Source of the DNA: Achromobacter deleyi
GTDB taxonomy: Bacteria; Pseudomonadota; Gammaproteobacteria; Burkholderiales; Burkholderiaceae_B
Assembly: GCF_016127315.1 (NCBI RefSeq)
Contig: NZ_CP065997.1
Coordinates: forward strand, 4,712,001-4,776,000
DNA length: 64,000 nt
Reading direction: 5' to 3'
Below the pieces are notes generated by a model. It worked only from the letters and a program-made list of their open reading frames with translations. It was not told the DNA's origin and did no database searches. Below are positions 1 through 64,000 of this stretch, piece after piece. Position 1 is the first letter of the stretch. The number at the start of each line of letters is the position of its first letter. The translations under genes were made by a program, and so were the position numbers.

Positions 1-919
1 CGGCGTCGAGCCGGTCAAGCAGGCCAACAAGGACACCGACATCACCTGGCCGCTGTCGATGCGCTGGCCGCTGGGCGTGTGGCGCTGGATGTTCGCGCCC
101 GACGTCGTCACCGCGCCGGTCACCGCCCCGGCCAGCGAGGCCGACAAGGTGGCGCTGCTGCGCGGCCAGTACCTGGTCGAAGGCCTGGGCCATTGCAGCA
201 CCTGCCATACCCCGCGCGGTTTCGCCTTGCAGGAAAAGGCGCTGACCGACGCCGACGGCTCGGCCTTCCTGTCCGGCGGCGTGGTCGAAGGCTGGCTCGC
301 CAAGAACCTGCGCGGCGACATGACCGACGGCCTGGGCAGCTGGAGCAAGGAAGACATCGCCGCCTTCCTGAAGTCCGGCCGCAACGGCCATTCGGCCGCG
401 TTCGGCGGCATGGCGCAGGTGGTGCAGGACAGCACCCAGCACCTGACCGACGCCGACGTCAACGCCATCGCGGTGTACCTGAAGAGCCTGCCGCCGGTGA
501 ACAAGAACGCCACCAAGCCGCTCGCCTACAACGACACCGTGGCGCAGGCCCTGCGCACCGGCAAGGATACGAGCGACGGCGCCATGACGTTCCTGAACAA
601 CTGCGCGGCCTGCCACCGCAGCACCGGCAAGGGCTATGCGGAAACGTTCCCGCAGCTGGCCTTGAGCTCGACCGTGAACTCGGCCGACCCCGCGTCGCTG
701 ATCCACATCGTGCTCAAGGGCGCGCAGATGCCGGGCACCTCGGCCGCGCCGACGGCTTACGCCATGCCGGGCTTCGACTGGCGCCTGACCGACAAGGAGG
801 TCGCCGACGTGGTGACCTTCGTGCGCTCCAGCTGGGGCAACGAAGGCGCCGCGGTGAGCGCGTCGGATGTGGCCAAGGTGCGCAAGGAAGTGGGCGCGGC
901 CAAGGCGCCGGCGCGGTAA
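1..919 (+). CDS. Multiheme cytochrome c, C-terminal part (dehydrogenase electron-transfer subunit)
   Basis: This frame is open from the left edge of the window, so the 5' end of the gene lies outside; the internal ATG at 59 is not the real start. The visible ~306 residues carry two c-type haem motifs, CSTCH (near base 195) and CAACH (near base 602). The layout matches the last two domains of the three-haem cytochrome subunits of membrane alcohol and gluconate dehydrogenases, so a first haem probably lies upstream (inference). Such proteins are exported and pass electrons from a periplasmic dehydrogenase to the respiratory chain. The catalytic partner would be to the left. A similar haem-domain pair occurs in the nicB product at 37113-39995. 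A strong terminator follows 40 bases after the stop. Confidence 0.85.
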   Translation, partial: GVEPVKQANKDTDITWPLSMRWPLGVWRWMFAPDVVTAPVTAPASEADKVALLRGQYLVEGLGHCSTCHTPRGFALQEKALTDADGSAFLSGGVVEGWLAKNLRGDMTDGLGSWSKEDIAAFLKSGRNGHSAAFGGMAQVVQDSTQHLTDADVNAIAVYLKSLPPVNKNATKPLAYNDTVAQALRTGKDTSDGAMTFLNNCAACHRSTGKGYAETFPQLALSSTVNSADPASLIHIVLKGAQMPGTSAAPTAYAMPGFDWRLTDKEVADVVTFVRSSWGNEGAAVSASDVAKVRKEVGAAKAPAR

Positions 920-960
920 TCGCCCGGCCGCGGGCCGGCTGGCCCGCGTCGCCCCATTTG

Positions 961-992
961 AATTCGCCCGATTCGTCGGGCGAATTTTTTTT
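961..992 (+). terminator. Rho-independent terminator after the cytochrome c gene
   Basis: A perfect 11-bp stem (961-971 with 976-986) closed by a TTCG tetraloop is followed directly by a run of T. It ends the transcript of the cytochrome c gene. Confidence 0.9.
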
Positions 993-1162
993 GGGGTTCG
1001 AGGCGCGGACCCGCGCACGACGGACGGTCCGTGGCGCACTCGCCGCCCATTGGCGTTATCGCGTAGACTTCAAGCCGCACCGTCCGCAATGCCCGGGCCG
1101 AGGCTCCTTTCCCGCGTCGCCGGGCACGGCGAACCCGTACATCACCTGGAGAACTTCCCAAC

Positions 1163-1834
1163 ATGATGCGTCCTCTGCTCTTGGCGGCATCGCTGGCCGT
1201 GGCCGGCAGCGCCACGGCGGCACCTTCCTTCAACTGCGCCAAGGCCGGCACGCCGGTCGAGAAAGCGATTTGCGCCAACTCGGCGCTGGCGGATCAGGAT
1301 GCGGCGATCGCGCGGCAATACAAGGATGTGCGGGAAAAACTGGATGCCGAGGCGGCCAAGTCGCTGACCGCCGATCAGCGCTATTTCCTGGGCATGCGGG
1401 ACAGGGTCTATGAGGCGCCTTTCTCGCAGAGCACGCCCGTCAAGGAAATGGCCACCTTCATGCGTTCGCGCCTGGCTTTGCTGAAGGCCATCAATCCGCG
1501 TCCGGCCGCCGGCTTCGTCGGCAAGTGGCGCAACATCGAGGGCGAGATCGAGATCACGCAAGGCGCCAACGGCCAGTTGGCCGTGGCGGTCAGTTCGTGG
1601 ATGCCTTACTACGGCAACTGGGTGTGCGACCTGAGCGGCAACGCGGTGGTCGATGGCGACAGCCTGAAAGTGACCTACAAGGACGGTCCCCCCTGGGTCC
1701 TGACGCTGACGCGGCGTGGCGCCGTGCTGGTGGCGCGGGAAACGGCGCCCCCCGGCAGCCCCGACGACGGCTCCGGCCCGCCTTACTGCGGCCACAAGGG
1801 CAGCGTGGCCGGCGACTGGTTCGCGGCGCGCTGA
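1163..1834 (+). CDS. Secreted LprI-like (DUF1311) protein
   Basis: 223 residues. The first ~19 residues are a typical Sec signal peptide ending in ATAA. Residues ~24-95 fit the lysozyme-inhibitor LprI/DUF1311 family: FNCAKAGTPVEKAICANSALADQD has the family's spaced cysteines and the 'L..D..I...Y' helix. The remaining ~120 residues look like a beta-rich domain with two further cysteines, which I cannot assign. Expected location is the periplasm or outside the cell. LprI of Mycobacterium inhibits lysozyme, but most DUF1311 proteins are uncharacterised, so that role is not claimed here. The gene stands alone and converges on the lipoprotein gene at 1850, only 15 bases away. Confidence 0.75.
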   Translation: MMRPLLLAASLAVAGSATAAPSFNCAKAGTPVEKAICANSALADQDAAIARQYKDVREKLDAEAAKSLTADQRYFLGMRDRVYEAPFSQSTPVKEMATFMRSRLALLKAINPRPAAGFVGKWRNIEGEIEITQGANGQLAVAVSSWMPYYGNWVCDLSGNAVVDGDSLKVTYKDGPPWVLTLTRRGAVLVARETAPPGSPDDGSGPPYCGHKGSVAGDWFAAR

Positions 1835-1840
1835 CGCGCC

Positions 1841-1859
1841 TCGCCAGGCTCACTGGCGA
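1841..1859. terminator. Small hairpin between convergent genes
   Basis: The 7-bp stem TCGCCAG/CTGGCGA with a 5-base loop lies between two convergent genes and overlaps the last codons of the lipoprotein gene. There is no T-run, so termination is only suggested by position. Confidence 0.35.
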
Positions 1860-2092
1860 TTGATCAGGTTCTGCGTGTCCTGGATGAACCAGGGCAGGTT
1901 CAGGCGTTCTCCCTCGCCGGTCTGGATGTTCAGGCGTTGGTCCGGGGCGCTGGTCGTGCCCTGCGTGGCCGCGGGAGGGCGGCTGCGATAGTCCAGATCC
2001 GTGCCGCGGGCCGGCGGGTTGGCGCAGGCGGCGAGCGATGCGCACGTGATCGCGGCGAGGATCGGGCGCAGTGCCAGGCGAAGGGTAGTCAT
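1850..2092 (-). CDS. Small lipoprotein of unknown function
   Basis: 80 residues. The N-terminus is basic, then hydrophobic, and ends in the lipobox LAAC, with the lipidated cysteine at about residue 23. The mature part is short (~57 residues), polar and proline-rich, with no domain I recognise; the end reads LPWFIQDTQNLINRQ. Predicted to be exported and lipid-anchored. It is monocistronic: the gene to its right on the same strand (GNAT, 2183-2698) is 90 bases upstream. The function is unknown. Confidence 0.7.
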   Translation of the reverse strand: MTTLRLALRPILAAITCASLAACANPPARGTDLDYRSRPPAATQGTTSAPDQRLNIQTGEGERLNLPWFIQDTQNLINRQ

Positions 2093-2182
2093 GATGCACG
2101 GTTCCTGCTGGTGGCACGGGCCGGCGTGCCGGACGATGAAGGCCTCTCAGGCATACCTTACCCGCAAACCGGGCGCGCGTCG

Positions 2183-2698
2183 CTAGACCGGCCGCTCGTA
2201 GCGGCGCGCCTGCACCTCGATGCCGCCGATGTGGTCGGTTTCGGTGCCGGTGTTGCGCCAGCCCTGCCGCTCGTAGAAGTCGATGGCGCGGGTGTTGCCT
2301 TCGAGCGCATACAGATATAGCCGCGATGCGCCGCGGGCGCGGGCCCAGGCCTCGGCGCGCGTCACCATCAGCTTGCCGGCGCCGGTGCCCTGGTAGGGGG
2401 GTAGCACGTGCAGGTTGTCCAGCAGCACTTCGCCGGGGTGGTCGTGTTCCTGCTTGACGCAGACGAAGCCGATCGGCTGGCCGTCCTGTTCGGCGATGAA
2501 CACGGCCTGCGCGTCGGTGTTGGCCTCGCGCATCTGGTCCTGCCAGTGCACCATGCGGTTGTCCGCCAGGCCGGCGTCGAGAAAGCCGTCCGGCAGCAGG
2601 CCGCGGTAAGTGACCGCCCAGCTGGCCGCGTGCATGGCGGCGATGGCGTCGGCGTCGCGGGCGGTGGCCTGGCGCAGGGTGACGGCGGGGCTGGGCAT
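2183..2698 (-). CDS. GNAT-family N-acetyltransferase
   Basis: 171 residues, full length for the GCN5-related N-acetyltransferase fold. The acetyl-CoA pyrophosphate loop is QGTGAG at residues 103-108, preceded by the beta-4 strand LLDNLHVLPPY and followed by a helix. The C-terminal part contains NTRAIDFYERQGW, the usual beta-5/alpha-4 segment. The substrate cannot be predicted. It is transcribed away from the leader and kinase unit; its upstream region (2699-2764) lies back-to-back with the leader promoter. Confidence 0.85.
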   Translation of the reverse strand: MPSPAVTLRQATARDADAIAAMHAASWAVTYRGLLPDGFLDAGLADNRMVHWQDQMREANTDAQAVFIAEQDGQPIGFVCVKQEHDHPGEVLLDNLHVLPPYQGTGAGKLMVTRAEAWARARGASRLYLYALEGNTRAIDFYERQGWRNTGTETDHIGGIEVQARRYERPV

Positions 2699-2764
2699 GG
2701 ATTCCTTCGTGTCGATGGGAGGTGGCTCGGCGCTCGGATGGCGCGTCCATTGTGCCGGATGAGT

Positions 2765-2793
2765 TTGACAGGTTTGGCGGCGTCCAGCATGAT
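2765..2793 (+). promoter_or_regulatory. Sigma70-type promoter of the leader transcript
   Basis: TTGACA at 2765-2770 is a perfect -35 box. After a 17-base spacer comes CATGAT at 2788-2793, 4 of 6 matches to TATAAT. Transcription would start about 7 bases later, at or near A2800, which is the first base of the leader ATG. The transcript would therefore be leaderless or nearly so. Confidence 0.6.
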
Positions 2794-2799
2794 CGTGCC

Positions 2800-2862
2800 A
2801 TGAACCGTCCGCACCGCTCGTCCGCCCTGATTATTACCACCGCTGGGACCTCGGTGGGTTAG
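2800..2862 (+). CDS. Putative leader peptide with Ile-Ile-Thr-Thr control codons
   Basis: Twenty codons from ATG 2800 to TAG 2860 encode MNRPHRSSALIITTAGTSVG. Consecutive ATT ATT ACC ACC codons (2830-2841) sit where control codons lie in amino-acid attenuators. There is no Shine-Dalgarno sequence; the predicted transcription start coincides with the ATG, so a leaderless mRNA is implied. The peptide overlaps the first two pairing segments of the attenuator (see 2837-2909). An Ile/Thr-responsive leader would normally precede thr or ilv genes, but here the next gene is a P-loop kinase. Seen: the ORF, the codons and the folds. Inferred: translation and function. Confidence 0.5.
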   Translation: MNRPHRSSALIITTAGTSVG

Positions 2863-2909
2863 CGCGCGTCGGATCATCGCTACATCAACCCGCCAATGGC
2901 GGGTTTTTT
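2837..2909 (+). promoter_or_regulatory. Candidate transcription attenuator (segments 1-4)
   Basis: Four segments can pair in mutually exclusive ways. Segments 1 and 2: CCACCG (2837-2842) with CGGTGG (2852-2857). Segments 2 and 3: GGTGGGTT (2853-2860) with AACCCGCC (2887-2894), 8 bp with one G-U pair, an antiterminator. Segments 3 and 4: AACCCGCC with GGCGGGTT (2898-2905), the terminator. A ribosome paused on the Ile/Thr codons would mask segment 1 and favour 2:3; one that reaches the stop codon at 2860 would mask segment 2 and favour termination. Confidence 0.5.
2887..2909 (+). terminator. Intrinsic terminator downstream of the leader peptide
   Basis: A perfect 8-bp GC-rich stem (2887-2894 with 2898-2905) with a 3-base loop is followed by a run of T to 2909. 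It lies 24 bases after the leader stop codon and 36 bases before the kinase start codon. Confidence 0.85.
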
Positions 2910-2945
2910 GTTGGCCCGCCCCATGGTTTCTTCCCGAGGCTGTCC

Positions 2946-3458
2946 ATGCAATCGAACGCGTCTTCCGTGTCATCTTCCGCCGAACCCATGCTGCATTTCC
3001 TCTGCGGCAAGATCGGCGCCGGCAAGTCCACCCTGGCGGCGCGACTGGCGTCGCGGCCGCGCACCTTGCTGATCAGCGAGGACGCCTGGCTGGCGGCGTT
3101 GTATCCCGGCGAGATCCGCGAGGTGGCCGACTATGCCCGCTGCGCCGGCCGCCTGCGCCAGGCGATGGCCGGCCACGTGGCCGCGCTGGTCGCGGCCGGA
3201 TTGTCGGTGGTGCTGGATTTCCCGGCCAACACCCGCGCCAGCCGCGCCTGGCTGCGCGAGGTGGCGCAGGCCGCCGGCTGCCGCCACCAGCTGCATTTCC
3301 TCGACCTGCCCGATGATGTCTGCAAGGCGCGGCTGCGCGCGCGCAACGAATCCGGCACGCATCCGTTCACGACCAGCGAGGCGCAGTACGACGCGATCAC
3401 GGCGTATTTCGTGGCGCCGCGGGACGACGAAGGGTTCGAGATCGTGCGGCACGCATAG
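2946..3458 (+). CDS. P-loop AAA-type kinase / ATP-binding protein
   Basis: 170 residues. Walker A is GKIGAGKST at residues 21-29. The rest has the pattern of small nucleotide- or amide-kinase-like P-loop proteins: SEDAWLA after beta-2, VVLDFPANT as a Walker B-like strand, and RLRARNESGTHPF as an arginine-rich lid. The physiological substrate is unknown. The start at 2946 has GAGG 7 bases upstream; ATG 2988, just before MLHFLCGK, is an alternative that would remove a poorly conserved N-terminus. It is the only gene directly downstream of the attenuator, so any regulation by the leader would act on it. Confidence 0.75.
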   Translation: MQSNASSVSSSAEPMLHFLCGKIGAGKSTLAARLASRPRTLLISEDAWLAALYPGEIREVADYARCAGRLRQAMAGHVAALVAAGLSVVLDFPANTRASRAWLREVAQAAGCRHQLHFLDLPDDVCKARLRARNESGTHPFTTSEAQYDAITAYFVAPRDDEGFEIVRHA

Positions 3459-3534
3459 GTACAAGCCGAGGGTTGTGGGGGCGGGGCGGCCTGCTATGAT
3501 TACTGGATAAATAAACAGTCATTCGTTCCGGCCG

Positions 3535-5271
3535 ATGTTGCCCCCGCACCGCTACTACTACCTGCACAACTTCCAGCGCGCCCTGGCGTGGGTCGGCGCG
3601 CGCTACGCCGATCTGCTGGATGACCACGAACGCCTTTTCATGGCGGACTTCGCGGCCTTGCCACAGGCCTCGCAGGCGCTGCTGGTGCGCATGCTGATGC
3701 GGCGCGGGCCGTGGTTCCGCGCCAGCCGGCTGGTCTACGAGGAAATCCCGGCCACGGCCGAGGCCGCCGCGCCGCTGCTGGCGCTGGGGTGGCTGGATGC
3801 CGACAGCCCCATGACGCTGGACGAATTGTTCGCGCTGCATACGCGTCCCGAGCTCGACCGGCTGTTCGCCGCCACGCCGGTCAAGGGCGCGGGACGCAAG
3901 GCGGATCTGCTGGAAGCGTTGCGCGCTCGCCATCCGGACGCCCGCGCCTACGCGTGCTGGGTGGCCGGCGGGGCGCACCTGGGCGGCGAGTCCGCGGCGC
4001 GCGGCGACGCCCCGGTCGACCCCGCCTGGCGCGTCGCGGTCACCGACCTGTGCGAGCGCTTGCGCCTGATGTTCTTCGGCAACCTGCACCAGGGCTGGTC
4101 GGAGTTCGTGCTGGCCGACCTGGGCGTGTTCCAGTACGAAACGGTGCCGTTCGAGCCTTCTTCGCGGGCCTTCCAGACGCGGCAAGACGTGGACCGCTAC
4201 CTGGCCCTGCATGCCTGCCGCCAGGCGCTCGATGATGGCCTGGACGTCGATGCGCTGTTGCAGGCGGTGGCCGACTGCGCCAGCGGCAACGCCTGGCTGG
4301 AAAAGCGCCGCGCCAAGGTGCTGCTGCGCCTGGGGCAGGCCTGCGAGCGGGCCCAGGATTGGGAGGCGGCGCAACGGGTGTACACGCTGTGCGCCTATCC
4401 CGGCGCGCGTCATCGCCGCATCCGCGTGTATGAACGCATGGCGCGCTTCGACGAGGCGCTGGCGCTGGCCCTGCAGGCCGAGGCCCGGCCCGAGAGCGAG
4501 GAAGAAACCCAGCGCCTGGCGCGCATGCTGCCGCGCCTGCGCCGCAAGCTGGGGCAGGCCGCGCCGCGCGGCGCGGCCGCGCCGGTGTCCCGGTTCGACC
4601 TGGAACTCGCGCGGCCCGCGCCGCCGATGGCGGTGGAATTCGCCGCGCGCGATCACCTGCACCGCGACGCCGCGCCGGTCCACTACGTCGAGAACACGCT
4701 GATCAATTCATTGTTCGGACTGCTGTGCTGGCCGGCCGTGTTCGCGCCGCTGCCGGGCGCGTTCTTCCATCCGTTCCAGCGCGGGCCGGCCGACCTGGAC
4801 GCGCCCGATTTCCACGCGCGGCGCGAAGCGCTGTTCGCCGCCTGCCTGGCGCAGCTGGACACGGGCGAGTATCGCGCCACGATCCGCCAGCGCTACGCCG
4901 ACAGGCAGGGCGTGCAGTCGCCGTTCGTGTTCTGGGGTGCGCTCGACGAACCGCTGCTCGAGCGGGCGCTGGACCACCTGCCGCCTGCGCACCTGAAGCT
5001 GTTCTTCCTGCGGCTGCTGCGCGACGTCAAGGCCAACCGCTCGGGGCTGCCGGACCTGATCCGCTTTTGCCCGGAGGCGCCCGGCTACGAGCTCATCGAG
5101 ATCAAGGGGCCGGGCGACAAGCTGCAGGACAACCAGATCCGCTGGCTGGCGTATTGCGCCGACCATGGCGTGCCGGTGCGCGTCTGCCATGTCAGCTGGC
5201 GCGAGCCGGCGTCTTCATCGCTGGCGGATGGCTCGTCGCATGGCGCTTGCCCGGACGCGTCCGCGCCATGA
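3535..5271 (+). CDS. FAN1-type structure-specific nuclease with VRR-NUC domain
   Basis: 578 residues, the size of bacterial FAN1 homologues. The C-terminal VRR-NUC domain carries the PD-(D/E)XK motif: GLPD with D507, then ELIEIKGPGD with E522 and K524, and Q532 in the next helix. The N-terminal ~400 residues are helical, with TPR-like repeats in the middle, as in FAN1. FAN1 enzymes cut 5' flaps and branched DNA and act in repair of interstrand crosslinks. The stop overlaps the next start in ATGA (5268-5271), so translation of the helicase is probably coupled to it. The ATG at 3535 has no clear ribosome-binding site and follows an AT-rich stretch (3500-3520) that may hold the promoter. Confidence 0.85.
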   Translation: MLPPHRYYYLHNFQRALAWVGARYADLLDDHERLFMADFAALPQASQALLVRMLMRRGPWFRASRLVYEEIPATAEAAAPLLALGWLDADSPMTLDELFALHTRPELDRLFAATPVKGAGRKADLLEALRARHPDARAYACWVAGGAHLGGESAARGDAPVDPAWRVAVTDLCERLRLMFFGNLHQGWSEFVLADLGVFQYETVPFEPSSRAFQTRQDVDRYLALHACRQALDDGLDVDALLQAVADCASGNAWLEKRRAKVLLRLGQACERAQDWEAAQRVYTLCAYPGARHRRIRVYERMARFDEALALALQAEARPESEEETQRLARMLPRLRRKLGQAAPRGAAAPVSRFDLELARPAPPMAVEFAARDHLHRDAAPVHYVENTLINSLFGLLCWPAVFAPLPGAFFHPFQRGPADLDAPDFHARREALFAACLAQLDTGEYRATIRQRYADRQGVQSPFVFWGALDEPLLERALDHLPPAHLKLFFLRLLRDVKANRSGLPDLIRFCPEAPGYELIEIKGPGDKLQDNQIRWLAYCADHGVPVRVCHVSWREPASSSLADGSSHGACPDASAP

Positions 5272-7538
5272 CCTACACCGTCGCGGTGCGTGCACTCTGC
5301 GAATTCACGGCCCGCGCGGGCGACCTTGACCTGCGCTTCACGCCCGCGCCCAGCGGCCTGGAGGGCATGGCCGGCCACGCCGCCGTGACAGGCCGGCGCG
5401 GGCCCGCCTACGAAACCGAAGTGGCGCTGACCGGGCAATACGACAACCTGCTGGTGCGCGGCCGCGCCGACGGCTACGACCCGGTCGCCAACCAGCTCGA
5501 AGAGATCAAGACCTACCGCGGCCGGCTCGACAGCGTGCGCGACAACCATCGCGCCGCCCATTGGGCCCAGGCGCGGGTCTACGGCCACCTGTTGTGCCAG
5601 GCGCGCGGCCTGGCGCAGATCCGCGTGGCGCTGGTGTACTTCAACGTCGCCACCGAGGAAGAGACCGTGCTGACCGAGAGCCGCGACGCGGCCTGGCTGG
5701 CGGCCTTCTTCCACGAACAATGCGACCGCTTCCTGGCGTGGTCGCGCACCGAACTGGCGCACCGCCAGGCGCGCGACGCGGCGCTGGAAAAGCTGGCGTT
5801 CCCGTATGGCGAGTTCCGCAGCGGCCAGCGCGAGCTGGCGGTGTCGGTGTACCGCACGGCGCGCGACGGTCGCTGCCTGATGGCGCAGGCGCCCACCGGC
5901 ATCGGCAAGACGCTGGGCACCTTGTTTCCGCTGCTCAAGGCCGGCCCGGGCACCGGGCTGGACAAGGTGTTCTTCCTGGCGGCCAAGGGGTCGGGGCGCG
6001 GGCTGGCGCTGGCCGCGCTGGATACGCTGAACGCGCAGCCCGCCGCGCCCGGCCTGCGGGTGCTGGACCTGCAGGCGCGCGACAAGACCTGCGAGCATCC
6101 CGACAAGGCCTGCCACGGCGATTCCTGCCCGCTGGCGCAGGGCTTCTACGACCGCCTGCCGGCCGCGCGCGAGACGGCGCTGGCCCAGCCGCGGCTGGAC
6201 GCGCCGGCGGTGCGCGCCGCGGCCCGCGCCCACCAGGTATGTCCGTACTACCTGTCGCAGGAATTGATCCGCTGGAGCGACGTGGTGGTGGGCGACTACA
6301 ACTACTACTACGACGCCACCGCCATGCTGCACGCGCTGACGCAGGCGCACCAATGGAAGGTGGCGGTGCTGGTGGACGAGGCGCACAACCTGGTCGACCG
6401 CGCGCGCCGCATGTATACCGGCGAATTGAACCAGCTGGCGCTGGCGGCGGCGCGCCAGGCCGCGCCCAAGGCGCTGAAAAAGCCGCTGGACGGCCTGCAG
6501 CGTTCCTGGACCGCGCTCAACAAGAAGCAGGCCGAGCCGTACCAGGCCTACGACGAGGCGCCGGCCGGCGTGCTGGCGGCGGTGCAGAAGGCGGTGGCCG
6601 CCATCACTGACTACCTGGGCGAGGCGCCGCTGGCGCAGGAAGATCCGGTGCTGGCGTTCTATTTCGAGGCGCTGCATTTCATGCGGCTGGCCGAGCAGTT
6701 CGGGCCGCACGCGCTGTTCGACGTGACGCTGGCCGCAGGCGGGGCGCGCGGCGCCAAGACGCCGCCGTCCACGCTGTGCGTGCGCAACGTGGTGCCAGCG
6801 TCGTACCTGGCGGCGCGGCATGCGGCAGCGCACGCGACCGTGCTGTTTTCCGGCACGTTGAGTCCGCAGCAGTTCTATCGCGACACCCTGGGCCTGCCGG
6901 CCGAGGCGGCCTGGATCGACGTGGCCGCGCCGTTCCAGGCCGAGCAATTGGCGGTCAAGGTGGTTGGCCATGTCTCGACCCGCTACCGCGACCGAGAACG
7001 CTCGCTCGAACCGATCACCGACCTGATCGCCGACCAGTACGCGCGCCGGCCGGGCAACTACCTGGGTTTCCTGAGCAGCTTCGACTATCTGCGGCAGGTG
7101 GCCGACCTGATGCGCTCGCGTCATCCGCAGGTCCCGATCTGGCTGCAGACGCCAGGCATGGACGAGGCCGGCCGCGCCGCCTTCCTGGGGCGCTTCACGG
7201 AAAGCGGGCAGGGCGTGGGTTTCGCGGTCCTGGGCGGCGCTTTCTCCGAGGGCGTGGACCTGCCCGGCAAACGGCTGATCGGCGCCTTCATCGCCACCCT
7301 GGGGCTGCCGCAGGTCAATGCCGTCAACGAGAACATCAAGCGCGCGATGGAGCGGCGCTACGGCGAAGCGCAGGGCTACGACTACACCTACCTCTATCCC
7401 GGCATGCAGAAGGTGGTGCAGGCGGCGGGCCGCGTCATCCGCACCGAGCAGGACGTGGGCACGGTGCACCTGATCGATGACCGCTATCGCCGCGCCAAGG
7501 TGCGTAACCTGCTGCCGAGCTGGTGGCGGGTGGATTGA
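5268..7538 (+). CDS. XPD/DinG-like Fe-S DNA helicase with N-terminal PD-(D/E)XK nuclease-like domain
   Basis: 756 residues from ATG 5268. Residues ~45-160 resemble a Cas4/RecB-type nuclease: GRADGYD with D68, LEEIK with E79 and K81, and WAQARVYG with Q101. Superfamily 2 helicase motifs follow: Walker A APTGIGKT (208-215) and DEAH (370-373). Between them are four cysteines, C275, C282, C287 and C325, spaced as in the iron-sulfur domain of XPD, Rad3 and DinG. Near the C-terminus, GAFSEGVDLPGKRLIG and QAAGRVIRTEQD are helicase motifs V and VI. Expected role: 5'-3' unwinding of damaged or branched DNA. The 4-base overlap with the FAN1 gene argues that nuclease and helicase work on the same substrate. 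The same frame is open upstream to 4725, but that part lies over the FAN1 gene. Confidence 0.88.
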   Translation: MTYTVAVRALCEFTARAGDLDLRFTPAPSGLEGMAGHAAVTGRRGPAYETEVALTGQYDNLLVRGRADGYDPVANQLEEIKTYRGRLDSVRDNHRAAHWAQARVYGHLLCQARGLAQIRVALVYFNVATEEETVLTESRDAAWLAAFFHEQCDRFLAWSRTELAHRQARDAALEKLAFPYGEFRSGQRELAVSVYRTARDGRCLMAQAPTGIGKTLGTLFPLLKAGPGTGLDKVFFLAAKGSGRGLALAALDTLNAQPAAPGLRVLDLQARDKTCEHPDKACHGDSCPLAQGFYDRLPAARETALAQPRLDAPAVRAAARAHQVCPYYLSQELIRWSDVVVGDYNYYYDATAMLHALTQAHQWKVAVLVDEAHNLVDRARRMYTGELNQLALAAARQAAPKALKKPLDGLQRSWTALNKKQAEPYQAYDEAPAGVLAAVQKAVAAITDYLGEAPLAQEDPVLAFYFEALHFMRLAEQFGPHALFDVTLAAGGARGAKTPPSTLCVRNVVPASYLAARHAAAHATVLFSGTLSPQQFYRDTLGLPAEAAWIDVAAPFQAEQLAVKVVGHVSTRYRDRERSLEPITDLIADQYARRPGNYLGFLSSFDYLRQVADLMRSRHPQVPIWLQTPGMDEAGRAAFLGRFTESGQGVGFAVLGGAFSEGVDLPGKRLIGAFIATLGLPQVNAVNENIKRAMERRYGEAQGYDYTYLYPGMQKVVQAAGRVIRTEQDVGTVHLIDDRYRRAKVRNLLPSWWRVD

Positions 7539-7629
7539 ACGCGGCGTCCCATGGTGCCGTGCGCCGCGGCATGGCCGGCGGCGGCCAGGCGCCGGCGCGG
7601 CGTGCCCTGGCGATGAAGGCGGCTGGCGC

Positions 7630-8073
7630 TCAGGCCGGACGCAGTTCCGTCAGCGGCTGGTTCGGATCGCGGCTGAGCTGGTAGCCGTACCACAGGCTGC
7701 GGGCCATGCGCTTGGCCATTTCGCCCGCGGCGTCGGCCAGCGCGCGGTTCGGCAGGGCCGCCAGCGTCTCGCCCCACAGGACCAGCCAGCGCTCGAACAG
7801 CTCGGCGCTCAGGTGCGGCATCGCGGCGTGCTTGGGCATCGGCATGCCGGAGAAGCGCCGGGTGCCCAGCAGCACGGCCGACCAGAAGTCGGACAGCGTC
7901 GCCAGGTGTTCGTCCCAGTCGTGCACCTGGGCCGCGAATACCGGGCCCAGCGCGGCGTCCGCGCGGGCCTTGGCGTAGAACGTGTGCACCAGGTCACGGA
8001 TTTCGGCTTCGGTGCAGATGTCGGGTTCGGGCAGGTCGGGTTCGGACAGGGGGGCGGACACGGGTTCGGACAA
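7630..8073 (-). CDS. Group III truncated haemoglobin
   Basis: 147 residues. It has the pattern of group III truncated haemoglobins: FYAKARADAALGPVFAAQV in helix B/C, then HDWDEHLATLSDFWSAVLLG, then MPHLSAELFERWLVLW, which supplies the proximal histidine and the following F-x-R-W helix. The N-terminal ~18 residues (PEPDLPEPDICTE) are an acidic, proline-rich extension. These cytoplasmic haem proteins are linked to nitric-oxide or oxygen chemistry, with no defined role in most bacteria. The gene lies 148 bases downstream of the MFS gene on the same strand; the gap contains a loose inverted repeat (8159-8165 with 8204-8210), so shared transcription is uncertain. Confidence 0.85.
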   Translation of the reverse strand: MSEPVSAPLSEPDLPEPDICTEAEIRDLVHTFYAKARADAALGPVFAAQVHDWDEHLATLSDFWSAVLLGTRRFSGMPMPKHAAMPHLSAELFERWLVLWGETLAALPNRALADAAGEMAKRMARSLWYGYQLSRDPNQPLTELRPA

Positions 8074-8221
8074 CAGGGGCTCCTGGCGGCGTGAAACGGC
8101 AGCGCGAATAATAGGGCGCGACGGCGCGGGGCCGGATTGATCTGGCGCAAGCCGCCGCGGGTCCGAGCGCGTGGGCGTCCGCGTGCGCGTCGGCGCGGGC
8201 GTCCGGACCCGAGGCCGGCGT

Positions 8222-9751
8222 TCAATGCGCCGGGGTCCGCACCCGCGTCATCGGCGCCGTCTCGGGCCGCGCCAGCAAGGCGTAGACCAGCACGGCCAGC
8301 ACCAGCGCGAATCCCGCCAGCGCATACAGCACCTGCCCGAAGGCCAGATCGTAGGCGTGGTGCAACAGGTCGCCGGCGCCGGGCAGCAGCGCGCCCGCTT
8401 CGTCCAGCTGCCCGAGCGCGGCGCGGTTGGCGGCCTGCAGCAGCGCCTGGGCGCCCGCGCCGGGCAGGGCGGCGGCGGCCTGGGCGTGGATCAGCGTGGC
8501 CAGCAGGGCGCTGATGGCGGCGATGGCCACGCCATCGGCGGACACGCGCACGGTATTGAAGATGCCGGTGGCCATGCCGACCCGCTCATGTTCCACCACG
8601 CTGACCGCCATGGCGTCCATCAGGCCCCAGGGCAGGCCGATGCCGATGCCGATCAGGCTCATCGGCAGCCACAGCCGGTCGGCGTCGCCGCCCAGGTCGC
8701 GGGCCAGCCACGCCAGGCCGATGGCTGCCAGCACCAGGCCGGTGCTGGATAGCGCGGCGGGGCTGAAACGGCGCGTCAGCAGCGCGGCCAGGAACGGCAC
8801 CACCAGCAGCGGCGTGGCCAGGCCCATCATCAGCTGGCCGGCGCGCAGCGCGCTGTGGCCGTCGATGCCGATGAAGCGGCTGGGCAGGATGGCGATCAGC
8901 GCGATGAACAGAAACGCCGGCGATGCCGCCAGCGCCTGCACGCCGACAAAGCGCGGGCGGCGGAACAGCGACAGGTCCAGCATCGGATGCGTGGCGCGGG
9001 TTTCGGTGAGGATGAAGGCTGCGCCCAGCAGCGCCGAGGCCAGCAGCGATCCGGCCACGGCGGCGTCGGTCCAGCCGTTTTCCGGGGCGAGCAGCATGCC
9101 GTAGGTGAACAGCCCCAGCGCGCCGGTGAAGCTGAGCGCGCCGCGCCAGTCGAAGCGGCCCGCGGCCGCGCCCGGGGTGGCGCGCACGCTGGCCGCGACC
9201 AGCGCCAGCCCGACCAGGCCGACCAGGCCGGTGCCGTGGAACACCCAGCGCCAGCCGGCGGTCTGCACCAGCCAGCCGGAGATCAGCGGTCCGAACGACA
9301 GGCCGATGCCGAAGGTGGTGCCCAGCAGGCTGAAGGCGCGGGCGCGGGCGGCGCCATGGAACAGCGGCGCCAGCGACGACATGGCCGCGGCGAACGCCGC
9401 CGCGCCGCCCACGCCCTGCATCAGGCGCAGGAAGTCGATCCAGCCGGCCGATGGCGCCCAGGCGATGGGAAAGGTGAAGGCGCAGAACCAGGCCAGTCCG
9501 CCGAGCCAGACGCGGCGCGGGCCATACAGGTCGGTGAGGCTGCCGGACACCATGATGACGCTGCCGTAGGCCAGGATGTAGCCGTTGAGGATCCAGTTCA
9601 GCTGCACCGGCGTGCCGCCCAGCGCCTGGCTGATCGACGGCAGGACCACCGCCGGACCGGTGAAGCACAGGGGAATGAGCACGGCCGTGAGGCAGGCCGC
9701 CAGCAGTTGCAGCCAGCGATTGGAGGCGGGTGAGGGATGCGATGGGGTCAT
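8222..9751 (-). CDS. MFS transporter, DHA2-like (drug/metabolite exporter)
   Basis: 509 residues from ATG 9751 (MTPSHPSP). The sequence is almost continuously hydrophobic and the length suits the 14-helix DHA2 family. LTDLYGPRRVWLGG is the MFS loop 2-3 motif, and LLGTTFGIGLSFGPLISGWLV is the motif C region diagnostic of antiporters. The open frame continues upstream to 10189, but that part overlaps the divergent LysR gene. The adjacent, divergent LysR gene (9924) is the likely regulator; the shared intergenic region is ~170 bases. The substrate is unknown. Confidence 0.82.
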   Translation of the reverse strand: MTPSHPSPASNRWLQLLAACLTAVLIPLCFTGPAVVLPSISQALGGTPVQLNWILNGYILAYGSVIMVSGSLTDLYGPRRVWLGGLAWFCAFTFPIAWAPSAGWIDFLRLMQGVGGAAAFAAAMSSLAPLFHGAARARAFSLLGTTFGIGLSFGPLISGWLVQTAGWRWVFHGTGLVGLVGLALVAASVRATPGAAAGRFDWRGALSFTGALGLFTYGMLLAPENGWTDAAVAGSLLASALLGAAFILTETRATHPMLDLSLFRRPRFVGVQALAASPAFLFIALIAILPSRFIGIDGHSALRAGQLMMGLATPLLVVPFLAALLTRRFSPAALSSTGLVLAAIGLAWLARDLGGDADRLWLPMSLIGIGIGLPWGLMDAMAVSVVEHERVGMATGIFNTVRVSADGVAIAAISALLATLIHAQAAAALPGAGAQALLQAANRAALGQLDEAGALLPGAGDLLHHAYDLAFGQVLYALAGFALVLAVLVYALLARPETAPMTRVRTPAH

Positions 9752-9923
9752 GTCGGTAAGGCGGCGCGAAGCCGGGTTGGCAAACGGGAAAAGGGCGAGG
9801 GCAGTGCCGGAAGGGCGCGCCATTGAACGCAATGCCGGCAGGATAGGCAGCGGCCGATAAAAGAAAAATAGGCTAGGATTCCGAATATTCCGGACATAGG
9901 TGTCCGCATTGAAGGAATTGGCG

Positions 9924-10808
9924 ATGGACAGCCTGAGCGGTATCGGCGTTTTCGTGCTGGTGGCGGACACGCGCAGCTTCGCGGAGGCGGGGCGGGTGCT
10001 GGGCGTGTCGCCCTCGGCCGTGGGCAAGAGCGTGGCGCGGATGGAAGCGCACCTGAAGGTGCGGCTGTTCCACCGCAGCACCCGCCACATCACCCTGACC
10101 CCGGAGGGCGAGAAATTCCTGGAGCGCTGCCGCCGCATCCTGTGCGAAGTCGAGGCCGCCGAGCTGGAACTGTCGGAGGCCGCCGGCACGCCCAGCGGCC
10201 GGCTGCGCGTCAGCCTGCCGCGCTATAGCCGGCTGTTCGAGCCGGCCATCGCCACGTTCATGAAGCAGTATCCGCAGGTGCGGCTGGACCTGGATTTCAC
10301 CGACCGCATGGTCGACGTGATCGGCGAGGGGTATGACGCCGTGGTGCGTTCCGGCGAGATGCAGGACTCCGGCCTGAAGCGCCGCCGGCTGGGGCCGTTC
10401 CGCCGCATCCTGGCGGCCTCGCCCGACTACCTGGCGCGGCATGGCACGCCGCGCCGCGCCAGCGAGCTGCTGCGCCATTGCTGCCTGCATTACCGCTTTC
10501 CCAGCACCGGCAAGCTGGAGCAATGGCCTTTGAAGACGGCCGCCGGCGCCGCCGCGCCCGAATTGCCGCTGACGCTGGTCTGCAACAGCGTCGAGACCCG
10601 CATCTTCCTGGCGCTTGGCGGGCTTGGGATCGCCTGCCTGCCGGATTTCACCATCAAGGAAGAACTGGCCGCGGGCAAGCTGGTCACGGTGCTGGACGAA
10701 CGCACCCGGGGCAACGCCACCATGTGGGCGGTGTGGCCCGCCAGCCGCCATCCGTCGCCCAAGCTGCGGGTGTTCGTGGATCACCTGGCGCAGCAGTTGT
10801 TTCCCTGA
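9924..10808 (+). CDS. LysR-family transcriptional regulator
   Basis: 294 residues from ATG 9924, preceded by GAAGGA at 9911-9916. A GTG at 9900 in frame is a less likely start. The N-terminal winged helix-turn-helix contains FAEAGRVLGVSPSAVGKSV and KVRLFHRSTR. The effector-binding domain follows (GRLRVSLPRYSRLFEPAI onward). The composition resembles the DsdA/PecT-like 'CrgA' branch of LysR regulators, which often control a divergent MFS or oxidoreductase gene. It probably regulates the MFS exporter at 8222-9751 and itself. The ligand is unknown. Confidence 0.85.
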   Translation: MDSLSGIGVFVLVADTRSFAEAGRVLGVSPSAVGKSVARMEAHLKVRLFHRSTRHITLTPEGEKFLERCRRILCEVEAAELELSEAAGTPSGRLRVSLPRYSRLFEPAIATFMKQYPQVRLDLDFTDRMVDVIGEGYDAVVRSGEMQDSGLKRRRLGPFRRILAASPDYLARHGTPRRASELLRHCCLHYRFPSTGKLEQWPLKTAAGAAAPELPLTLVCNSVETRIFLALGGLGIACLPDFTIKEELAAGKLVTVLDERTRGNATMWAVWPASRHPSPKLRVFVDHLAQQLFP

Positions 10809-10858
10809 GACGGTGACACGACGCCGGGTCAAGGCTGCCACGCCAGGGCGCGGCTTGA

Positions 10859-10878
10859 TATATGATGTTCATCATATA
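10859..10878. promoter_or_regulatory. 20-bp perfect palindrome (candidate operator)
   Basis: TATATGATG-TT-CATCATATA is a perfect inverted repeat, AT-rich in a GC-rich background, 37 bases upstream of the thioesterase start. It overlaps or neighbours the likely promoter. Its size and symmetry suit a dimeric repressor. No obvious dedicated regulator gene is adjacent except the LysR gene just upstream. Confidence 0.5.
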
Positions 10879-10915
10879 AACATCCCGTCGATGTTTTCAC
10901 TCAGGAGGACCGCGC

Positions 10916-11419
10916 ATGACTTCCGCTTCGATTCCCGCCGGCACCGCCGCGCAACGCGAACCCAGCCTGGTCGACCAGACCGGCGCGGGCCTGGATGGCC
11001 TGGCGCAGCTGCGCGCCTTGCTGGCCTCGGGCCGCAAGCCGGGCATCCTGGTGTCGCTGGATTTCGATTTCGTCGAGGCCGAGGAAGGGCTGGCGGTGTT
11101 CGCCGGCACGCCCGGCCCGCATGCCTACAACCCGATCGGCACGGTGCATGGCGGCTATGCCGCGACCCTGCTGGATTCGGCCTGCGGCTGCGCGGTGCAT
11201 TCGCGCCTGTCGGCCGAGCAGGCCTACACCACGCTGGAACTCAAGGTGGCCTATCACAAGGCCATCACGCGCCACAGCGGCCGGCTGCGGGCCGAGGGGC
11301 GGGTGCTGTCGTTCGGCCAGCGGGTGGCGTACGCCGAGGCCAAGCTGACCGACGCCGAGGGCCGCCTGCTGGCCTCGGCCACGTCCACCTTGCTGGTGTT
11401 CGCGCGCCCGGCGGCCTGA
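10916..11419 (+). CDS. PaaI-type hotdog thioesterase
   Basis: 167 residues. The hotdog motif is NPIGTVHGGYAATLLDSACG: HGG at 78-80 and D87 fall in the positions used for catalysis in PaaI/YbgC-like acyl-CoA thioesterases. The C-terminal strands TLELKVAYHKAI and GRVLSFGQRVAYAEAKL complete the fold. It hydrolyses an acyl- or aryl-CoA thioester in the cytoplasm; the substrate is not predictable. CAGGAGGA lies just upstream of ATG 10916. The perfect palindrome at 10859-10878 probably controls it. The amidase gene begins 95 bases further on and has its own ribosome-binding site. Confidence 0.85.
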   Translation: MTSASIPAGTAAQREPSLVDQTGAGLDGLAQLRALLASGRKPGILVSLDFDFVEAEEGLAVFAGTPGPHAYNPIGTVHGGYAATLLDSACGCAVHSRLSAEQAYTTLELKVAYHKAITRHSGRLRAEGRVLSFGQRVAYAEAKLTDAEGRLLASATSTLLVFARPAA

Positions 11420-11514
11420 CCCGGCGCCTGTCTCCAGGGCGCCGCCGCGTCATGGGCCTGTGCGGCGCTGGCGTAGTATCGTCGGCCTGCAAAGCAAAAA
11501 GAGGAGACAACACC

Positions 11515-12987
11515 ATGAATGCAGCCACCCCGGCGGCCGGCGGCCGCCTGGACGATATCGTCGCCATGCCCGCCCACGCGCTGTCGGACGCGATCCGCCA
11601 GCGGCGCGTGTCGTGCCGTGAAGTGATGACGGCCTATCTGGGGCATATCGACGCGGTCAACCCCAAGCTCAATGCGCTGGTGGCGCGGCGCGAGCCGCGC
11701 GAGCTGCTGCGCGAGGCCGACGAACGCGACGCCCAGCTGGCGGCGGGGCAGTGGCTGGGCTGGCTGCACGGCATGCCGCAGGCGCCCAAGGACCTGACCG
11801 CGGTGCGCGGCATGGTGACCTCGATGGGCTCGCTGGTGTTCAAGGACCAGGTGACGGGCCACGACTCCATCCTGGTCGAGCGCATGCGCGCGGCCGGGGC
11901 CATTTTCATCGGCCGCACCAACGTGCCGGAATTCGGCCTGGGCTCGCACACCTACAACCAGGTCTACGGCACCACGGTCAATCCCTACGACGCCTCCAAG
12001 AGCGCCGGCGGCAGCAGCGGCGGGGCGGCGGCAGCGCTGGCCGCGCGCATGCTGCCGGTGGCCGACGGCAGCGACTTCGGCGGCTCGCTGCGCAACCCGG
12101 CGGCCTTCTGCAACGTGTACGGCATGCGGCCGTCGGCGGGGCGGGTGCCGTATGGCCCGTCCAACGAGGTGTTCCTCAAGCAACTGTCGTATGAAGGCCC
12201 GATGGGCCGCACGCCGCGCGACGTGGCGCGGATGCTGTCGGTGATGGCGGGGCCCGACCCGCGCGTGCCGCTGTCGCTGGGCGACGATCCGGCCGTGTTC
12301 GCGCAGCCGCTGGAAGCCGACCTGCGCGGCCGGCGCATCGGCTGGCTCGGCGACTGGAACGGCTATCTGGCGATGGAACCGGGCATCCTGGACCTGTGCG
12401 TCCAGGCGCTGGCGGACCTGGGGGCGGCGGGCTGCCAGGTGGACGATTACCGCGTGCCGTTCGACGGCGAGCGGCTCTGGCGCATCTGGCTGGCCCACCG
12501 CCACCTGATGGTGGGCGGGCAGTTTCATGCGCTGGTGAACGATCCGCAGACCCGCAAGCTGGTCAAGCCGGCGCTGATCTGGGAGGTCGAGGGGCTGGAC
12601 GGCATGACGGCGCGGCAGGTCTACCAGGCCACCGAGGAGCGCAGCGCCTGGTACCAGGCCGTGCTCGGCATCTTCCAGGAGGTGGACTACCTGGCGGTGC
12701 CGTCGGCGCAGGTGTTTCCGTTCGATGCGCAACTGGACTGGCCCAAGCAGATCGCCGGGCGCGCCATGGATACCTATCACCGCTGGATGGAGACCGTCAC
12801 GCCGTGGACGCTGGCCGGCTGCCCGGTCATCAGCGTGCCGGTGGGGTTCGGCGCCGCCGGGCTGCCGATGGGCATGCAGCTGATCGGCCCGCCGCGCGGC
12901 GATCTGGCGGTGCTGCAGCTGGCGCACGCCCACGAGCAGGTGCGCGACTGGGTCCAGGCCCGTCCGCCACAGGGCTTGTGGGGCTGA
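11515..12987 (+). CDS. Amidase-signature hydrolase
   Basis: 490 residues from ATG 11515, with AGAGGAGA upstream. The amidase signature is complete: catalytic triad K92 (PKDLTAVRG), S167 (GGSSGG) and S191 (GGSLRNP), in the order typical of the family. It belongs with the AtzF/GatA-like soluble amidases, cytoplasmic enzymes that hydrolyse amides or carbamates. A natural substrate cannot be inferred. The upstream thioesterase is co-directional. A strong hairpin at 13038-13066 follows the gene. Confidence 0.87.
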   Translation: MNAATPAAGGRLDDIVAMPAHALSDAIRQRRVSCREVMTAYLGHIDAVNPKLNALVARREPRELLREADERDAQLAAGQWLGWLHGMPQAPKDLTAVRGMVTSMGSLVFKDQVTGHDSILVERMRAAGAIFIGRTNVPEFGLGSHTYNQVYGTTVNPYDASKSAGGSSGGAAAALAARMLPVADGSDFGGSLRNPAAFCNVYGMRPSAGRVPYGPSNEVFLKQLSYEGPMGRTPRDVARMLSVMAGPDPRVPLSLGDDPAVFAQPLEADLRGRRIGWLGDWNGYLAMEPGILDLCVQALADLGAAGCQVDDYRVPFDGERLWRIWLAHRHLMVGGQFHALVNDPQTRKLVKPALIWEVEGLDGMTARQVYQATEERSAWYQAVLGIFQEVDYLAVPSAQVFPFDAQLDWPKQIAGRAMDTYHRWMETVTPWTLAGCPVISVPVGFGAAGLPMGMQLIGPPRGDLAVLQLAHAHEQVRDWVQARPPQGLWG

Positions 12988-13037
12988 ATTTGACCGCAGG
13001 ATTGCGGCCGTTCGCTACGCGTTGTCACACGAAAACA

Positions 13038-13066
13038 CAAGCCCGTGTAACCGGGCTTGGCTTTTT
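13038..13066. terminator. Terminator hairpin after the amidase gene
   Basis: The 8-bp stem CAAGCCCG/CGGGCTTG (13038-13045 with 13052-13059) with a 6-base loop is followed by GCTTTTT. It separates the amidase from the wsp operon. Confidence 0.8.
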
Positions 13067-13134
13067 CCCGACGAAGCAGGCATGGAATTGCGGGTTTCCC
13101 CTGTTTTTCCGTAGCTGAGCGGGCCCGCGTTTGC

Positions 13135-13151
13135 AATAATTGTCGATTATT
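13135..13151. promoter_or_regulatory. AT-rich inverted repeat upstream of wspA
   Basis: AATAAT-TGTCG-ATTATT is a perfect 6-bp inverted repeat, 111 bases before the wspA start, in an otherwise GC-rich leader. A second small repeat, CCACAT/ATGTGG, lies at 13153-13174. It is a candidate regulator-binding site for the wsp operon; the protein that would bind is unknown. Confidence 0.35.
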
Positions 13152-13262
13152 TCCACATCCGGTCATGAATGTGGCGTCCGCGGGCGCCGCAGGGTGCGCC
13201 GGACGTGTCGTCCACGCCGTTCCAGGCGGGGGCGTACCGATACAGCACAAAGGTCCTCCGGT

Positions 13263-14882
13263 ATGAAGAATCTGACACTACGCGAGCGCATCATCGCCAG
13301 CTTCCTGGTGATCCTGGCCATCATGGGCTTGATGGTGGTGGTCGATTACCAGCGGTTGCTGCAGGTCGAGGCCGAGGCCGAATCGATCAACACGGACGCG
13401 GTGCCGGGGATCTACTACAGCACGTCGATCCGTTCGTCGTGGTTCGCCGGTTTCGTGGTGGTGCAGGATGCCTTCAACGGCGAGACCGAGCAGGAACGCC
13501 AGGCGGGGCTGGCCGCGCTGCCCAAGAATGACCAGTTGCTGCACGAGAACATCGAGCAGTACCGGCGCACTGTGGTGCGTGGCGACGACCAGCGGATGTT
13601 CAACGAGTTCGAGCGGGCGTTGCAGACCTACATGCGCATCCGCGCCGAGATCCTGGATCCGACGATGGTGTCGGATCCGGCCCGGGTGGCGGCCAAGATC
13701 AAGTCGGACCTGCGGCCGGCGTTCTACGTCGGCCGCGATGTGCTGGCCAACATGGTGGCGGCCAACAAGCAGCAGGCCGATGACTCGGCGGTCAGCATCC
13801 AGCGCGCGGTGGACAAGGCCGAGGTCGGCATGCTGGTGTCGCTGGGCCTGGCGATTGCCGCCGCCATCATCTGCGGCATCCTGTTGATGCGCGCCATCGT
13901 CAATCCCATGAGCAGCATCGTCAAGACGCTCGAATCGACCGGCGGCGGCGACCTGACGCGCCGCCTGACGCTGGCGCGCAAGGACGAATTCAACGCCATC
14001 GAGAGCGGTTTCAATGGCATGGTCGACGAGCTGACCGGGCTGGTCGGCAAGACTCAGCGTTCGGCGGTGCAGGTGGCGACCTCGGTGACCGAGATCGCGG
14101 CCACCTCCAAGCAGCAACAGGCCACCGCGTCGGAAGTGGCGGCCACCACCACCGAGATCGGCGCCACCTCGCGCGAGATCTCGGCGACCTCGCGCGAGCT
14201 GGTGCGCACCATGACCGAAGTGTCCAACGCCGCCGAGCAGACCGCGTCGCTGGCCGGCAGCGGCCAGGTCGGCCTGGCGCGCATGGAAGACACCATGCGC
14301 AACGTGGTCGGCGCGGCCGGTTCGGTCAACGCCAAGCTGGCCATCCTGAACGAGAAGGCTGGCAATATCACGCAAGTGGTCACCACGATCACGAAGGTGG
14401 CCGACCAGACCAACCTGCTGTCGCTGAACGCCGCCATCGAGGCCGAAAAGGCCGGCGAGTACGGCCGCGGCTTCGTGGTGGTGGCGACCGAGATCCGCCG
14501 CCTGGCGGACCAGACCGCCGTGGCCACCTACGACATCGAGCAGATGGTGCGCGAGATCCAGTCGTCGGTGTCGGCCGGCGTCATGGGCATGGACAAGTTC
14601 TCGGAAGAAGTGCGGCGCGGCATGGCCGACATGCAGCAGGTGGGCGACCAGCTTTCGCAGATCATCCAGCAGGTGCAGACGCTGGCGCCGCGCGTGCTGA
14701 TGGTCAACGAAGGCATGCAGGCGCAGGCCACGGGCGCCGAGCAGATCAACCAGGCGCTACAGCAGTTGAGCGATGCCGCCCAGCAGACGGTGGAATCGCT
14801 GCGCCAGTCGAGCCTGGCGATCGAGGAACTGACGCTGGTGGCCAACGACCTGCGCAGCGGCGTGTCGCGCTTCAAGGTCTGA
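13263..14882 (+). CDS. wspA: WspA, surface-sensing methyl-accepting chemotaxis protein
   Basis: 539 residues from ATG 13263. Transmembrane helices lie at ~10-28 and ~189-209, flanking a ~160-residue periplasmic helical (4HB-type) domain; a HAMP segment follows (~210-262). The cytoplasmic coiled coil has its tip at ~386-430, reading [19 protein letters not shown] then [19 protein letters not shown], which is the WspA-type variant rather than the flagellar receptor tip. There is no C-terminal CheR-binding pentapeptide (it ends SRFKV). WspA senses surface contact or envelope stress in Pseudomonas and activates WspE. It is the first gene of wspABCDEFR; wspB begins 6 bases later. Confidence 0.93.
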
Positions 14883-14888
14883 CGTTCC

Positions 14889-15425
14889 ATGCCCGACCAG
14901 GCCCCGATCCCATCCGCGGCCGCCGGCGCCACCGCCCGGCGCCGGCTGTACCTGCTGTTCCGCATCGCCGCGGATCGCTATGCGCTGGACGCCGCCGACG
15001 TGATCGAGGTGCTGGGCATGCGCACGTTCAAGCAGGTGCCGGGCACGCCGTCCTGGGTCGCGGGCATGTTCGATTGCCGCGGCACGGCCGTGCCGGCCAT
15101 CGACCTGAGCGCGCTGGCTGGGGCCGGCGCCGCGACGCTGGTGACCAGCACACGGCTGGCGCTGGTGCGCTACCGGCCCGCGGGCGCGCATGACGAACGC
15201 CTGCTGGGACTGATCCTGGAGCAGGCCACCGAGACCACGCACTATGATCCGGCGGCATTCCAGCCGGCCGGCCTGGAGACGCCGCAGGCGCGCTACCTGG
15301 GGCCGGTGCTGAGCGATGCCCGCGGCATGGTGCAGGCGGTCAAGGTGGCCGATCTGTTGCCCGAAGCGGTGCGGACGCTGCTGTTTCCGGTGGCGGCGAC
15401 GCCAGAAGAAGGAGCCCGGGCATGA
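14889..15425 (+). CDS. wspB: WspB, CheW-like adaptor
   Basis: 178 residues. It is a single CheW domain: LYLLFRIAADRYALDAADVIEVLG, then VAGMFDCRGTAVPAIDLSAL, and a C-terminal strand region. CheW proteins link receptor arrays to the CheA kinase; in Wsp, WspB and WspD share this job. The last ~10 residues are a short unordered tail. The stop overlaps the wspC start in ATGA (15422-15425), so the two are translationally coupled. Confidence 0.9.
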   Translation: MPDQAPIPSAAAGATARRRLYLLFRIAADRYALDAADVIEVLGMRTFKQVPGTPSWVAGMFDCRGTAVPAIDLSALAGAGAATLVTSTRLALVRYRPAGAHDERLLGLILEQATETTHYDPAAFQPAGLETPQARYLGPVLSDARGMVQAVKVADLLPEAVRTLLFPVAATPEEGARA

Positions 15426-16786
15426 TAAGGGTGGCTGACTTCAGCGCGGTGCTCAAGCGCAAGATGGGGCTGGACAGCGGCTCCATCGGCAGCGCCGCGA
15501 TCGAGCGCGCGGTGCGCCATCGCATGCAGGCGGTGGACAGCGACGACGAGCAGGAATACCTGGCGCGCCTGCAGGCCTCGCCGGCCGAGATGCAGCAGCT
15601 GATCGAGGCGGTGATCGTGCCGGAGACCTGGTTCTTCCGCTATCCGGAGTCGCAGGCGGCGATGGCGACGCTGGCGCGCGAGCGCCTGTTCGCGCCGGGC
15701 GCCGAGGCGCGCGTGCTGCGGGTGCTGAGCGTGCCCTGTTCCAGTGGCGAGGAACCGTATTCCATCGCCATGGCGCTGCTCGACGCGGGGGTGCCGCCGG
15801 CGCGCTTCCAGATCGACGCGGTGGACATCAGCGAACGCATGGTCGAGTTCGCCCGCCGCGCCTGTTATGGCCGCAATTCGTTCCGCGGCGACAACCTGTC
15901 GTATCGCGACCGCCACTTCACCGAGACCGCCGATGGCCATCAGCTGGCCGACGCCGTGATGGCGCGGGTGCGTTTCCTGGCGGGCAACCTGTTCGATGCG
16001 CATCTGCTGCCGAACGTGCTGCCCTACGATTTCGTGTTCTGCCGCAATCTGCTGATCTATTTCGACGCCGCCACGCAGGAGCGGGCGGTGGCGCTGCTCA
16101 AGGGTTTCGCGCGCCGCGACGGCGTGCTGTTCGTGGGGCCGGCCGAGACCAGCCTGATGACCGGGCGGCGCCTGCCGGCGCTGCCGCTGGCGCGCGCCTT
16201 CGCCTTCCGCGCCGAGGCGGCGAAGCCGGCGGAGCCCGCGGCGGCGGCCTGGATGCCGCCGGCGCCGCGGCCGCTGGCGGGTCAGGTGCCGGTCCATGCG
16301 TCGGCCCATGCATCCGCCCGCGCGTCGACGTCCGTGCCGACGCAAATGCCGGCCCGGATGCAGAGCCAGATGTCGACCCCGCCGCAGGCAGCCGGCGCGC
16401 GCGCCGCCGTGCCGTTGCCACCCGCGTCGCGCCCATCGCCCGCCGGCATGCCGGCCGCGTCCGCTGGCGCCGATATCGAGGCCGCCTTGCGCGCCATCGC
16501 CGTGCTGGCCGACCAGGGACGGGTGCAGGAAGCCATGGCCCAGTGCCGCGTCCACCTTGCCCAGCATGGCGCCAGCGCCGAAGCGCTGTACCTGCTGGGC
16601 CTGCTGCAGGACGCGGGCGGCGACACGCGTCAGGCCCAGGCCGCCTACCGCAAGGCGCTGTACCTGGATCCGACCCACCGCGAGGCGCTGCTGCACCTGG
16701 CCGCGCTGGTCGAATCCGAGGGCGACGCGGAAGGCGCCCGCCGCCTGCAGGCGCGCGCCGCGCGCCAGGAGGCCCGCCGTGAGTGA
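15422..16786 (+). CDS. wspC: WspC, CheR methyltransferase with TPR tail
   Basis: 454 residues. Residues 1-~265 are a CheR-type methyltransferase: the N-terminal helical domain, then RVLSVPCSSGEEPYSIAM (about 100-116) for S-adenosylmethionine binding and FVFCRNLLIYFDAATQ for the acidic pocket. Residues ~270-350 are a long linker rich in Ala, Pro and Met. Residues ~352-445 are TPR-like, with AEALYLLGLLQDAG and AYRKALYLDPTHREALLHLA. WspC methylates WspA glutamates and keeps the pathway active, opposing WspF. It overlaps wspB by 4 and wspD by 8 bases. Confidence 0.92.
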   Translation: MIRVADFSAVLKRKMGLDSGSIGSAAIERAVRHRMQAVDSDDEQEYLARLQASPAEMQQLIEAVIVPETWFFRYPESQAAMATLARERLFAPGAEARVLRVLSVPCSSGEEPYSIAMALLDAGVPPARFQIDAVDISERMVEFARRACYGRNSFRGDNLSYRDRHFTETADGHQLADAVMARVRFLAGNLFDAHLLPNVLPYDFVFCRNLLIYFDAATQERAVALLKGFARRDGVLFVGPAETSLMTGRRLPALPLARAFAFRAEAAKPAEPAAAAWMPPAPRPLAGQVPVHASAHASARASTSVPTQMPARMQSQMSTPPQAAGARAAVPLPPASRPSPAGMPAASAGADIEAALRAIAVLADQGRVQEAMAQCRVHLAQHGASAEALYLLGLLQDAGGDTRQAQAAYRKALYLDPTHREALLHLAALVESEGDAEGARRLQARAARQEARRE

Positions 16787-17444
16787 TTTCCTGGCCAGCC
16801 TGGCGGAAGTGGACGATTGCTGGAACCGCATCGGCAGCCGCGGCGACAAGCGCTGCGAGCGCCTGCCCGAGTACGTGCACTGCCGCAATTGCCCGGTGTA
16901 TGCCGGCGCCGCCAAGCGCATTCTCGACCGCCTGCCGCCGCAGATCGACACCCCGGTCGACGGCGCGGCGCGCAAGGTCCAGGCGCGGCTGTCGTCGCTG
17001 CTGGTGTTCCGCCTGCAGGGCGAATGGCTCGGCCTGCCGACCAAGGCGCTGGACGAAGTGGCCGGCACCCGCGCCATCCTGTCGCTGCCGCACCGGCGCG
17101 ATCCGGCGGTGCTGGGCGTGACCAACGTGCGCGGCACGCTGACGGTGTGCGTGTCGCTGGGGCGCCTGCTGGGCCTGGACGGCGCGGCGGTCGACAACGG
17201 CCGCGAACGGCCGGCCACGGCGCGCATGCTGATTTTCGGCGGCGCGGGACGCGCGGTGGTGCTGCCGGTCGATGAAGTGGAAGGCATCCACAGCGTGGAC
17301 CTGGACGCGCTCGAGGCGCTGCCGGCCACGGTGGAAGGCGCCAGCCTGAAGTATTCGCGCGGGGTGATCCGCTGCGGCGCCCGCAGTGTCGGGGTGCTGG
17401 ACGAGACCCTGTTGATGCAAGCCTTGGAACGGAGCCTGGCGTGA
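16779..17444 (+). CDS. wspD: WspD, CheW-like adaptor with N-terminal cysteine motif
   Basis: 221 residues from GTG 16779, which overlaps the last 8 bases of wspC. An upstream frame is open from 16296 but lies within wspC. The N-terminal ~50 residues carry four cysteines, C14, C26, C35 and C38, in DDCWNRIG, DKRCERLP and HCRNCPVY. A CheW domain follows from ~70, with VLGVTNVRGTLTVCVSLGRLLGL as its core. WspD joins WspB in connecting WspA to WspE. The stop overlaps the wspE start in GTGA (17441-17444). Confidence 0.91.
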   Translation: MSDFLASLAEVDDCWNRIGSRGDKRCERLPEYVHCRNCPVYAGAAKRILDRLPPQIDTPVDGAARKVQARLSSLLVFRLQGEWLGLPTKALDEVAGTRAILSLPHRRDPAVLGVTNVRGTLTVCVSLGRLLGLDGAAVDNGRERPATARMLIFGGAGRAVVLPVDEVEGIHSVDLDALEALPATVEGASLKYSRGVIRCGARSVGVLDETLLMQALERSLA

Positions 17445-19702
17445 ACCCGGACCAGATGCGCGACGCCTCGCTGCTGGAGCTGTTCCAGCTGGAAACCCGC
17501 AATCAGGTGCAGGTGCTGAACAACGGCCTGCTGGCGCTGGAGCACGATCCGACCTCGGCCGCGCAGCTCGAGGCCTGCATGCGCGCGGCCCACTCGCTCA
17601 AGGGTGCGGCCCGCATCGTCGACCTGCATCCGGCGGTGCGCATCGCGCACGCCATGGAAGACTGCCTGGTGGCGGCGCAGGAAGGGCGCCTGCGACTACA
17701 GGCCGCCGACATCGACGCGCTGCTGCAGGGCACGGACCTGCTGCAGCGGGTGGCCACGCCCGGCGCCGACCTGGGCGACGCCATCGACGAGCTGGTGGCG
17801 CTCCTGTCCAATGCACCCAATGCGCCGCCGGCCGCGCCGGTGGTCGAGCGCGCGCCCAAGCCCTCGGATTTCCTGCCGCCGATCCACCAGCCCGACGATC
17901 CGCCGCCGGCGCCGCCGCCCGGACGCCGCAGTTCCGACCAGACGCTGGGCGAGGGCGAGCGGGTGCTGCGGGTTACGGCCGATACGCTCAACAGGCTGCT
18001 TGGCCTGTCCAGCGAGACGCTGGTCGAATCGCACTGGATCGCGCCGTTCAGCGCCTCGATGCTGCGCCTGCGGCGCCTGCAATCGGGCGCCGGCCAGGCC
18101 CTGGACAGCCTGCGCGCGGCGCTGGCAGGCGTGCAGGTGGACGCGCGTGGCCAGGCGGCGCTGGACGACGCGCAGCGCATCGTCGAGGCCTGCCAGCAGG
18201 AGCTGATCCAGCGCGCCGGCGAGGTCGACGAGTTCGGCTGGCGCATGGGCCACCTGGCGCAGCGCCTGTACGACACCGCGCTGGCCTGCCGCATGCGGCC
18301 GTTCGGCGACGGCCTGGGCGGCATGGCGCGCATGGTGCGCGACCTGGGCCGCTCGCTCGGTAAGCAGGTGCGGCTGGAGATCGAGGGCGATTCGACCCAG
18401 GTCGACCGCGACATCCTCGACAAGCTGGACGCGCCGCTGATGCACCTGTTGCGCAATGCGGTGGATCACGGCATCGAGATGCCGATGGACCGGCTCGACG
18501 CCGGCAAGCCCGCCGAAGGCCGCATCCGGCTGTCGGCGCGCCATGCCGCCGGCATGCTGCTGATCGAATTGAGCGATGACGGCGGCGGCATTTCGCTGGA
18601 CCGGCTGCGGGTCGAGGTGGTGCAGCGCAAGCTGACCAACGCCGAGACCGCGGCCCGCCTGAGCGAGGCCGAACTGCTGGAATTCCTGTTCCTGTCCGGC
18701 TTCAGCACGCGCGGCGAGGTCACCGAGATCTCGGGCCGCGGCGTCGGGCTGGACGTGGTGCAGACCATGGTGCGGCAGCTGCGCGGCGCGGTGCGCATCC
18801 ACCAGCAGACCGGGCAGGGCACGCGCTTCGTGCTGGAGATGCCGCTGTCGCTGTCGGTGGTGCGCAGCCTGCTGGTCGAGGTGCAGGGCGATATCTACGC
18901 GTTTCCGCTGGCCTACGTCAGCCACGCGCTGCAGGTGCGGGCGCAGGACATCGAGCAGCTCGAAGGGCACCAGCATTTCCGCTTCATGGATCGCCAGATC
19001 GGCCTGGTGTCGGCGCGCCAGCTCCTGCGCGCCGGCGAGCCGGCGCCGGCCGCCGAGACGCTGTCGGTGGTGGTGGTCGGCGACCATGACCGGCTCTACG
19101 GCATCGCCGTGGACCGCTACGTGGGCGAGCGCACGCTGGTGGTGCAGCCGCTCGATCCGCGCCTGGGCAAGGTGCAGGACGTGATGGCCGGCTCGCTGAT
19201 GGACGATGGCACGCCGCTCTTGATCCTGGACGTCGAGGACATGCTGCTGTCGGTGCAGAAGCTGGTCGAGGGCGGCCGACTGGCGCGGGTGGACGGCGGC
19301 GGTCCGGTGGCGCAGGCGCGCCGCCGCAAGCGCGTGCTGGTGGTGGACGATTCGCTGACGGTGCGCGAACTGGAACGCAAGCTGCTGCTGAACCGCGGTT
19401 TCGAGGTGGCGGTGGCGGTGGACGGCATGGACGGCTGGAACATGCTGCGCAACGAGGCCTTTGATTTGGTGGTGACCGATGTCGACATGCCGCGCATGGA
19501 CGGCATCGAGCTGGTGTCGCGCATCAAGGCAGACCCCAAGTTGCAAAGCCTGCCGGTGATGGTAGTGTCTTACAAGGATCGCGAGGAAGACCGGCGGCGC
19601 GGGCTGGATGCCGGCGCCGACTATTATCTGGCCAAGGGCAGTTTCCACGACGACGCCTTGCTGGACGCCGTGGAAGACCTGATCGGAAAGGCGCGGACGT
19701 GA
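17441..19702 (+). CDS. wspE: WspE, hybrid CheA kinase with receiver domain
   Basis: 753 residues from GTG 17441. The order is: Hpt domain with phospho-acceptor H51 in RAAHSLKGAAR; a proline-rich linker at ~125-165; dimerisation and ATPase domains with N-box HLLRNAVDHG (335-344), G1 DDGGG (379-383) and G2 GRGVGLD (432-438); a CheW-like domain (~475-610); and a C-terminal receiver domain from ~630 with D680 in VTDVDMPRMDG. WspE autophosphorylates and passes phosphate to WspR (output) and WspF (feedback). All key residues are present. It overlaps both neighbours by 4 bases. Confidence 0.94.
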   Translation: MNPDQMRDASLLELFQLETRNQVQVLNNGLLALEHDPTSAAQLEACMRAAHSLKGAARIVDLHPAVRIAHAMEDCLVAAQEGRLRLQAADIDALLQGTDLLQRVATPGADLGDAIDELVALLSNAPNAPPAAPVVERAPKPSDFLPPIHQPDDPPPAPPPGRRSSDQTLGEGERVLRVTADTLNRLLGLSSETLVESHWIAPFSASMLRLRRLQSGAGQALDSLRAALAGVQVDARGQAALDDAQRIVEACQQELIQRAGEVDEFGWRMGHLAQRLYDTALACRMRPFGDGLGGMARMVRDLGRSLGKQVRLEIEGDSTQVDRDILDKLDAPLMHLLRNAVDHGIEMPMDRLDAGKPAEGRIRLSARHAAGMLLIELSDDGGGISLDRLRVEVVQRKLTNAETAARLSEAELLEFLFLSGFSTRGEVTEISGRGVGLDVVQTMVRQLRGAVRIHQQTGQGTRFVLEMPLSLSVVRSLLVEVQGDIYAFPLAYVSHALQVRAQDIEQLEGHQHFRFMDRQIGLVSARQLLRAGEPAPAAETLSVVVVGDHDRLYGIAVDRYVGERTLVVQPLDPRLGKVQDVMAGSLMDDGTPLLILDVEDMLLSVQKLVEGGRLARVDGGGPVAQARRRKRVLVVDDSLTVRELERKLLLNRGFEVAVAVDGMDGWNMLRNEAFDLVVTDVDMPRMDGIELVSRIKADPKLQSLPVMVVSYKDREEDRRRGLDAGADYYLAKGSFHDDALLDAVEDLIGKART

Positions 19703-20715
19703 GAATCGGAATCGTCAACGATCTTCAGATGGCGGTGGAAACCCTCAGGCGCGTCATTGCGCTGGAACCGGGGCTGGAAGTGGCGTGGGTCGCTGCCAAC
19801 GGCCAGGAGGCCGTCGAGCAATGCGCCCTGGACCGGCCCGACGTGGTGCTGATGGACCTCATCATGCCCGTCATGGACGGCGTCGAGGCCACCCGCCGCA
19901 TCATGGCGGAATCGCCCTGCGCCATCGTGGTGGTCACGGTCGACGTGGCGCGTCATACCGCGCGGGTGTTCGACGCCATGGGCTACGGCGCGCTGGACGC
20001 GGCGGACACGCCGGTGGTTGGCAGCGCCGACCTGCGCACCGCGGCGGCGCCGCTGCTGCGCAAGATCCGCAATATCGGCTGGCTGATCGGCCGCTACGGC
20101 ACCAATCGCACCGCGCTCAGCCCGGTGCCCCGCACCGCGGCCCAGGCCGACCCGTCGCAGGGCCTGCTGGTGATCGGCGCCTCGGCCGGCGGCCCGTCCA
20201 CGCTGGCGCAGCTGCTGCGCGACATTCCGCTGGATTTTCCCGCCGGCATCGTGCTGGTGCAGCACGTGGACGCTTCGTTCGCGGCCGGCATGGCCGACTG
20301 GCTCAATGACCAGATCACGCTGCCGGTGCGGCTGGTGCGCGAAGGCGAACGGCCGCTGCCGGGGCAGGTGCTGCTGGCCGGCACCGACGACCATCTGCAC
20401 CTGCTGGCCGATGGTACGCTGCGTTACACCGAGAATCCGAAAGAAAGCCTGTACCGGCCCTCTATTGATGTATTTTTTCATAGCGTCGCGCAGCACTGGC
20501 GCGGCCTGGCCGTCGGCGTGCTGCTGACGGGCATGGGGCAGGACGGGGCCCGCGGCCTGAAGGCGCTGCGCGAGCGCGGCTGCCTGACCATCGCCCAGGA
20601 CCAGGCCACCAGCGCCGTCTATGGCATGCCCAAGGCGGCCGCCGCGATGCAGGCCGCCGTTGAAATCCGCCCATTGGACAAGATCGCACCCCGCCTGATC
20701 CAGGCTTTCGCCTGA
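19699..20715 (+). CDS. wspF: WspF, CheB-type methylesterase
   Basis: 338 residues from GTG 19699. The receiver domain has the phospho-acceptor D53 in [13 protein letters not shown]. The esterase domain has the triad S162 (IGASAGGPS), H189 (VQHVDASF) and D282 ([10 protein letters not shown]). WspF removes methyl groups from WspA and so resets the pathway; in Pseudomonas, wspF loss gives constantly high c-di-GMP and wrinkly colonies. Here the gene looks intact. Its start overlaps the wspE stop (GTGA). wspR follows after 35 bases. Confidence 0.93.
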
Positions 20716-20750
20716 GCGGGCGGACCAAGCAGAAATCAAGGAAAGACACT

Positions 20751-21764
20751 ATGCACCCTCCCTTTGACAGCCCGGCCTCGGCCGACCTGAACTCGCATGC
20801 GGCCATGGTGCTGCTGGTCGACGATCAGGTCATGGTCGGCGAGGCCATCCGCCGGGCCCTGGCCACGGAGGGCAATATCGACTTCCACTACTGCTCGGAC
20901 CCGTACAAGGCGTTGACCGTGGCGATCCAGACGCGGCCCACGGTGATCCTGCAGGACCTGGTGCTGCCGGGCGTGGACGGCCTGAGCCTGGTGCAGGAAT
21001 ACCGCAGCCATCCGGTCACGCGCGACATCCCCATCATCGTGCTCTCGACCAAGGAAGACCCCGCCATCAAGAGCGCGGCCTTCGCCGCCGGCGCCAACGA
21101 TTACCTGGTGAAGCTGCCCGACTCGATCGAGCTGGTGGCGCGCATCCGCTATCACTCGCGTTCGTACCTGGCGCTGGTGCAGCGCGACGAGGCCTACCAG
21201 GCCCTGCGCCAGAGCCAGCAGCAGCTGCTGGAAAGCAATATGGAGCTGCGCCGCCTGACCAACTCCGACGGCCTGACGGGGCTGGGCAACCGCCGCTATT
21301 TCGACGAATACCTCAATGCCGAATGGCTGCGCGCGCGCCGCGACGGCCGCGAGATCAGCATGCTGATGATCGACGTGGACCATTTCAAGTCGTACAACGA
21401 CACCTACGGCCACATCGCCGGCGACGAGGCGCTCAAGCGCGTCGCCAACACCATCTTCGCCAGCTGCGACCGGTCCACCGACCTGGCCGCGCGCTTCGGC
21501 GGCGAGGAGTTCGCGCTGGTGCTGCCGGGCACGCCGTCGGGCAGCGCCCGGCTGGCCGCCGAGAAGCTGCGCCGCGCCGTCGAGGCCATGCAGATTCCGC
21601 AGAAGGACACCAACGGCGGCCCCTGGCTGACCGTCAGCATCGGCACCGCCACCGCCGTGCCGGTCGCCGACCAGCCGTGCACCGACCTGATCCAGGTGGC
21701 CGATCGCGGCCTCTACCAGGCCAAGAACCAGGGCCGCAACCGCGTGGTGCAAGGCCAGATGTAG
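20751..21764 (+). CDS. wspR: WspR, response-regulator diguanylate cyclase
   Basis: 337 residues from ATG 20751, preceded by AAGGAAAG. The receiver domain has D69 in [13 protein letters not shown]; a helical stalk (~145-172) follows; the GGDEF domain begins at ~173. The active site is GGEEF (250-254). The inhibitory c-di-GMP site RxxD is present as RSTD (241-244), five residues upstream, so product feedback is expected. Phosphorylated WspR clusters and makes c-di-GMP, favouring attachment and matrix production. It is the last gene of the operon and is followed by a very strong hairpin. Confidence 0.94.
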
Positions 21765-21766
21765 AA

Positions 21767-21812
21767 CGCCGCGCGGGCGCCGTGGGTTCGAACCCGCGGC
21801 GCCCGCGCGGCG
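21767..21812. terminator. Long 22-bp hairpin between wspR and the ABC operon
   Basis: The 22-base arms (21767-21788 and 21791-21812) pair with a single G-U wobble and a 2-base loop. It begins 3 bases after the wspR stop and lies between convergent transcripts. There is no T-run, so it may act as a mRNA-stabilising end or a bidirectional terminator. The GGTTCGAACC centre resembles a tRNA T-arm, but no tRNA is present. Confidence 0.55.
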
Positions 21813-21849
21813 AACCGTCCGCCGGCCGGGGGACGGTGTCGCCAGGCCG

Positions 21850-23505
21850 CTAGGCCGACCGGCCGCGCCGGATCGACGTGGCCGCCAGCATCAGCGTCAG
21901 GCTGACGCCCACCGCCACCGCGGCCATGGCCATGCCTTCGCCCACCGATCCCTGCTCGAATTGCCGCCAGACGAACACCGACACCGTCTGCACGCCGGCG
22001 GGCGCCAGCAGCAGCGACGTCACCAGCTCGCGCGAGGCGACGGCGAACACCATCAGCATCGCAGCCGCCAGGCCGGGCAGCACCAGCGGCAGCACGATGC
22101 GGCGCAGGGCCGCGGCGGCGCTGGCGCCATGCACTCGCGCCGCCGCTTCCAGGTTGGCGCCGATCTGCGCCAGCGCGGCGCTGACGTAGCGCACCGGGTA
22201 GGGCAGCAGCAGGCAGGTGTACGACAGCAGCAGGATGCCCCAGGTGCCATACGGCGAGGCCGGCCAGAACGGCTGGTTCCAGGCCAGGATCAGGCCGACC
22301 CCCACCACCACGCCGGGCAGCGCCGCGGGCAGCAGCGCCAGCGCGTCGATGACGGCCGCGCCCGGCACGTGGCGCCCGGCCACGCACCAGGCCGCCAGCA
22401 AGCCCACCGCGCCCGCCGCCAGCGCGGTGCCGGTGGCCAGCAGCAGGCTGGTCGACAGCGCCTGCCAGGCTTCGCCGCCGGCCTGGAACAGGGCCGCGAA
22501 GTTGGCCAGGGTCAGGTTGTCCAGCGACAGGCCGGCCGAGACGTGGCGCGTCAGGGCCGCGGCCAGCATCGACGCCAGCGGCGCCGCCACCGCCACCAGC
22601 GCGACCGCCGCGAACAGGCCGAGCACCGGCCAGCGCCAGGCGCCCAGCCGGCCGCGCGCCAGCGGCGCGGGCTTGCCGGTGGTGGTCTCGAAGCCGCGTC
22701 CGGCGACCAGCGCGCGCTGCACGGCGTAGGCCGTCAGCGCCAGGGCCACCAGCACCATCGACAGCAAGGCGGCGCCCGGCAGGTCGATGGGCCAGTCGGC
22801 CAGGCGCCGTTCGATGGCGGTGGTCATGACGCTGACGCCGGCCTGCGAGCCCAGCGCGGCGGGCACGCCGTATTCCTCGATCGCCAGCGTGAAGGCCAGC
22901 AGCAGGCTGGCGGCAATGGCCGGCAAGGCCAGTGGCAAGGTCACGCGCAGGAACGCGCGCCAGGGGCCGGCGCCGAACACGCGCGCCACCTCGGCCAGCC
23001 GCGCGCCGGTGGCGGCCATGCTGCGCGAGACGGCGAAGTACACCACCGGGAAGATCGCCAGCCCCATTGCCAGCGTCACGCCGGCCGGCGAGAACAGCAG
23101 CGGCCCGAGGTTGAAGCCGGCCAGCTGCTCCAGGTAGCCGCGCGGCTGCAGCGCCATGGTCCACGACAGCGCGGCGATGTAGGGCGGCAGCAGGAACGGC
23201 ACCAGGAACAGCAGGTCCCACAGCCGCGCCAGCGGCACCTGGAACAGGCCGCGCAGCGCGCCCAGCGGGATGCCGATGAGCGCGCTGACGGCTGCCACGC
23301 CCAGGCCCAGCTTGAGCGTGCCGCCGACCAGCGTCAGCGCGGCCGGGGTGGCCAGGGTGGCGGCCCAGGCGCCGAAAGGATCGCGCAGCGACCCTTCGGC
23401 CAGGTGGGGAAAGACGGCCTGCAGCGCGACGAAGGCCATCGGCAGGGCGACGAGCACGCCCAGGGCGGCCACGGTGATGGCCGCCAGGATGAAAACGCTT
23501 TTCAT
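21850..23505 (-). CDS. ABC importer permease, two fused membrane domains
   Basis: 551 residues, very hydrophobic, with about 12 predicted membrane helices in two similar halves. Each half has an EAA-type loop: EVARVFGAGPWRAFLRVTLPLALP in the first and EAAARVHGASAAAALRRIVLPLVLP in the second. Such fused permeases (FbpB/ThiP/AfuB-like) serve ferric-iron, thiamine or 2-aminoethylphosphonate importers. The gene is last in a co-directional set: porin, ATPase, binding protein, permease. It follows the binding-protein gene by 41 bases. Confidence 0.88.
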   Translation of the reverse strand: MKSVFILAAITVAALGVLVALPMAFVALQAVFPHLAEGSLRDPFGAWAATLATPAALTLVGGTLKLGLGVAAVSALIGIPLGALRGLFQVPLARLWDLLFLVPFLLPPYIAALSWTMALQPRGYLEQLAGFNLGPLLFSPAGVTLAMGLAIFPVVYFAVSRSMAATGARLAEVARVFGAGPWRAFLRVTLPLALPAIAASLLLAFTLAIEEYGVPAALGSQAGVSVMTTAIERRLADWPIDLPGAALLSMVLVALALTAYAVQRALVAGRGFETTTGKPAPLARGRLGAWRWPVLGLFAAVALVAVAAPLASMLAAALTRHVSAGLSLDNLTLANFAALFQAGGEAWQALSTSLLLATGTALAAGAVGLLAAWCVAGRHVPGAAVIDALALLPAALPGVVVGVGLILAWNQPFWPASPYGTWGILLLSYTCLLLPYPVRYVSAALAQIGANLEAAARVHGASAAAALRRIVLPLVLPGLAAAMLMVFAVASRELVTSLLLAPAGVQTVSVFVWRQFEQGSVGEGMAMAAVAVGVSLTLMLAATSIRRGRSA

Positions 23506-23546
23506 GGTCGGGGAGGGGATGCCGGGCGCGCCGGCATCCCGGCCTG

Positions 23547-24518
23547 TCAGTGTTGGCCGAACAGGCGCGCGAACCGCGCCAGCACCTCGGCGCGCGAGGC
23601 GCCGGGCGCGGTCTCGGGCAACAGGGCCAGGTCCTTGAACAGCGGCCGCTTGCCGGCCACGTCCTGGCGCGCCGGCATCAGCCAGGCGTCGGCGACGGCG
23701 CGCTGGCCATCCTCGGACAGCACGTAGTCGATGAACTGGCGGGCCTGGTCGGGCGCCTTGGTGGTCTTCAGGATCATCATCGGGCGCGGCGCGATGGCGG
23801 TGCCGCTGGACGGGAAGATCACCTTGATCGATTCGCCTTTCTCGACGCTGGCGTACGACACGTAGTCGACCGCGCCGAACACGGCCGCCTTGGCGCCTTG
23901 CAGCACCGGCGTCAGCGCCTGGGCGTTGGGGCCGGCGATGGTCATGCCGTTGTCGCGCAGCGTCTCGAACAGCTTCCAGGCCGATTCGCCCTGGGCGCTT
24001 TGCAGGCCCAGCAGCAGGTCGAGCGAGGCGCCGGACAGGGCCGGGTCGGGGGTGGTGACCTTCTGCTTGAATTGCGGGCCGGTCAGGTCGGACCAGTCGC
24101 GCGGTTCGGGCGTGCCGCTGCGCGAATTCCAGACGATGCCCAGCGCCGAGATGCCCTGCGCCACGTAGGTCGGGGTCTTGAAGCGGGCCGGCACCTGGGC
24201 CGCGTTGGGGCTTTCATAGGCCAGCAGCCAGCCGCGCTGGTCCAGGTCCTGCGCGGTGTCCCACGAGGCCGAGATCAGCACGTCGGCGCGCGGGTTGGCC
24301 GACTCGGCCTCGAGCCGGGCCATGACCTTGCCGGTGGTGGCCTGGAACACGTCGACCTTGATCCCGGTCTTTTCCTGGAAGCCCGCGGCCAATTGCTTGA
24401 TCAGGCCGCCGGGGCCCGCGGTGTAAACGGTCAGCGCCTTGGCCTGGCCCGAGGCCAATCCGAACGAAAGCGTCATAAAGAACGTGGCAAGTAGTTTTGA
24501 AATGGGTACGTTGGGCAT
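23547..24518 (-). CDS. Periplasmic solute-binding protein of the ABC importer
   Basis: 323 residues with a signal peptide ending near SGQAKA (~28). The mature start LTVYTAGPGGLIKQLAAGFQEKTGIKVDVF is typical of the ferric-ion and phosphonate binding family (FbpA/PhnS-like). The adjacent tyrosine pair that binds iron in FbpA is not evident: the corresponding stretch reads VDYVSYASVEKG. Iron as the substrate is therefore uncertain, and an organophosphonate or another anion is possible. Its stop is 41 bases before the permease gene. The start is 1 base from the ATPase stop, so the two are probably coupled. Confidence 0.85.
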   Translation of the reverse strand: MPNVPISKLLATFFMTLSFGLASGQAKALTVYTAGPGGLIKQLAAGFQEKTGIKVDVFQATTGKVMARLEAESANPRADVLISASWDTAQDLDQRGWLLAYESPNAAQVPARFKTPTYVAQGISALGIVWNSRSGTPEPRDWSDLTGPQFKQKVTTPDPALSGASLDLLLGLQSAQGESAWKLFETLRDNGMTIAGPNAQALTPVLQGAKAAVFGAVDYVSYASVEKGESIKVIFPSSGTAIAPRPMMILKTTKAPDQARQFIDYVLSEDGQRAVADAWLMPARQDVAGKRPLFKDLALLPETAPGASRAEVLARFARLFGQH

Positions 24519-24519
24519 T

Positions 24520-25233
24520 TTAGGCAGAGTCCTGGGGTTTGGACATCACGAGGTCGGCGATGCGGCCGTGGGCCATGCGGGCGATCGTGTGCGCCAGGGC
24601 ATGGGCTTCCTCGTGGTCGTGGGTGACATAGACGGCGGTGGTGCCGAGCCGGCGCAGCAGCGCGCCGATCTCGACGCAGAGCGATTCGCGCAGGGCCCGG
24701 TCCAGGTTGGACAGCGGCTCGTCGAACAGCAGCACGCGCGGCCGCGCCACGATGGCGCGGGCCAGCGCGACGCGCTGCTGCTGGCCGCCCGACAGTTCCG
24801 AGGGGCGGCGCGCGGCGTGCTCGCCCAGGCCGACCAGGGCCAGGGCTTCCTGCACCCGGGCCGGCCGCTCGCGCCGGGCGACGCCGCGCATTTCCAGCGG
24901 AAAGCCGACGTTGGCGGCCACGCTCATGTGCGGCCACAGCGCGTAGTCCTGGAACACCATGCCGAGGCTGCGGCGTTCCGGCGGCTCGTGGCGCCGCGCG
25001 TCGCAGACGACGGCATCGCCGAAGGCGATGCTGCCGGCCTGCGGCCGCAGCAGGCCGGCCAGCGACTTGAGCAGGGTGCTCTTGCCGCAGCCCGACGGGC
25101 CCAGCAGCGCCAGGACGGTGCCCGCGGGCACGTCCAGGTCGACGCCGTCCAGCACGGTGTGGCCGTTGAAGGCGTGCCGCAGGCCGCGCACGGCGATCGC
25201 CGTGCCGCCCGCGGAGGAGTCAATCGCGTTCAA
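24520..25233 (-). CDS. ABC importer ATPase
   Basis: 237 residues. Walker A is [11 protein letters not shown], signature [14 protein letters not shown], Walker [13 protein letters not shown], and the switch histidine is in YVTHDHEEA. At ~237 residues it lacks the extra C-terminal regulatory domain of longer FbpC/PotA-type ATPases. The start appears to be TTG (25233-25231), which overlaps the porin stop in TTGA; no ATG is available before the first beta-strand. This coupling ties importer expression to the porin gene. Confidence 0.87.
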
Positions 25234-26348
25234 AACCGGTGCCGCAGGCCGATGTTCAGGCCGAACTGGTTCTTGCCCGGCTCGACGTTGGCGCCGTACT
25301 TGCCGCCGATCACGCTCTGCGCCGACTTGTCATCGTTCACCGCATAGGCCGCGACGGCGTAGACGGTGGTGCGCTTGGACAGGTCATATTCGTTGCCCAG
25401 GACGAACATGGTGGACTTCTGGCCGGTGCCGGCGGCTTGTGCAGCCGGGCAGACGGCGTTGTTCATGTCGTCGCAGACCGAGTCGTTCAGGTGGTACACG
25501 GCGAACGACAGGCGGTTGTTCGACACCGGCAGGTAGGTCACGCCCAGCCAGGTCAGGTTGTTCTTGTAGTTGCGCTGCGTCAGCTTCTGCTCGAGCCAGC
25601 GGTAGCCGGCGTAGACCTTGACGCCCTCGAAGTCGTACGACAGGCCCGCCACGATGCGGTCTTCGCGGTTGTCGCTGTTGGCGCCCTTGGCCGGCTTGTC
25701 GGCGTTCTTGGAGTGATAGAGCACGCCGGCGTCCAGGCCGCCCGACTGGTAGCGCACGCCGCCGCCGATCATGCGGCCCAGCGTCTTGTCGTCGAACGAC
25801 TGCTCGTTGTTCCAGCCGAAGCTGTAGTAGCCGCCGACGGACACGGGGCCGAACTTGCCGACGTACATCACCGCGTTGTCGGTGCGATCCGAGAAGGCCG
25901 CGTCGGGGCGCTTGATCGAGAAGTTGGCGTTGTCGAACGGGTTGTACTTGCTCATCCAGTCGATCATGAGCGTGTTGTGGCGGCCCAGCGTCAGGCGCCC
26001 CAGGCTCTTGCTCGACAGGCCGACGTAGGCCTGGCGGCCGAACAGGCGGCTGCCCTGCATGGTCTGGCCGTTGTCGGAGTCGAAGCCGTTTTCCAGCACG
26101 AACACGGTCGACAGGCCGTCGCCCAGGTCTTCGGTGCCGCGCAGGCCCCAGCGCGAGCCGCTCAGGTTGCCCGTGCTCATGCCCGTCTTGCTGTTGCCGC
26201 CGGGACCGTTGTTGATGTACTGCAGACCGGTGTCGATCAGGCCGTAGAGCTGGACCGAACTGGAAGGGGTTGTCGCCGCGAGGGCGGGGGAGAAGCTGAA
26301 GACGGACAGGCAGGCGCCAGCCGCCGCGATGCGGAGAGTCGATTTCAT
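25230..26348 (-). CDS. Gram-negative porin (trimeric outer-membrane channel)
   Basis: 372 residues from ATG 26348, with a signal peptide ending ALA (~24). The mature start [19 protein letters not shown], the loop [26 protein letters not shown] and the end LRHRF with terminal Phe identify the Omp32/OmpQ-type porins of Betaproteobacteria. [11 protein letters not shown] is the strand leading to the constriction loop. It forms a diffusion channel in the outer membrane. Being first in a unit with an ABC importer suggests that it supplies the importer's substrate. The Lrp-family gene is 107 bases upstream on the same strand. Confidence 0.9.
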
Positions 26349-26455
26349 AACAGGAAGTCCTCTTTGGGATTCAATCGGAATCGACACTCTAGGTACGGGT
26401 CGCTACAGCTTCGTGACACTCCTTGCGATTGTGGTTTTTCGGTTGGCGGCGCGGA

Positions 26456-26935
26456 TCACAGGTGCAGCTTGGTCGACGACTTCACTTCGTGCATCGACAG
26501 CGTGCTGAGCAGTTCCTTGACGCCCGGCAGCGTGCGCAGCCGGTTGCGCACGAATTCGGAATAGGCGTCGAAGTCGCGCGCCACGATGTGCAGCAGGTAG
26601 TCGTGCTGGCCGGTGGTGTTGTGGCAGGCCAGCACCTCGGGCATGGCGGCCACGGCGGCCTCGAACGCATGGCAGGTCTTCTCTGTGTGGTTTTCCAGCG
26701 AGATGCTGACGAACGCCACCACTCCCATGCCGAGCGCGCGGCGGTCGAGGATGGCCTGGTAGCCGCGGATGACGCCCGAGCTTTCCAGGCGCTTGAGGCG
26801 CTTCCAGCAGGGCGAGGCCGACAGCGAGACGCGCTCGGCCAGTTCGGCGTTGGAAAGCCGGCCATCTTCTTGAAGGATTTTCATGATTTTCCAATCGATC
26901 GCGTCAAGTTGATGTAACAAGGCAGTCTCTTTCAT
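26456..26935 (-). CDS. Lrp/AsnC-family transcriptional regulator
   Basis: 159 residues from ATG 26935. The N-terminal helix-turn-helix (LDAIDWKIMKILQEDGRLSNAELAERVSLSASPCWKRLKRL) and the C-terminal RAM ligand-binding domain (VVAFVSISLE to LSMHEVKSS) are complete. An in-frame ATG at 26968 has a better ribosome-binding site (AGGA), but it would place the palindrome 26951-26965 inside the gene and lengthen the usual short N-terminus, so 26935 is preferred. In Pseudomonas putida the Lrp-type MdeR activates methionine gamma-lyase; the divergent lyase gene at 27113 suggests the same arrangement. The following porin and ABC genes may also be targets. Confidence 0.85.
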   Translation of the reverse strand: MKETALLHQLDAIDWKIMKILQEDGRLSNAELAERVSLSASPCWKRLKRLESSGVIRGYQAILDRRALGMGVVAFVSISLENHTEKTCHAFEAAVAAMPEVLACHNTTGQHDYLLHIVARDFDAYSEFVRNRLRTLPGVKELLSTLSMHEVKSSTKLHL

Positions 26936-26950
26936 GGTTTCAAGGCTGTA

Positions 26951-26965
26951 GGAAATAATATTTCC
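26951..26965. promoter_or_regulatory. 15-bp palindrome, candidate Lrp-family operator
   Basis: GGAAATA-A-TATTTCC is a perfect palindrome with an AT-rich centre, just upstream of the Lrp-family gene and between it and the divergent lyase gene. Its length and composition fit Lrp/AsnC binding sites, which suggests autoregulation and control of the lyase. Confidence 0.5.
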
Positions 26966-27112
26966 CATTATCCAATTCCTGGAACAGAAATGGAAAGAAT
27001 ATTGTGGCGGGTCAAGCCCATACTCGCTGCATCGCCTGGCCGGCGGCGCTATCGTGTCCGAACCCGTGATACCGCCGTCCGGTAGGCCGCAATTCCCCTT
27101 GAGAGGCACACC

Positions 27113-28399
27113 ATGAGTTATTCCAGCTATCACAAGAAAGACATCTCCGGCCGTCCCCTGCATGCCGAAACCCAGATGATGTCGTACGGTTTCGACCCGT
27201 TCCTGTCCGAAGGCGCGGTCAAGCCGCCGGTGTTCCTCACGTCCACCTTCGCTTTCCGCTCGGCCGAGGACGGCGCCGAGTTCTTCGACCTGGTGTCGGG
27301 CCGCAAGCCGCTGCCGCAGGGCGAGTCGGCCGGGCTGGTGTACAGCCGCTTCAATCATCCCAACCTGGAAATCGTCGAGGACCGCCTGTCGCTGCTGGAC
27401 GGCTCGGAGGACGCCGCGGTGACCTCCAGCGGCATGTCGGCGATCAGCGCGGTGTTCCTGGCGTTCCTGCGGCCCGGCGACCAGCTGGTGCAGTCGGTGC
27501 CGCTGTACGGTGGCACCGAGACCCTGATCGCCAAGATCTTCCCGGAATGGGGCATCGGCTCGCATCCGATCCACGACGGCCTGTCGGCGCAGAGCATGCG
27601 CGACGCGTTGGAAGCGGCCGCGGCCAAGGGGCCCGTGAAGCTGTTCTACGTGGAAACGCCGGCCAATCCGACCAACGCGCTGATCGACTTCCAGGCGGTG
27701 ACGGCCGAGCTGGACGCGTTCGCCGCGCGCCACGGCTACCGCCCGATCTCGGTGTGCGACAACACGCTGCTGGGCCCCATCTTCCAGAAGCCGGCCGAGC
27801 ATGGCGTGGACCTGTGCGTGTATTCGCTGACCAAGTACGTGGGCGGCCACAGCGACCTGGTGGCCGGCGCCGTCACCGGCACCAAGGACCTGATCAAGAA
27901 GGTGCGGGCCATCCGCAGCGCCTTCGGTTCGCAGCTCGATCCGCATTCGTGCTGGATGATCACGCGCTCGATGGAAACCGTGGTGCTGCGCATGAAGCAG
28001 GCGGCGCGCAGCGCCACCCGGGTGGCGCAATGGCTGGCCGGCAACCCGCACGAGAAGGTGCGCATCTACCACCCCGAGATCATCGCCGATGAGGCCTACC
28101 AGGCGGTCTACAAGCGCCAGTGCAGCGGGCCGGGCTCGACCTTCGCGTTCGTGCTGGACGGCGGCCGCGCCAAGGCGTTCCGCTTCATCAACGCGCTGCG
28201 CCTGTTCAAGTCGGCGGTGAGCCTGGGCGGCACCGAATCGCTGGTGTGCCATCCGGCCTCGACCACGCATTCGGGCGTGCCGGCGGCCGAGCGCGACGCG
28301 GCTGGGGTGTCGGAAGGGCTGATCCGCATTTCCATCGGCCTGGAGCACGAGGAAGACCTGATCGCTGACATGGACCAGGCCATGCGCAGCCTGGCATGA
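27113..28399 (+). CDS. PLP-dependent Cys/Met metabolism enzyme (methionine gamma-lyase-like)
   Basis: 428 residues, full length for the Cys/Met gamma-family. The pyridoxal-phosphate lysine lies in VYSLTKYVGGHSD. The phosphate-binding motif is SSGMSAISA, and YSRFNHPNLEIVEDRLSLLDG supplies the family tyrosine and arginine. The C-terminal SLGGTESLVCHPASTTHSG carries the substrate carboxylate-binding segment. It could be a methionine gamma-lyase, a cystathionine gamma-lyase or an O-acylhomoserine sulfhydrylase; the divergent Lrp-type gene favours a catabolic lyase. GAGAGG precedes ATG 27113. Confidence 0.82.
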   Translation: MSYSSYHKKDISGRPLHAETQMMSYGFDPFLSEGAVKPPVFLTSTFAFRSAEDGAEFFDLVSGRKPLPQGESAGLVYSRFNHPNLEIVEDRLSLLDGSEDAAVTSSGMSAISAVFLAFLRPGDQLVQSVPLYGGTETLIAKIFPEWGIGSHPIHDGLSAQSMRDALEAAAAKGPVKLFYVETPANPTNALIDFQAVTAELDAFAARHGYRPISVCDNTLLGPIFQKPAEHGVDLCVYSLTKYVGGHSDLVAGAVTGTKDLIKKVRAIRSAFGSQLDPHSCWMITRSMETVVLRMKQAARSATRVAQWLAGNPHEKVRIYHPEIIADEAYQAVYKRQCSGPGSTFAFVLDGGRAKAFRFINALRLFKSAVSLGGTESLVCHPASTTHSGVPAAERDAAGVSEGLIRISIGLEHEEDLIADMDQAMRSLA

Positions 28400-28451
28400 G
28401 GCGGCGTTGACGCCGGCTTGAGTCGGGTTTGGGGTGGATCTGGGACGAGCC

Positions 28452-29096
28452 TCAGCCCGCCTCGGGCGGCCAGTCGACGCGGGCCGGCGCCAGCGTTTGG
28501 CGCAATGCGCGCAGGTCGTCGGGCGTGTCCAGGTCGGTCACGTAGGCGCGGTTGCCGCTGTCGAACGTGGCATGGCGGCCGTCCTGCGAGGCCAGCCATT
28601 GGCGCAGGCCGGCGCCGGGCGGCAGCAGGTTGGCCGAGCGCACCGCGGCGGCTGACAACAGCAATGGATGGCCCGGCGCGCCGTCGACGCGCGGGCGCAG
28701 GCTGTCCGTGCCGGGCGCGCAGGCGTGCCATTGCGCCAGCAGGTCGGCGAGGGCGCGACCATCGAGCAGCGGCAGGTCGGCCAGCACCAGCAGCAGGTCG
28801 TGCCCGGGATGGACGCGCGCGTGTTCGTGCAGGGCCAGGCGCTGGGAATCGGCCAGCGTGGCGTCCGGCCGCGCATGCGGAAGCGGCTCGATCGCGGCGC
28901 GTTGCGCCAGCGGCGCCAGGCGGTCGGCATACGGGCCGATGACGGCGCGGATGGGCGCGACGCCCGCGTCGCGCAAGCCCTGGGCCAGTCGTTCAAGCAG
29001 GCTCACGCCATCGATGCGCAGCGCCGGCTTGGCGCGTCCGCCCAGGCGCGTTCCGTGCCCGGCGGCGAGGATGATGGCGGCGATGGGGGCGGGCAT
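28452..29096 (-). CDS. MobA-like / molybdenum cofactor cytidylyltransferase
   Basis: 214 residues. The N-terminal nucleotide-binding motif LAAGHGTRLGGRAKPAL, together with DLLLVLADLPLLDG, matches the MocA/MobA nucleotidyltransferases. MocA makes the cytosine dinucleotide form of the molybdenum cofactor used by xanthine-oxidase-type hydroxylases. It is the last gene in the left nic arm, 7 bases after xdhC, which fits a role in maturing nicotinate dehydrogenase. The lysine after GRAK is conserved as expected. Related sugar or MPT guanylyltransferases look similar, so CTP specificity is inferred from context. Confidence 0.8.
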   Translation of the reverse strand: MPAPIAAIILAAGHGTRLGGRAKPALRIDGVSLLERLAQGLRDAGVAPIRAVIGPYADRLAPLAQRAAIEPLPHARPDATLADSQRLALHEHARVHPGHDLLLVLADLPLLDGRALADLLAQWHACAPGTDSLRPRVDGAPGHPLLLSAAAVRSANLLPPGAGLRQWLASQDGRHATFDSGNRAYVTDLDTPDDLRALRQTLAPARVDWPPEAG

Positions 29097-29103
29097 GGCG
29101 GAA

Positions 29104-30138
29104 TCAGAGAGGGCAGGCGCTGGCCAGCTGGACGCTGTCCCGCGGGATGCCGTCGCGCGCCTTGCCGGCGGCCACGCTTGCCAGCGCGTCGGGCGCCACG
29201 CCGTTCTTGGCGGCGACGATCTCGGCCATGATCGACAGGGCGATTTCGGCGGGCGTCTTGCTGCCGATGTAGACGCCGGCGGGGCCGCGCAGCCGCCGCA
29301 GGTCGGCGTCGGTCAGGTCGAAATGCTCGCGCAGCCGGGCGCGGCGCGTGTCGCTGTTGCGGCGCGATCCGATCGCGCCCACATAGAACGCTTGCGACTG
29401 CAGGGCATCGATCAGCGCCAGGTCATCGAGCTTGGGATCGTGGCTGAGCGCGATGATGGCGGTGCGGCGGTCGGGCCGCAGGCGCAGGATCAGGTCGTCG
29501 GGCATCTCGCGGCTGTGCACCGCGCCCGGCATCGTCCAGGCCGGCGACTGGGTGTCGCGCGGATCGCAGACGATGACCTCGAAGCCCAGCGTCAGCGCGA
29601 TCTGGCACAGATAGCCGGTGGTGTCGCCCGCGCCGATCACGATCAGCCGCACCGACGGGCCGAAATGCGAGGTGAAGGTAGTGGCCGTCAGGCGCGGCAG
29701 GCCGTCGGCGGGGCCGGGCCGCAGGCTGACGGCGCCGGTGGCCAGGTCCAGCTCGCGCTCGATGCAATCGCGGCGCAGGCAGTGGTCGCGCAACGCGGGC
29801 AACTGGCTGGCGGGGCGGATGGCTTCCATCACCAGTTCCAGGGTGCCGCCGCAGGGCAGGCCGAACTGGCGCGCCTGGTCCGCGTGCACGCCATAGCGCA
29901 GGACCTCGGGCCGCGTAGTCGACGCCGCGCCGGCGCGCACGCGGGCGACCAGGTCGTCCTCGATGCAGCCGCCGGACACCGATCCGGCGACGTCGCCGTG
30001 GGCGTTCAGGGCCATCAGCGCGCCCGGCGGCCGCGGCGACGAGCCCCAGGTGCGCGCCACCGTGACGAGCCACGCGGGCACGCCGTCGCGCTGCCATTGC
30101 GCGGCCTGTTGCAGGACCAGGGTGTCGATATCAATCAT
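29104..30138 (-). CDS. XdhC-type molybdenum hydroxylase maturation factor
   Basis: 344 residues. The N-terminal domain has GSSPRPPGALMALNAHGDVAGSVSGGCIEDDLV, the XdhC/CoxF signature with its conserved Cys. The C-terminal Rossmann domain has LIVIGAGDTTGYLCQIA and the end motif GLxIGSKTPAEIALSIMAEIVA (here VYIGSKTPAEIA). XdhC proteins bind sulfurated molybdenum cofactor and insert it into xanthine-dehydrogenase-family enzymes. The start overlaps the stop of the molybdopterin subunit gene by 8 bases, so it most likely matures that subunit. Confidence 0.88.
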   Translation of the reverse strand: MIDIDTLVLQQAAQWQRDGVPAWLVTVARTWGSSPRPPGALMALNAHGDVAGSVSGGCIEDDLVARVRAGAASTTRPEVLRYGVHADQARQFGLPCGGTLELVMEAIRPASQLPALRDHCLRRDCIERELDLATGAVSLRPGPADGLPRLTATTFTSHFGPSVRLIVIGAGDTTGYLCQIALTLGFEVIVCDPRDTQSPAWTMPGAVHSREMPDDLILRLRPDRRTAIIALSHDPKLDDLALIDALQSQAFYVGAIGSRRNSDTRRARLREHFDLTDADLRRLRGPAGVYIGSKTPAEIALSIMAEIVAAKNGVAPDALASVAAGKARDGIPRDSVQLASACPL

Positions 30139-32434
30139 GCGGATCTCGGGGGCGGTCAGGGCGGGCGAGGACGGCGCGCACCACGTCGGGCGTGAAGGGC
30201 GCCTCGTAGAAGCGCCTGCCGGTGGCGTCGAACAGGGCGTTGGCGATGGCCGCGGGCCCGGGAATCGAGGCGGACTCGCCGGCGCCCATCGGCGGTTCGT
30301 CCTGGCGCGGCATCAGCAGCACGTCGATGGGCGGCAGGTCCTTGAAGCCGATGATGGGGTAGCCGCCCCATTCGCGGCTGGCGACGCCGGCCGCATCGAA
30401 CCGCACGCGCTCGAGCAGGCAGCGGCTCAGGGTCTGGTTGATGTTGCCATGGATCTGGTGGCGCACGCCATCGGGGTTGACGATCATGCCGGTGTCCTGG
30501 CCGACCACCACGCGCGTGATGGCGATGCGTCCACTGGTCGGGTCCACGCTCAGGTCGATGACCCAGGCCGCCCAGGCGGCGCCGAAGCCGGGGAACTTGC
30601 TGTGCACGTAGCGCGCGTAGGCCACGCCGCGTCCGCGCAGGCGGCCGTCGGCATCGGGCGCGCCGCGGCTGCCGGGTGGCCGTTCATGCCAGCCGGAGCG
30701 CGCCGCGGTCGCTTCCAGCAGCGCGATGGCGCGCGCATCGTCCAGGTGCCTGAGCCGGAACGCGACGGGATCGGCGCCGGCCGCCTCGGCCAGCTCATCG
30801 ACCATGCAGTCGTGCGCGAACGAGCTGGGCAGCGCCGAGACGCCGCGCAGCCACGACGCGCGCACCAGCGGCGCGGTGTCGTGGCAGACGATGCGGCGGC
30901 TGGCATAGCGGTACGGCGGCACCGAGGTGCGGTCGCCCATCTCCAGCACGCGCGGCTCGCCGGACACGCCGCCGGTCAGCAGCAGCGCCAGCAGCGGCGC
31001 GTCGTTGGACGGATAGCGCACCTCGAAGTCATAGGCCAGCAGGTTGCCGTCGGCATCCAGCGCCGCGGCCACGTCCATCAGCTGGCCGGTGCCCTTGGGT
31101 TCCCATTGGTGTTCCTGGTCGCGCATCAGCTGCACCCGCACCGGCGCGCCGACGGCGGCCGACAGCAGCGCTGCGTCGGCGCAGACGTCGTCGGCGCAGT
31201 TGCGGCCATAGCAGCCGGCGGCCTCCATGCGGACGATGTCGATGCGGTCTTCGCCCAGCTTGAGCAGGCGGTCCAGGTCGGCGCGCAGCATGTGCGGATT
31301 CTGGGTGCCGGCCCAGACGGTGAGGCGGCCGTCGCGATGATCGGCCACCGCGCAGGACGGTCCGATCGAGGCGTGCATCTGGTAGGGCCAGACGTAGGCG
31401 CGGCGCAGGTGCACGGGGGCGGCCGCACAGGCGGCCTCGACGTCGCCTTCCTCCAGCAGCAGGCGGCGGCGCGCGGGGTTGGCGCGGATGGCGCTGGCCA
31501 GGTCGTCGAGCGCGGGCGCGGGCGGCACCGGCTTCCAGCGCACCTTGAGCGCGCGCATGGCGGCTTCGGCCTGTTCCTCGCGGTCGGCCACCACGCCGAT
31601 GAAATCGCCTTGCACCACTACCTGGACCCGGCCCGGCAGGTGCGCGACGGAGTCGGCGTCGACGTCGATCAGGCAGTGGCCGATGAAGTCGCCGGCGTCG
31701 CGGCCGGGGTGCGGCGGGCGCACCACGCGGCCATGGCGCATGCCGGGCACGCGCACGTCGTGCACGAAGCTCAGTTCGCCGGTGGCCTTGGCGGGAATGT
31801 CCACGCGCGCCACGGCGCGGCCCACCACGGTGTAGTCGCCCGGTGGCTTGAGCCGGACCTGGCTGTCGTCGCCGGCCAGGTCCAGCCGGGTGTGCTGGTC
31901 CCGCACCAATTGGCCGTAGTGCAGCGCGCGTTCGTCGGCCGTATCGACCGGCCGCACGATGCCGTCGCGCAAGCGCAGCGTGTCGGGCGCCACGTTCCAT
32001 TGCCGCGCGGCCCGCGCCAGCAGCTGCTCGCGCGCCTGGGCCGCGGCGCGGCGCAAGGGCGCGGCCGAGATCTGGATGCTGGCGCTGGCGATGGTGGGGC
32101 CCTGGTTGGGAGTGGCGTTGGTATGGCCCAGCACCATCTCCAGCCGCGCCATCGGCACGTACAGTTCCTCGGCCACGATCTGCGCCAGCGCGGTGCGGAT
32201 GCCGGTGCCGAGGTCGACGTGGCCATTGAAGGCCAGCGCGCGCCAGCCGCCTGGCGCGGCGTCATCGGCCAGCACCGCCACGAAGATCTCGGGCGTGTCC
32301 TGGATGTAATCCGAGACCACGCCCGGCTGCCCGGGCGCCGGGCGCGGCGGCGCGGTCGGCGCGCGCACGACCAGCAGCGCGCCGGGGTGGGTCAGCAGCG
32401 CGTCGTGCTGCGCGCGGGGATGGGGCAGGTTCAT
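30131..32434 (-). CDS. Molybdopterin-binding subunit, nicotinate dehydrogenase type (NicB-like)
   Basis: 767 residues from ATG 32434; an open frame continuing to 33463 overlaps other genes. The sequence is typical of the aerobic aldehyde-oxidase/xanthine-dehydrogenase large subunit, of the isoquinoline-oxidoreductase/NicB kind. It includes GHTNATPNQGPTIASASIQ, MHASIGPSCAVAD, AAGCYGRNCADDVCADAALLS and, near the end, PMGAGESASIPGPAAIANAL. E720 in GAGE is the expected catalytic base. It has no haem motif and no signal peptide. It probably binds the cofactor and hydroxylates nicotinate at C6, with electrons passing through NicA and the NicB cytochrome. In P. putida this domain is part of one NicB polypeptide; here it is a separate gene. 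Confidence 0.85.
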   Translation of the reverse strand: MNLPHPRAQHDALLTHPGALLVVRAPTAPPRPAPGQPGVVSDYIQDTPEIFVAVLADDAAPGGWRALAFNGHVDLGTGIRTALAQIVAEELYVPMARLEMVLGHTNATPNQGPTIASASIQISAAPLRRAAAQAREQLLARAARQWNVAPDTLRLRDGIVRPVDTADERALHYGQLVRDQHTRLDLAGDDSQVRLKPPGDYTVVGRAVARVDIPAKATGELSFVHDVRVPGMRHGRVVRPPHPGRDAGDFIGHCLIDVDADSVAHLPGRVQVVVQGDFIGVVADREEQAEAAMRALKVRWKPVPPAPALDDLASAIRANPARRRLLLEEGDVEAACAAAPVHLRRAYVWPYQMHASIGPSCAVADHRDGRLTVWAGTQNPHMLRADLDRLLKLGEDRIDIVRMEAAGCYGRNCADDVCADAALLSAAVGAPVRVQLMRDQEHQWEPKGTGQLMDVAAALDADGNLLAYDFEVRYPSNDAPLLALLLTGGVSGEPRVLEMGDRTSVPPYRYASRRIVCHDTAPLVRASWLRGVSALPSSFAHDCMVDELAEAAGADPVAFRLRHLDDARAIALLEATAARSGWHERPPGSRGAPDADGRLRGRGVAYARYVHSKFPGFGAAWAAWVIDLSVDPTSGRIAITRVVVGQDTGMIVNPDGVRHQIHGNINQTLSRCLLERVRFDAAGVASREWGGYPIIGFKDLPPIDVLLMPRQDEPPMGAGESASIPGPAAIANALFDATGRRFYEAPFTPDVVRAVLARPDRPRDPHD

Positions 32435-32463
32435 GGGCGAAGGCGATCGGGGCCGATCAACGA

Positions 32464-33114
32464 TTATGCCGCCAGCGCGCCGATGTCGGCCAGGGCCTGG
32501 TCCAGCGGCATGACGGCGGCGTATTTCTGCGCCATGTCGAACAGGTTGGCCTCGTGCGGCCCCAGCGCGCGGTCGCCGCAGCAGTCGGACACCACCAGCG
32601 GCCGGAAGCCGGCCTGCATGGCGTCGACCACGCTGGCGCGCACGCAGCCGCTGGTGACGCAGCCGGCCACCACCAGCGTCTGCACGCCGCGCTGCGCCAG
32701 CCACGGCGCCAGCATGGTGCCGTAGAACGCCGACGGCGTGCTCTTGCGCACCACGTACTCGCCGGGCGCGGGCGCCAGCTGCGGCACGATGGCGCTGTTG
32801 TGGCTGTCTTCCTTGAGCGTCAGCATGCCCGGCACCTTCAGGCAGAAGATGTTGCTGTCGGCGTCGTCGTCCGAGAACACGATGCGGCTGTGCGCCACCG
32901 GCCAGCCCTGTTCGCGCGCGTGGGCCAGCAGCGAGCGAGTGCGTTCGATGGCCGGCGGGATGTTGCCGCCGCCGAACACGGCGGGGTCGGCGAAACCGTT
33001 GACGAAGTCGATGATCAGCAAGCCGAAGGGCGCCTTGAGCGGCAGCGGCGTGCCGAAGCCCTGGCGGGCGTAGGCCGAGATGTCGCCGGCGGGCGGGGTC
33101 GGGGTGGCGGTCAT
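32464..33114 (-). CDS. nicF: NicF, maleamate amidohydrolase
   Basis: 216 residues from ATG 33114. It belongs to the cysteine hydrolase (isochorismatase) family: catalytic D36 in LIIDFVNGF, K124 in VVRKSTPSAF and nucleophile C157 in VTSGCVRASVVDAM. The family members include N-carbamoylsarcosine amidase and nicotinamidase; the position between nicX and the NicB-like gene identifies it as the enzyme converting maleamate to maleate and ammonia. The start overlaps the nicX stop in ATGA (33114-33111). Confidence 0.9.
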   Translation of the reverse strand: MTATPTPPAGDISAYARQGFGTPLPLKAPFGLLIIDFVNGFADPAVFGGGNIPPAIERTRSLLAHAREQGWPVAHSRIVFSDDDADSNIFCLKVPGMLTLKEDSHNSAIVPQLAPAPGEYVVRKSTPSAFYGTMLAPWLAQRGVQTLVVAGCVTSGCVRASVVDAMQAGFRPLVVSDCCGDRALGPHEANLFDMAQKYAAVMPLDQALADIGALAA

Positions 33115-34184
33115 GCGAGCTCCTTGCGGCGGGCGGCGCGGGCCAGCCCGGGTTCGTCCTGCACCACGCCGTCGATGACGACGGCGCTTTCGTCGAGCAT
33201 GACCGTGCAATGGCGCATCGGGATGTCGATGTGGCAGGCGGTGGTGCGTTGGCCGCCGGCCTCGTTGTTGGGGCCCATGGACCACAGGAAGTTGCCCTCG
33301 AAGGCGCGCGCGTCCATGCCGATGTGGGTTTCCTTGCCGTAGTGGCCCAGCATCGACCAGTGGGCGCGCGGCTGCAGGCCCCAGCCGATGTGCGAGACGG
33401 CGTAGGCCTCGGGGTCTTCATACGACGCCATGTAGTCGCGCAGCACCTCGGCCTGCAGGCCACCCTGGATGCGGGTGACGTAGCCGTGTTCGACGGTCAG
33501 CGTGATCGGGTCGGTCACGTAGTCCTTCATCGGCAGCAGGATGTCGCCGCGGTCCAGCACCACCTGGCCGTTGCTGTGGCCTTCGTCGGGCCAGGTCAGC
33601 ACGAAGCCGCTGGGCCAGTGGTCCCAGCGCCCCGGCTCGTCGACGAAGCCGTATTCGGAAATCGCCGGAAAACTGCCCAGCCGGCATTGCAGGTCGGTGC
33701 CGGCCGGGGAGGTGATGCGCATCTGGCGCGCCTCGGCGATCCGCGCGGCGGCCGCGCGCACGCGGGCGCGGTCGGCCTCGGTCGGCACCAGGCGGCACAG
33801 GATCTCGGGCGGCTCGACCGCCAGCAGGATCTTGGTGCCGCCCTGCAGGATCTCGTGCTGCTCGGGCGAGAACAGCAGCGTCATCAGGTCCAGCACCAGG
33901 TCGCTGGCCTTGAGCGCGGCGATGGCGGCGGGGTTGCCGGTCAGCGGCGTGGTGCCCAGGTAGGCCAGCGAATCGCGGCTGAGGGACTTCTCGCCGTTGA
34001 CCGGCGGCAGGTCCAGGCGGTTGACGCGCGCGCCCATATCGCCGGCGGCGGCGATGGCGCAGCGCAGCGTCTGCGGATGGGTGTCGGCGCCGGTGAGCAC
34101 GGTCACGGTCTGGCCGGCTTCGAGGCGGGAAAGCGTGAGCACCTGTTTCCAGGCGCGGATCAGGTCGATGTCGCTGACGGGCAT
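33111..34184 (-). CDS. nicX: NicX, 2,5-dihydroxypyridine 5,6-dioxygenase
   Basis: 357 residues from ATG 34184. It opens the pyridine ring of 2,5-dihydroxypyridine to N-formylmaleamate with Fe(II) and O2. The sequence has the leucyl-aminopeptidase-like fold of the family; the iron-binding residues of characterised NicX (two His and one Asp in the C-terminal half) are matched by H in AVSHIGWG or RAHWSM and by the CHIDIP motif. The length is as expected (~350). It is coupled to nicF and lies 38 bases after nicD, in the leftward nic arm. Confidence 0.92.
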   Translation of the reverse strand: MPVSDIDLIRAWKQVLTLSRLEAGQTVTVLTGADTHPQTLRCAIAAAGDMGARVNRLDLPPVNGEKSLSRDSLAYLGTTPLTGNPAAIAALKASDLVLDLMTLLFSPEQHEILQGGTKILLAVEPPEILCRLVPTEADRARVRAAAARIAEARQMRITSPAGTDLQCRLGSFPAISEYGFVDEPGRWDHWPSGFVLTWPDEGHSNGQVVLDRGDILLPMKDYVTDPITLTVEHGYVTRIQGGLQAEVLRDYMASYEDPEAYAVSHIGWGLQPRAHWSMLGHYGKETHIGMDARAFEGNFLWSMGPNNEAGGQRTTACHIDIPMRHCTVMLDESAVVIDGVVQDEPGLARAARRKELA

Positions 34185-34222
34185 GGCGGACTCCTGTGGC
34201 GTAAGGGAAGGCGGACGGGCGT

Positions 34223-35062
34223 TCAGCCGCGCGGTTCGAGGAAGTCGCCCAGCGCTTCGTGGAAGCCGGCCTCGTTGTCCCACGGGATCATGTGGCCGGC
34301 GGCGGGCACCCGCCGGTGCAGGGTGTCGGGCGCCAGGCCCTGCCATTCGGCGACGTCGTCGTCGCCGACCACGCCGCCGTTCTCGGCGGTCATGAGCAGC
34401 TGCGGCACGAGCACGCGCGGCAGGTCGGCGTGGATGTCGTCGCGGCCGAAGTCCTCGAAGCTGCGCACGATGGCGGGCTCGTGGCAGGTGTGCAGCCATT
34501 GCGCGCGCAGGCGGCGCTGTTCCTCGGTCCAGGTCGGGCAGAACGCGCGCATGGCCTCGGCGTCCATGCCGTGCGTGGCCTGGCGGATCGAATCGACGTA
34601 CCAGGCCAGCTTGGCGGGGTAGGGGCGGCGGCCCGGGCCCGGGCCCGAGACGGGCGGGTCGACGATGACCAGCCGCGTCAGGCCGGCCGGCTGGCTGCGC
34701 GCCGCGCGCACCGCGATGCGGCCGCCCATGGAATGGCCCATCAGCGCATAGCGTTCCAGGCCCAGCGCCTCGGCCAGGGCCAGCACGTCGGCGGCCTGCG
34801 CGTCCAGGCCGTAGTCCAGCTCGGGATCGGCGCTCGACAGGCCACGGCCGCGCACGTCCAGCACGTAGGTGTCGTAGCGCTGGCCCAGGCGTTCGGCGAC
34901 GAAGCCCCAGGTCACGGCGGGGCTGGTGATGCCGGGGATCAGGATGAGCGCGTCGCGTTCGGCGCGCGCGCCCTCGGCGCCGCCATAGCGCAGGTAGTGC
35001 TGGCGGATGCCGTTGGCGTGGATGTTGGCGCCGTACAGGAAGGTGCTGGATGGTTGGCTCAT
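34223..35062 (-). CDS. nicD: NicD, N-formylmaleamate deformylase
   Basis: 279 residues from ATG 35062. It is an alpha/beta-hydrolase with nucleophile S111 in MGHSMGG, acid D135 in VIVDPPVSG and base H257 in PAAGHMIPWD, the triad of NicD. It hydrolyses N-formylmaleamate to maleamate and formate. It is first in the leftward nic arm and divergent from nicC; the 315-base gap between them holds the shared control region. Confidence 0.92.
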   Translation of the reverse strand: MSQPSSTFLYGANIHANGIRQHYLRYGGAEGARAERDALILIPGITSPAVTWGFVAERLGQRYDTYVLDVRGRGLSSADPELDYGLDAQAADVLALAEALGLERYALMGHSMGGRIAVRAARSQPAGLTRLVIVDPPVSGPGPGRRPYPAKLAWYVDSIRQATHGMDAEAMRAFCPTWTEEQRRLRAQWLHTCHEPAIVRSFEDFGRDDIHADLPRVLVPQLLMTAENGGVVGDDDVAEWQGLAPDTLHRRVPAAGHMIPWDNEAGFHEALGDFLEPRG

Positions 35063-35266
35063 GCCGTGCTCCGGGGTAAGTCGATGGCGGGACGGAATCC
35101 GGGCGGAGTCGCGGTGACCGCGCGCTGGGGAAATCACGCGTATGGCCTCGGAACCTGGATCCGTCTTAGGGTTTTCGATAAATTAAAAAAACAGTGTAGA
35201 CGCTCTATTCTTGCAAACAGCGAGGTGAATCGCAAAGCCGATGTTCATAGTGGTTTTTACCTATAT

Positions 35267-35282
35267 GTGCATAAAAATGCAC
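35267..35282. promoter_or_regulatory. Inverted repeat, candidate NicR operator
   Basis: GTGCAT-AAAA-ATGCAC is a perfect 6-bp inverted repeat in the nicC/nicD control region, about 96 bases before the nicC start. Its symmetry suits a MarR-type dimer such as the NicR homologue at 41575-42042. The assignment to NicR is inference. Confidence 0.45.
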
Positions 35283-35351
35283 TGTTTTGGACGTCGGCAT
35301 GCTGTTTCGGATCCACGATGGTGCGAATTTCCATCTGGAAAAAATAGAGTG

Positions 35352-35359
35352 TATGCATA
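35352..35359. promoter_or_regulatory. TATGCATA palindrome near the nicC ribosome-binding site
   Basis: This 8-bp palindrome shares the ATGCA core with the repeat at 35267-35282 and lies 18 bases upstream of the nicC start, where a bound repressor could block transcription. Confidence 0.3.
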
Positions 35360-35368
35360 GAAAAGTAG

Positions 35369-36535
<1,167 letters not shown>

Positions 36536-36579
36536 CGCGCCCGCCGTCCTTCATCCACCGGACCTTCGCCACGCACACC

Positions 36580-37116
36580 ATGGGACATTCCGCCATCACC
36601 CCGCCCGCCGCCGAGCCGATCGGCCTGACGGTCAACGGCAGCATCGTGCGCGTGGCGGCGCCGCCGGCAACGTCGCTGCTGCTGGTGCTGCGCAACGACC
36701 TCGCGCTGAACGGGCCGAAATATGGCTGCGGCCTGGGCGAGTGCGGCGCCTGCACGGTGCTGATCGACGGCGTGGCGGCGCGTTCCTGTGTGATTCCGGT
36801 GAAGGCGGCGCAAGGGCGCGAGGTCACCACGCTCGAAGGCCTGGGGTCGCGCGAGCGGCCCGGGCCGACGCAACGCGCCTTCATCGAATGCCAGGCGGCC
36901 CAGTGCGGCTATTGCCTGAACGGCATGATCATGACGGTCGAGGCGCTGCTGCGCCGCGACCCGGCGCCGTCCGAGCAGGCGCTGCGCAGCGAACTGCATC
37001 ACAACCTGTGCCGCTGCGGCACCCACGTCGAGATCATGCAGGCGGCGCTGCGCGCGGTGCAATTGCGCGCGGACGCCACGGCGCGGCCGGGCGCACCCGA
37101 AGGGGCCGACGCATGA
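36580..37116 (+). CDS. nicA: NicA, [2Fe-2S] subunit of nicotinate dehydrogenase
   Basis: 178 residues from ATG 36580. The plant-type [2Fe-2S] cluster uses C50, C55, C58 and C70 (YGCGLGECGACTVLIDG); the second cluster uses C109, C112, C144 and C146 (QCGYC and LCRCG). This is the usual small subunit of xanthine-dehydrogenase-type hydroxylases. It carries electrons from the molybdenum site to the NicB cytochrome. The stop overlaps the nicB start in ATGA (37113-37116). Confidence 0.92.
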   Translation: MGHSAITPPAAEPIGLTVNGSIVRVAAPPATSLLLVLRNDLALNGPKYGCGLGECGACTVLIDGVAARSCVIPVKAAQGREVTTLEGLGSRERPGPTQRAFIECQAAQCGYCLNGMIMTVEALLRRDPAPSEQALRSELHHNLCRCGTHVEIMQAALRAVQLRADATARPGAPEGADA

Positions 37117-39995
37117 GCGCGTGGCTGCCCGAGGCCGCGGCGTTCGCCGTCGAGCCGCCGTCCGACCTGCTGCACGGGCTGGCCCTGCGTCCGCCTGCGG
37201 CCGGTTGGGATGGCACCCGCTATCGCGGCAGCGCGCTCGACAGCGCGCGCCTGGAGGAAGGGCGGGCCCAGGCGGGCGTGGTGGCCGTGTTGCGGCGGGA
37301 ACACTTCGTCGGCGTGGTGGCGGTGACGCCGCAGCATGCGCGCCAGGCGCTGGCCTGCATGGCGCCCGTGTGGCGCAGCGAAGGGCCGCCGCCGCGCGAC
37401 GAAGGCCCCGAGGGTTCGGACGAGGATCGTGAATATCTATGGCGACCGGCCGACACCGCGTCCGGCGCGCGCGTCGCGGCCTGGTGCCTGGATGGCCGCC
37501 TGACGCTGTGGCTGCCGCCGGGCGCGGGGGCATCGCATGCCCTGGCGCGGCGCGAACTGGCGGCGTTGATGGACTGGCCCGAGCAGGCGGTGCGCGTGGC
37601 CGAATGGCCGCGGGGCGCGGCCGAGGCCGGGCAACCGGCGCACGCGCTCGATCTGCTGGATGCGGCCGCCGATGCCGCGCTGTTGTCCGAGGCGGTGGGC
37701 CGGCCGGTGTGCGTGGCCTGCCGGCCTGCGACGGCGGCCACCCTGGCGTTGCGCGAGGCCGACCTGGCCGCCGGCCCGGCGCTGCGTTCGCGCCAGCCCT
37801 GGGCCGTGCGGCCCAGCCTGGCGCGCCTGCTGGCGCGGCCCGGCCGCGCGCCGGCCAGTGGCCAGGCCACGGTACAGGGCGACAGCCCGGTGCTGGCGCC
37901 GGCGGCGTCGCATGCCTTGCTGCATGCGGGCGTCGATGAATTGAATGCGGCCCAGGTGTTCGCCGGCGAAAGCCTGTGGCACGAACGGGCGCTGGCGGCC
38001 GGCGAGGATCCGGTGCGCTGGCGGCTGCGGCACCTGGCCGATGACCGTGGCCGTGAATTGGCGCGGCAGGTGGTGAACCAGGCGCAAGCGGCGATGTCGC
38101 AGGACGCGCTGGCGGCCGGCGACGGCCTGCTGCGCGGCAGCGGTTTCGCCACCGCGCAGGTGCGCTGCGAGGCCGAGGACGGCTCGGCGCACATGGTCTG
38201 GAGCGCCTGGGTGGCCGACGTGGCGATCCAGCCCGCGACCGGACGGATCGAGGTGACGCGGGTGGTGGCCGGCCACGACAGCCAGGACCTGCGCGCCGCG
38301 CAGGGCGCGACCACGCGCCTGGCCATCACGCGCCAGCAACCGGAGCGGCTGGCCGATGCCCGCCGCCTCATTACGGGACCCGCGGCGTTCGACGCGTGGC
38401 GCGGCGCCACGCCGGTGTCGCCGGCCACGGGCGCGGACGGGCTGACCGTCGCGCCGCCGGCGACGCCCGCGCCATTGCGGGAAGGGCGGCTCGACGTGGA
38501 CGGCGTGTTGACGCTGCCCGCCGCCGCCGCCATCGCCAACGCCATCCAGGATGCCACCGGCGTGCGACTGCGGCAGGCGCCGTTCGACGCGGGCCAGCTG
38601 CGGCTGGCGCTGGCCGACCGGCGCGCGCCCGCCAAGGGCGCGTTGCGCCGCGGCTGGGGCTGGCTGACGGCCGGCGCGGCCGGGCTGGCGACGCTGGCCA
38701 CCGCGTTGTGGCCGCTGAAACCGGCGTTGCCGCTGACGGCCGGGCCCGACGCCTCTTTGTATTCGACGCAGGCGATCGAGCGCGGCCGGCTGGTGGCCGC
38801 CGCCGGCGACTGCGTGGCCTGCCACACCGCGCCGGGCGGCGCGCGCAACGCCGGCGGCCTGGCGCTGGAGACGCCGTTCGGCGTCATCTATTCCACCAAC
38901 ATCACCCCCGATGCGCAGACCGGCATCGGCCGCTGGTCATACGCGGCGTTCGAACGCGCCATGCGCCAGGGCATCCACCAGGACGGCCGCCAGCTGTATC
39001 CGGCGTTTCCTTACACGGCCTACGCCAAGCTCAGCGATGCCGACCTGCAGGCGCTGTACGGCTACCTGATGTCGCAGCCCGCCGTCGCCGCGACGCCGCC
39101 GCGCACCGAACTGGGTTTTCCGTTCAATCTGCGGCCGCTGCTGGCCGGCTGGAACCTGCTGTTCCACGACCCCAAGCCGTTCACGCCCGATCCGTCGCAG
39201 GACGCCGAATGGAACCGCGGCGCGTATCTGGTGGAAGGCGTGGGCCACTGCGCCGCCTGCCACTCGCCGCGTAACGCGCTGGGCGCGGAGAAGGGCGGCC
39301 TGGCCTACCTGGCCGGCGGCCAGGCCGAGGGCTGGAACGCGCCGGCCCTGAACCAGCTGGCCACGGGCGAGCGGGCCTGGTCGGGCGAGGAGCTGTTCCA
39401 GTACCTGCGTACGGGTTATTCGCCGCGTCATGGCGTGGCGGCGGGCCCCATGGCGCCCGTAATCCATGGGCTGGCCGAACTGCCGGCCAGCGACCTGAAG
39501 GCCATCGTCACCTACCTGATGGCGGTGCCGGGGCAGGCGCCCGCACGGACGCCGTCGCCGGCGCGCGCGACGGCCACGGCAAGCGCCGCCGCCGCGCCCA
39601 TCGCGACCGTCACCGCCGCTCCCGTGTCCGCCGCCGCCAGCGAAGCGATCACGCTGCGCCGCGCTAGCGGCGAACGCATCTACCAGAACGCCTGTGCCGT
39701 CTGCCATGAAGCCGGCAGCGGGCCGACCCTGTTCGGGGTCAAGCCCCTGCTGGGCCAGAACACCAATCTGCACGCCGCATCGCCGGACAACCTGATCCAG
39801 GTGATCCTCCATGGCATCCAGGCCCCGGCCGACGATGCCCTGGGCTACATGCCGGCGTTCGGCAACAGCCTGGACGACAGGCAGATCGGCGATTTGATCG
39901 ACTATTTGCGCGCGCGGTTCGCGCCGGAGGAAGAGGCTTGGCCAGTTGATACGACGACCATAGGCAGGCTGCGCCAGCACGCGCAGCCACAGTAA
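37113..39995 (+). CDS. nicB: NicB-type triheme cytochrome with decayed molybdopterin-like N-terminus
   Basis: 960 residues from ATG 37113; an upstream open frame overlaps nicC and nicA. Residues 1-~505 resemble a shortened molybdopterin subunit, for example EDPVRWRLRHL and AWVADVAIQPATGRIEVTRVVAGHD. However, the C-terminal GAGE motif with the catalytic Glu is missing: the matching segment reads REGRLDVDGVLTLPAAAAIANAI. A hydrophobic stretch (~514-535) could anchor it in the membrane. Three haem-c motifs follow: CVACH (567-571), CAACH (713-717) and CAVCH (861-865). It probably passes electrons from NicA to the respiratory chain. A spacer rich in Ala, Thr and Pro (~808-842) precedes the last haem domain. 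Confidence 0.85.
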   Translation: MSAWLPEAAAFAVEPPSDLLHGLALRPPAAGWDGTRYRGSALDSARLEEGRAQAGVVAVLRREHFVGVVAVTPQHARQALACMAPVWRSEGPPPRDEGPEGSDEDREYLWRPADTASGARVAAWCLDGRLTLWLPPGAGASHALARRELAALMDWPEQAVRVAEWPRGAAEAGQPAHALDLLDAAADAALLSEAVGRPVCVACRPATAATLALREADLAAGPALRSRQPWAVRPSLARLLARPGRAPASGQATVQGDSPVLAPAASHALLHAGVDELNAAQVFAGESLWHERALAAGEDPVRWRLRHLADDRGRELARQVVNQAQAAMSQDALAAGDGLLRGSGFATAQVRCEAEDGSAHMVWSAWVADVAIQPATGRIEVTRVVAGHDSQDLRAAQGATTRLAITRQQPERLADARRLITGPAAFDAWRGATPVSPATGADGLTVAPPATPAPLREGRLDVDGVLTLPAAAAIANAIQDATGVRLRQAPFDAGQLRLALADRRAPAKGALRRGWGWLTAGAAGLATLATALWPLKPALPLTAGPDASLYSTQAIERGRLVAAAGDCVACHTAPGGARNAGGLALETPFGVIYSTNITPDAQTGIGRWSYAAFERAMRQGIHQDGRQLYPAFPYTAYAKLSDADLQALYGYLMSQPAVAATPPRTELGFPFNLRPLLAGWNLLFHDPKPFTPDPSQDAEWNRGAYLVEGVGHCAACHSPRNALGAEKGGLAYLAGGQAEGWNAPALNQLATGERAWSGEELFQYLRTGYSPRHGVAAGPMAPVIHGLAELPASDLKAIVTYLMAVPGQAPARTPSPARATATASAAAAPIATVTAAPVSAAASEAITLRRASGERIYQNACAVCHEAGSGPTLFGVKPLLGQNTNLHAASPDNLIQVILHGIQAPADDALGYMPAFGNSLDDRQIGDLIDYLRARFAPEEEAWPVDTTTIGRLRQHAQPQ

Positions 39996-40204
39996 GGGGA
40001 AGACGGGGTGGCGGATCGGCCCATGGCGGGTCCGGTCGCGCCTCGCGACACAACATCGCGCGCATCGGTTTTCCATCGGCACCCGCCAGGCGCCGAGGGG
40101 CGTTGCTGCATCCCGCGTTTGCGGGGTCGGCCACGTACCGGACCGGGGCCGACGCCTGTTTCGGGCGCGGACTCTGTGCGCGGCACACAAAGGGAATCAC
40201 GCAT

Positions 40205-41521
40205 ATGTCAGCTTCATTCATCACGGTGGAACAAGGCATCAAGACAGCCGGCGTCGGCAAGTTCCAGTACCGGCTGTTCATGATCTTCGGGCTGGTCTGG
40301 CTGGCCGACGCCATGCAGGTGCTGTCGATCGGCTTCAGCGCGCCTTCGATCGCCCGCACCTTCGGCATCCCGGTGCCCGAGGCCCTGCAGACCGGCACCG
40401 CGTTCTTCGTCGGCATGCTGATCGGCGCCTTCGCCTTCGGCCGCCTGGCCGACCGCATCGGCCGCCGCCCGGTGCTGATGATGGCGGTGGTCATCGACGC
40501 CTGCGCCGGCGTCGCCTCGGCCTTCGCGCCGGACTTCGCCTGGTTGCTGCTGCTGCGCTTCGTCACCGGCATCGGTGTCGGCGGCACGCTGCCGGTGGAC
40601 TACACCATGATGGCCGAGTTCCTGCCGAGCGAGCGCCGCGGCCGCTGGCTGGTGCTGCTGGAATCGTTCTGGGCCCTGGGCACGATCTGCCTGGCGCTGC
40701 TGGCGCTGGCCGCGCTGTCGTGGGGCGATGATGCCTGGCGCGTGATCTTCTTCGTCACCGGCCTGCCGGCGCTGATCGGCGTGGCGCTGCGCTTCTACAT
40801 CCCCGAGTCGCCGATGTACCTGAACCGCAACGGCAAGTCGGGGCAGGCGCGCAAGGTGCTCGAACGCGTGGCGCGCGTCAATGGACGGCCGACCGACATC
40901 CCCGAGCTCAAGCCGGAACTGCATGAGCGCAAGCCGCTGTCGGCGCTGTTCTCGAGCGTGCTGCGCCGCCGCAGCATTGCGTTGTGCCTGGCCTGGGCGC
41001 TGATCTCGATCGCCTATTACGGCGTCTTCGTCTACCTGCCGATCAAGCTGAGCAGCCAGGGCTTCGCCTTCATGCGCGGCCAGGAATTCCTGGTGCTGCT
41101 GGCGCTGGTGCAATTGCCGGGCTTCGCGCTGTCGGCCTACGGGGTGGAACGCTGGGGCCGCAAGCCCACGCTGGTCGGTTTCCTGATCCTGAGCGCGGTG
41201 GGATGCATGCTGTACAGCTTCGGCACGTCGAGCTTCCTGGTGATCGGCTCGACGCTGCTGATGAGCTTCGCGCTGCTGGGCACCTGGGGCGCGCTGTACG
41301 CCTTCACGCCAGAGGTCTATCCGACCGACCTGCGCGCCAGCGGCATGGGCCTGGCGGGCGCCGTGGCGCGCTTTGGCGGCCTGTTCGCGCCGGCCATCAT
41401 CGCGCCCATCATGGCCACGCACTTCACGCTGGCGCTGGCGGTGCTGTCGAGCATGCTGGTGGCCGCGGCCTTCGCCATCCGCGCCGTGGACGTCGAGTCG
41501 CGCAACCGCGCGCTGGACTGA
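40205..41521 (+). CDS. nicT: NicT-like MFS transporter
   Basis: 438 residues from ATG 40205, about 12 membrane helices. GRLADRIGRRPVLMMAV is the MFS loop 2-3 motif and PESPMYLNRNGKSGQA the loop after helix 6, as in the aromatic-acid/H+ and sugar-porter-like groups. NicT of P. putida is a transporter of the nic regulon; nicotinate, 6-hydroxynicotinate or a maleate-related acid are possible substrates. The 209-base gap after nicB contains no gene; it holds GC-rich repeats such as TGTGC-GCG-GCACA shortly before the start and may carry a separate promoter. Confidence 0.82.
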   Translation: MSASFITVEQGIKTAGVGKFQYRLFMIFGLVWLADAMQVLSIGFSAPSIARTFGIPVPEALQTGTAFFVGMLIGAFAFGRLADRIGRRPVLMMAVVIDACAGVASAFAPDFAWLLLLRFVTGIGVGGTLPVDYTMMAEFLPSERRGRWLVLLESFWALGTICLALLALAALSWGDDAWRVIFFVTGLPALIGVALRFYIPESPMYLNRNGKSGQARKVLERVARVNGRPTDIPELKPELHERKPLSALFSSVLRRRSIALCLAWALISIAYYGVFVYLPIKLSSQGFAFMRGQEFLVLLALVQLPGFALSAYGVERWGRKPTLVGFLILSAVGCMLYSFGTSSFLVIGSTLLMSFALLGTWGALYAFTPEVYPTDLRASGMGLAGAVARFGGLFAPAIIAPIMATHFTLALAVLSSMLVAAAFAIRAVDVESRNRALD

Positions 41522-41540
41522 TCCGCGCTACAGGGGCGGC

Positions 41541-41578
41541 GTGAGGTCGGGCGGCCGCTGGCCGCCCATACTCCTCAC
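41541..41578. terminator. Bidirectional hairpin between nicT and nicR
   Basis: The 8-bp perfect stem GGGCGGCC/GGCCGCCC (41549-41556 with 41560-41567) is extended by GTGAGG/CCTCAC (41541-41546 with 41573-41578). It sits between convergent nicT and nicR and overlaps the end of nicR. Confidence 0.6.
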
Positions 41579-42042
41579 TCCGCGGCGTCGCCCTCGATCA
41601 TCTTGCGCAGCAGGAATTCCAGCGCCAGGCGCTCGGCGGGATTGAGCTTGCCATAGGTGCTTTCGGTGATCTGCAGCGCGAAGGGCTCCATCTTGCGGAC
41701 CAGCTCCTGGCCCACCGGGGTCAGGTTGATCACCACCTTGCGGCGGTCGTGCGGGTCGTGGTCGACCCGCACCAGCTCGCGCTGCTTGAGCCGGTCGACC
41801 ACGCCGCGCACCGTGGCCTGGTCTATGACCGTGGCCTTGACGATATCCGCCAGCGAACTGCCCTGGTTGTCGCGCACCGAGCACAGCACGACGAACTGCG
41901 CGGCGGTCAGCTGCGAATCGGGGATGTACTGCTGGAACAGGGCGGTATGCCGTTGGTACACGCGCCGCAGCAGGTGTCCAATCTGGTCGGAGAACAAATA
42001 GCTGTCCTTGTCGGGGGCGGACTTGTCTTTCACATTTCGCAT
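41575..42042 (-). CDS. nicR: NicR/BpsR-type MarR-family regulator
   Basis: 155 residues from ATG 42042; the frame is open further upstream but without similarity. It is a complete MarR fold: SQLTAAQFVVLCSVRDN, then the DNA-binding helix ATVIDQATVRGVVDRLKQREL and the wing VRVDHDPHDRRKVVINLT. NicR in P. putida and its Bordetella homologue BpsR repress nic genes and respond to 6-hydroxynicotinate. BpsR also affects Bps polysaccharide, but nothing here shows that. It is convergent with nicT and borders the nic locus on the right. Confidence 0.9.
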   Translation of the reverse strand: MRNVKDKSAPDKDSYLFSDQIGHLLRRVYQRHTALFQQYIPDSQLTAAQFVVLCSVRDNQGSSLADIVKATVIDQATVRGVVDRLKQRELVRVDHDPHDRRKVVINLTPVGQELVRKMEPFALQITESTYGKLNPAERLALEFLLRKMIEGDAAE

Positions 42043-42136
42043 AAGCCTATCCGAAGCAATACCCTGGGTACGATGATCTATCTCAATGGGAATGTCCGGA
42101 AGTTTACGGGGCTTGCCGCCTTTGTGCCGACAGGGA

Positions 42137-43339
42137 TCAGGTTTTTCGCAGCGCCGCCATGAAGACGCCGACGGCCAGCGTGGCGCAGGCGGCGGCCATC
42201 GCATAGAACGCCGGCCAGCCGGTGCGGGCGATCAGCGCGGGCATGCCCAGCAGCGCCAGCGTGCCGACGAAGCGGCCCAGGCCATACAGCAGCGCATAGT
42301 CGGTGGCGGCCTGGCCGCCCGCCGCCCAGCCCAGGATCAGGCCGCCCATGACGATGTAGAGGCCGCTGACGCAGGCGCTGATCGCGATCGAGGCCGCGAT
42401 GGCGAGGTCGGCGTTGCCGGTGCGCAGGGCCATGACGATGGCCAGCGCGCCGGCCACGGTGGCCGCCAGCAGGGCCCATAGCAAGGGCCGTGGGGCGCAG
42501 CGCCGCGACGCGGCCGGCAACGCCAGCGCCATCGCCAGGTTGGCCAGCGGCGCCGCCACCCCCAGCACCCAGCCGATGCGCGCCAGCGGCACGCCCAGGT
42601 CCACCAGCATCAGCCGGTTCAGGTTGAACAGCGCCATCAGCGCGCACGTGACCAGGCTGATGCGCAGCAGGCGGCCGGCCATGGCCGGCTGGCGCAGGGC
42701 CGCGCGCAGGCTCGGTCGCGCCTGCCGCGACGCCGCCGGCACGGCAGGGTCGGGCAGGCGCCAGGCTGGCAGCGTCGCCAGCGCCATCACGGCGGCCAGC
42801 AACAGCAGCACGCCTTCCCAGCCCAGCCGCGCATATAGCCCCACCAGCACGCCGCCGCCCAGCACCGCGCCCAGCGACAGGCCGCCCACCTTGGCCGCCG
42901 ACGCCGCGCCGCGGTGGGGGGCGGCGATGTGCTCGACCGTCCACGCGTCCAGCGCCACGTCCATGGTGGCGACCGCCAGCGTCGTCGCCAGGCCCAGCCC
43001 GAACAGCGCGGCCAGCGGCAGCGCGCCGCCCAGCGCGATCGCGGCCACCAGCAGCACCGCCAGGCCCTGCGCCGCCACGATCCAGCCGCTGCGCCGGCCC
43101 AGCCAGGGCAGGCGCCAGCGGTCCACCAGCGGGGCCCACAGGAAGGTCACGCCGAACGGCAGGTACAGCGCGAACACGGGCGCCATCGACGCCAGCGCAT
43201 GGCCCTTGCCGCGCAGGATCGGGCCGATGCCGCCCTGCACGAAGCCGAGCACCGCGCCCAGCGACACGTACAGCGCGGCGATGGCGGCCAGGCGCGCCCA
43301 GGGCGCGGTCGCGGTCGCGGCGTGATGCGGACTCGTCAT
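42137..43339 (-). CDS. MFS transporter, RhtX/FptX-like (siderophore uptake)
   Basis: 400 residues, 12 predicted membrane helices. APLVDRWRLPWLGRRSGWI and AVATMDVALDAWTVE are the loop motifs seen in AmpG/RhtX/FptX-type importers, which move ferric siderophores such as rhizobactin or pyochelin across the inner membrane. The start is 1 base from the end of the TonB-receptor gene, so the two are probably one transcription unit that takes up an iron chelate. AmpG-like muropeptide import is the alternative, but the receptor neighbour disfavours it. Confidence 0.8.
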   Translation of the reverse strand: MTSPHHAATATAPWARLAAIAALYVSLGAVLGFVQGGIGPILRGKGHALASMAPVFALYLPFGVTFLWAPLVDRWRLPWLGRRSGWIVAAQGLAVLLVAAIALGGALPLAALFGLGLATTLAVATMDVALDAWTVEHIAAPHRGAASAAKVGGLSLGAVLGGGVLVGLYARLGWEGVLLLLAAVMALATLPAWRLPDPAVPAASRQARPSLRAALRQPAMAGRLLRISLVTCALMALFNLNRLMLVDLGVPLARIGWVLGVAAPLANLAMALALPAASRRCAPRPLLWALLAATVAGALAIVMALRTGNADLAIAASIAISACVSGLYIVMGGLILGWAAGGQAATDYALLYGLGRFVGTLALLGMPALIARTGWPAFYAMAAACATLAVGVFMAALRKT

Positions 43340-43340
43340 G

Positions 43341-45569
43341 TCAGAACTTCCAGCTCATGCCGACGCCGGCCAGCCGCTCCTGGCCCAGCCGCACCGAACT
43401 GACCGTCGGTCCCCAGCTCTGGCCCGCCACCATGTATTGCTTGTCGAACAGGTTGTAGACGAAGCCGTAGATTTCCAGCGGTCCGTCGCGCCAGCCGGCG
43501 CGCAGGTTGACCACGTCGTAGGCGGGCAGGGTGAAGCTTTCCTTTACATCGGCCGCGCGCGCGCCGACGCGCTGCCAGACGACCTGGCCGGTGAGCTGGC
43601 CGGGCAGGCCCAGCGGCCGCGCCGGCGCCTCGACTTCCACGCCCAGATTGGCGGTCAGCCGCGGCACGTTGGGCACGCGGTTGCCCGACTGCGCGCCGGT
43701 GGCGCTGCCGGCGGGCACCGAGACCAGTTCGGCATGGGTATAGCCGGCCCCGCCGATCAGTTTGACGTTGGGATGCACGCGCGCCGCGAACTCCAGTTCG
43801 GCGCCCTTGCTGCGGTAATCGAGCGAGGCCGGCGTGAACAGCAGGGCTGACGGGTTGAACACGATCAGGTGGCCGCGCTTGACCTCGTTCAGGAACACCG
43901 AGCCGTTCAGGTCCAGGCGGCGGTCGAGCCATTGCGACTTGAAGCCCAGCTCGTAGGTCCAGCTGGTCGAGGCCTCGAAGGGCGTTTCCGGCTTGCCGGT
44001 CGGCGTGTTGACGGAGACGCCGGCAAAGCCACCCGAGACATAGCCGCGCGACACCGTGGCGTAGGTCATCAGCGTGTCGCTCCAGTCATACGACAGACCG
44101 GTGCGGCCGGTGACGAAATTGTCGGACAGCGTGTCGTGCTGGCTGAAGTTCGCCACCACCGCGGGGTTGCCGTTGCCGGCGTAGCGGTAGCGGGCGTCCT
44201 TGGACTCGTGCGTATAGCGCAGGCCGGCCAGCGCCTTCAGCCGGGGCGTCAGCGGCACGCTGGCCTCGCCGAACAGCGAGGCGCTGTCGGTCTTGATGCG
44301 GTTGGCCTGGGTGCCGTTCTGGGTCTGGAAGTTGAACGCCGCCGGTGAGGCCTTGGCCGTGGTGTCGTTGCGGAAGCTGGAATGGAAGTAGTTGGCGCCC
44401 ACGGTCCAGCCCAGCGCGCTGGTTTCCGGCGAGCTCAGGCGAAATTCCTGCTGCCAGCTCTGCTCCTGGAAGCGGATGTCGGCGTAGTCGGCATAGGGCA
44501 CGTTGTAGACCGACGCGGGCCGGCCGGTCATGGCCGAATAGACCAGGCCGTCGGTCAGGTCGAAGGCCTGGCGCGAGCGCGAATCCAGGTAGCTGGTCAG
44601 CGAGGTCAGGGTGAAGCTTTCGAACTCGTGCTCGACCTTGACGCTGCCGCTGCCGTCCTTCCAGTCGATCTTGTTCTCGGGGTCGGACGCGGTCTGAGGA
44701 AAGCGCGGGTTCTGCAGCCAGACGAAGCGCGGCGCCGCGGCCTTTTGCTGGTCGTACGAGCCGGTGACGGTCACCACGGTGTTGGCGCCCGGCGTCCACA
44801 GCACCGTGGCGCGCGCCGCGCCCACGTCGGCCCAGCCGTCTTTGCCGCCCGAAGCCAGGTTGGGGATGGAGCCGTCCACGGTGGTGTAGCGCAGCGCCAG
44901 GCGGGCGGCCACGGTGTCCGACAGGGCCTCGTTGGCGATCAGCTCGCCCAGGCGGTGGCCGTGCGAGCCGATCTCGCCGCGCACGGTGTATTCGCGGTCG
45001 AACACCGGCTGGTTGGCGATCACGTTGATGGCGCCGCCCTGGGTGTTGCGGCCGAACAGCGTGCCTTGCGGTCCGCGCAGCACCTCGACCCGGTTCACGT
45101 CCAGCAGCGTCGGCGGCGCCCCGTAGACCGAGCGCGGCACGTCGTTGGCGTACATCACCACCGAGGTGTCGTCCGGCGACAGCGGCGCGAACGAGCCCAC
45201 GCCGCGGATCGTGAAGACGTTGGAGTTCTGGCCGCCGGTGTCGGTGAACGCCAGGTTGGGCGCCGAGCGCGCCAGTCCGGCGTTGCCGGCCTGCGGCGCG
45301 GCGTCGGCGCGTAGTTGTTCGCCGTTCAGCACGGTCATGCTGATGGGCACGTCCTGCGCGCTTTCTTCGCGCCGGCGCGCGGTGACGGTGACGGCCGGCA
45401 GCTCGGTGGCGCTGGCTTCGGGCGTGGTCGAGGCGGCGGCGGTCGGCGACGCGGCGTCGGCGGCGGGCGTTTGCGCCCGCGTTGAGAACGGGGCCAAGGC
45501 CAGCGACAGCGCCAGCAGCAGGGGGCGGGACAGGCGAGGGCGGCGCGGCAGCGCAGGGGACGGGGACAC
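43341..45569 (-). CDS. TonB-dependent outer-membrane receptor
   Basis: 742 residues with a signal peptide ending near STRAQ. The plug domain runs from ~60 (AVTVTARRREESAQDVPISMTVL) to ~175, with IRGVGSFAPLSPDDTSVVMYANDVP and VEVLRGPQGTLFGRNTQGGAINVI. The beta-barrel ends in MSWKF, with the terminal Phe. The plug is closer to FyuA/pesticin-type receptors than to the classic ferric-citrate type. It imports a siderophore across the outer membrane with TonB energy. Coupled to the MFS gene and divergent from tetR. Confidence 0.9.
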   Translation of the reverse strand: MSPSPALPRRPRLSRPLLLALSLALAPFSTRAQTPAADAASPTAAASTTPEASATELPAVTVTARRREESAQDVPISMTVLNGEQLRADAAPQAGNAGLARSAPNLAFTDTGGQNSNVFTIRGVGSFAPLSPDDTSVVMYANDVPRSVYGAPPTLLDVNRVEVLRGPQGTLFGRNTQGGAINVIANQPVFDREYTVRGEIGSHGHRLGELIANEALSDTVAARLALRYTTVDGSIPNLASGGKDGWADVGAARATVLWTPGANTVVTVTGSYDQQKAAAPRFVWLQNPRFPQTASDPENKIDWKDGSGSVKVEHEFESFTLTSLTSYLDSRSRQAFDLTDGLVYSAMTGRPASVYNVPYADYADIRFQEQSWQQEFRLSSPETSALGWTVGANYFHSSFRNDTTAKASPAAFNFQTQNGTQANRIKTDSASLFGEASVPLTPRLKALAGLRYTHESKDARYRYAGNGNPAVVANFSQHDTLSDNFVTGRTGLSYDWSDTLMTYATVSRGYVSGGFAGVSVNTPTGKPETPFEASTSWTYELGFKSQWLDRRLDLNGSVFLNEVKRGHLIVFNPSALLFTPASLDYRSKGAELEFAARVHPNVKLIGGAGYTHAELVSVPAGSATGAQSGNRVPNVPRLTANLGVEVEAPARPLGLPGQLTGQVVWQRVGARAADVKESFTLPAYDVVNLRAGWRDGPLEIYGFVYNLFDKQYMVAGQSWGPTVSSVRLGQERLAGVGMSWKF

Positions 45570-45588
45570 GACAAACTCCAGTGCGGTT

Positions 45589-45608
45589 AATGAGAATTTG
45601 TCGCAATT
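45589..45608. promoter_or_regulatory. Possible Fur box upstream of the TonB receptor
   Basis: AATGAGAATTTGTCGCAATT has one good Fur half-site (AATGAGAAT) and one poor half. It lies 20 bases upstream of the receptor start, where Fur would repress under iron sufficiency. Confidence 0.35.
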
Positions 45609-45612
45609 CTAT

Positions 45613-45630
45613 TGACTAAACGTTTGGTCA
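45613..45630. promoter_or_regulatory. Candidate TetR-family operator
   Basis: TGACTAAACGTTTGGTCA is an 18-bp palindrome with one mismatched pair, centred on ACGT. It lies between the divergent receptor and TetR genes, so it could control both. The pattern TNACTAAACGTTTNGTNA is common among TetR-family operators. Confidence 0.65.
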
Positions 45631-45696
45631 GTCAATTGATCAATGCATTCCGGACCCGTAACATGGCTGATTCCATCCTCACAGAGACTCCCCCGC

Positions 45697-46299
45697 ATGA
45701 CAGAGCTGCGCTCGCAATACACGACGCCCGACGCCCGCGACGTGATCCTCGAATCGGCGCTGACGCTGTTCGCCCGCCTGGGTTTCGACGGCTCGACCAT
45801 GCGGCTGATCGCGCAGGAAGCCAAGGTCTCGCCCGGGCTGATCCACCATCATTTCAAGGACAAGGAAAGCCTCTGGTCCAAGGTGGGGGAATGCATCACC
45901 GAGGACTTCCTGGCCGCGATCGAGCCGATCGCGCGCCAGCCCGTCACGGCGCGCACGGTGCCGGACATGGTGGGCAGCTATCTGCAGTATTGGAAGACGC
46001 ACCCGGCCGCGCTGCGCTTTCAGCTGTGGCGCGTGCTGGGGGCGCAGGAAGCCGAGCGCCGGGCGCGCTCGGAACGCCTGAACCAGCTGTTCGTGCCGGT
46101 GTTCGCGCAGGCCCAGAAAGCCGGCTTCGTGCGCGCCGACATCCCGGCGGGGCAGGCCATGATCACCACCGGCGCGCTGATCCAGTACTGGCTGCACAGC
46201 CAGCTGGAAGTGGCCGACGCCATCGCGGCGGGCGGCGGCGCCATGCCGGACGAGGCGGCGTTCCTGGATTACGTGCTGAGCCTGGTGGCGCCCCACTAG
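45697..46299 (+). CDS. TetR-family transcriptional regulator
   Basis: 200 residues from ATG 45697. The helix-turn-helix is DVILESALTLFARLGFDGSTMRLIAQEAKVSPGLIHHHFKDKESL. The ligand domain is all-helical, with a HWR/TLHSQLEV-like end region (ALIQYWLHSQLEVADAI). It is divergent from the TonB-receptor operon and probably acts at 45613-45630. The ligand may be the transported chelate or a related metabolite. The stop codon lies in a 12-bp tandem duplication. Confidence 0.88.
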   Translation: MTELRSQYTTPDARDVILESALTLFARLGFDGSTMRLIAQEAKVSPGLIHHHFKDKESLWSKVGECITEDFLAAIEPIARQPVTARTVPDMVGSYLQYWKTHPAALRFQLWRVLGAQEAERRARSERLNQLFVPVFAQAQKAGFVRADIPAGQAMITTGALIQYWLHSQLEVADAIAAGGGAMPDEAAFLDYVLSLVAPH

Positions 46300-46310
46300 G
46301 CGCCCCACTA
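46287..46310. repeat. 12-bp tandem duplication spanning the tetR stop codon
   Basis: GGCGCCCCACTA occurs twice in tandem (46287-46298 and 46299-46310). The second copy would add Ala-Pro-His and a stop after the first TAG, so it duplicates the gene's end without changing the protein. Confidence 0.7.
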
Positions 46311-46354
46311 GGCGCGCCGGCCGCGTTCGGCTCCGGGCGCGCCCGCTGCGTGGA

Positions 46355-47890
46355 TCAGCGGGCGGAGGCCGCGGCGTTGCCGCGCAGCCGGTTCACCAGC
46401 ACCAGCGCCGCGGTGCCCAGCAGCATCACGGTGGCGGTGGCGATGACCGCGGCATAGCCCGCGTCGAAGGCGCCGCGCGCCAGGTGCGCCAGCGAGTCGC
46501 CCAGTTCAGCCGACAGGCCCTGCGCCACCACCAGCGCTTCGTCCAGGCTGTCGCGCGCCGCGCCGGCGCCGGCCGCGGGCAGGCCCGCCGGCACGTCCAG
46601 CGTGTGCGCGTAGACGCCCGACAGGATCGAGCCCATCAGCGTCACGCCCAGCGCGCCACCCAGTTCGTACGACACTTCCTCGATCGACGCGGCCATGCCG
46701 GCGCGCTCGGGCGTGGCACTCTGCATGATGGTGCTGGACGCGGCCGTCATGGTGGCGCCGATGCCCACGCCCAGCACGCACAGGCTGGCGATCTGCGCGG
46801 CCAGCCCGCCGTCGTAGCTGAACAGGTAGCCGCCCATGCCCAGGCCGGACACCAGCAGCGAGGCGAACAGCAGGCGCGCGCTGCCCACTCTCGGCAGCAG
46901 CCAGCCGGCCAGCGGGCCGGCGATGAACGCGGCCAGCGGCAACGGCAGGATGTAGAGCGCGGCCTCGATCGGCGACATGCCCAGCACCAGTTGCAGGCGC
47001 TGGCTGAACACCAGTTCCATGCCCAGCAGCGCCGCCGCGGCGAACAGCGCCGAGGCCACCGCCGAACTGAAGCTGCGGTTGCGGAAGATGGCGAAGTCGA
47101 TCAGCGGATAGGGCCGCGCGCGCTGGCGCCGGGCGAAGACGGCCAGCATCGCGATGCCGCCGGCGCACGCCAGCGCGGCGTCCAGCCACGACGGCTGGGC
47201 CCGGCCCAGTTCCTTGAGCGCATAGGCGGTGAGGATCAGGCCCACCATCACCTGCAATGAGCCGACCAGGTCCCAGGGGCGCTGGCGATCCGGCTTGCCG
47301 GCGGGGATGTAGCGGCGCGCCAGCGGCAGGGCGAGCAGCACGATCGGCAGGTTGATCAGGAACACCGAGCCCCACCAGAAATGCTCCAGCAGGATGCCGC
47401 CGATGACCGGACCGAGCGCCGCGCCGCCCGAGGCCACCGAAGCCCAGACGCCGATGGCGATGGCGCGCTCGCGCTCGTCGGCGAATGTCAGGCGCAGGAT
47501 CGACAGCGTCGCCGGCATCATCATGGCCGCGCCCACCGCCAGCACCGCGCGCGCCGCGATCAGCGCCGCCGGATTGGGTGAATAGGCTGCCGCCAGCGAG
47601 GCCGCGCCGAACACGGCCAGGCCCATCATGAACAGGCGCTTGTGGCCCAGGCGGTCGCCCAGCGTGCCCATGCCCAGCAGCAGGCCGGACACCACCAGCG
47701 CATAGATGTTGACGATCCAGAGCTTGGACGAGGCGGTCACGCCCAGCTCGTGCGTGAGCCGCGGCAGGGCGGTGTACAGCACCGTCATGTCGACCACGAT
47801 CAGCAATAGGGCGCTGGACACGATGGCCAGCACCAGCCAGCGGCCGGGGGCGGCCGCGGTGACAGCGTGAGAAGGATTGCGCTGCGTCAT
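46355..47890 (-). CDS. DHA2-family MFS exporter (EmrB/QacA/SmvA-like)
   Basis: 511 residues from ATG 47890, 14 predicted helices. The motifs VVDMTVLYTALPRL in helix 1 with its acidic residue, LGDRLGHKRLFMMG in loop 2-3 and ASGGAALGPVIGGILLEHFWWGSVFLINLP in helix 5 match QacA/SmvA-like drug:H+ antiporters. It probably expels toxic cations or biocides. The open frame continues upstream but overlaps the divergent LysR gene. The divergent LysR gene (48011) is its likely regulator. Confidence 0.87.
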   Translation of the reverse strand: MTQRNPSHAVTAAAPGRWLVLAIVSSALLLIVVDMTVLYTALPRLTHELGVTASSKLWIVNIYALVVSGLLLGMGTLGDRLGHKRLFMMGLAVFGAASLAAAYSPNPAALIAARAVLAVGAAMMMPATLSILRLTFADERERAIAIGVWASVASGGAALGPVIGGILLEHFWWGSVFLINLPIVLLALPLARRYIPAGKPDRQRPWDLVGSLQVMVGLILTAYALKELGRAQPSWLDAALACAGGIAMLAVFARRQRARPYPLIDFAIFRNRSFSSAVASALFAAAALLGMELVFSQRLQLVLGMSPIEAALYILPLPLAAFIAGPLAGWLLPRVGSARLLFASLLVSGLGMGGYLFSYDGGLAAQIASLCVLGVGIGATMTAASSTIMQSATPERAGMAASIEEVSYELGGALGVTLMGSILSGVYAHTLDVPAGLPAAGAGAARDSLDEALVVAQGLSAELGDSLAHLARGAFDAGYAAVIATATVMLLGTAALVLVNRLRGNAAASAR

Positions 47891-47949
47891 AGGTTTACTC
47901 CTGTAGCGCGCGGTATTTTCCATCTGGATATCAATAACAAAAAGTTTGA

Positions 47950-47968
47950 ATCCATCTATAAAATGGAT
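47950..47968. promoter_or_regulatory. Inverted repeat, candidate LysR-type binding site
   Basis: ATCCAT-CTATAAA-ATGGAT is a perfect 6-bp repeat with a 7-base AT-rich spacer, between the divergent LysR and MFS genes. Its dyad and T-N11-A geometry suit a LysR-type regulator. Confidence 0.55.
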
Positions 47969-48010
47969 GAATCGGACGGCCACGCAACGGCCGCAAGCTT
48001 GGGAGCGACG

Positions 48011-48886
48011 ATGCACTGGACCCTGGAACAACTGCGCCATTTCGTGGCGGCGGCGGACGCCGGTTCGTTTTCCGCGGCCGCCCGCCAGGTGGGCCGGGCG
48101 CAATCGGCCGTCAGCACCTCGCTCGGCCTGCTGGAGGCGGACCTGGGCGTGGAGTTGTTCGACCGCTCGCGCCGCAACGCCACGTTGACGCGCGCCGGCG
48201 AGGTGCTGCTGCTGGAAGCGCGCGAACTGCTGCGCCAGGCGGGCGGCCTGGAGCAGCGCGCGCTGTCGTTTGCCGCCGGGCAGGATGCGCGCCTGAGCGT
48301 GGCGCTGGACGAAGCCTTGCCCGACCGCGTGCTGGCCGTGCTGGTGCGGGAGGTCTCGACGCGCTTTCCGGCGCTGGAGCTGACCCAGCTCAACGGCACC
48401 GCCACCGAAGTGGCCGACTACGTGCAGCAGGGCCGCGCCAGCGTGGCGTTCCATTTCGACCGCGGCGACCCGGGCGCGGCCTTCGCCCATCGCTACCTGG
48501 GCGACGTCGGCCAGGGCATCTTCGTCGCGCGCGACCATCCGCTGGCGGCGATGCCCGAGGTCACGCGCAATGACCTGGCGCGCCATCGCCAGCTGGTGAT
48601 GCAGATGGAAGGGGTGGAGGACGTGGTGATGAGCCCGTCGGCGTGGCGCTCGGACAGCTTCTACAGCATCGCGGCGATGGTGGCCGACGGATTGGGCTGG
48701 GCGATCTTGCCGCTGAACATCGCCGAGTACGAGGGCTATCGCAAGGATCTGGCCAGCGTGCCCTGCGCCGGCCTGTCACTGCCGCCGCTGCCGGTGCGCA
48801 CGCTGTGGCTGCAGGGCCGCACGCCGAGCGCCACCGAGCGCTGGATCCAGGAACGCATGGAGCAGTTGCTGCATCCCGGCGCGTGA
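48011..48886 (+). CDS. LysR-family transcriptional regulator
   Basis: 291 residues from ATG 48011, with GGGAG upstream. The helix-turn-helix is FVAAADAGSFSAAARQVGRAQSAVSTSLGLLEADLGVELFDRS. The effector domain starts near LSVALDEALPDRVLAVL. It should control the divergent exporter gene at 46355-47890 through the repeat at 47950-47968. It ends close to a strong hairpin (48953-48974). Confidence 0.87.
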   Translation: MHWTLEQLRHFVAAADAGSFSAAARQVGRAQSAVSTSLGLLEADLGVELFDRSRRNATLTRAGEVLLLEARELLRQAGGLEQRALSFAAGQDARLSVALDEALPDRVLAVLVREVSTRFPALELTQLNGTATEVADYVQQGRASVAFHFDRGDPGAAFAHRYLGDVGQGIFVARDHPLAAMPEVTRNDLARHRQLVMQMEGVEDVVMSPSAWRSDSFYSIAAMVADGLGWAILPLNIAEYEGYRKDLASVPCAGLSLPPLPVRTLWLQGRTPSATERWIQERMEQLLHPGA

Positions 48887-48952
48887 GCGTGCCGGTCGAG
48901 AGGGGCACCGGATCGGCCGCGCCTGCGTCGAGGGGGCGAGCCGATCGCGGCG

Positions 48953-48974
48953 GCCGGCCCGCAAGCGGGCCGGC
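48953..48974. terminator. Hairpin between LysR and universal stress protein genes
   Basis: A perfect 10-bp GC stem (48953-48962 with 48965-48974) with a 2-base loop lies between convergent genes. It lacks a T-run. Confidence 0.5.
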
Positions 48975-48979
48975 GCGGG

Positions 48980-49426
48980 TCAGCGCGGCTTGCGGTACAC
49001 CAGCACCGGCGTGGCGGAATGCGCCAGCACTTTCTGGGTCTGGCTGCCCAGCACCACCGCGGCCATGCCGCGGCGGCCGTGCGAGGCCATGGCGATCAGG
49101 TCGCAGCCGCGCTCGGCGGCGGCGTTGATGATGGCGCGATAGGGGTCTTCGTCGGTGGCGCGCAGCGTTTCGCACGGCACGCCGGCCTCGCGCGCCTGGG
49201 TGGCGGCCGCGCTCAGCAGCCGTTCGGCCTGGACGCGGATCTGGTCCTGGTATTCGGTCAGGCTGTGGGCCACCTGCGCGGCGCCCATGGCGAAGACGTG
49301 AAAGGGTTCCTCGACCGTGAGGATGGTGGTGCGCGCGCCCAGCGACTTGGCCAGATTGAGGCTTTCGACCAGGGCTTCCGAGGACAATTGCGAGCCGTCC
49401 GTGGGAATGAGAATGTGCTTGTACAT
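48980..49426 (-). CDS. Universal stress protein, UspA family
   Basis: 148 residues from ATG 49426. The N-terminal ILIPTDGSQLSSEAL and the ATP-binding loop ASHGRRGMAAVVLGSQTQKVL (G-x2-G-x9-G-S/T) are complete, so ATP binding is expected. Single-domain cytoplasmic stress protein. It is monocistronic; the GntR gene on the same strand ends 133 bases upstream. Confidence 0.9.
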   Translation of the reverse strand: MYKHILIPTDGSQLSSEALVESLNLAKSLGARTTILTVEEPFHVFAMGAAQVAHSLTEYQDQIRVQAERLLSAAATQAREAGVPCETLRATDEDPYRAIINAAAERGCDLIAMASHGRRGMAAVVLGSQTQKVLAHSATPVLVYRKPR

Positions 49427-49559
49427 GGTGTCTCCCGTGTTTGTGCAGCGGCCGCCGCGACAGGCGGCGGCTACGTAACACTGTATCGGGGGACGGCGCG
49501 GCGCCGTTTGCGCGGAATCAAACCTTGCGCGCAATCAAGCCGCCGGCGGGCGGCAGGCG

Positions 49560-50246
49560 TCAGCTCAACAGCGCGGTGACCAGGTCGCTGGCGGCTTGGC
49601 CGTCTTCGTCGAAGTCGAGCGCCGTCTGCACATGTTCCAGGTGCTCGTCCATCAGCGCGCAGGCGCGCGCGGTGTCGCCGGCGCGGGCGGCCTCGATGAA
49701 GGCGTGGTGTTCGCGCGACGAGCAGCTGGCGTCGTGCGAGCTCTGATACAGCACGGTGATGACGGCGCTGCGCGCCGACAGCTCGCGCAGCATGCCGGTC
49801 AGCACCGAGTTGCCGACGGTCTCGGCCAGCAGGATGTGGAAGTCGCCCAGCAGGCGGTTGCGCGTCTGCACGTCGCCGCTTTCCACGGCCGCGCGTTCCT
49901 CGGCCAGGTGAGCGTCGATGCGGCGGTAGTCGGCCGCCGTGGCGCGCGCCACGAACTCGCGCGCCAACGCCGCCTCGAGGATGCGGCGCACGGCGTAGAC
50001 CTCGCGCGCCTCGTTGGCGTCGGGCTTGCTGACGAAGGCGCCCTTGTCCGGCACGATATTGATCAGCTTGTCCTTGGACAGCATCAGCAGGGCGGCGCGG
50101 ATCTTGGTGCGGCTGACCTTGTAGACCCGTGCCAGGGCCTCCTCGCGCAGGCGGGTGCCGGGCGGCAGCCGGTGCGCCACGATGGCGGCGGCGATGGCCT
50201 TGGCGATATCGTCGGCGCTGGGATCGGAGGGTACTTCCTGGGTCAT
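49560..50246 (-). CDS. GntR-family regulator, FCD (FadR) subfamily
   Basis: 228 residues. The winged helix is LPPGTRLREEALARVYKVSRTKIRAALLMLSKDKLINIVPDKGAFVSKP. The FCD ligand domain has the metal-binding residues in DFHILLAETVGNSVL (D/H), and REHHAFIEAARAGD with MDEHLEH. Such regulators respond to organic acids. It follows the M20 peptidase and Bug-protein genes on the same strand, from its own upstream region; a candidate operator is at 50325-50335. It may regulate those two genes. Confidence 0.87.
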   Translation of the reverse strand: MTQEVPSDPSADDIAKAIAAAIVAHRLPPGTRLREEALARVYKVSRTKIRAALLMLSKDKLINIVPDKGAFVSKPDANEAREVYAVRRILEAALAREFVARATAADYRRIDAHLAEERAAVESGDVQTRNRLLGDFHILLAETVGNSVLTGMLRELSARSAVITVLYQSSHDASCSSREHHAFIEAARAGDTARACALMDEHLEHVQTALDFDEDGQAASDLVTALLS

Positions 50247-50324
50247 GGAACGCGGCCGCGGGGCCGGGTGGGGCTGTCGAGGCGGTCAGTCTATCAAAAT
50301 CCGATACCGGCCTGGCAACATTTA

Positions 50325-50335
50325 TTGCATACCAA
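50325..50335. promoter_or_regulatory. Candidate GntR (FCD) operator
   Basis: TTGCATACCAA, or TTGGTATGCAA on the other strand, has the TTG-TA-CAA dyad seen in FadR/FCD-type operators such as TTGTATACAA. It is 79 bases before the GntR start, in an AT-rich patch. Confidence 0.45.
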
Positions 50336-50423
50336 AATTGTTGGCGGCCACCTGCCCGCGCGCCATTCGCGCCCTCCGCAAAGCCGCCTCGCGGGGCCCG
50401 GGTGGCGCCCGGGCCCGCCGCGG

Positions 50424-51827
50424 TCAGGCGCGGAACGCCGCCGGCTGATAGCGGCCCAGGGCATCGAGCAGGCGGGTCCAGGCCCGCACGCCCTCGCGGA
50501 TCGAACCGAGGCGGAAGAACTCGTTGGGCGCGTGCACGTCCTCGTCGGGCAGGTTGAAGCCGAACATCAGCGTGTCGATGCCCAGGGTTTCCTTGAATAC
50601 CGACGTGATCGGCACGGTGGCGCCCAGCCGCACGTGGATCGGATCGCGGCCGTCCTCGGCCCGCAGCACCGTCTGCGCCGCGCGCACCAGCGGATGGTCC
50701 GGCGCCAGCGTCGAGGCCGGCGAGCCGTCGTGCATGGACACGACGTCCAGCGCGCATCCGGCCGGGCAGTGCGCCCGCAGGTGCGCCAGGACCGCCCGGA
50801 TCACGCGCGCCGGGTCCTGGCCCTCGACCACGCGCACGGTCAGCTTGGCCGACGCTTCGCAGGCGATGATGGTCTTGGTGCCGGCGCCGGTATAGCCGCC
50901 CCACATGCCATTGACATCCAGGGCCGGACGCAGCGTGATGCGTTCGCGCGGGCTGTAGCCCGGCTCGCCGTGGCTGGCCGCGCCCACGTCGCTGAAAAAC
51001 GCCGCTTCGTCATAGGGAAACGCGGCGGTGTCCTGGCGCTGGCGCGGCGTGGGCGGCGTGGCGTCGTCGTCGAAGCCGGCCACCGCGACGCGGCCATCCG
51101 GCGTGTGCAGCGTGGCCAGCAGCGCGGCCATGTCGTGCAGCGCGTTGCGCACGCCGCCGCCGTAGCGGCCGGAATGCAGATCCTTGGCGGCGGTGCGCAG
51201 CCGCACCTCGAGCGCCGCGTTGCCGCGCGCGCCGGTGTTGATGGTGGGCACCTGGGCGCTGGCGCGGCCGCCGTCCGCCGACAGCACCGCGTCGGCCGCC
51301 AGCAAGGGGCCGTGGCGCTCGATCAGCGTTCGCAGGGTGGGGCTGCCGGTTTCTTCCTCGCCCTCGATGAACACCTTGATATTGACCGGGCAATCGCGCA
51401 CGGTGTTGAGGAAGGCGAACACGACTTCAAGCGCCACCGTGGTCGAGCCCTTGACGTCGGAGGCGCCGCGCGCGTACAGGCGGCCGTCGATCTCGGCCGG
51501 CTCGAAGGGCGGCGTGCGCCATAGCGCCAACGGGTCGGCCGGCTGCACGTCGTAATGGCCATAGATCAGCAGCGTGGGCCTGCCGGGCGCGCCCAGCCAC
51601 TCGCCGTAGACGGCAGGCTCGCCGCCGCCTTCCAGCAGCTGCACCTGCCGCAGGCCTTCCTGGCGCAGGCGCTGGCACAGGAATTCGCGGGCGTGCGCCA
51701 TGTGATCGGCATAGGCGGGGTCGGCGCTGACGCTGGGAATGCGCAGGAAGGCCTTGAGCCAATCCTCGATCAGCGGCTGGCGGGCGTCCAGGTGCGTCAG
51801 CACGGACTGGATGGCGGTGTCGGACAT
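50424..51827 (-). CDS. M20-family dipeptidase/deacylase
   Basis: 467 residues. Zinc-binding and catalytic motifs: GHYDVQP (His and Asp), GASDVKG (bridging Asp), EGEEETGS (catalytic and zinc Glu) and the lid-domain AKDLHSGRYGG. It resembles the dipeptidase-like M20 proteins such as carnosinase and DapE-like enzymes. It probably hydrolyses a dipeptide or N-acyl amino acid in the cytoplasm. It is 74 bases downstream of the Bug-protein gene, on the same strand; the pair suggests uptake and hydrolysis of one compound. Confidence 0.87.
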   Translation of the reverse strand: MSDTAIQSVLTHLDARQPLIEDWLKAFLRIPSVSADPAYADHMAHAREFLCQRLRQEGLRQVQLLEGGGEPAVYGEWLGAPGRPTLLIYGHYDVQPADPLALWRTPPFEPAEIDGRLYARGASDVKGSTTVALEVVFAFLNTVRDCPVNIKVFIEGEEETGSPTLRTLIERHGPLLAADAVLSADGGRASAQVPTINTGARGNAALEVRLRTAAKDLHSGRYGGGVRNALHDMAALLATLHTPDGRVAVAGFDDDATPPTPRQRQDTAAFPYDEAAFFSDVGAASHGEPGYSPRERITLRPALDVNGMWGGYTGAGTKTIIACEASAKLTVRVVEGQDPARVIRAVLAHLRAHCPAGCALDVVSMHDGSPASTLAPDHPLVRAAQTVLRAEDGRDPIHVRLGATVPITSVFKETLGIDTLMFGFNLPDEDVHAPNEFFRLGSIREGVRAWTRLLDALGRYQPAAFRA

Positions 51828-51901
51828 GCAAACTCCATCAATCGGGAAGAAAGGGGGCAGGCGGGAGGGGGCGAGCGGCCGCGCCTGGCGAGGCGGGCGG
51901 G

Positions 51902-52876
51902 TCAGTCGGCCTTGAAGCCGCTGACGCGCACCAGTTCGGTCAGGCGCGCGGTCTGGTCGGCGTAGAAGGCCTCGCTTTCGGCCAGTGTCTGCGGCGGGAA
52001 CAGGATCTTGCCCTGGGCCAGCAGCGTCTTGCGCGCGGCGGGGTCGGCCAGCGCGGCGGTGACCGCGTCGTGCAGCTTCTGCGCGACCGCGTCGGAGGTG
52101 CCTTGCTTGACCATGTAGGCGGTCCAGATGGTGTAGTTGAAGTCCTTCAGGCCGGCGCTTTCCTGCACGCTGGGCACGTCGGGCAGCATCGGCAGGCGCT
52201 CGCGGTTGAGGGTGCCGATGATGCGGATGCGGCCTTCGCGCCGCAGGTCCGCGTAGTTGGCCTGATAGGGCACGATGGCGAAGTCGATCTGGCCGCCGGC
52301 GATGTCGGTGAGCAGCGGCGAGGCGCCGCGATAGGGAATGTGCGTCAGCGAGACGCCGGTGCGCTGCGACAGGGCGGCGGTGATCAGGTGGATCATCGAG
52401 CCGGCGCCGCCCGAGCCGTAGGTCAACGGGACCTTGCTTTGCCGCGCCAGGGCCAGCAACTCGTCGACGTTGGCCGCGCCGAGGTCGGCGCGGGTCATCA
52501 CGACGTAGGGCGAGGTGGCCACCGGCGCGATCATGCGGAACGCCTGCGGCGCGTAGCTGACGGACGCATTGGTCAGCCCGGCCAGGATCAGTTCGTTGGG
52601 CGAGCCCTGGAACAGGTAGTAGCCGTCGGTCCGCGCGCCCAGCACGCGGTTGGCGCCGAGCACGCCGTTGGCCCCGCCCAGGTTCTCGACGATGACCTGT
52701 CCGCCCAGCGCCTGGGTCATCGGCCCCTGCAGCGCGCGGGCGGTGATGTCGCTGGCGCCGCCCGCCGGGTACGGCACCATCAGCGATACCGGGCGGACGG
52801 GGTAGTCGGCGGCGGCGGCGGGGCCGGCGCCCAGCAGGACAAGCAGGGCGGCGACGGCGGGCAGCAGTTTTTTCAT
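51902..52876 (-). CDS. Bug-family periplasmic solute-binding protein
   Basis: 324 residues, signal peptide ending AAA (~23). The mature start DYPVRPVSLMVPYPAGGASDITARAL has the Bug/TctC ligand-loop motif, and RVLGARTDGYYLFQGSPNEL and GSGGAGSMIHLI follow. Bug proteins feed tripartite tricarboxylate transporters, but no membrane subunits (TctA/TctB) are adjacent. In this family most members have no transporter next to them. It is divergent from the LysR gene at 53010, which may control it. Confidence 0.9.
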   Translation of the reverse strand: MKKLLPAVAALLVLLGAGPAAAADYPVRPVSLMVPYPAGGASDITARALQGPMTQALGGQVIVENLGGANGVLGANRVLGARTDGYYLFQGSPNELILAGLTNASVSYAPQAFRMIAPVATSPYVVMTRADLGAANVDELLALARQSKVPLTYGSGGAGSMIHLITAALSQRTGVSLTHIPYRGASPLLTDIAGGQIDFAIVPYQANYADLRREGRIRIIGTLNRERLPMLPDVPSVQESAGLKDFNYTIWTAYMVKQGTSDAVAQKLHDAVTAALADPAARKTLLAQGKILFPPQTLAESEAFYADQTARLTELVRVSGFKAD

Positions 52877-53009
52877 GAGGTTCCCTTGTGATGTGGTGAT
52901 GTTTTCCGGAATGCTAGAAGTGCCGGTTTCATATGTCCAATCGATTGATTGGCTTATTACAATGCGTTTTGTGCATGATTAATCGAGGCGCGCGGCGCCG
53001 GGAGTCCGC

Positions 53010-53909
53010 ATGAATCTGTCGCAACTGGCGCATCTGGTGGCCTTGCTGGAAACCGGCTCGTTCACCCGGGCCGCCGAATCGCTGCATCTGTCGCAGCCGG
53101 CCTTCAGTCGCAGCATCCAGCTGCTGGAGACCGAGCTGGGCGCGCCCCTGGTGGACCGCATCGGCAAGCGCAACGAAGCCACGCCGCTGGGCCGCCAGGT
53201 GGCGCGGCGGGCGCGGCGGGTGCTGGCCGAGGTGCAGGAGATCCGGCGCGAGGCCGAACTGCTGGCGCAGGGCGAGGCCGGCGCGGTGGCGCTGGGCCTG
53301 GGGGCCGCGCCCAGCGCCCTGTTCAGCGTGCCGTTGATGCGCCACATGATGGCGGCCTACCCGCGCCTGCGCGTGCGGCTGTCGCGCGGGCCGACCGACG
53401 CGCTGCTCGCGAGCCTGCGCGAACGCGCGCTGGACGCGCTGGTGGTGCACGTGCGCACGCTGGACAACGATGCCGATCTGGAGGTGGCGGCCATGCCGAG
53501 CCTGGCGTCGGGATTCGTCTGCCGACCGGACCATCCGTTGCTCGCGGGGCCGGCGCCGTCGCTGCCGCAGGTGCTGGCGTATCCGGTGATGTCCACCGGG
53601 CTGTCGCCGGAGATCCGGCGGCGCGTCGCGGCCGCGCGGCCGGACGGCTTCGAACTGCACATGGAAAGCGAGGACATCGCCGGCCTGCTCGACATTGCCG
53701 CGCGCTCCGACGCGGTCTACCTCGGGGTGCTGGCGTCGGCCGCGGGGCCGGTGGCCGAGGGCTGGTTGGCGCAGGTGCCGCCGCCGCCGGATTTCGACAT
53801 CGCGGGGCATTTCGCCTTCGTCACGTTGCGCGGACGCAGCGAGAGCCCGGCCACCCGCATCGCGCGCGAGTTCTGTTTCGAGCAGATGCGGCAGGCGGCG
53901 CGGGGCTAG
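53010..53909 (+). CDS. LysR-family transcriptional regulator
   Basis: 299 residues. The helix-turn-helix is LVALLETGSFTRAAESLHLSQPAFSRSIQLLETELGAPLVDR. The effector domain follows. It is divergent from the Bug-protein gene, with an intergenic region of about 130 bases containing an AT-rich segment (ATCGATTGATTGG) that may hold the operator. Likely target: the Bug, M20 and GntR genes on the other strand. Confidence 0.87.
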   Translation: MNLSQLAHLVALLETGSFTRAAESLHLSQPAFSRSIQLLETELGAPLVDRIGKRNEATPLGRQVARRARRVLAEVQEIRREAELLAQGEAGAVALGLGAAPSALFSVPLMRHMMAAYPRLRVRLSRGPTDALLASLRERALDALVVHVRTLDNDADLEVAAMPSLASGFVCRPDHPLLAGPAPSLPQVLAYPVMSTGLSPEIRRRVAAARPDGFELHMESEDIAGLLDIAARSDAVYLGVLASAAGPVAEGWLAQVPPPPDFDIAGHFAFVTLRGRSESPATRIAREFCFEQMRQAARG

Positions 53910-54056
53910 GCAGGCACGGGATTCATGCCGCTTTCCGCACAATCGGCATGCCAGTCCTGATCAATCGGGCGCCTGTCTTGGCGTATCCTGCTGCGGTCAG
54001 CGTTTTCCACCGGCGGCTGGCGCCGTCGGTCCCCGCCCATTTTTCTGGAATTTCCC

Positions 54057-55100
54057 ATGCCCACTGGCCTCTCGTCCGCGTTGCAGCGCTTTCCCCGTTA
54101 CGCCTTGCTCGACGGCCCCACGCCGATCCAGCGCCTGGCCGGGCTGGAGGCGGCCCTGGGCGCCGCGGCCAACGGCGTGCGCCTCTATGTGAAGCGCGAC
54201 GACCACATGTCGCTGGGCGGCGGCGGCAACAAGCTGCGCAAGCTGGAGTTCCTGCTGGGCGAGGCGCGCGAACAGGGCGCGGACACGGTGGTGACGGTCG
54301 GCGGCCTGCAATCGAACCACGCGCGCCTGACCGCGGCGGCCGCGGCCCGGGCCGGCATGGCCTGCGAGCTGGTGCTGGGCCGGGTGGTGCCGCGCGACGA
54401 CGTCGACTACGAGGAAAACGGCAACATGCTGCTGAACCGCCTGCTGGGCGCGACGGTGCACGCGTTGCCCGCGGGCGCCGACGCCATGGCGGCGGCGCTG
54501 GAACGGGTGCGCGCGCTGGAGCTGGCGGGGCGCCGCGTCTACCTGGCGCCGCTGGGCGGTTCGACGCCCGTCGGCGCCTTGGGCTACGCCGCCTGCGCGC
54601 TGGAGATCCTGGCGCAGTCGCGTGAACTGGGCGTGGATTTCACCCGCATCGTGGTGGCCAACGGCAGCGCCGGCACCCATGCCGGGCTGGCGGCGGGCGT
54701 GGTCGCGGCGGGCCTGCCCGCCACCCGCGTGCAGTCGTTCACCACGCTGGCCGACGCCGAAGTGGCGAAGGCGAAGACGGTCGACCTGACCGCCGCCACG
54801 CTGGCGCTGCTGGCGCAGGGCCAGGCGGCCGGCTTCGCGGCGCCCGCGCCCAACGACATCCTGGTCGATGGCAGCCAGCGCGGCCTGGCCTACGGCGTGC
54901 CGACGCCGGCCATGCTGGAGGCGGTCGGCCTGCTGGCGCGCAGCGAAGGGCTGTTGCTCGATCCGGTGTATTCGGGCAAGGCCTTCGCCGGCCTGCTGGC
55001 CGACCTGCGCGCCGGCCGCCATGCGCCGGGCAGCGACGTGCTGTTCGTGATGACGGGCGGCGCGCCCGGCCTGTACGCCTACAAGCCCGCGCTCCAATGA
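54057..55100 (+). CDS. PLP-dependent D-cysteine desulfhydrase / ACC-deaminase family enzyme
   Basis: 347 residues. VKRDDHMSLGGGGNKLRKLEFLL has the PLP lysine in the NKLRK motif, and VTVGGLQSNHARLTAAAAARAG is the following family block. TGGAPGLYAYKP at the C-terminus is also typical. The family covers D-cysteine desulfhydrase (DcyD) and 1-aminocyclopropane-1-carboxylate deaminase; the former is the likelier guess because of overall pattern. It probably detoxifies or degrades a D-amino acid to an oxo acid, ammonia and sulfide. It is a single gene in the + direction, between the LysR gene and the Bug operon. Confidence 0.82.
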   Translation: MPTGLSSALQRFPRYALLDGPTPIQRLAGLEAALGAAANGVRLYVKRDDHMSLGGGGNKLRKLEFLLGEAREQGADTVVTVGGLQSNHARLTAAAAARAGMACELVLGRVVPRDDVDYEENGNMLLNRLLGATVHALPAGADAMAAALERVRALELAGRRVYLAPLGGSTPVGALGYAACALEILAQSRELGVDFTRIVVANGSAGTHAGLAAGVVAAGLPATRVQSFTTLADAEVAKAKTVDLTAATLALLAQGQAAGFAAPAPNDILVDGSQRGLAYGVPTPAMLEAVGLLARSEGLLLDPVYSGKAFAGLLADLRAGRHAPGSDVLFVMTGGAPGLYAYKPALQ

Positions 55101-55102
55101 AA

Positions 55103-55136
55103 GACGGGCCGGCCGCCGCGAGGCGTCCGGCCCGTC
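55103..55136. terminator. Bidirectional terminator-like hairpin
   Basis: The 10-bp stem GACGGGCCGG/CCGGCCCGTC (55103-55112 with 55127-55136) with a 14-base loop begins 3 bases after the desulfhydrase stop and lies before the end of the convergent Bug-protein gene. Confidence 0.65.
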
Positions 55137-55157
55137 CTGGACAATGCGAAGGGGGTG

Positions 55158-56144
55158 TCAGTCCTTGGCCATCAGTCCCAGGTATTCGATCAGGCTCTTT
55201 TCCTTGACGTAGGTGGCCTGGGCCCAGGCCTTGTAGTCGGCGCTGTCGCGATAGGCCGGCTCCTGGTTCAGCTGCTTCATGATCTCGATGCTGGCCGGAT
55301 CGAACAGCGCCTTCTTGAAGGCGTCGTGCAGCGTCTTGACCACCGCCGGATCCATGCCCTTGGGGCCGGCCAGGCCATAGGGCGAGGTCGACACGACCTT
55401 GTAGCCCAGCTCCTGCGCCGTGGGCACGTCGGGCCAGCGCGTGGTGCGCTTGTCGCCGAACGTCACCAGCAGCCGCATCTTGCCCGAGTCCACGAACTGG
55501 TCCCAGCCGGTGGCGTCGCTCTGCGCCATCACGTGGCCGCCCAGCAGCGCCTGCTGCATGTCGGCGTTGCCCTTGTACGGCACATGGTTCAGCTTGACCT
55601 TGGCGTTGATGGCCACTTCCTCGATCAGCAGGTGCGGCGACGAGCCCACGCCGGTCGAGCCGTAGTCGACGCTGCCGGGGTTCTTGCGGGCGGCCTCGAT
55701 GTATTCGTTGAAGGTCTTGTAGGGCGAGTCGGCGCGCACCGTGAAGCCGAAGGTATAGCCCGACAGTCCCAGGATGAAGGTGAAGTCGTTGATCGGATCC
55801 CACGAGGTCTTCTGCATGTAGGGCATGCGCAGCATCGCCAGCGTGTACAGCGCGACGGTGTAGCCGTCGGGCTTGGCGGTGCGCGACATGGTGGCCGGGC
55901 CGAGCGTGCCGCCGACGCCGGGGCGATTCTCGACGACCACCGGCTGTCCCAGGTACTTGGAGGCGTCCTGCGCCACGATGCGCATGTGGCGGTCGGTGGA
56001 ACCGCCGGCCGGGAACGGCACGATCAGGGTGATGGGGCGGTTGGGAAAGGCGCTTTGCGCCGATGCGGCGGGCGCCAGGGCGGCGCCGGCCAGCGCCAGC
56101 AGCAGGGCGCCGACGCAGGCGCGGCGCAGGGGTTGATGGGCCAT
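55158..56144 (-). CDS. Bug-family periplasmic solute-binding protein
   Basis: 328 residues with a signal peptide ending AQSA (~29). The mature start FPNRPITLIVPFPAGGSTDRHMR has the Bug motif, and VENRPGVGGTLGPATMSRTAKPDGYTVAL and DYGSTGVGSSPHLL complete the pattern. It is last in the beta-oxidation operon, 40 bases after the acyl-CoA ligase gene, so it probably binds the acid the operon degrades. No TctA/TctB subunits are nearby. Confidence 0.9.
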   Translation of the reverse strand: MAHQPLRRACVGALLLALAGAALAPAASAQSAFPNRPITLIVPFPAGGSTDRHMRIVAQDASKYLGQPVVVENRPGVGGTLGPATMSRTAKPDGYTVALYTLAMLRMPYMQKTSWDPINDFTFILGLSGYTFGFTVRADSPYKTFNEYIEAARKNPGSVDYGSTGVGSSPHLLIEEVAINAKVKLNHVPYKGNADMQQALLGGHVMAQSDATGWDQFVDSGKMRLLVTFGDKRTTRWPDVPTAQELGYKVVSTSPYGLAGPKGMDPAVVKTLHDAFKKALFDPASIEIMKQLNQEPAYRDSADYKAWAQATYVKEKSLIEYLGLMAKD

Positions 56145-56184
56145 GGGGGCTTGTCTCCAGTGTGGTTTTTTTATGGGGCGCCGG

Positions 56185-58128
56185 TCAGTCGCGCAGGGCG
56201 ACCTTGACCGGCAGGCGGTGCAATGCCTCGCGCAACTGCTCCTTCAGCGGCGCGGGGAGGGCGGCGTCGGCTTGCACGGCGACGTCGGGTTGCGCGTCGG
56301 GATCCACGCGCAGCAAGGGGCTGTCCGGCGGCAGGCCGGCCTGTTCCAGCAGGCGCGCCACCAGCGCCTGCACCGAGACCGCGGTGGCCAGGCGGCGCAG
56401 GTCGGGCTTGTAGATCTTGCCGACGTTGGTCATGGGCATCGTCTCGAGCACGATCACGCGCTTGGGCCGGGCGGGGGCTTCGTCCACGTGCGCGGCGGCG
56501 TAGGCCACCAGGTCGGCCTCGGACACCTCGGCGTCCTCGGCCAGCGTGACGAAGGCGATCGGCAGTTCGCCGGCGTAGGGGTCGGGCGCGCCGACGGCGG
56601 CGCAGATGCGCACCGCGGGGTGCGAGGCCAGCGCATCCTCGATGGTCTTGGGATCGATGTTGTGGCCGCCGCGGATGATCAGGTCCTTGGCGCGGCCCTG
56701 CAGGTGCAGGCGGCCCTCGGTGTCCAGGAAGCCGACGTCGCCGCTGATGAGCCAGCCGTCCTCGGTGAAGGCGCGGGCGGTGTCCTCGGGGTCGAGAAAG
56801 CCCGGGATCACGTTGGGCGACTTGAACAGCAGCATGCCGGCCTGCCCGGGCGGCAGGTCGCGCGCCGGCTGGCCGGCGGGCGCGTCCAGGCCGACCACGC
56901 GCACCTGCACGTAGGGCAGCGGAAAACCCACGCAATTGACCGGAAAGTCCGAGCCGGGCGGCGTGATCGAGGTGATGCCGGCCATCTCCGTCATGCCCAG
57001 GCTTTCGTTCACGTGCAGGCCGAACAGGCGCTCGAAGCGCGCCGCCAGTTCCGCCGGCAGCGGCGCGGCGCCGGTGCGGCAGTAGCGCAGGGTGGAGATG
57101 TCGGCGCCGTCCAGCGGAATCTCGGCCAGCGCCGCAAGGATGGTGGGCACGCCCTGCAGCGAAGTGGCGCGATGGCGTTCGACCAGCCGCCAGTAGTTGC
57201 GCAGCACCTCGCGGTTGCGCAGCAGCAGCGTGGTCGGGATCACGGTCTGCACGCCGGCCGACAGCGCCGCCAGCGAGGCCGGCAGCACGCCGGCCACGTG
57301 GAACAGCGGGTAGCCGTTGATGACCACGTCGCCCGGCCCCGCGCCCTGCAGCTGTACGGCCGCCCAGGCGGTGAAGACCTGGTTGGCGTGAGTGTGGATG
57401 GCCAGCTTGGGCGCGCCGGTGGTGCCGCCGGTATGGAAGTAGGCGGCGATGTCGTCGGCGCGGATCACGCGTTCATTCAGCAGCCGGTCCAGCGGCTGGG
57501 CGGCGCGCGCGCTGTTGAAGTCGAGCGCGAAGTCCGGCAACGCCGGGCGTTGCGATGGCGTCTCGTCGTGCGGCGCGACGCGCAGCAGCGTGCGCAGCGA
57601 CGGCACCCGCTCGCGCAGCCGCAGGGCCTTGGACCAGGATTCACATTCAGTGTCCGAGCCGTAGGCGATCAGCACCTTGGCGCCGGCGGTGGCCAGCAGC
57701 GAGGCCAGCTTGTCCTCGGTCAGCAGCGGATTGAGCGGCTGCACGATGCCGGCGGCCTCGCCGCCCCACAGCGCCAGGTGGTATTCGAGGCAGCCGGGCA
57801 GCAGCACCCCGACCGCATCCGTCGGGCCGACGCCCAGGCTGTGCAGCAGGTTGGCGGTCTGGTGGATGCCGGCCAGCAGTTCGTTGTAGCTCCAGCTGAT
57901 GGCCGGCTCGTCGGGATCGGCGCTGCGCAGGAACGTCAGCGCCAGGCGGTCGCCGAAGGCGGCAGCCGCGTTGCGGAAGATATCGTAGGTGCTTTGCACC
58001 GTCAGCGTCTCGGCCAGCGGCCGGGCGGCCAGGCGCTGGACGTCGGCGGCGGTGCGGACCGGGAAAGGCGCCGAGAAAGGCCGGCCGAGGGGCGGGGCGA
58101 TGGGTGGGTCCATACGGGCCTGCGTCAT
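56185..58128 (-). CDS. Acyl-CoA synthetase (AMP-forming; pimelate-type ligase)
   Basis: 647 residues from ATG 58128, with AAGGAG upstream. The adenylate-forming motifs are present: YFHTGGTTGAPKLAIHTH (P-loop), LGMTEMAGI, DGWLISGDVGFLDTEGRLHLQGRAKDLIIRGG, and the C-terminal lysine in NVGKIYKPDLR. The ~70-residue tail after that motif (~575 to the end) is longer than in most family members. It activates a carboxylic acid with CoA to start beta-oxidation. The enzyme's specificity is not visible; dicarboxylates such as pimelate are suggested by neighbours. Confidence 0.85.
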   Translation of the reverse strand: MTQARMDPPIAPPLGRPFSAPFPVRTAADVQRLAARPLAETLTVQSTYDIFRNAAAAFGDRLALTFLRSADPDEPAISWSYNELLAGIHQTANLLHSLGVGPTDAVGVLLPGCLEYHLALWGGEAAGIVQPLNPLLTEDKLASLLATAGAKVLIAYGSDTECESWSKALRLRERVPSLRTLLRVAPHDETPSQRPALPDFALDFNSARAAQPLDRLLNERVIRADDIAAYFHTGGTTGAPKLAIHTHANQVFTAWAAVQLQGAGPGDVVINGYPLFHVAGVLPASLAALSAGVQTVIPTTLLLRNREVLRNYWRLVERHRATSLQGVPTILAALAEIPLDGADISTLRYCRTGAAPLPAELAARFERLFGLHVNESLGMTEMAGITSITPPGSDFPVNCVGFPLPYVQVRVVGLDAPAGQPARDLPPGQAGMLLFKSPNVIPGFLDPEDTARAFTEDGWLISGDVGFLDTEGRLHLQGRAKDLIIRGGHNIDPKTIEDALASHPAVRICAAVGAPDPYAGELPIAFVTLAEDAEVSEADLVAYAAAHVDEAPARPKRVIVLETMPMTNVGKIYKPDLRRLATAVSVQALVARLLEQAGLPPDSPLLRVDPDAQPDVAVQADAALPAPLKEQLREALHRLPVKVALRD

Positions 58129-58145
58129 GATGTGCTCCTTGCCGC

Positions 58146-59279
58146 TCAGGCCCGCCCCAGCGCGATGTAGCGCCGCAGGTGGTGATCCTCGTCGCCCAAC
58201 TGATGGTCGATCATGACGAGCCGCTTGGCGTAGTGCGCCAGCGGCAGTTCCCAGGTCATGCCGATGCCGCCGTGCAGCTGGATGCTCTCTTCGGCCACCA
58301 GCGTGCCGATGCGGCCGATGGTGTACTTGGCGGCCGACAGCGCGCGTTCGCGCGTGGCGCGGTCGGGGTGGTCGAGCGCGGCGGCGGCGTTGATGACCGC
58401 CGAGCGCGCCTGCTCGATCTCCAGCAGCACGTCGGCCATGCGGTGCTGCAGCGCCTGGAAACTGCCGATCGGCACGCCGAACTGGCGCCGGGTGCGCAGG
58501 TATTCCAGCGTCGCGTCGCGGGCGCAGTCCATCGCGCCCACGGCCTCGGCGCACAGCGCCAGGATGCCGCGGCCAGTGGCATGTTCCAGCAGCGCGAGGC
58601 CGGCGCCAGCTTCGCCCAGCAGGCTGTCGGCGCCCAGCGCCACGTTCTCGAACGTCAGCTCCGCGGCGCGGCCGCCGTCGATCAGTTCGTAGCCGCGCGC
58701 CGCCACGCCCGGGGTGCCGGCGCTGACCAGGAACAGGCTGATGCCGGCCTCGTCGTCCTCGGCGCCGCCGGTGCGGGCCGACACCAGCAGCAGGTCGGCG
58801 TGTTCGCCGGCCGCCACCACCGCCTTGGCGCCGTTCAGCACCCAGCCGTCGCCGCTGCGTTCGGCGCGGGTGCGCACCGCGTTCAGCGCGTAGCCGCCGT
58901 CGGGCTCGGCCGCGGCCAGCGCGGCGGTGATGCCGCCCGCGATCAGGCCGTCGAGCGCCTCGCGTTGCGCCGGGTTGCCGGCGCGGGCGATGGCGCTGCC
59001 GACCATCAGCGCGTCCAGGAACGGTTCCAGCACCAGGCCGCGGCCCAGCGCCTCGAACACCACGCTGATGTCGAAGCCCGCGCCGCCCAGGCCGCCGTGT
59101 TCCTCGGCGAACAGCGCGCCGATGGCGCCCAGTTCGGCGTAGCGGCGCCAGAATTCGGGGTTGTAGCCCTGCGCCATCTTGGCGTGGCGTTCGCGCGTGG
59201 CGAAGTCGTATTGTTCGGCGACAAAGCGGCGCAGCATGTCGGCAAGCATGCGCCGGTCTTCGGTGTGTTCAAAGTTCAT
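58146..59279 (-). CDS. pimD: Acyl-CoA dehydrogenase, small-subunit type (pimeloyl-CoA dehydrogenase)
   Basis: 377 residues. The typical N-terminal (EHGGLGGAGFDISVVFEALGRGL), beta-barrel (AAAEPDGGYALNAV, GWVLNGAKAVVAAGEHADLLLVSAR) and C-terminal helical (YLRTRRQFGVPIGSFQALQHRMADVLLEIEQARSAV, QLHGGIGMTWELPLAHYAKRL) domains are present. The sequence matches the small subunit of two-part pimeloyl-CoA dehydrogenases. It is expected to pair with the protein encoded at 59289-60485, 9 bases upstream, and to oxidise acyl-CoA to enoyl-CoA. The exact acyl chain is inferred only. Confidence 0.75.
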   Translation of the reverse strand: MNFEHTEDRRMLADMLRRFVAEQYDFATRERHAKMAQGYNPEFWRRYAELGAIGALFAEEHGGLGGAGFDISVVFEALGRGLVLEPFLDALMVGSAIARAGNPAQREALDGLIAGGITAALAAAEPDGGYALNAVRTRAERSGDGWVLNGAKAVVAAGEHADLLLVSARTGGAEDDEAGISLFLVSAGTPGVAARGYELIDGGRAAELTFENVALGADSLLGEAGAGLALLEHATGRGILALCAEAVGAMDCARDATLEYLRTRRQFGVPIGSFQALQHRMADVLLEIEQARSAVINAAAALDHPDRATRERALSAAKYTIGRIGTLVAEESIQLHGGIGMTWELPLAHYAKRLVMIDHQLGDEDHHLRRYIALGRA

Positions 59280-59288
59280 GGCCGGCCT

Positions 59289-60485
59289 TTACAGTCCCAG
59301 GATCATCTTGGAGATGATGTTCTTCTGGATTTCGTTGGAGCCGCCGAAGATCGACAGCTTGCGGTTGTTGAAGTACTGCGCCGCGGCGCTGTCGGCGCCC
59401 TCGGGGCCGATGGGCGCGGCGTCGTGGCCGTCGTGCAGCGCCTCGGCCACGAACGGGCGGGCGTAGGGGCCCATGGCGCGGCGGTTCAGCGCGGTGATCT
59501 CCTGGCGGATCTGGGTGCCGCGGATCTTCAGCATCGAGCTTTCGGCGCCCGGCGCGCCGCCGCCGGCCACCGCCGCGACCACGCGCAGGTTGGTGGTGCG
59601 CATGTTGGCCAGCTCGATTTCCACCCGCGCCAGGCGCGCCGCGAAGTCGGGGTCGTCGGCCAACGGGCGGCCGTTCTTCTTCTGGCTGGCGGCCACTGTC
59701 TTCAGGCGTTCCAGCGCCGCGGTCGACTGGCCGACGCCGGCGATGTTGGTGCGCTCATAAGTCAGCAGGTACTTGGCGCAGGTCCAGCCGCGGTTTTCCT
59801 CGCCCACCAGGTTCTCGACCGGCACGCGCACGTCCGAGAAGAACACTTCGTTGACTTCATGCTCGCCGTCCAGCGTGATGATGGGGCGCACCTGCACGCC
59901 CGGGCTGGCCATGTCGATCAGCAGGAAGCTGATGCCTTCCTGGCGCCGGCCCTCGTTCGAGGTGCGCACCAGGCAGAAGATCATGTTGGCGTACTGGCCC
60001 AGCGTGGTCCAGGTCTTCTGGCCGTTGACGATGTAGTGGTCGCCGTCGCGCACCGCGGTGGTCTTGACCGAGGCCAGGTCCGAGCCCGCGCCGGGTTCCG
60101 AATAGCCCTGGCACCACCAGTCCGAGCCATCCAGGATGCGCGGCAGCCAGTGGCGCTTCTGCGCCTCGTTGCCGTACTTGATCAGTACCGGGCCCAGCAT
60201 GCTCAGGCCGAACGGCACGATGCGCGGGGCGCCGGCCAGCGCGCATTCGTTGTCGAAAATGTACTTCTGCGTCGTGCTCCAGCCGGTGCCGCCGTATTCC
60301 ACCGGCCAGTGGCTGGCGAGCCAGCCGTGGCGGTTGAGGATGGCGTGCCACTCGACCATGTCGGCGCGCGCCAGCAGCTTGCCCTGCGTGACCTTGGCCG
60401 ACAGCCGCGCCGGCAGGTGGGCGGCCAGGAAGGCGCGGACCTCGTCGCGGAAGGCGTTTTCTTCGGGGGTGAATTCCAGATCCAT
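59289..60485 (-). CDS. pimC: Acyl-CoA dehydrogenase, large-subunit type (pimeloyl-CoA dehydrogenase)
   Basis: 398 residues. WPVEYGGTGWSTTQKYIFDNE, QGYSEPGAGSDLASVKTTAVRDGDHYIVNGQKTWTT and the C-terminal LSIFGGSNEIQKNIISKMILGL mark the family; GGSNEIQ is the FAD-binding end. At the site where medium-chain enzymes have the catalytic Glu (YEGT), this protein has FGGS, so the base must come from elsewhere or from the partner. It is 11 bases downstream of the thiolase and 9 bases before the small subunit gene. It resembles PimC of Rhodopseudomonas. Confidence 0.77.
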   Translation of the reverse strand: MDLEFTPEENAFRDEVRAFLAAHLPARLSAKVTQGKLLARADMVEWHAILNRHGWLASHWPVEYGGTGWSTTQKYIFDNECALAGAPRIVPFGLSMLGPVLIKYGNEAQKRHWLPRILDGSDWWCQGYSEPGAGSDLASVKTTAVRDGDHYIVNGQKTWTTLGQYANMIFCLVRTSNEGRRQEGISFLLIDMASPGVQVRPIITLDGEHEVNEVFFSDVRVPVENLVGEENRGWTCAKYLLTYERTNIAGVGQSTAALERLKTVAASQKKNGRPLADDPDFAARLARVEIELANMRTTNLRVVAAVAGGGAPGAESSMLKIRGTQIRQEITALNRRAMGPYARPFVAEALHDGHDAAPIGPEGADSAAAQYFNNRKLSIFGGSNEIQKNIISKMILGL

Positions 60486-60496
60486 CGGGCGATTCC

Positions 60497-61678
60497 TCAG
60501 TAGATTTCAAACAGGCCGGCCGCGCCCATGCCGCCACCCACGCACATGGTGACGACCGCGTAGCGGGCGCCGCGGCGGCGGCCTTCCAGCAGCACGTGGC
60601 CGGCCAGGCGGGCGCCGGTGACGCCGAACGGGTGGCCCAGCGCGATCGAGCCGCCGTTCACGTTCAGCCGCTCCATCGGGATGCCCAGGCGTTCCTGGCA
60701 ATACAGGGCCTGCGAGGCGAAGGCCTCGTTCAGTTCCCACAGGTCGATGTCGTCGACCTTCAGGCCGTGCCGCGCCAGCAGCTTGGGCACGGCGTAGACC
60801 GGGCCGATACCCATTTCGTCGGGCTCGCAGCCGGCGATCGCCAGGCCGCGGAAGACGCCCAGCGGGCGGATGCCGGCGCGCTGTGCCTCGGCGGCTTCCA
60901 TCAGCACGCAGGCGGCCGCGCCGTCGGACAGCTGCGAGGCGTTGCCCGCCGTGACGAACTGGTCCGGGCCGCGCACCGGCGCCAGCTTGGCCAGCGCCTC
61001 GTAGGTCGTGCCGGGCCGGTTGCAGGTGTCCTGGTCGACCGTGACCTCGCGTTCCGACACGGCGCCGGTGGCGCGGTCGGTGACGGCCATGGTGGTGGTG
61101 ACGGCGATGATCTCCTCGCGGTAGCGGCCGGCGGCCTGGGCGGCCTCGGTGCGCGCCTGGCTCTGCGCGGCGAAGCGGTCCTGCGCCTCGCGGCTGATGC
61201 CATAGCGCGCGGCGACGATGTCGGCGGTCTCGATCATCGGCAGGTACAGCGCGGGCTTGTTGGCGATGATCCACGGGTCCATGCCGCTGACGCCGTCGTC
61301 ACGCGTGCGGATCTGCGAGACCAGCTCGACGCCGCCGGCGAGCATGGCGGGCGCGCCGTCCATGACGATGCGCGCCGCGGCCGAGGCGATGGCCTGCAGG
61401 CCCGAGGCGCAATAGCGGTTGACGGTGGCGCCGCCGACGCTGACCGGCAGGCCGGCGCGGATCACCGCCTGGCGGCCGATGTTGCGGCCGGTGGCGCCCT
61501 CGGGGTAGCCGCAGCCGATGAAGGCGTCCTCGATCAGGGCGGGGTCGATGCCGCTGCGTTCGACCGCGGCGCTTACCGCGTGGGCCGCCAGGGTCGGCCC
61601 GGCGATCAGGTTGAATTCGCCGCGCTGCGCCTTGGTGATGGGCGTGCGGGCGGTGGAGACGATGACGGCTTCGCGCAT
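60497..61678 (-). CDS. Acetyl-CoA acyltransferase (thiolase)
   Basis: 393 residues. Catalytic C90 lies in [17 protein letters not shown]349 in [15 protein letters not shown] and C379 in [11 protein letters not shown]: a complete thiolase. It cleaves a 3-oxoacyl-CoA to acetyl-CoA and a chain two carbons shorter. The position between the hydratase/dehydrogenase fusion and the dehydrogenase pair corresponds to PimB in the pim operon, though the order differs. Confidence 0.9.
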
Positions 61679-61703
61679 ATCGGTTTCCGTTGGATGAGTG
61701 GGG

Positions 61704-63824
61704 TCAGGCGGCCTGGTTCAGGCTGGCGAAGTCGCGGCCGGATTCGGCCAGTTCGACCAGTAGCGGCGATGGCTTCCAGAACGCGGGGTCTTCCTTGGCG
61801 TAGGCGCGGATGTCGGCCAGCACGTTGGCCAGCCCGACGCGGTCGGCGTAGTGCATCGGCCCGCCGCGATGGCGCGGAAAGCCGTAGCCCGACAGGAACA
61901 CCATGTCGATGTCCGACGGCCGCAGCGCGATGCCCTCGCGCAGCACGTTGGCCGCCTCGTTGATCATGGCCGCGAGGTAGCGGCGCTGGATGTCCTCGGC
62001 GCCGAAGGCGCGCGGCGCGACGCCGGCGCGCTGGCGTTCGGCAGCGATGATGGCCAGCACTTCCGGATCGGGCGTGCCGTGGCGCGCGCCGTCGGGATAC
62101 AGGTAGAAGCCGCGGCCGGTCTTCTGGCCGAACCAGCCGCGCTCGCACAGGCGGTCCGGGATCTGCACGTAGCGCAGCGCCGGGTCGCGGGTGGCGGCGC
62201 GGCGCTTGCGCGTGGCCCAGCCGATGTCGCCGCCGGCCAGGTCCACCATCTGGTACGGACCCATGGGGTAGCCGAAGTCGCGCACCGCCGCGTCGATGTC
62301 GTAGGGCGAGGCGCCATCCTCCATCATCATGTCGGCCGCCTGGCGGTGCACCGCCAGGATGCGGTTGCCGATGAAGCCGTCGCAGACGCCGGCGCGCACC
62401 GCGATCTTGCGCAGGCGGCGCGCCAGCTCGAAGCCGGTGGCCACGGTGTTGGCCGCCGTGTCGCGGCCGACCACCACTTCCAGCAGCTTCATGATGTTGG
62501 CGGGCGAGAAGAAGTGCAGCCCGAGCACGCGGCCCGGGTCGCGCGTGGCCTGGGCGATGCGGTCCACGTCCAGGTACGAGGTGTTGGTGGCCAGCACCGC
62601 GTCGGGCCGGACCACGCGGTCCAGTTGCGCGAACACGGCCTGCTTGACGTCCATGTCCTCGAACACCGCCTCGATGACCAGGTCGGCATCGGCCAGCGCC
62701 GCGTAGTCGGTGGCGCCGGTCAGGCGCGCCAGGCGGGCGGCGCGCTCGTCGGCGCTCATGCGGCCCTTGCCCGCCAGCAGGTCGTAGACGTGCTCGACCC
62801 GTTGGCGGCCGCGCGCCAGCGCGGCGTCGTCCTGCTCGACCATGACCACCGGCAGACCGGCGTCCAGCAGCGCCACGGCGATGCCGGCGCCCATGGTGCC
62901 GCCGCCGATCACGCCGACGCGCTCGAGCCGGCGCGGCCTGGCCTGCTTCAGCTCGGGGATCTTGGCGGTTTCGCGTTCGGCGAAGAAGGCGTGGATCAGG
63001 CCGGCGCGCTGCGGGCTGTCCAGGCATTGCAGGAACAGCGCGCGTTCGGTGCGCAGGCCCTCGTCGAAAGGCAATTCGACGGCAGCGCGCACCGCCTCGA
63101 GGATCTTCGCCGGCGAGAACAGGCCGCGCGTGGTGGCCGCGATACGTTGGCCGGCGGCGTCGATCGCGGCCAGGGCGGCGGCCTTGTCCGTCAGCGCCTG
63201 GCCGTCGCGGCTGCGGCGCGGCGCGGCGTTGCGCGCCAGCAGGCGGCGCGTGTAGTCCAGGCCGGCGATCAGCGGGTCGGCGCCAGCCGCCAGTTCATCG
63301 GCCAGGCCGGCGGCGACGGCGGCCTGCGCCGTCATCGGCTTGCCCGACAGCATGAGGTCCAGCGCCGCCGCGGCGCCGATCAGGCGCGGCGCGCGCTGCG
63401 TGCCGCCGGCGCCGGGCAGCAGGCCCAGCGTCACTTCGGGCAGGCCCAGCTTGGCGCCGGGCAGGGCCACGCGGTAGTGCGCGGCCAGCGCCACTTCCAA
63501 CCCGCCGCCCAGCGCCGCGCCGTGCAGCGCGGCCACCACCGGCTTGGCGCTGGCCTCGATCCGGTTGCAGACGTCGGGCAGGGCGGGCGGACGCGGCGGC
63601 TTGCCGAATTCGCGGATGTCGGCGCCGGCGATGAAGTTGTTGCCGGCGCCGGTCAGCAGCACGGCCCGCACCTGCGGATCGGCCTGGGCCTGGTCGATGG
63701 CCTGGAGCAGGCCGGCGCGCACTTCGGCGCTCAGGGCATTGACGGGGGGATGGTCGATGGTGACGACGAGAACGTCGGCGTCGCGGCGCGTGTGGACCGC
63801 GCCGGCGGGGCTGCTGGCTGCCAT
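61704..63824 (-). CDS. Fused enoyl-CoA hydratase / 3-hydroxyacyl-CoA dehydrogenase
   Basis: 706 residues. Residues 1-~190 are a crotonase domain, with E110 ([11 protein letters not shown]) and E130 ([15 protein letters not shown]) as the catalytic glutamates. Residues ~300-480 are the NAD-binding domain, with GGGTMGAG at 307-314, and [20 protein letters not shown] carries the catalytic His. Two C-terminal dehydrogenase domains follow. It performs hydration and oxidation in beta-oxidation (FadB/PimF type). It is the first gene of the operon; the ~175 bases to its right contain no gene and should hold the promoter, but I could not fix its boxes. Confidence 0.9.
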
Positions 63825-64000
63825 GGGACAGTGTCTCCGGTAGGGTCGCCGCCCGCGCCGGCCAGGTCGGGATGGCGCGGCGAGGCGGAGAGGCCTCTGT
63901 GCCGGCGGGTCCCGGGGCGAACGCGGCGCTGTCGCGGCGCCTGGCGGGCCAGGAACGGCCCGTCTTGTATCCGTCTATTCTTTACCAGCAAAGAAGTCTT

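Follow-up and report, generated by a model that had tools for sequence, protein, structure and literature searches.

Attenuators of the trp, his, thr and ilv type in Gram-negative bacteria combine a leader open reading frame (ORF), control codons, alternative 1:2, 2:3 and 3:4 RNA pairings and a terminator. The leader described here lies in a 64,000-nt stretch of Achromobacter deleyi DNA (contig NZ_CP065997.1), hereafter the window, and shares the ORF, control codons, alternative pairings and terminator with these systems. Unlike the classical attenuators, it has a predicted leaderless start, stands before a kinase gene instead of a biosynthetic operon, and carries two adjacent isoleucine codons, with a third further on in 29 of 47 aligned leaders and lost in the window species. 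A precedent for a leaderless leader peptide is trpL of Sinorhizobium meliloti, whose leader peptide ORF (14-aa peTrpL) is reported to begin at the RNA 5′ end (PMC7298713). The location of the ORF at the 5′ end, reported there and predicted here, is the common feature; trpL differs in its residue, tryptophan, and in its target.

According to our analysis, the window leader very probably attenuates transcription by a ribosome-mediated mechanism, in response to charged tRNA-Ile, and thereby regulates the kinase gene at 2946–3458. Its best reading is that of a leaderless, isoleucine-responsive member of the ilvA-leader (P9) family, neither an Ile/Thr attenuator nor primarily a trans-acting small RNA.

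All elements of the leader are on the forward strand. A sigma-70 type promoter occupies positions 2765–2793, with TTGACA at 2765–2770, a 17-nt spacer and CATGAT at 2788–2793; the two hexamers give 10 of 12 consensus matches, and six bases (CGTGCC) separate CATGAT from the ATG at 2800. The leader ORF (2800–2862), putatively leaderless, has 20 codons, encodes MNRPHRSSALIITTAGTSVG and ends with the stop codon TAG at 2860–2862. Its codons ATT ATT ACC ACC span 2830–2841, of which the Ile-Ile pair (ATT ATT, codons 11–12, 2830–2835) was assigned as the control site from the conservation of isoleucine in 47 leaders. Segment 1 (2837–2842) pairs with 2852–2857 (1:2; 6 bp, −9.3 kcal/mol). Segment 2 (2852–2860) overlaps the stop codon, and its bases 2853–2860 form the antiterminator with segment 3 (AACCCGCC, 2887–2894; 2:3; 8 bp, −14.0 kcal/mol for the region). 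Segment 3 is also the partner of segment 4 (2898–2909, GGCGGGTT plus a U-run), and the two make an intrinsic terminator with the hairpin AACCCGCC-AAT-GGCGGGTT (3:4; 2887–2894 with 2898–2905, 8 bp, −13.0 kcal/mol), after which a T run extends to 2909. GAGG at 2936–2939 was read by eye as the ribosome-binding site of the kinase. A preliminary description of this DNA had named the TTGACA box with its 17-base spacer and −10 near ATG 2800, the 20-codon ORF with ATT ATT ACC ACC, and four segments able to form the three pairings; the sequence contains the first two as described, folding reproduced the pairings, and they are kept in the 47 alignable leaders.

The layout is that of trp-type attenuators: a leader ORF with tandem control codons, mutually exclusive pairings, a terminator, and suitable codon placement, with the Ile pair upstream of segment 1 and the stop TAG inside segment 2 (judged by the general ribosome footprint given below). 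Between 2600 and 3000 we found one promoter-like site against a mean of 0.1 in shuffles, and one terminator-like site against 0.5 expected. The whole-leader fold was not unusually stable relative to shuffles (z = −0.86), which counts against the attenuator reading, and taken alone the window leader is only a moderately unusual sequence. Consequently, the case rests on comparison. What raises the leader above chance is its P9 match, its presence upstream of the best kinase hit in all 29 kinase-bearing genomes of the genus, and the 47 leaders that keep the pairings and the Ile pair.

The sole Rfam match above cut-off in the window was to RF00624 (P9, ‘Pseudomonas sRNA’) at 2827–2907 on the forward strand, with 48.5 bits against a gathering score of 43. 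Across the whole genome (6.99 Mb), two P9 matches exceeded the cut-off: the window leader and a leader located directly upstream of ilvA, the biosynthetic threonine deaminase gene identified by NCBIfam, whose product belongs to the isoleucine pathway. The latter match is the strongest in the genome (72.8 bits; G000:C1:5180975-5181058, L001 1474-1590). The ilvA leader has TTGACA 36 nt before its ATG and a leaderless-type ORF of 20 codons encoding MTSRAVRISLIITIIPGMVG, compared with MNRPHRSSALIITTAGTSVG in the kinase leader. One further locus, L006, is a reverse-strand echo of L001.

For comparison across genomes, leaders were taken from named kinase loci, the best 80 of 524 confirmed relatives, among which distant relatives are under-sampled. 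Alignment A2 holds 46 of these leaders plus that of the window (47 in total; 34 of the 80 loci were left out), and its ORF-based selection favours open frames. From this alignment the model R1 was built. Computation established the sequence parts, their conservation, the pairings and the leader's association with kinase and ilvA genes. When inspected by eye, weak P9 or R1 matches (L003-L005, L007-L009, L100-L102, L238-L243) yielded no convincing leader, and several are simple terminators. L248 (G906:C13:112436-112551) has a degenerate ilvA-type leader ending in RIALIIRTFPGMVG and a stop, and no gene was identified after it.

Within the genus, a kinase hit was found in 29 of 43 genomes, and in 29/29 the best hit had an R1 match 33–195 nt upstream on the same strand. 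This count takes the best hit per genome and leaves out a remote additional hit in G009 (32% identity), which has no leader; two of the 29 hits are partial (G009, G023). At L067 (G009:C53) a leader is kept beside a kinase gene that is apparently internally deleted. The 14 genomes without the kinase gave no second R1 match below E 1e-4 and a few weaker ones. Among the kinase-less genomes, 13 carried a single strong leader, which precedes ilvA in 10 of the 10 fetched (G026, G030 and G034 were not among these), and G033 (57% complete) carried no strong leader.

In the wider family, 16 further genomes encode a kinase relative, and a leader could be read upstream in seven of them (G045, G078, G079, G103, G106, G107, G182); in G045 it precedes a SnoaL gene, which in turn precedes the kinase. 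G079 has two partial kinase hits 31 kb apart, one of them with a leader beside it (L095, L096, G079:C10). Among the best 80 of 524 named kinase loci, the canonical leader was present at 46, distributed over 16 named genera (Achromobacter, Bordetella, Cupriavidus, Variovorax, Comamonas, Pseudomonas, Delftia, Pseudacidovorax, Xenophilus, Polaromonas, Ralstonia, Burkholderia, Paraburkholderia, Janthinobacterium, Glaciimonas and Stenotrophomonas) and two further lineages, and no leader was seen at 23. The preliminary description had named as contrary evidence related genomes in which the kinase gene persists but both the ORF and the alternative pairings are gone. In the genus the leader accompanies the best kinase hit throughout, but further away such evidence exists in part: no leader stood before the kinase in nine family genomes (seven Alcaligenes, G145 and G150; 330 nt read), and the canonical form is absent from enteric and alphaproteobacterial relatives.

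Several loci left out of A2 carry other arrangements. At L162 the leader stands upstream of a SnoaL gene, which is followed by the kinase. The leader ORFs of L142 and L168 (Chromobacterium) lack Ile-Ile, the leaders of L153 and L164 are degenerate, and L119 has the terminator only. Five alphaproteobacterial loci (L143, L155, L158, L170, L182) display another hairpin design: a short ORF ending RI(T/S/H/I)xPA before its stop lies about 110–150 nt before the kinase, with the stop in a GC-rich hairpin; the long fold that contains it reaches −56 to −79 kcal/mol per 150 nt. These L143-type leaders are possibly translational switches.

The genes around the pair are mostly not common to the leader-bearing genera, so leader and kinase appear to have been kept together while their surroundings changed. 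Conserved neighbours were considered as a clue to function and discarded, as none of the 25 clusters listed spans more than six genus labels, apart from the kinase itself and frames overlapping the kinase or leader. The cluster with six labels is a LysR-like protein (8 of the best 80 of 524 loci), and an ABC-transporter ATPase (9 of the same 80) is common to Variovorax and Bordetella; both assignments are our own reading. In the window, the leader is preceded by a divergent GNAT acetyltransferase gene (2183–2698, reverse strand), and the kinase is followed by a FAN1/VRR-NUC nuclease gene (3535–5271, forward strand). Neither is among the shared neighbour clusters listed.

All three pairings are conserved in the 47 leaders, with 78.5% of cells paired in 1:2, 94.4% in 2:3 and 99.2% in 3:4. 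Cells changed on both sides numbered 24, 3 and 6, respectively, counts reached by none of 500 shuffles that keep relatedness; in 3:4 the double changes involve three pairs. Counting pairs with double changes is less distinctive: 358 of 500 shuffles reach the observed count in 1:2, and 196 of 500 do so in 2:3. Furthermore, 1:2 slid by +3 still pairs at 72.3%, its outermost pair is broken in 32/47 leaders, and one 2:3 pair is broken in 15/47. The 2:3 helix was contained in the minimum-energy fold of segments 2 to 3 in 46/47 leaders (simple shuffles: mean 3.4, maximum 9). In three Janthinobacterium leaders, segments 2, 3 and 4 have changed together with both 2:3 and 3:4 kept, which is the most telling case and probably represents one event. 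The comparison among relatives that the preliminary description had proposed thus yielded conserved Ile codons and some compensatory stem changes, and its trp-type geometry gains support from an ORF and pairings that are kept with the kinase. A good U-run is missing in the Stenotrophomonas and Janthinobacterium leaders. The Stenotrophomonas leaders L152, L169, L176 and L177 retain Ile-Ile and the hairpins without it, and 3:4 may therefore act on translation there.

Three features point indirectly to a leaderless peptide. First, the best −10-like hexamer ends 6–8 nt before the start codon in 27/47 leaders and 17–18 nt before it in 10/47 (gaps of 0–24 scanned). Second, C occupies position −1 in 44/47. 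Third, an SD-like motif occurs in 1/47; the start is ATG in 46/47. On this basis the transcript would start at or next to A2800, as the preliminary description had supposed. The perfect TTGACA box, to which it had drawn attention, is a feature of the genus, where 62 of 63 loci have a TTGAC that starts 35–37 nt ahead of the start codon (34/34 ilvA and 28/29 kinase leaders; the remaining locus, L068, failed the ORF filter). It does not extend to the wider set, in which exact TTGAC within 42 nt of the start was found in 13/47 leaders.

The distances between the control codons and the RNA segments are nearly fixed. The first Ile codon is 10 codons from the stop in 43/47 leaders and 23 nt from the start of segment 2 in 45/47; the distance from the start codon to Ile is 24, 27 or 30 nt, always in frame, as the ORF filter favours. 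A ribosome covers about 15 nt ahead of its P site. With the 23-nt spacing, a ribosome waiting for isoleucine would mask segment 1 and not segment 2, and a stop-bound one would mask segment 2.

We propose the following sequence of events. RNA polymerase would start at or beside ATG 2800, so that the ribosome would initiate on the RNA 5′ end with no need of a Shine-Dalgarno site. Under a shortage of Ile-tRNA, it would stall at codons 11–12, covering segment 1 and leaving segment 2 free; 2:3 would then form and the kinase would be transcribed. When Ile-tRNA is ample, the ribosome would reach the stop inside segment 2, 3:4 would form and transcription would terminate near 2909. If the RNA is not translated, 1:2 would form and 3:4 would terminate transcription as well. 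Once segment 4 is present, the lowest-energy fold of the window leader contains 3:4, and 2:3 must therefore win kinetically. We infer both this precedence and the response to isoleucine.

The choice of isoleucine rests on the behaviour of the codons across the alignment. Ile occupies the first anchor codon in 45/47 leaders of A2 and the second in 46/47. The six bases of the pair lie outside all three helices, and variation affects 13 of 94 third positions against 2 of 188 first and second positions (Fisher’s test, p = 1.9e-5, relatedness uncorrected), as expected under selection on the amino acid. The preliminary description had assigned both Ile and Thr as control residues; the isoleucine half stands, and the threonine half is disfavoured, because the next two codons are variable (R, T, P, H, A, C, N, S, then T, A, P, I, L, S). 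An attenuator sensing both residues, like the thr operon leader, is accordingly improbable, although several observations agree with it: the ATT ATT ACC ACC run of this species, the recurrence of IITT in many Achromobacter kinase leaders, and the presence of Thr in one of the two codons after Ile-Ile in 30/47 leaders. By our own geometry, segment 2 would also stay accessible during a stall at either Thr codon; the argument against Thr is thus one of conservation, not of geometry. Where Thr is absent from these two places, R, P, H, A, C, N, S, I or L stands in its stead, and 11/47 leaders have no Thr from Ile-Ile to the stop. Moreover, the ACC codons lie inside segment 1, where stem pairing alone can conserve them. 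The Rfam matches at the window leader also speak against this reading, with Thr_leader absent up to E 1 and both Trp_leader (23.9 bits vs. 41, E 0.008) and Leu_leader (15.8 bits vs. 50, E 0.78) below cut-off. Threonine control was therefore rejected on conservation, and isoleucine alone is retained as the control residue.

Rfam files P9 as a small RNA gene, whereas the window element reads as a cis attenuator. A free-standing trans-acting small RNA with an incidental ORF would agree with that filing and with the leader’s own promoter and terminator, which give an RNA of about 110 nt. In addition, the attenuated trp leader RNA and peptide of S. meliloti are reported to act in trans (PMC7298713). 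The genomic positions of P9 argue otherwise. Among the best-scoring P9 loci of genus and family (40 fetched, leaving out the window’s own match and the weak matches of its genome), 36 stand before ilvA at 25–74 nt and four before the kinase. A second set comprised 30 of 36 P9 matches from 26 named genomes chosen for carrying the kinase; here eight loci precede ilvA and 22 the kinase. Xenophilus had no P9 match among these 26 genomes, though its leader was read directly. Altogether, 70/70 loci of the two sets precede ilvA or the kinase, a position that suits a cis attenuator better than an sRNA gene. The codon-like variation at Ile-Ile, the fixed Ile-to-stop spacing and the retained antiterminator also argue against a small RNA, which makes a purely trans-acting role very unlikely; besides attenuation, the leader RNA may have a role in trans. 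The same holds for Pseudomonas itself: in six genomes (L187-L191, L193) an ilvA relative follows the best P9 match, and a leaderless-type ORF (SIITAIP..AG before the stop) was read by eye just after a −10-like box. The Rfam ‘sRNA P9’ in Pseudomonas thus looks like an ilvA attenuator.

The least probable alternative is that an ilvA leader copy was displaced, lost its regulation and now gives the kinase no more than a promoter and a constitutive terminator. This would suit the kinship with the ilvA leader of the same genome and the loss of the third Ile codon (present in 29/47 leaders) but not the retention with the kinase in 16 named genera (best 80 of 524) in mostly different neighbourhoods, nor the conservation of three pairings and the Ile pair.

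The gene predicted to be under control of the attenuator encodes a 170-aa P-loop kinase on the forward strand. It belongs to Pfam AAA_33 (PF13671; 110 bits, cut-off 27) and has 4308 relatives at E 0.001 or better, the closest named one being a protein of Achromobacter insuavis (98% identity). The best solved relative by sequence is 2rhm, a ‘putative kinase’ (E 0.0009). In the structure model (pLDDT 90.5), the predicted fold lies near PNKP, PSTK (O-phosphoseryl-tRNA kinase), PFK-2, gluconate kinase and others (Foldseek, VIA). As these are about equally close, the fold does not name the substrate. The only NCBIfam hit, homoserine kinase NF040667 (hom_kin_desulfo), was rejected at 20.7 bits against a cut-off of 197 over only 47 residues, the likeness being weak and confined to the P-loop region. 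Anti-phage defence was likewise rejected, with PADLOC matches only at E 0.008–0.04. We found no independent link of the kinase itself to isoleucine, which counts against an Ile attenuator.

The leader also precedes other genes. In 399 genomes of the order, R1 had 25 matches at E 1e-4, spread over 20 genomes, with targets assigned by tblastn and reading. Five precede the kinase (including the window and G023), three SnoaL plus kinase, one SnoaL alone, four ilvA and five a PhzF-like gene (three in one genome; Pfam was run on two of the five), and seven are weak or without a clear gene. Searching the class with RF00624 revealed SnoaL-like genes in three genomes and, by our own reading, another P-loop gene in one (L186); the family search added two more SnoaL-like genes. 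The targets of the leader family thus comprise at least four gene types: ilvA, the kinase, SnoaL-like and PhzF-like genes. SnoaL/NTF2-like genes follow the leader either without the kinase or in the order leader-SnoaL-kinase (L092, L162, L230, L231, L233, L098, L099, L235, L183-L185). The PhzF-like genes at L232, L234, L236, L246 and L247 are preceded by a variant leader, ..RMI(C/H)(T/S)T..VA(G/E) before the stop, with Met-Ile at the control place; G869 has three copies of it.

The attenuation mechanism is already known. As far as the literature searched shows, the novel points are the assignment to isoleucine, the new view of P9, the putative leaderless start and the kinase as a target; in the open-licence literature we found no description of an ilvA or kinase leader of such kind. 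The original P9 report, said to be that of Livny et al. 2006, may already describe such a leader, as may, reportedly, the work of Vitreschak et al. 2004 on proteobacterial attenuators.

A more speculative reading, which we consider rather unlikely, is that the leader is a portable tRNA-Ile sensor common to ilvA and several small enzymes (the kinase, SnoaL-like and PhzF-like proteins), and that these enzymes answer a loss of charged tRNA-Ile with a non-dietary cause, either an IleRS inhibitor or tRNA-Ile damage. Given a fold near polynucleotide and aminoacyl-tRNA kinases, among others, the kinase would in that case target the inhibitor or the tRNA. If true, this would constitute an undescribed tRNA-Ile stress response. 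The attenuator reading itself has wider consequences. It turns P9, filed as a Pseudomonas sRNA, into a testable family of isoleucine attenuators with leaderless peptides and, if right, would mean that leaderless control peptides occur well outside the rhizobial trp leader. For a widespread kinase it offers a regulatory hint: its phosphorylated substrate should matter when tRNA-Ile is uncharged.
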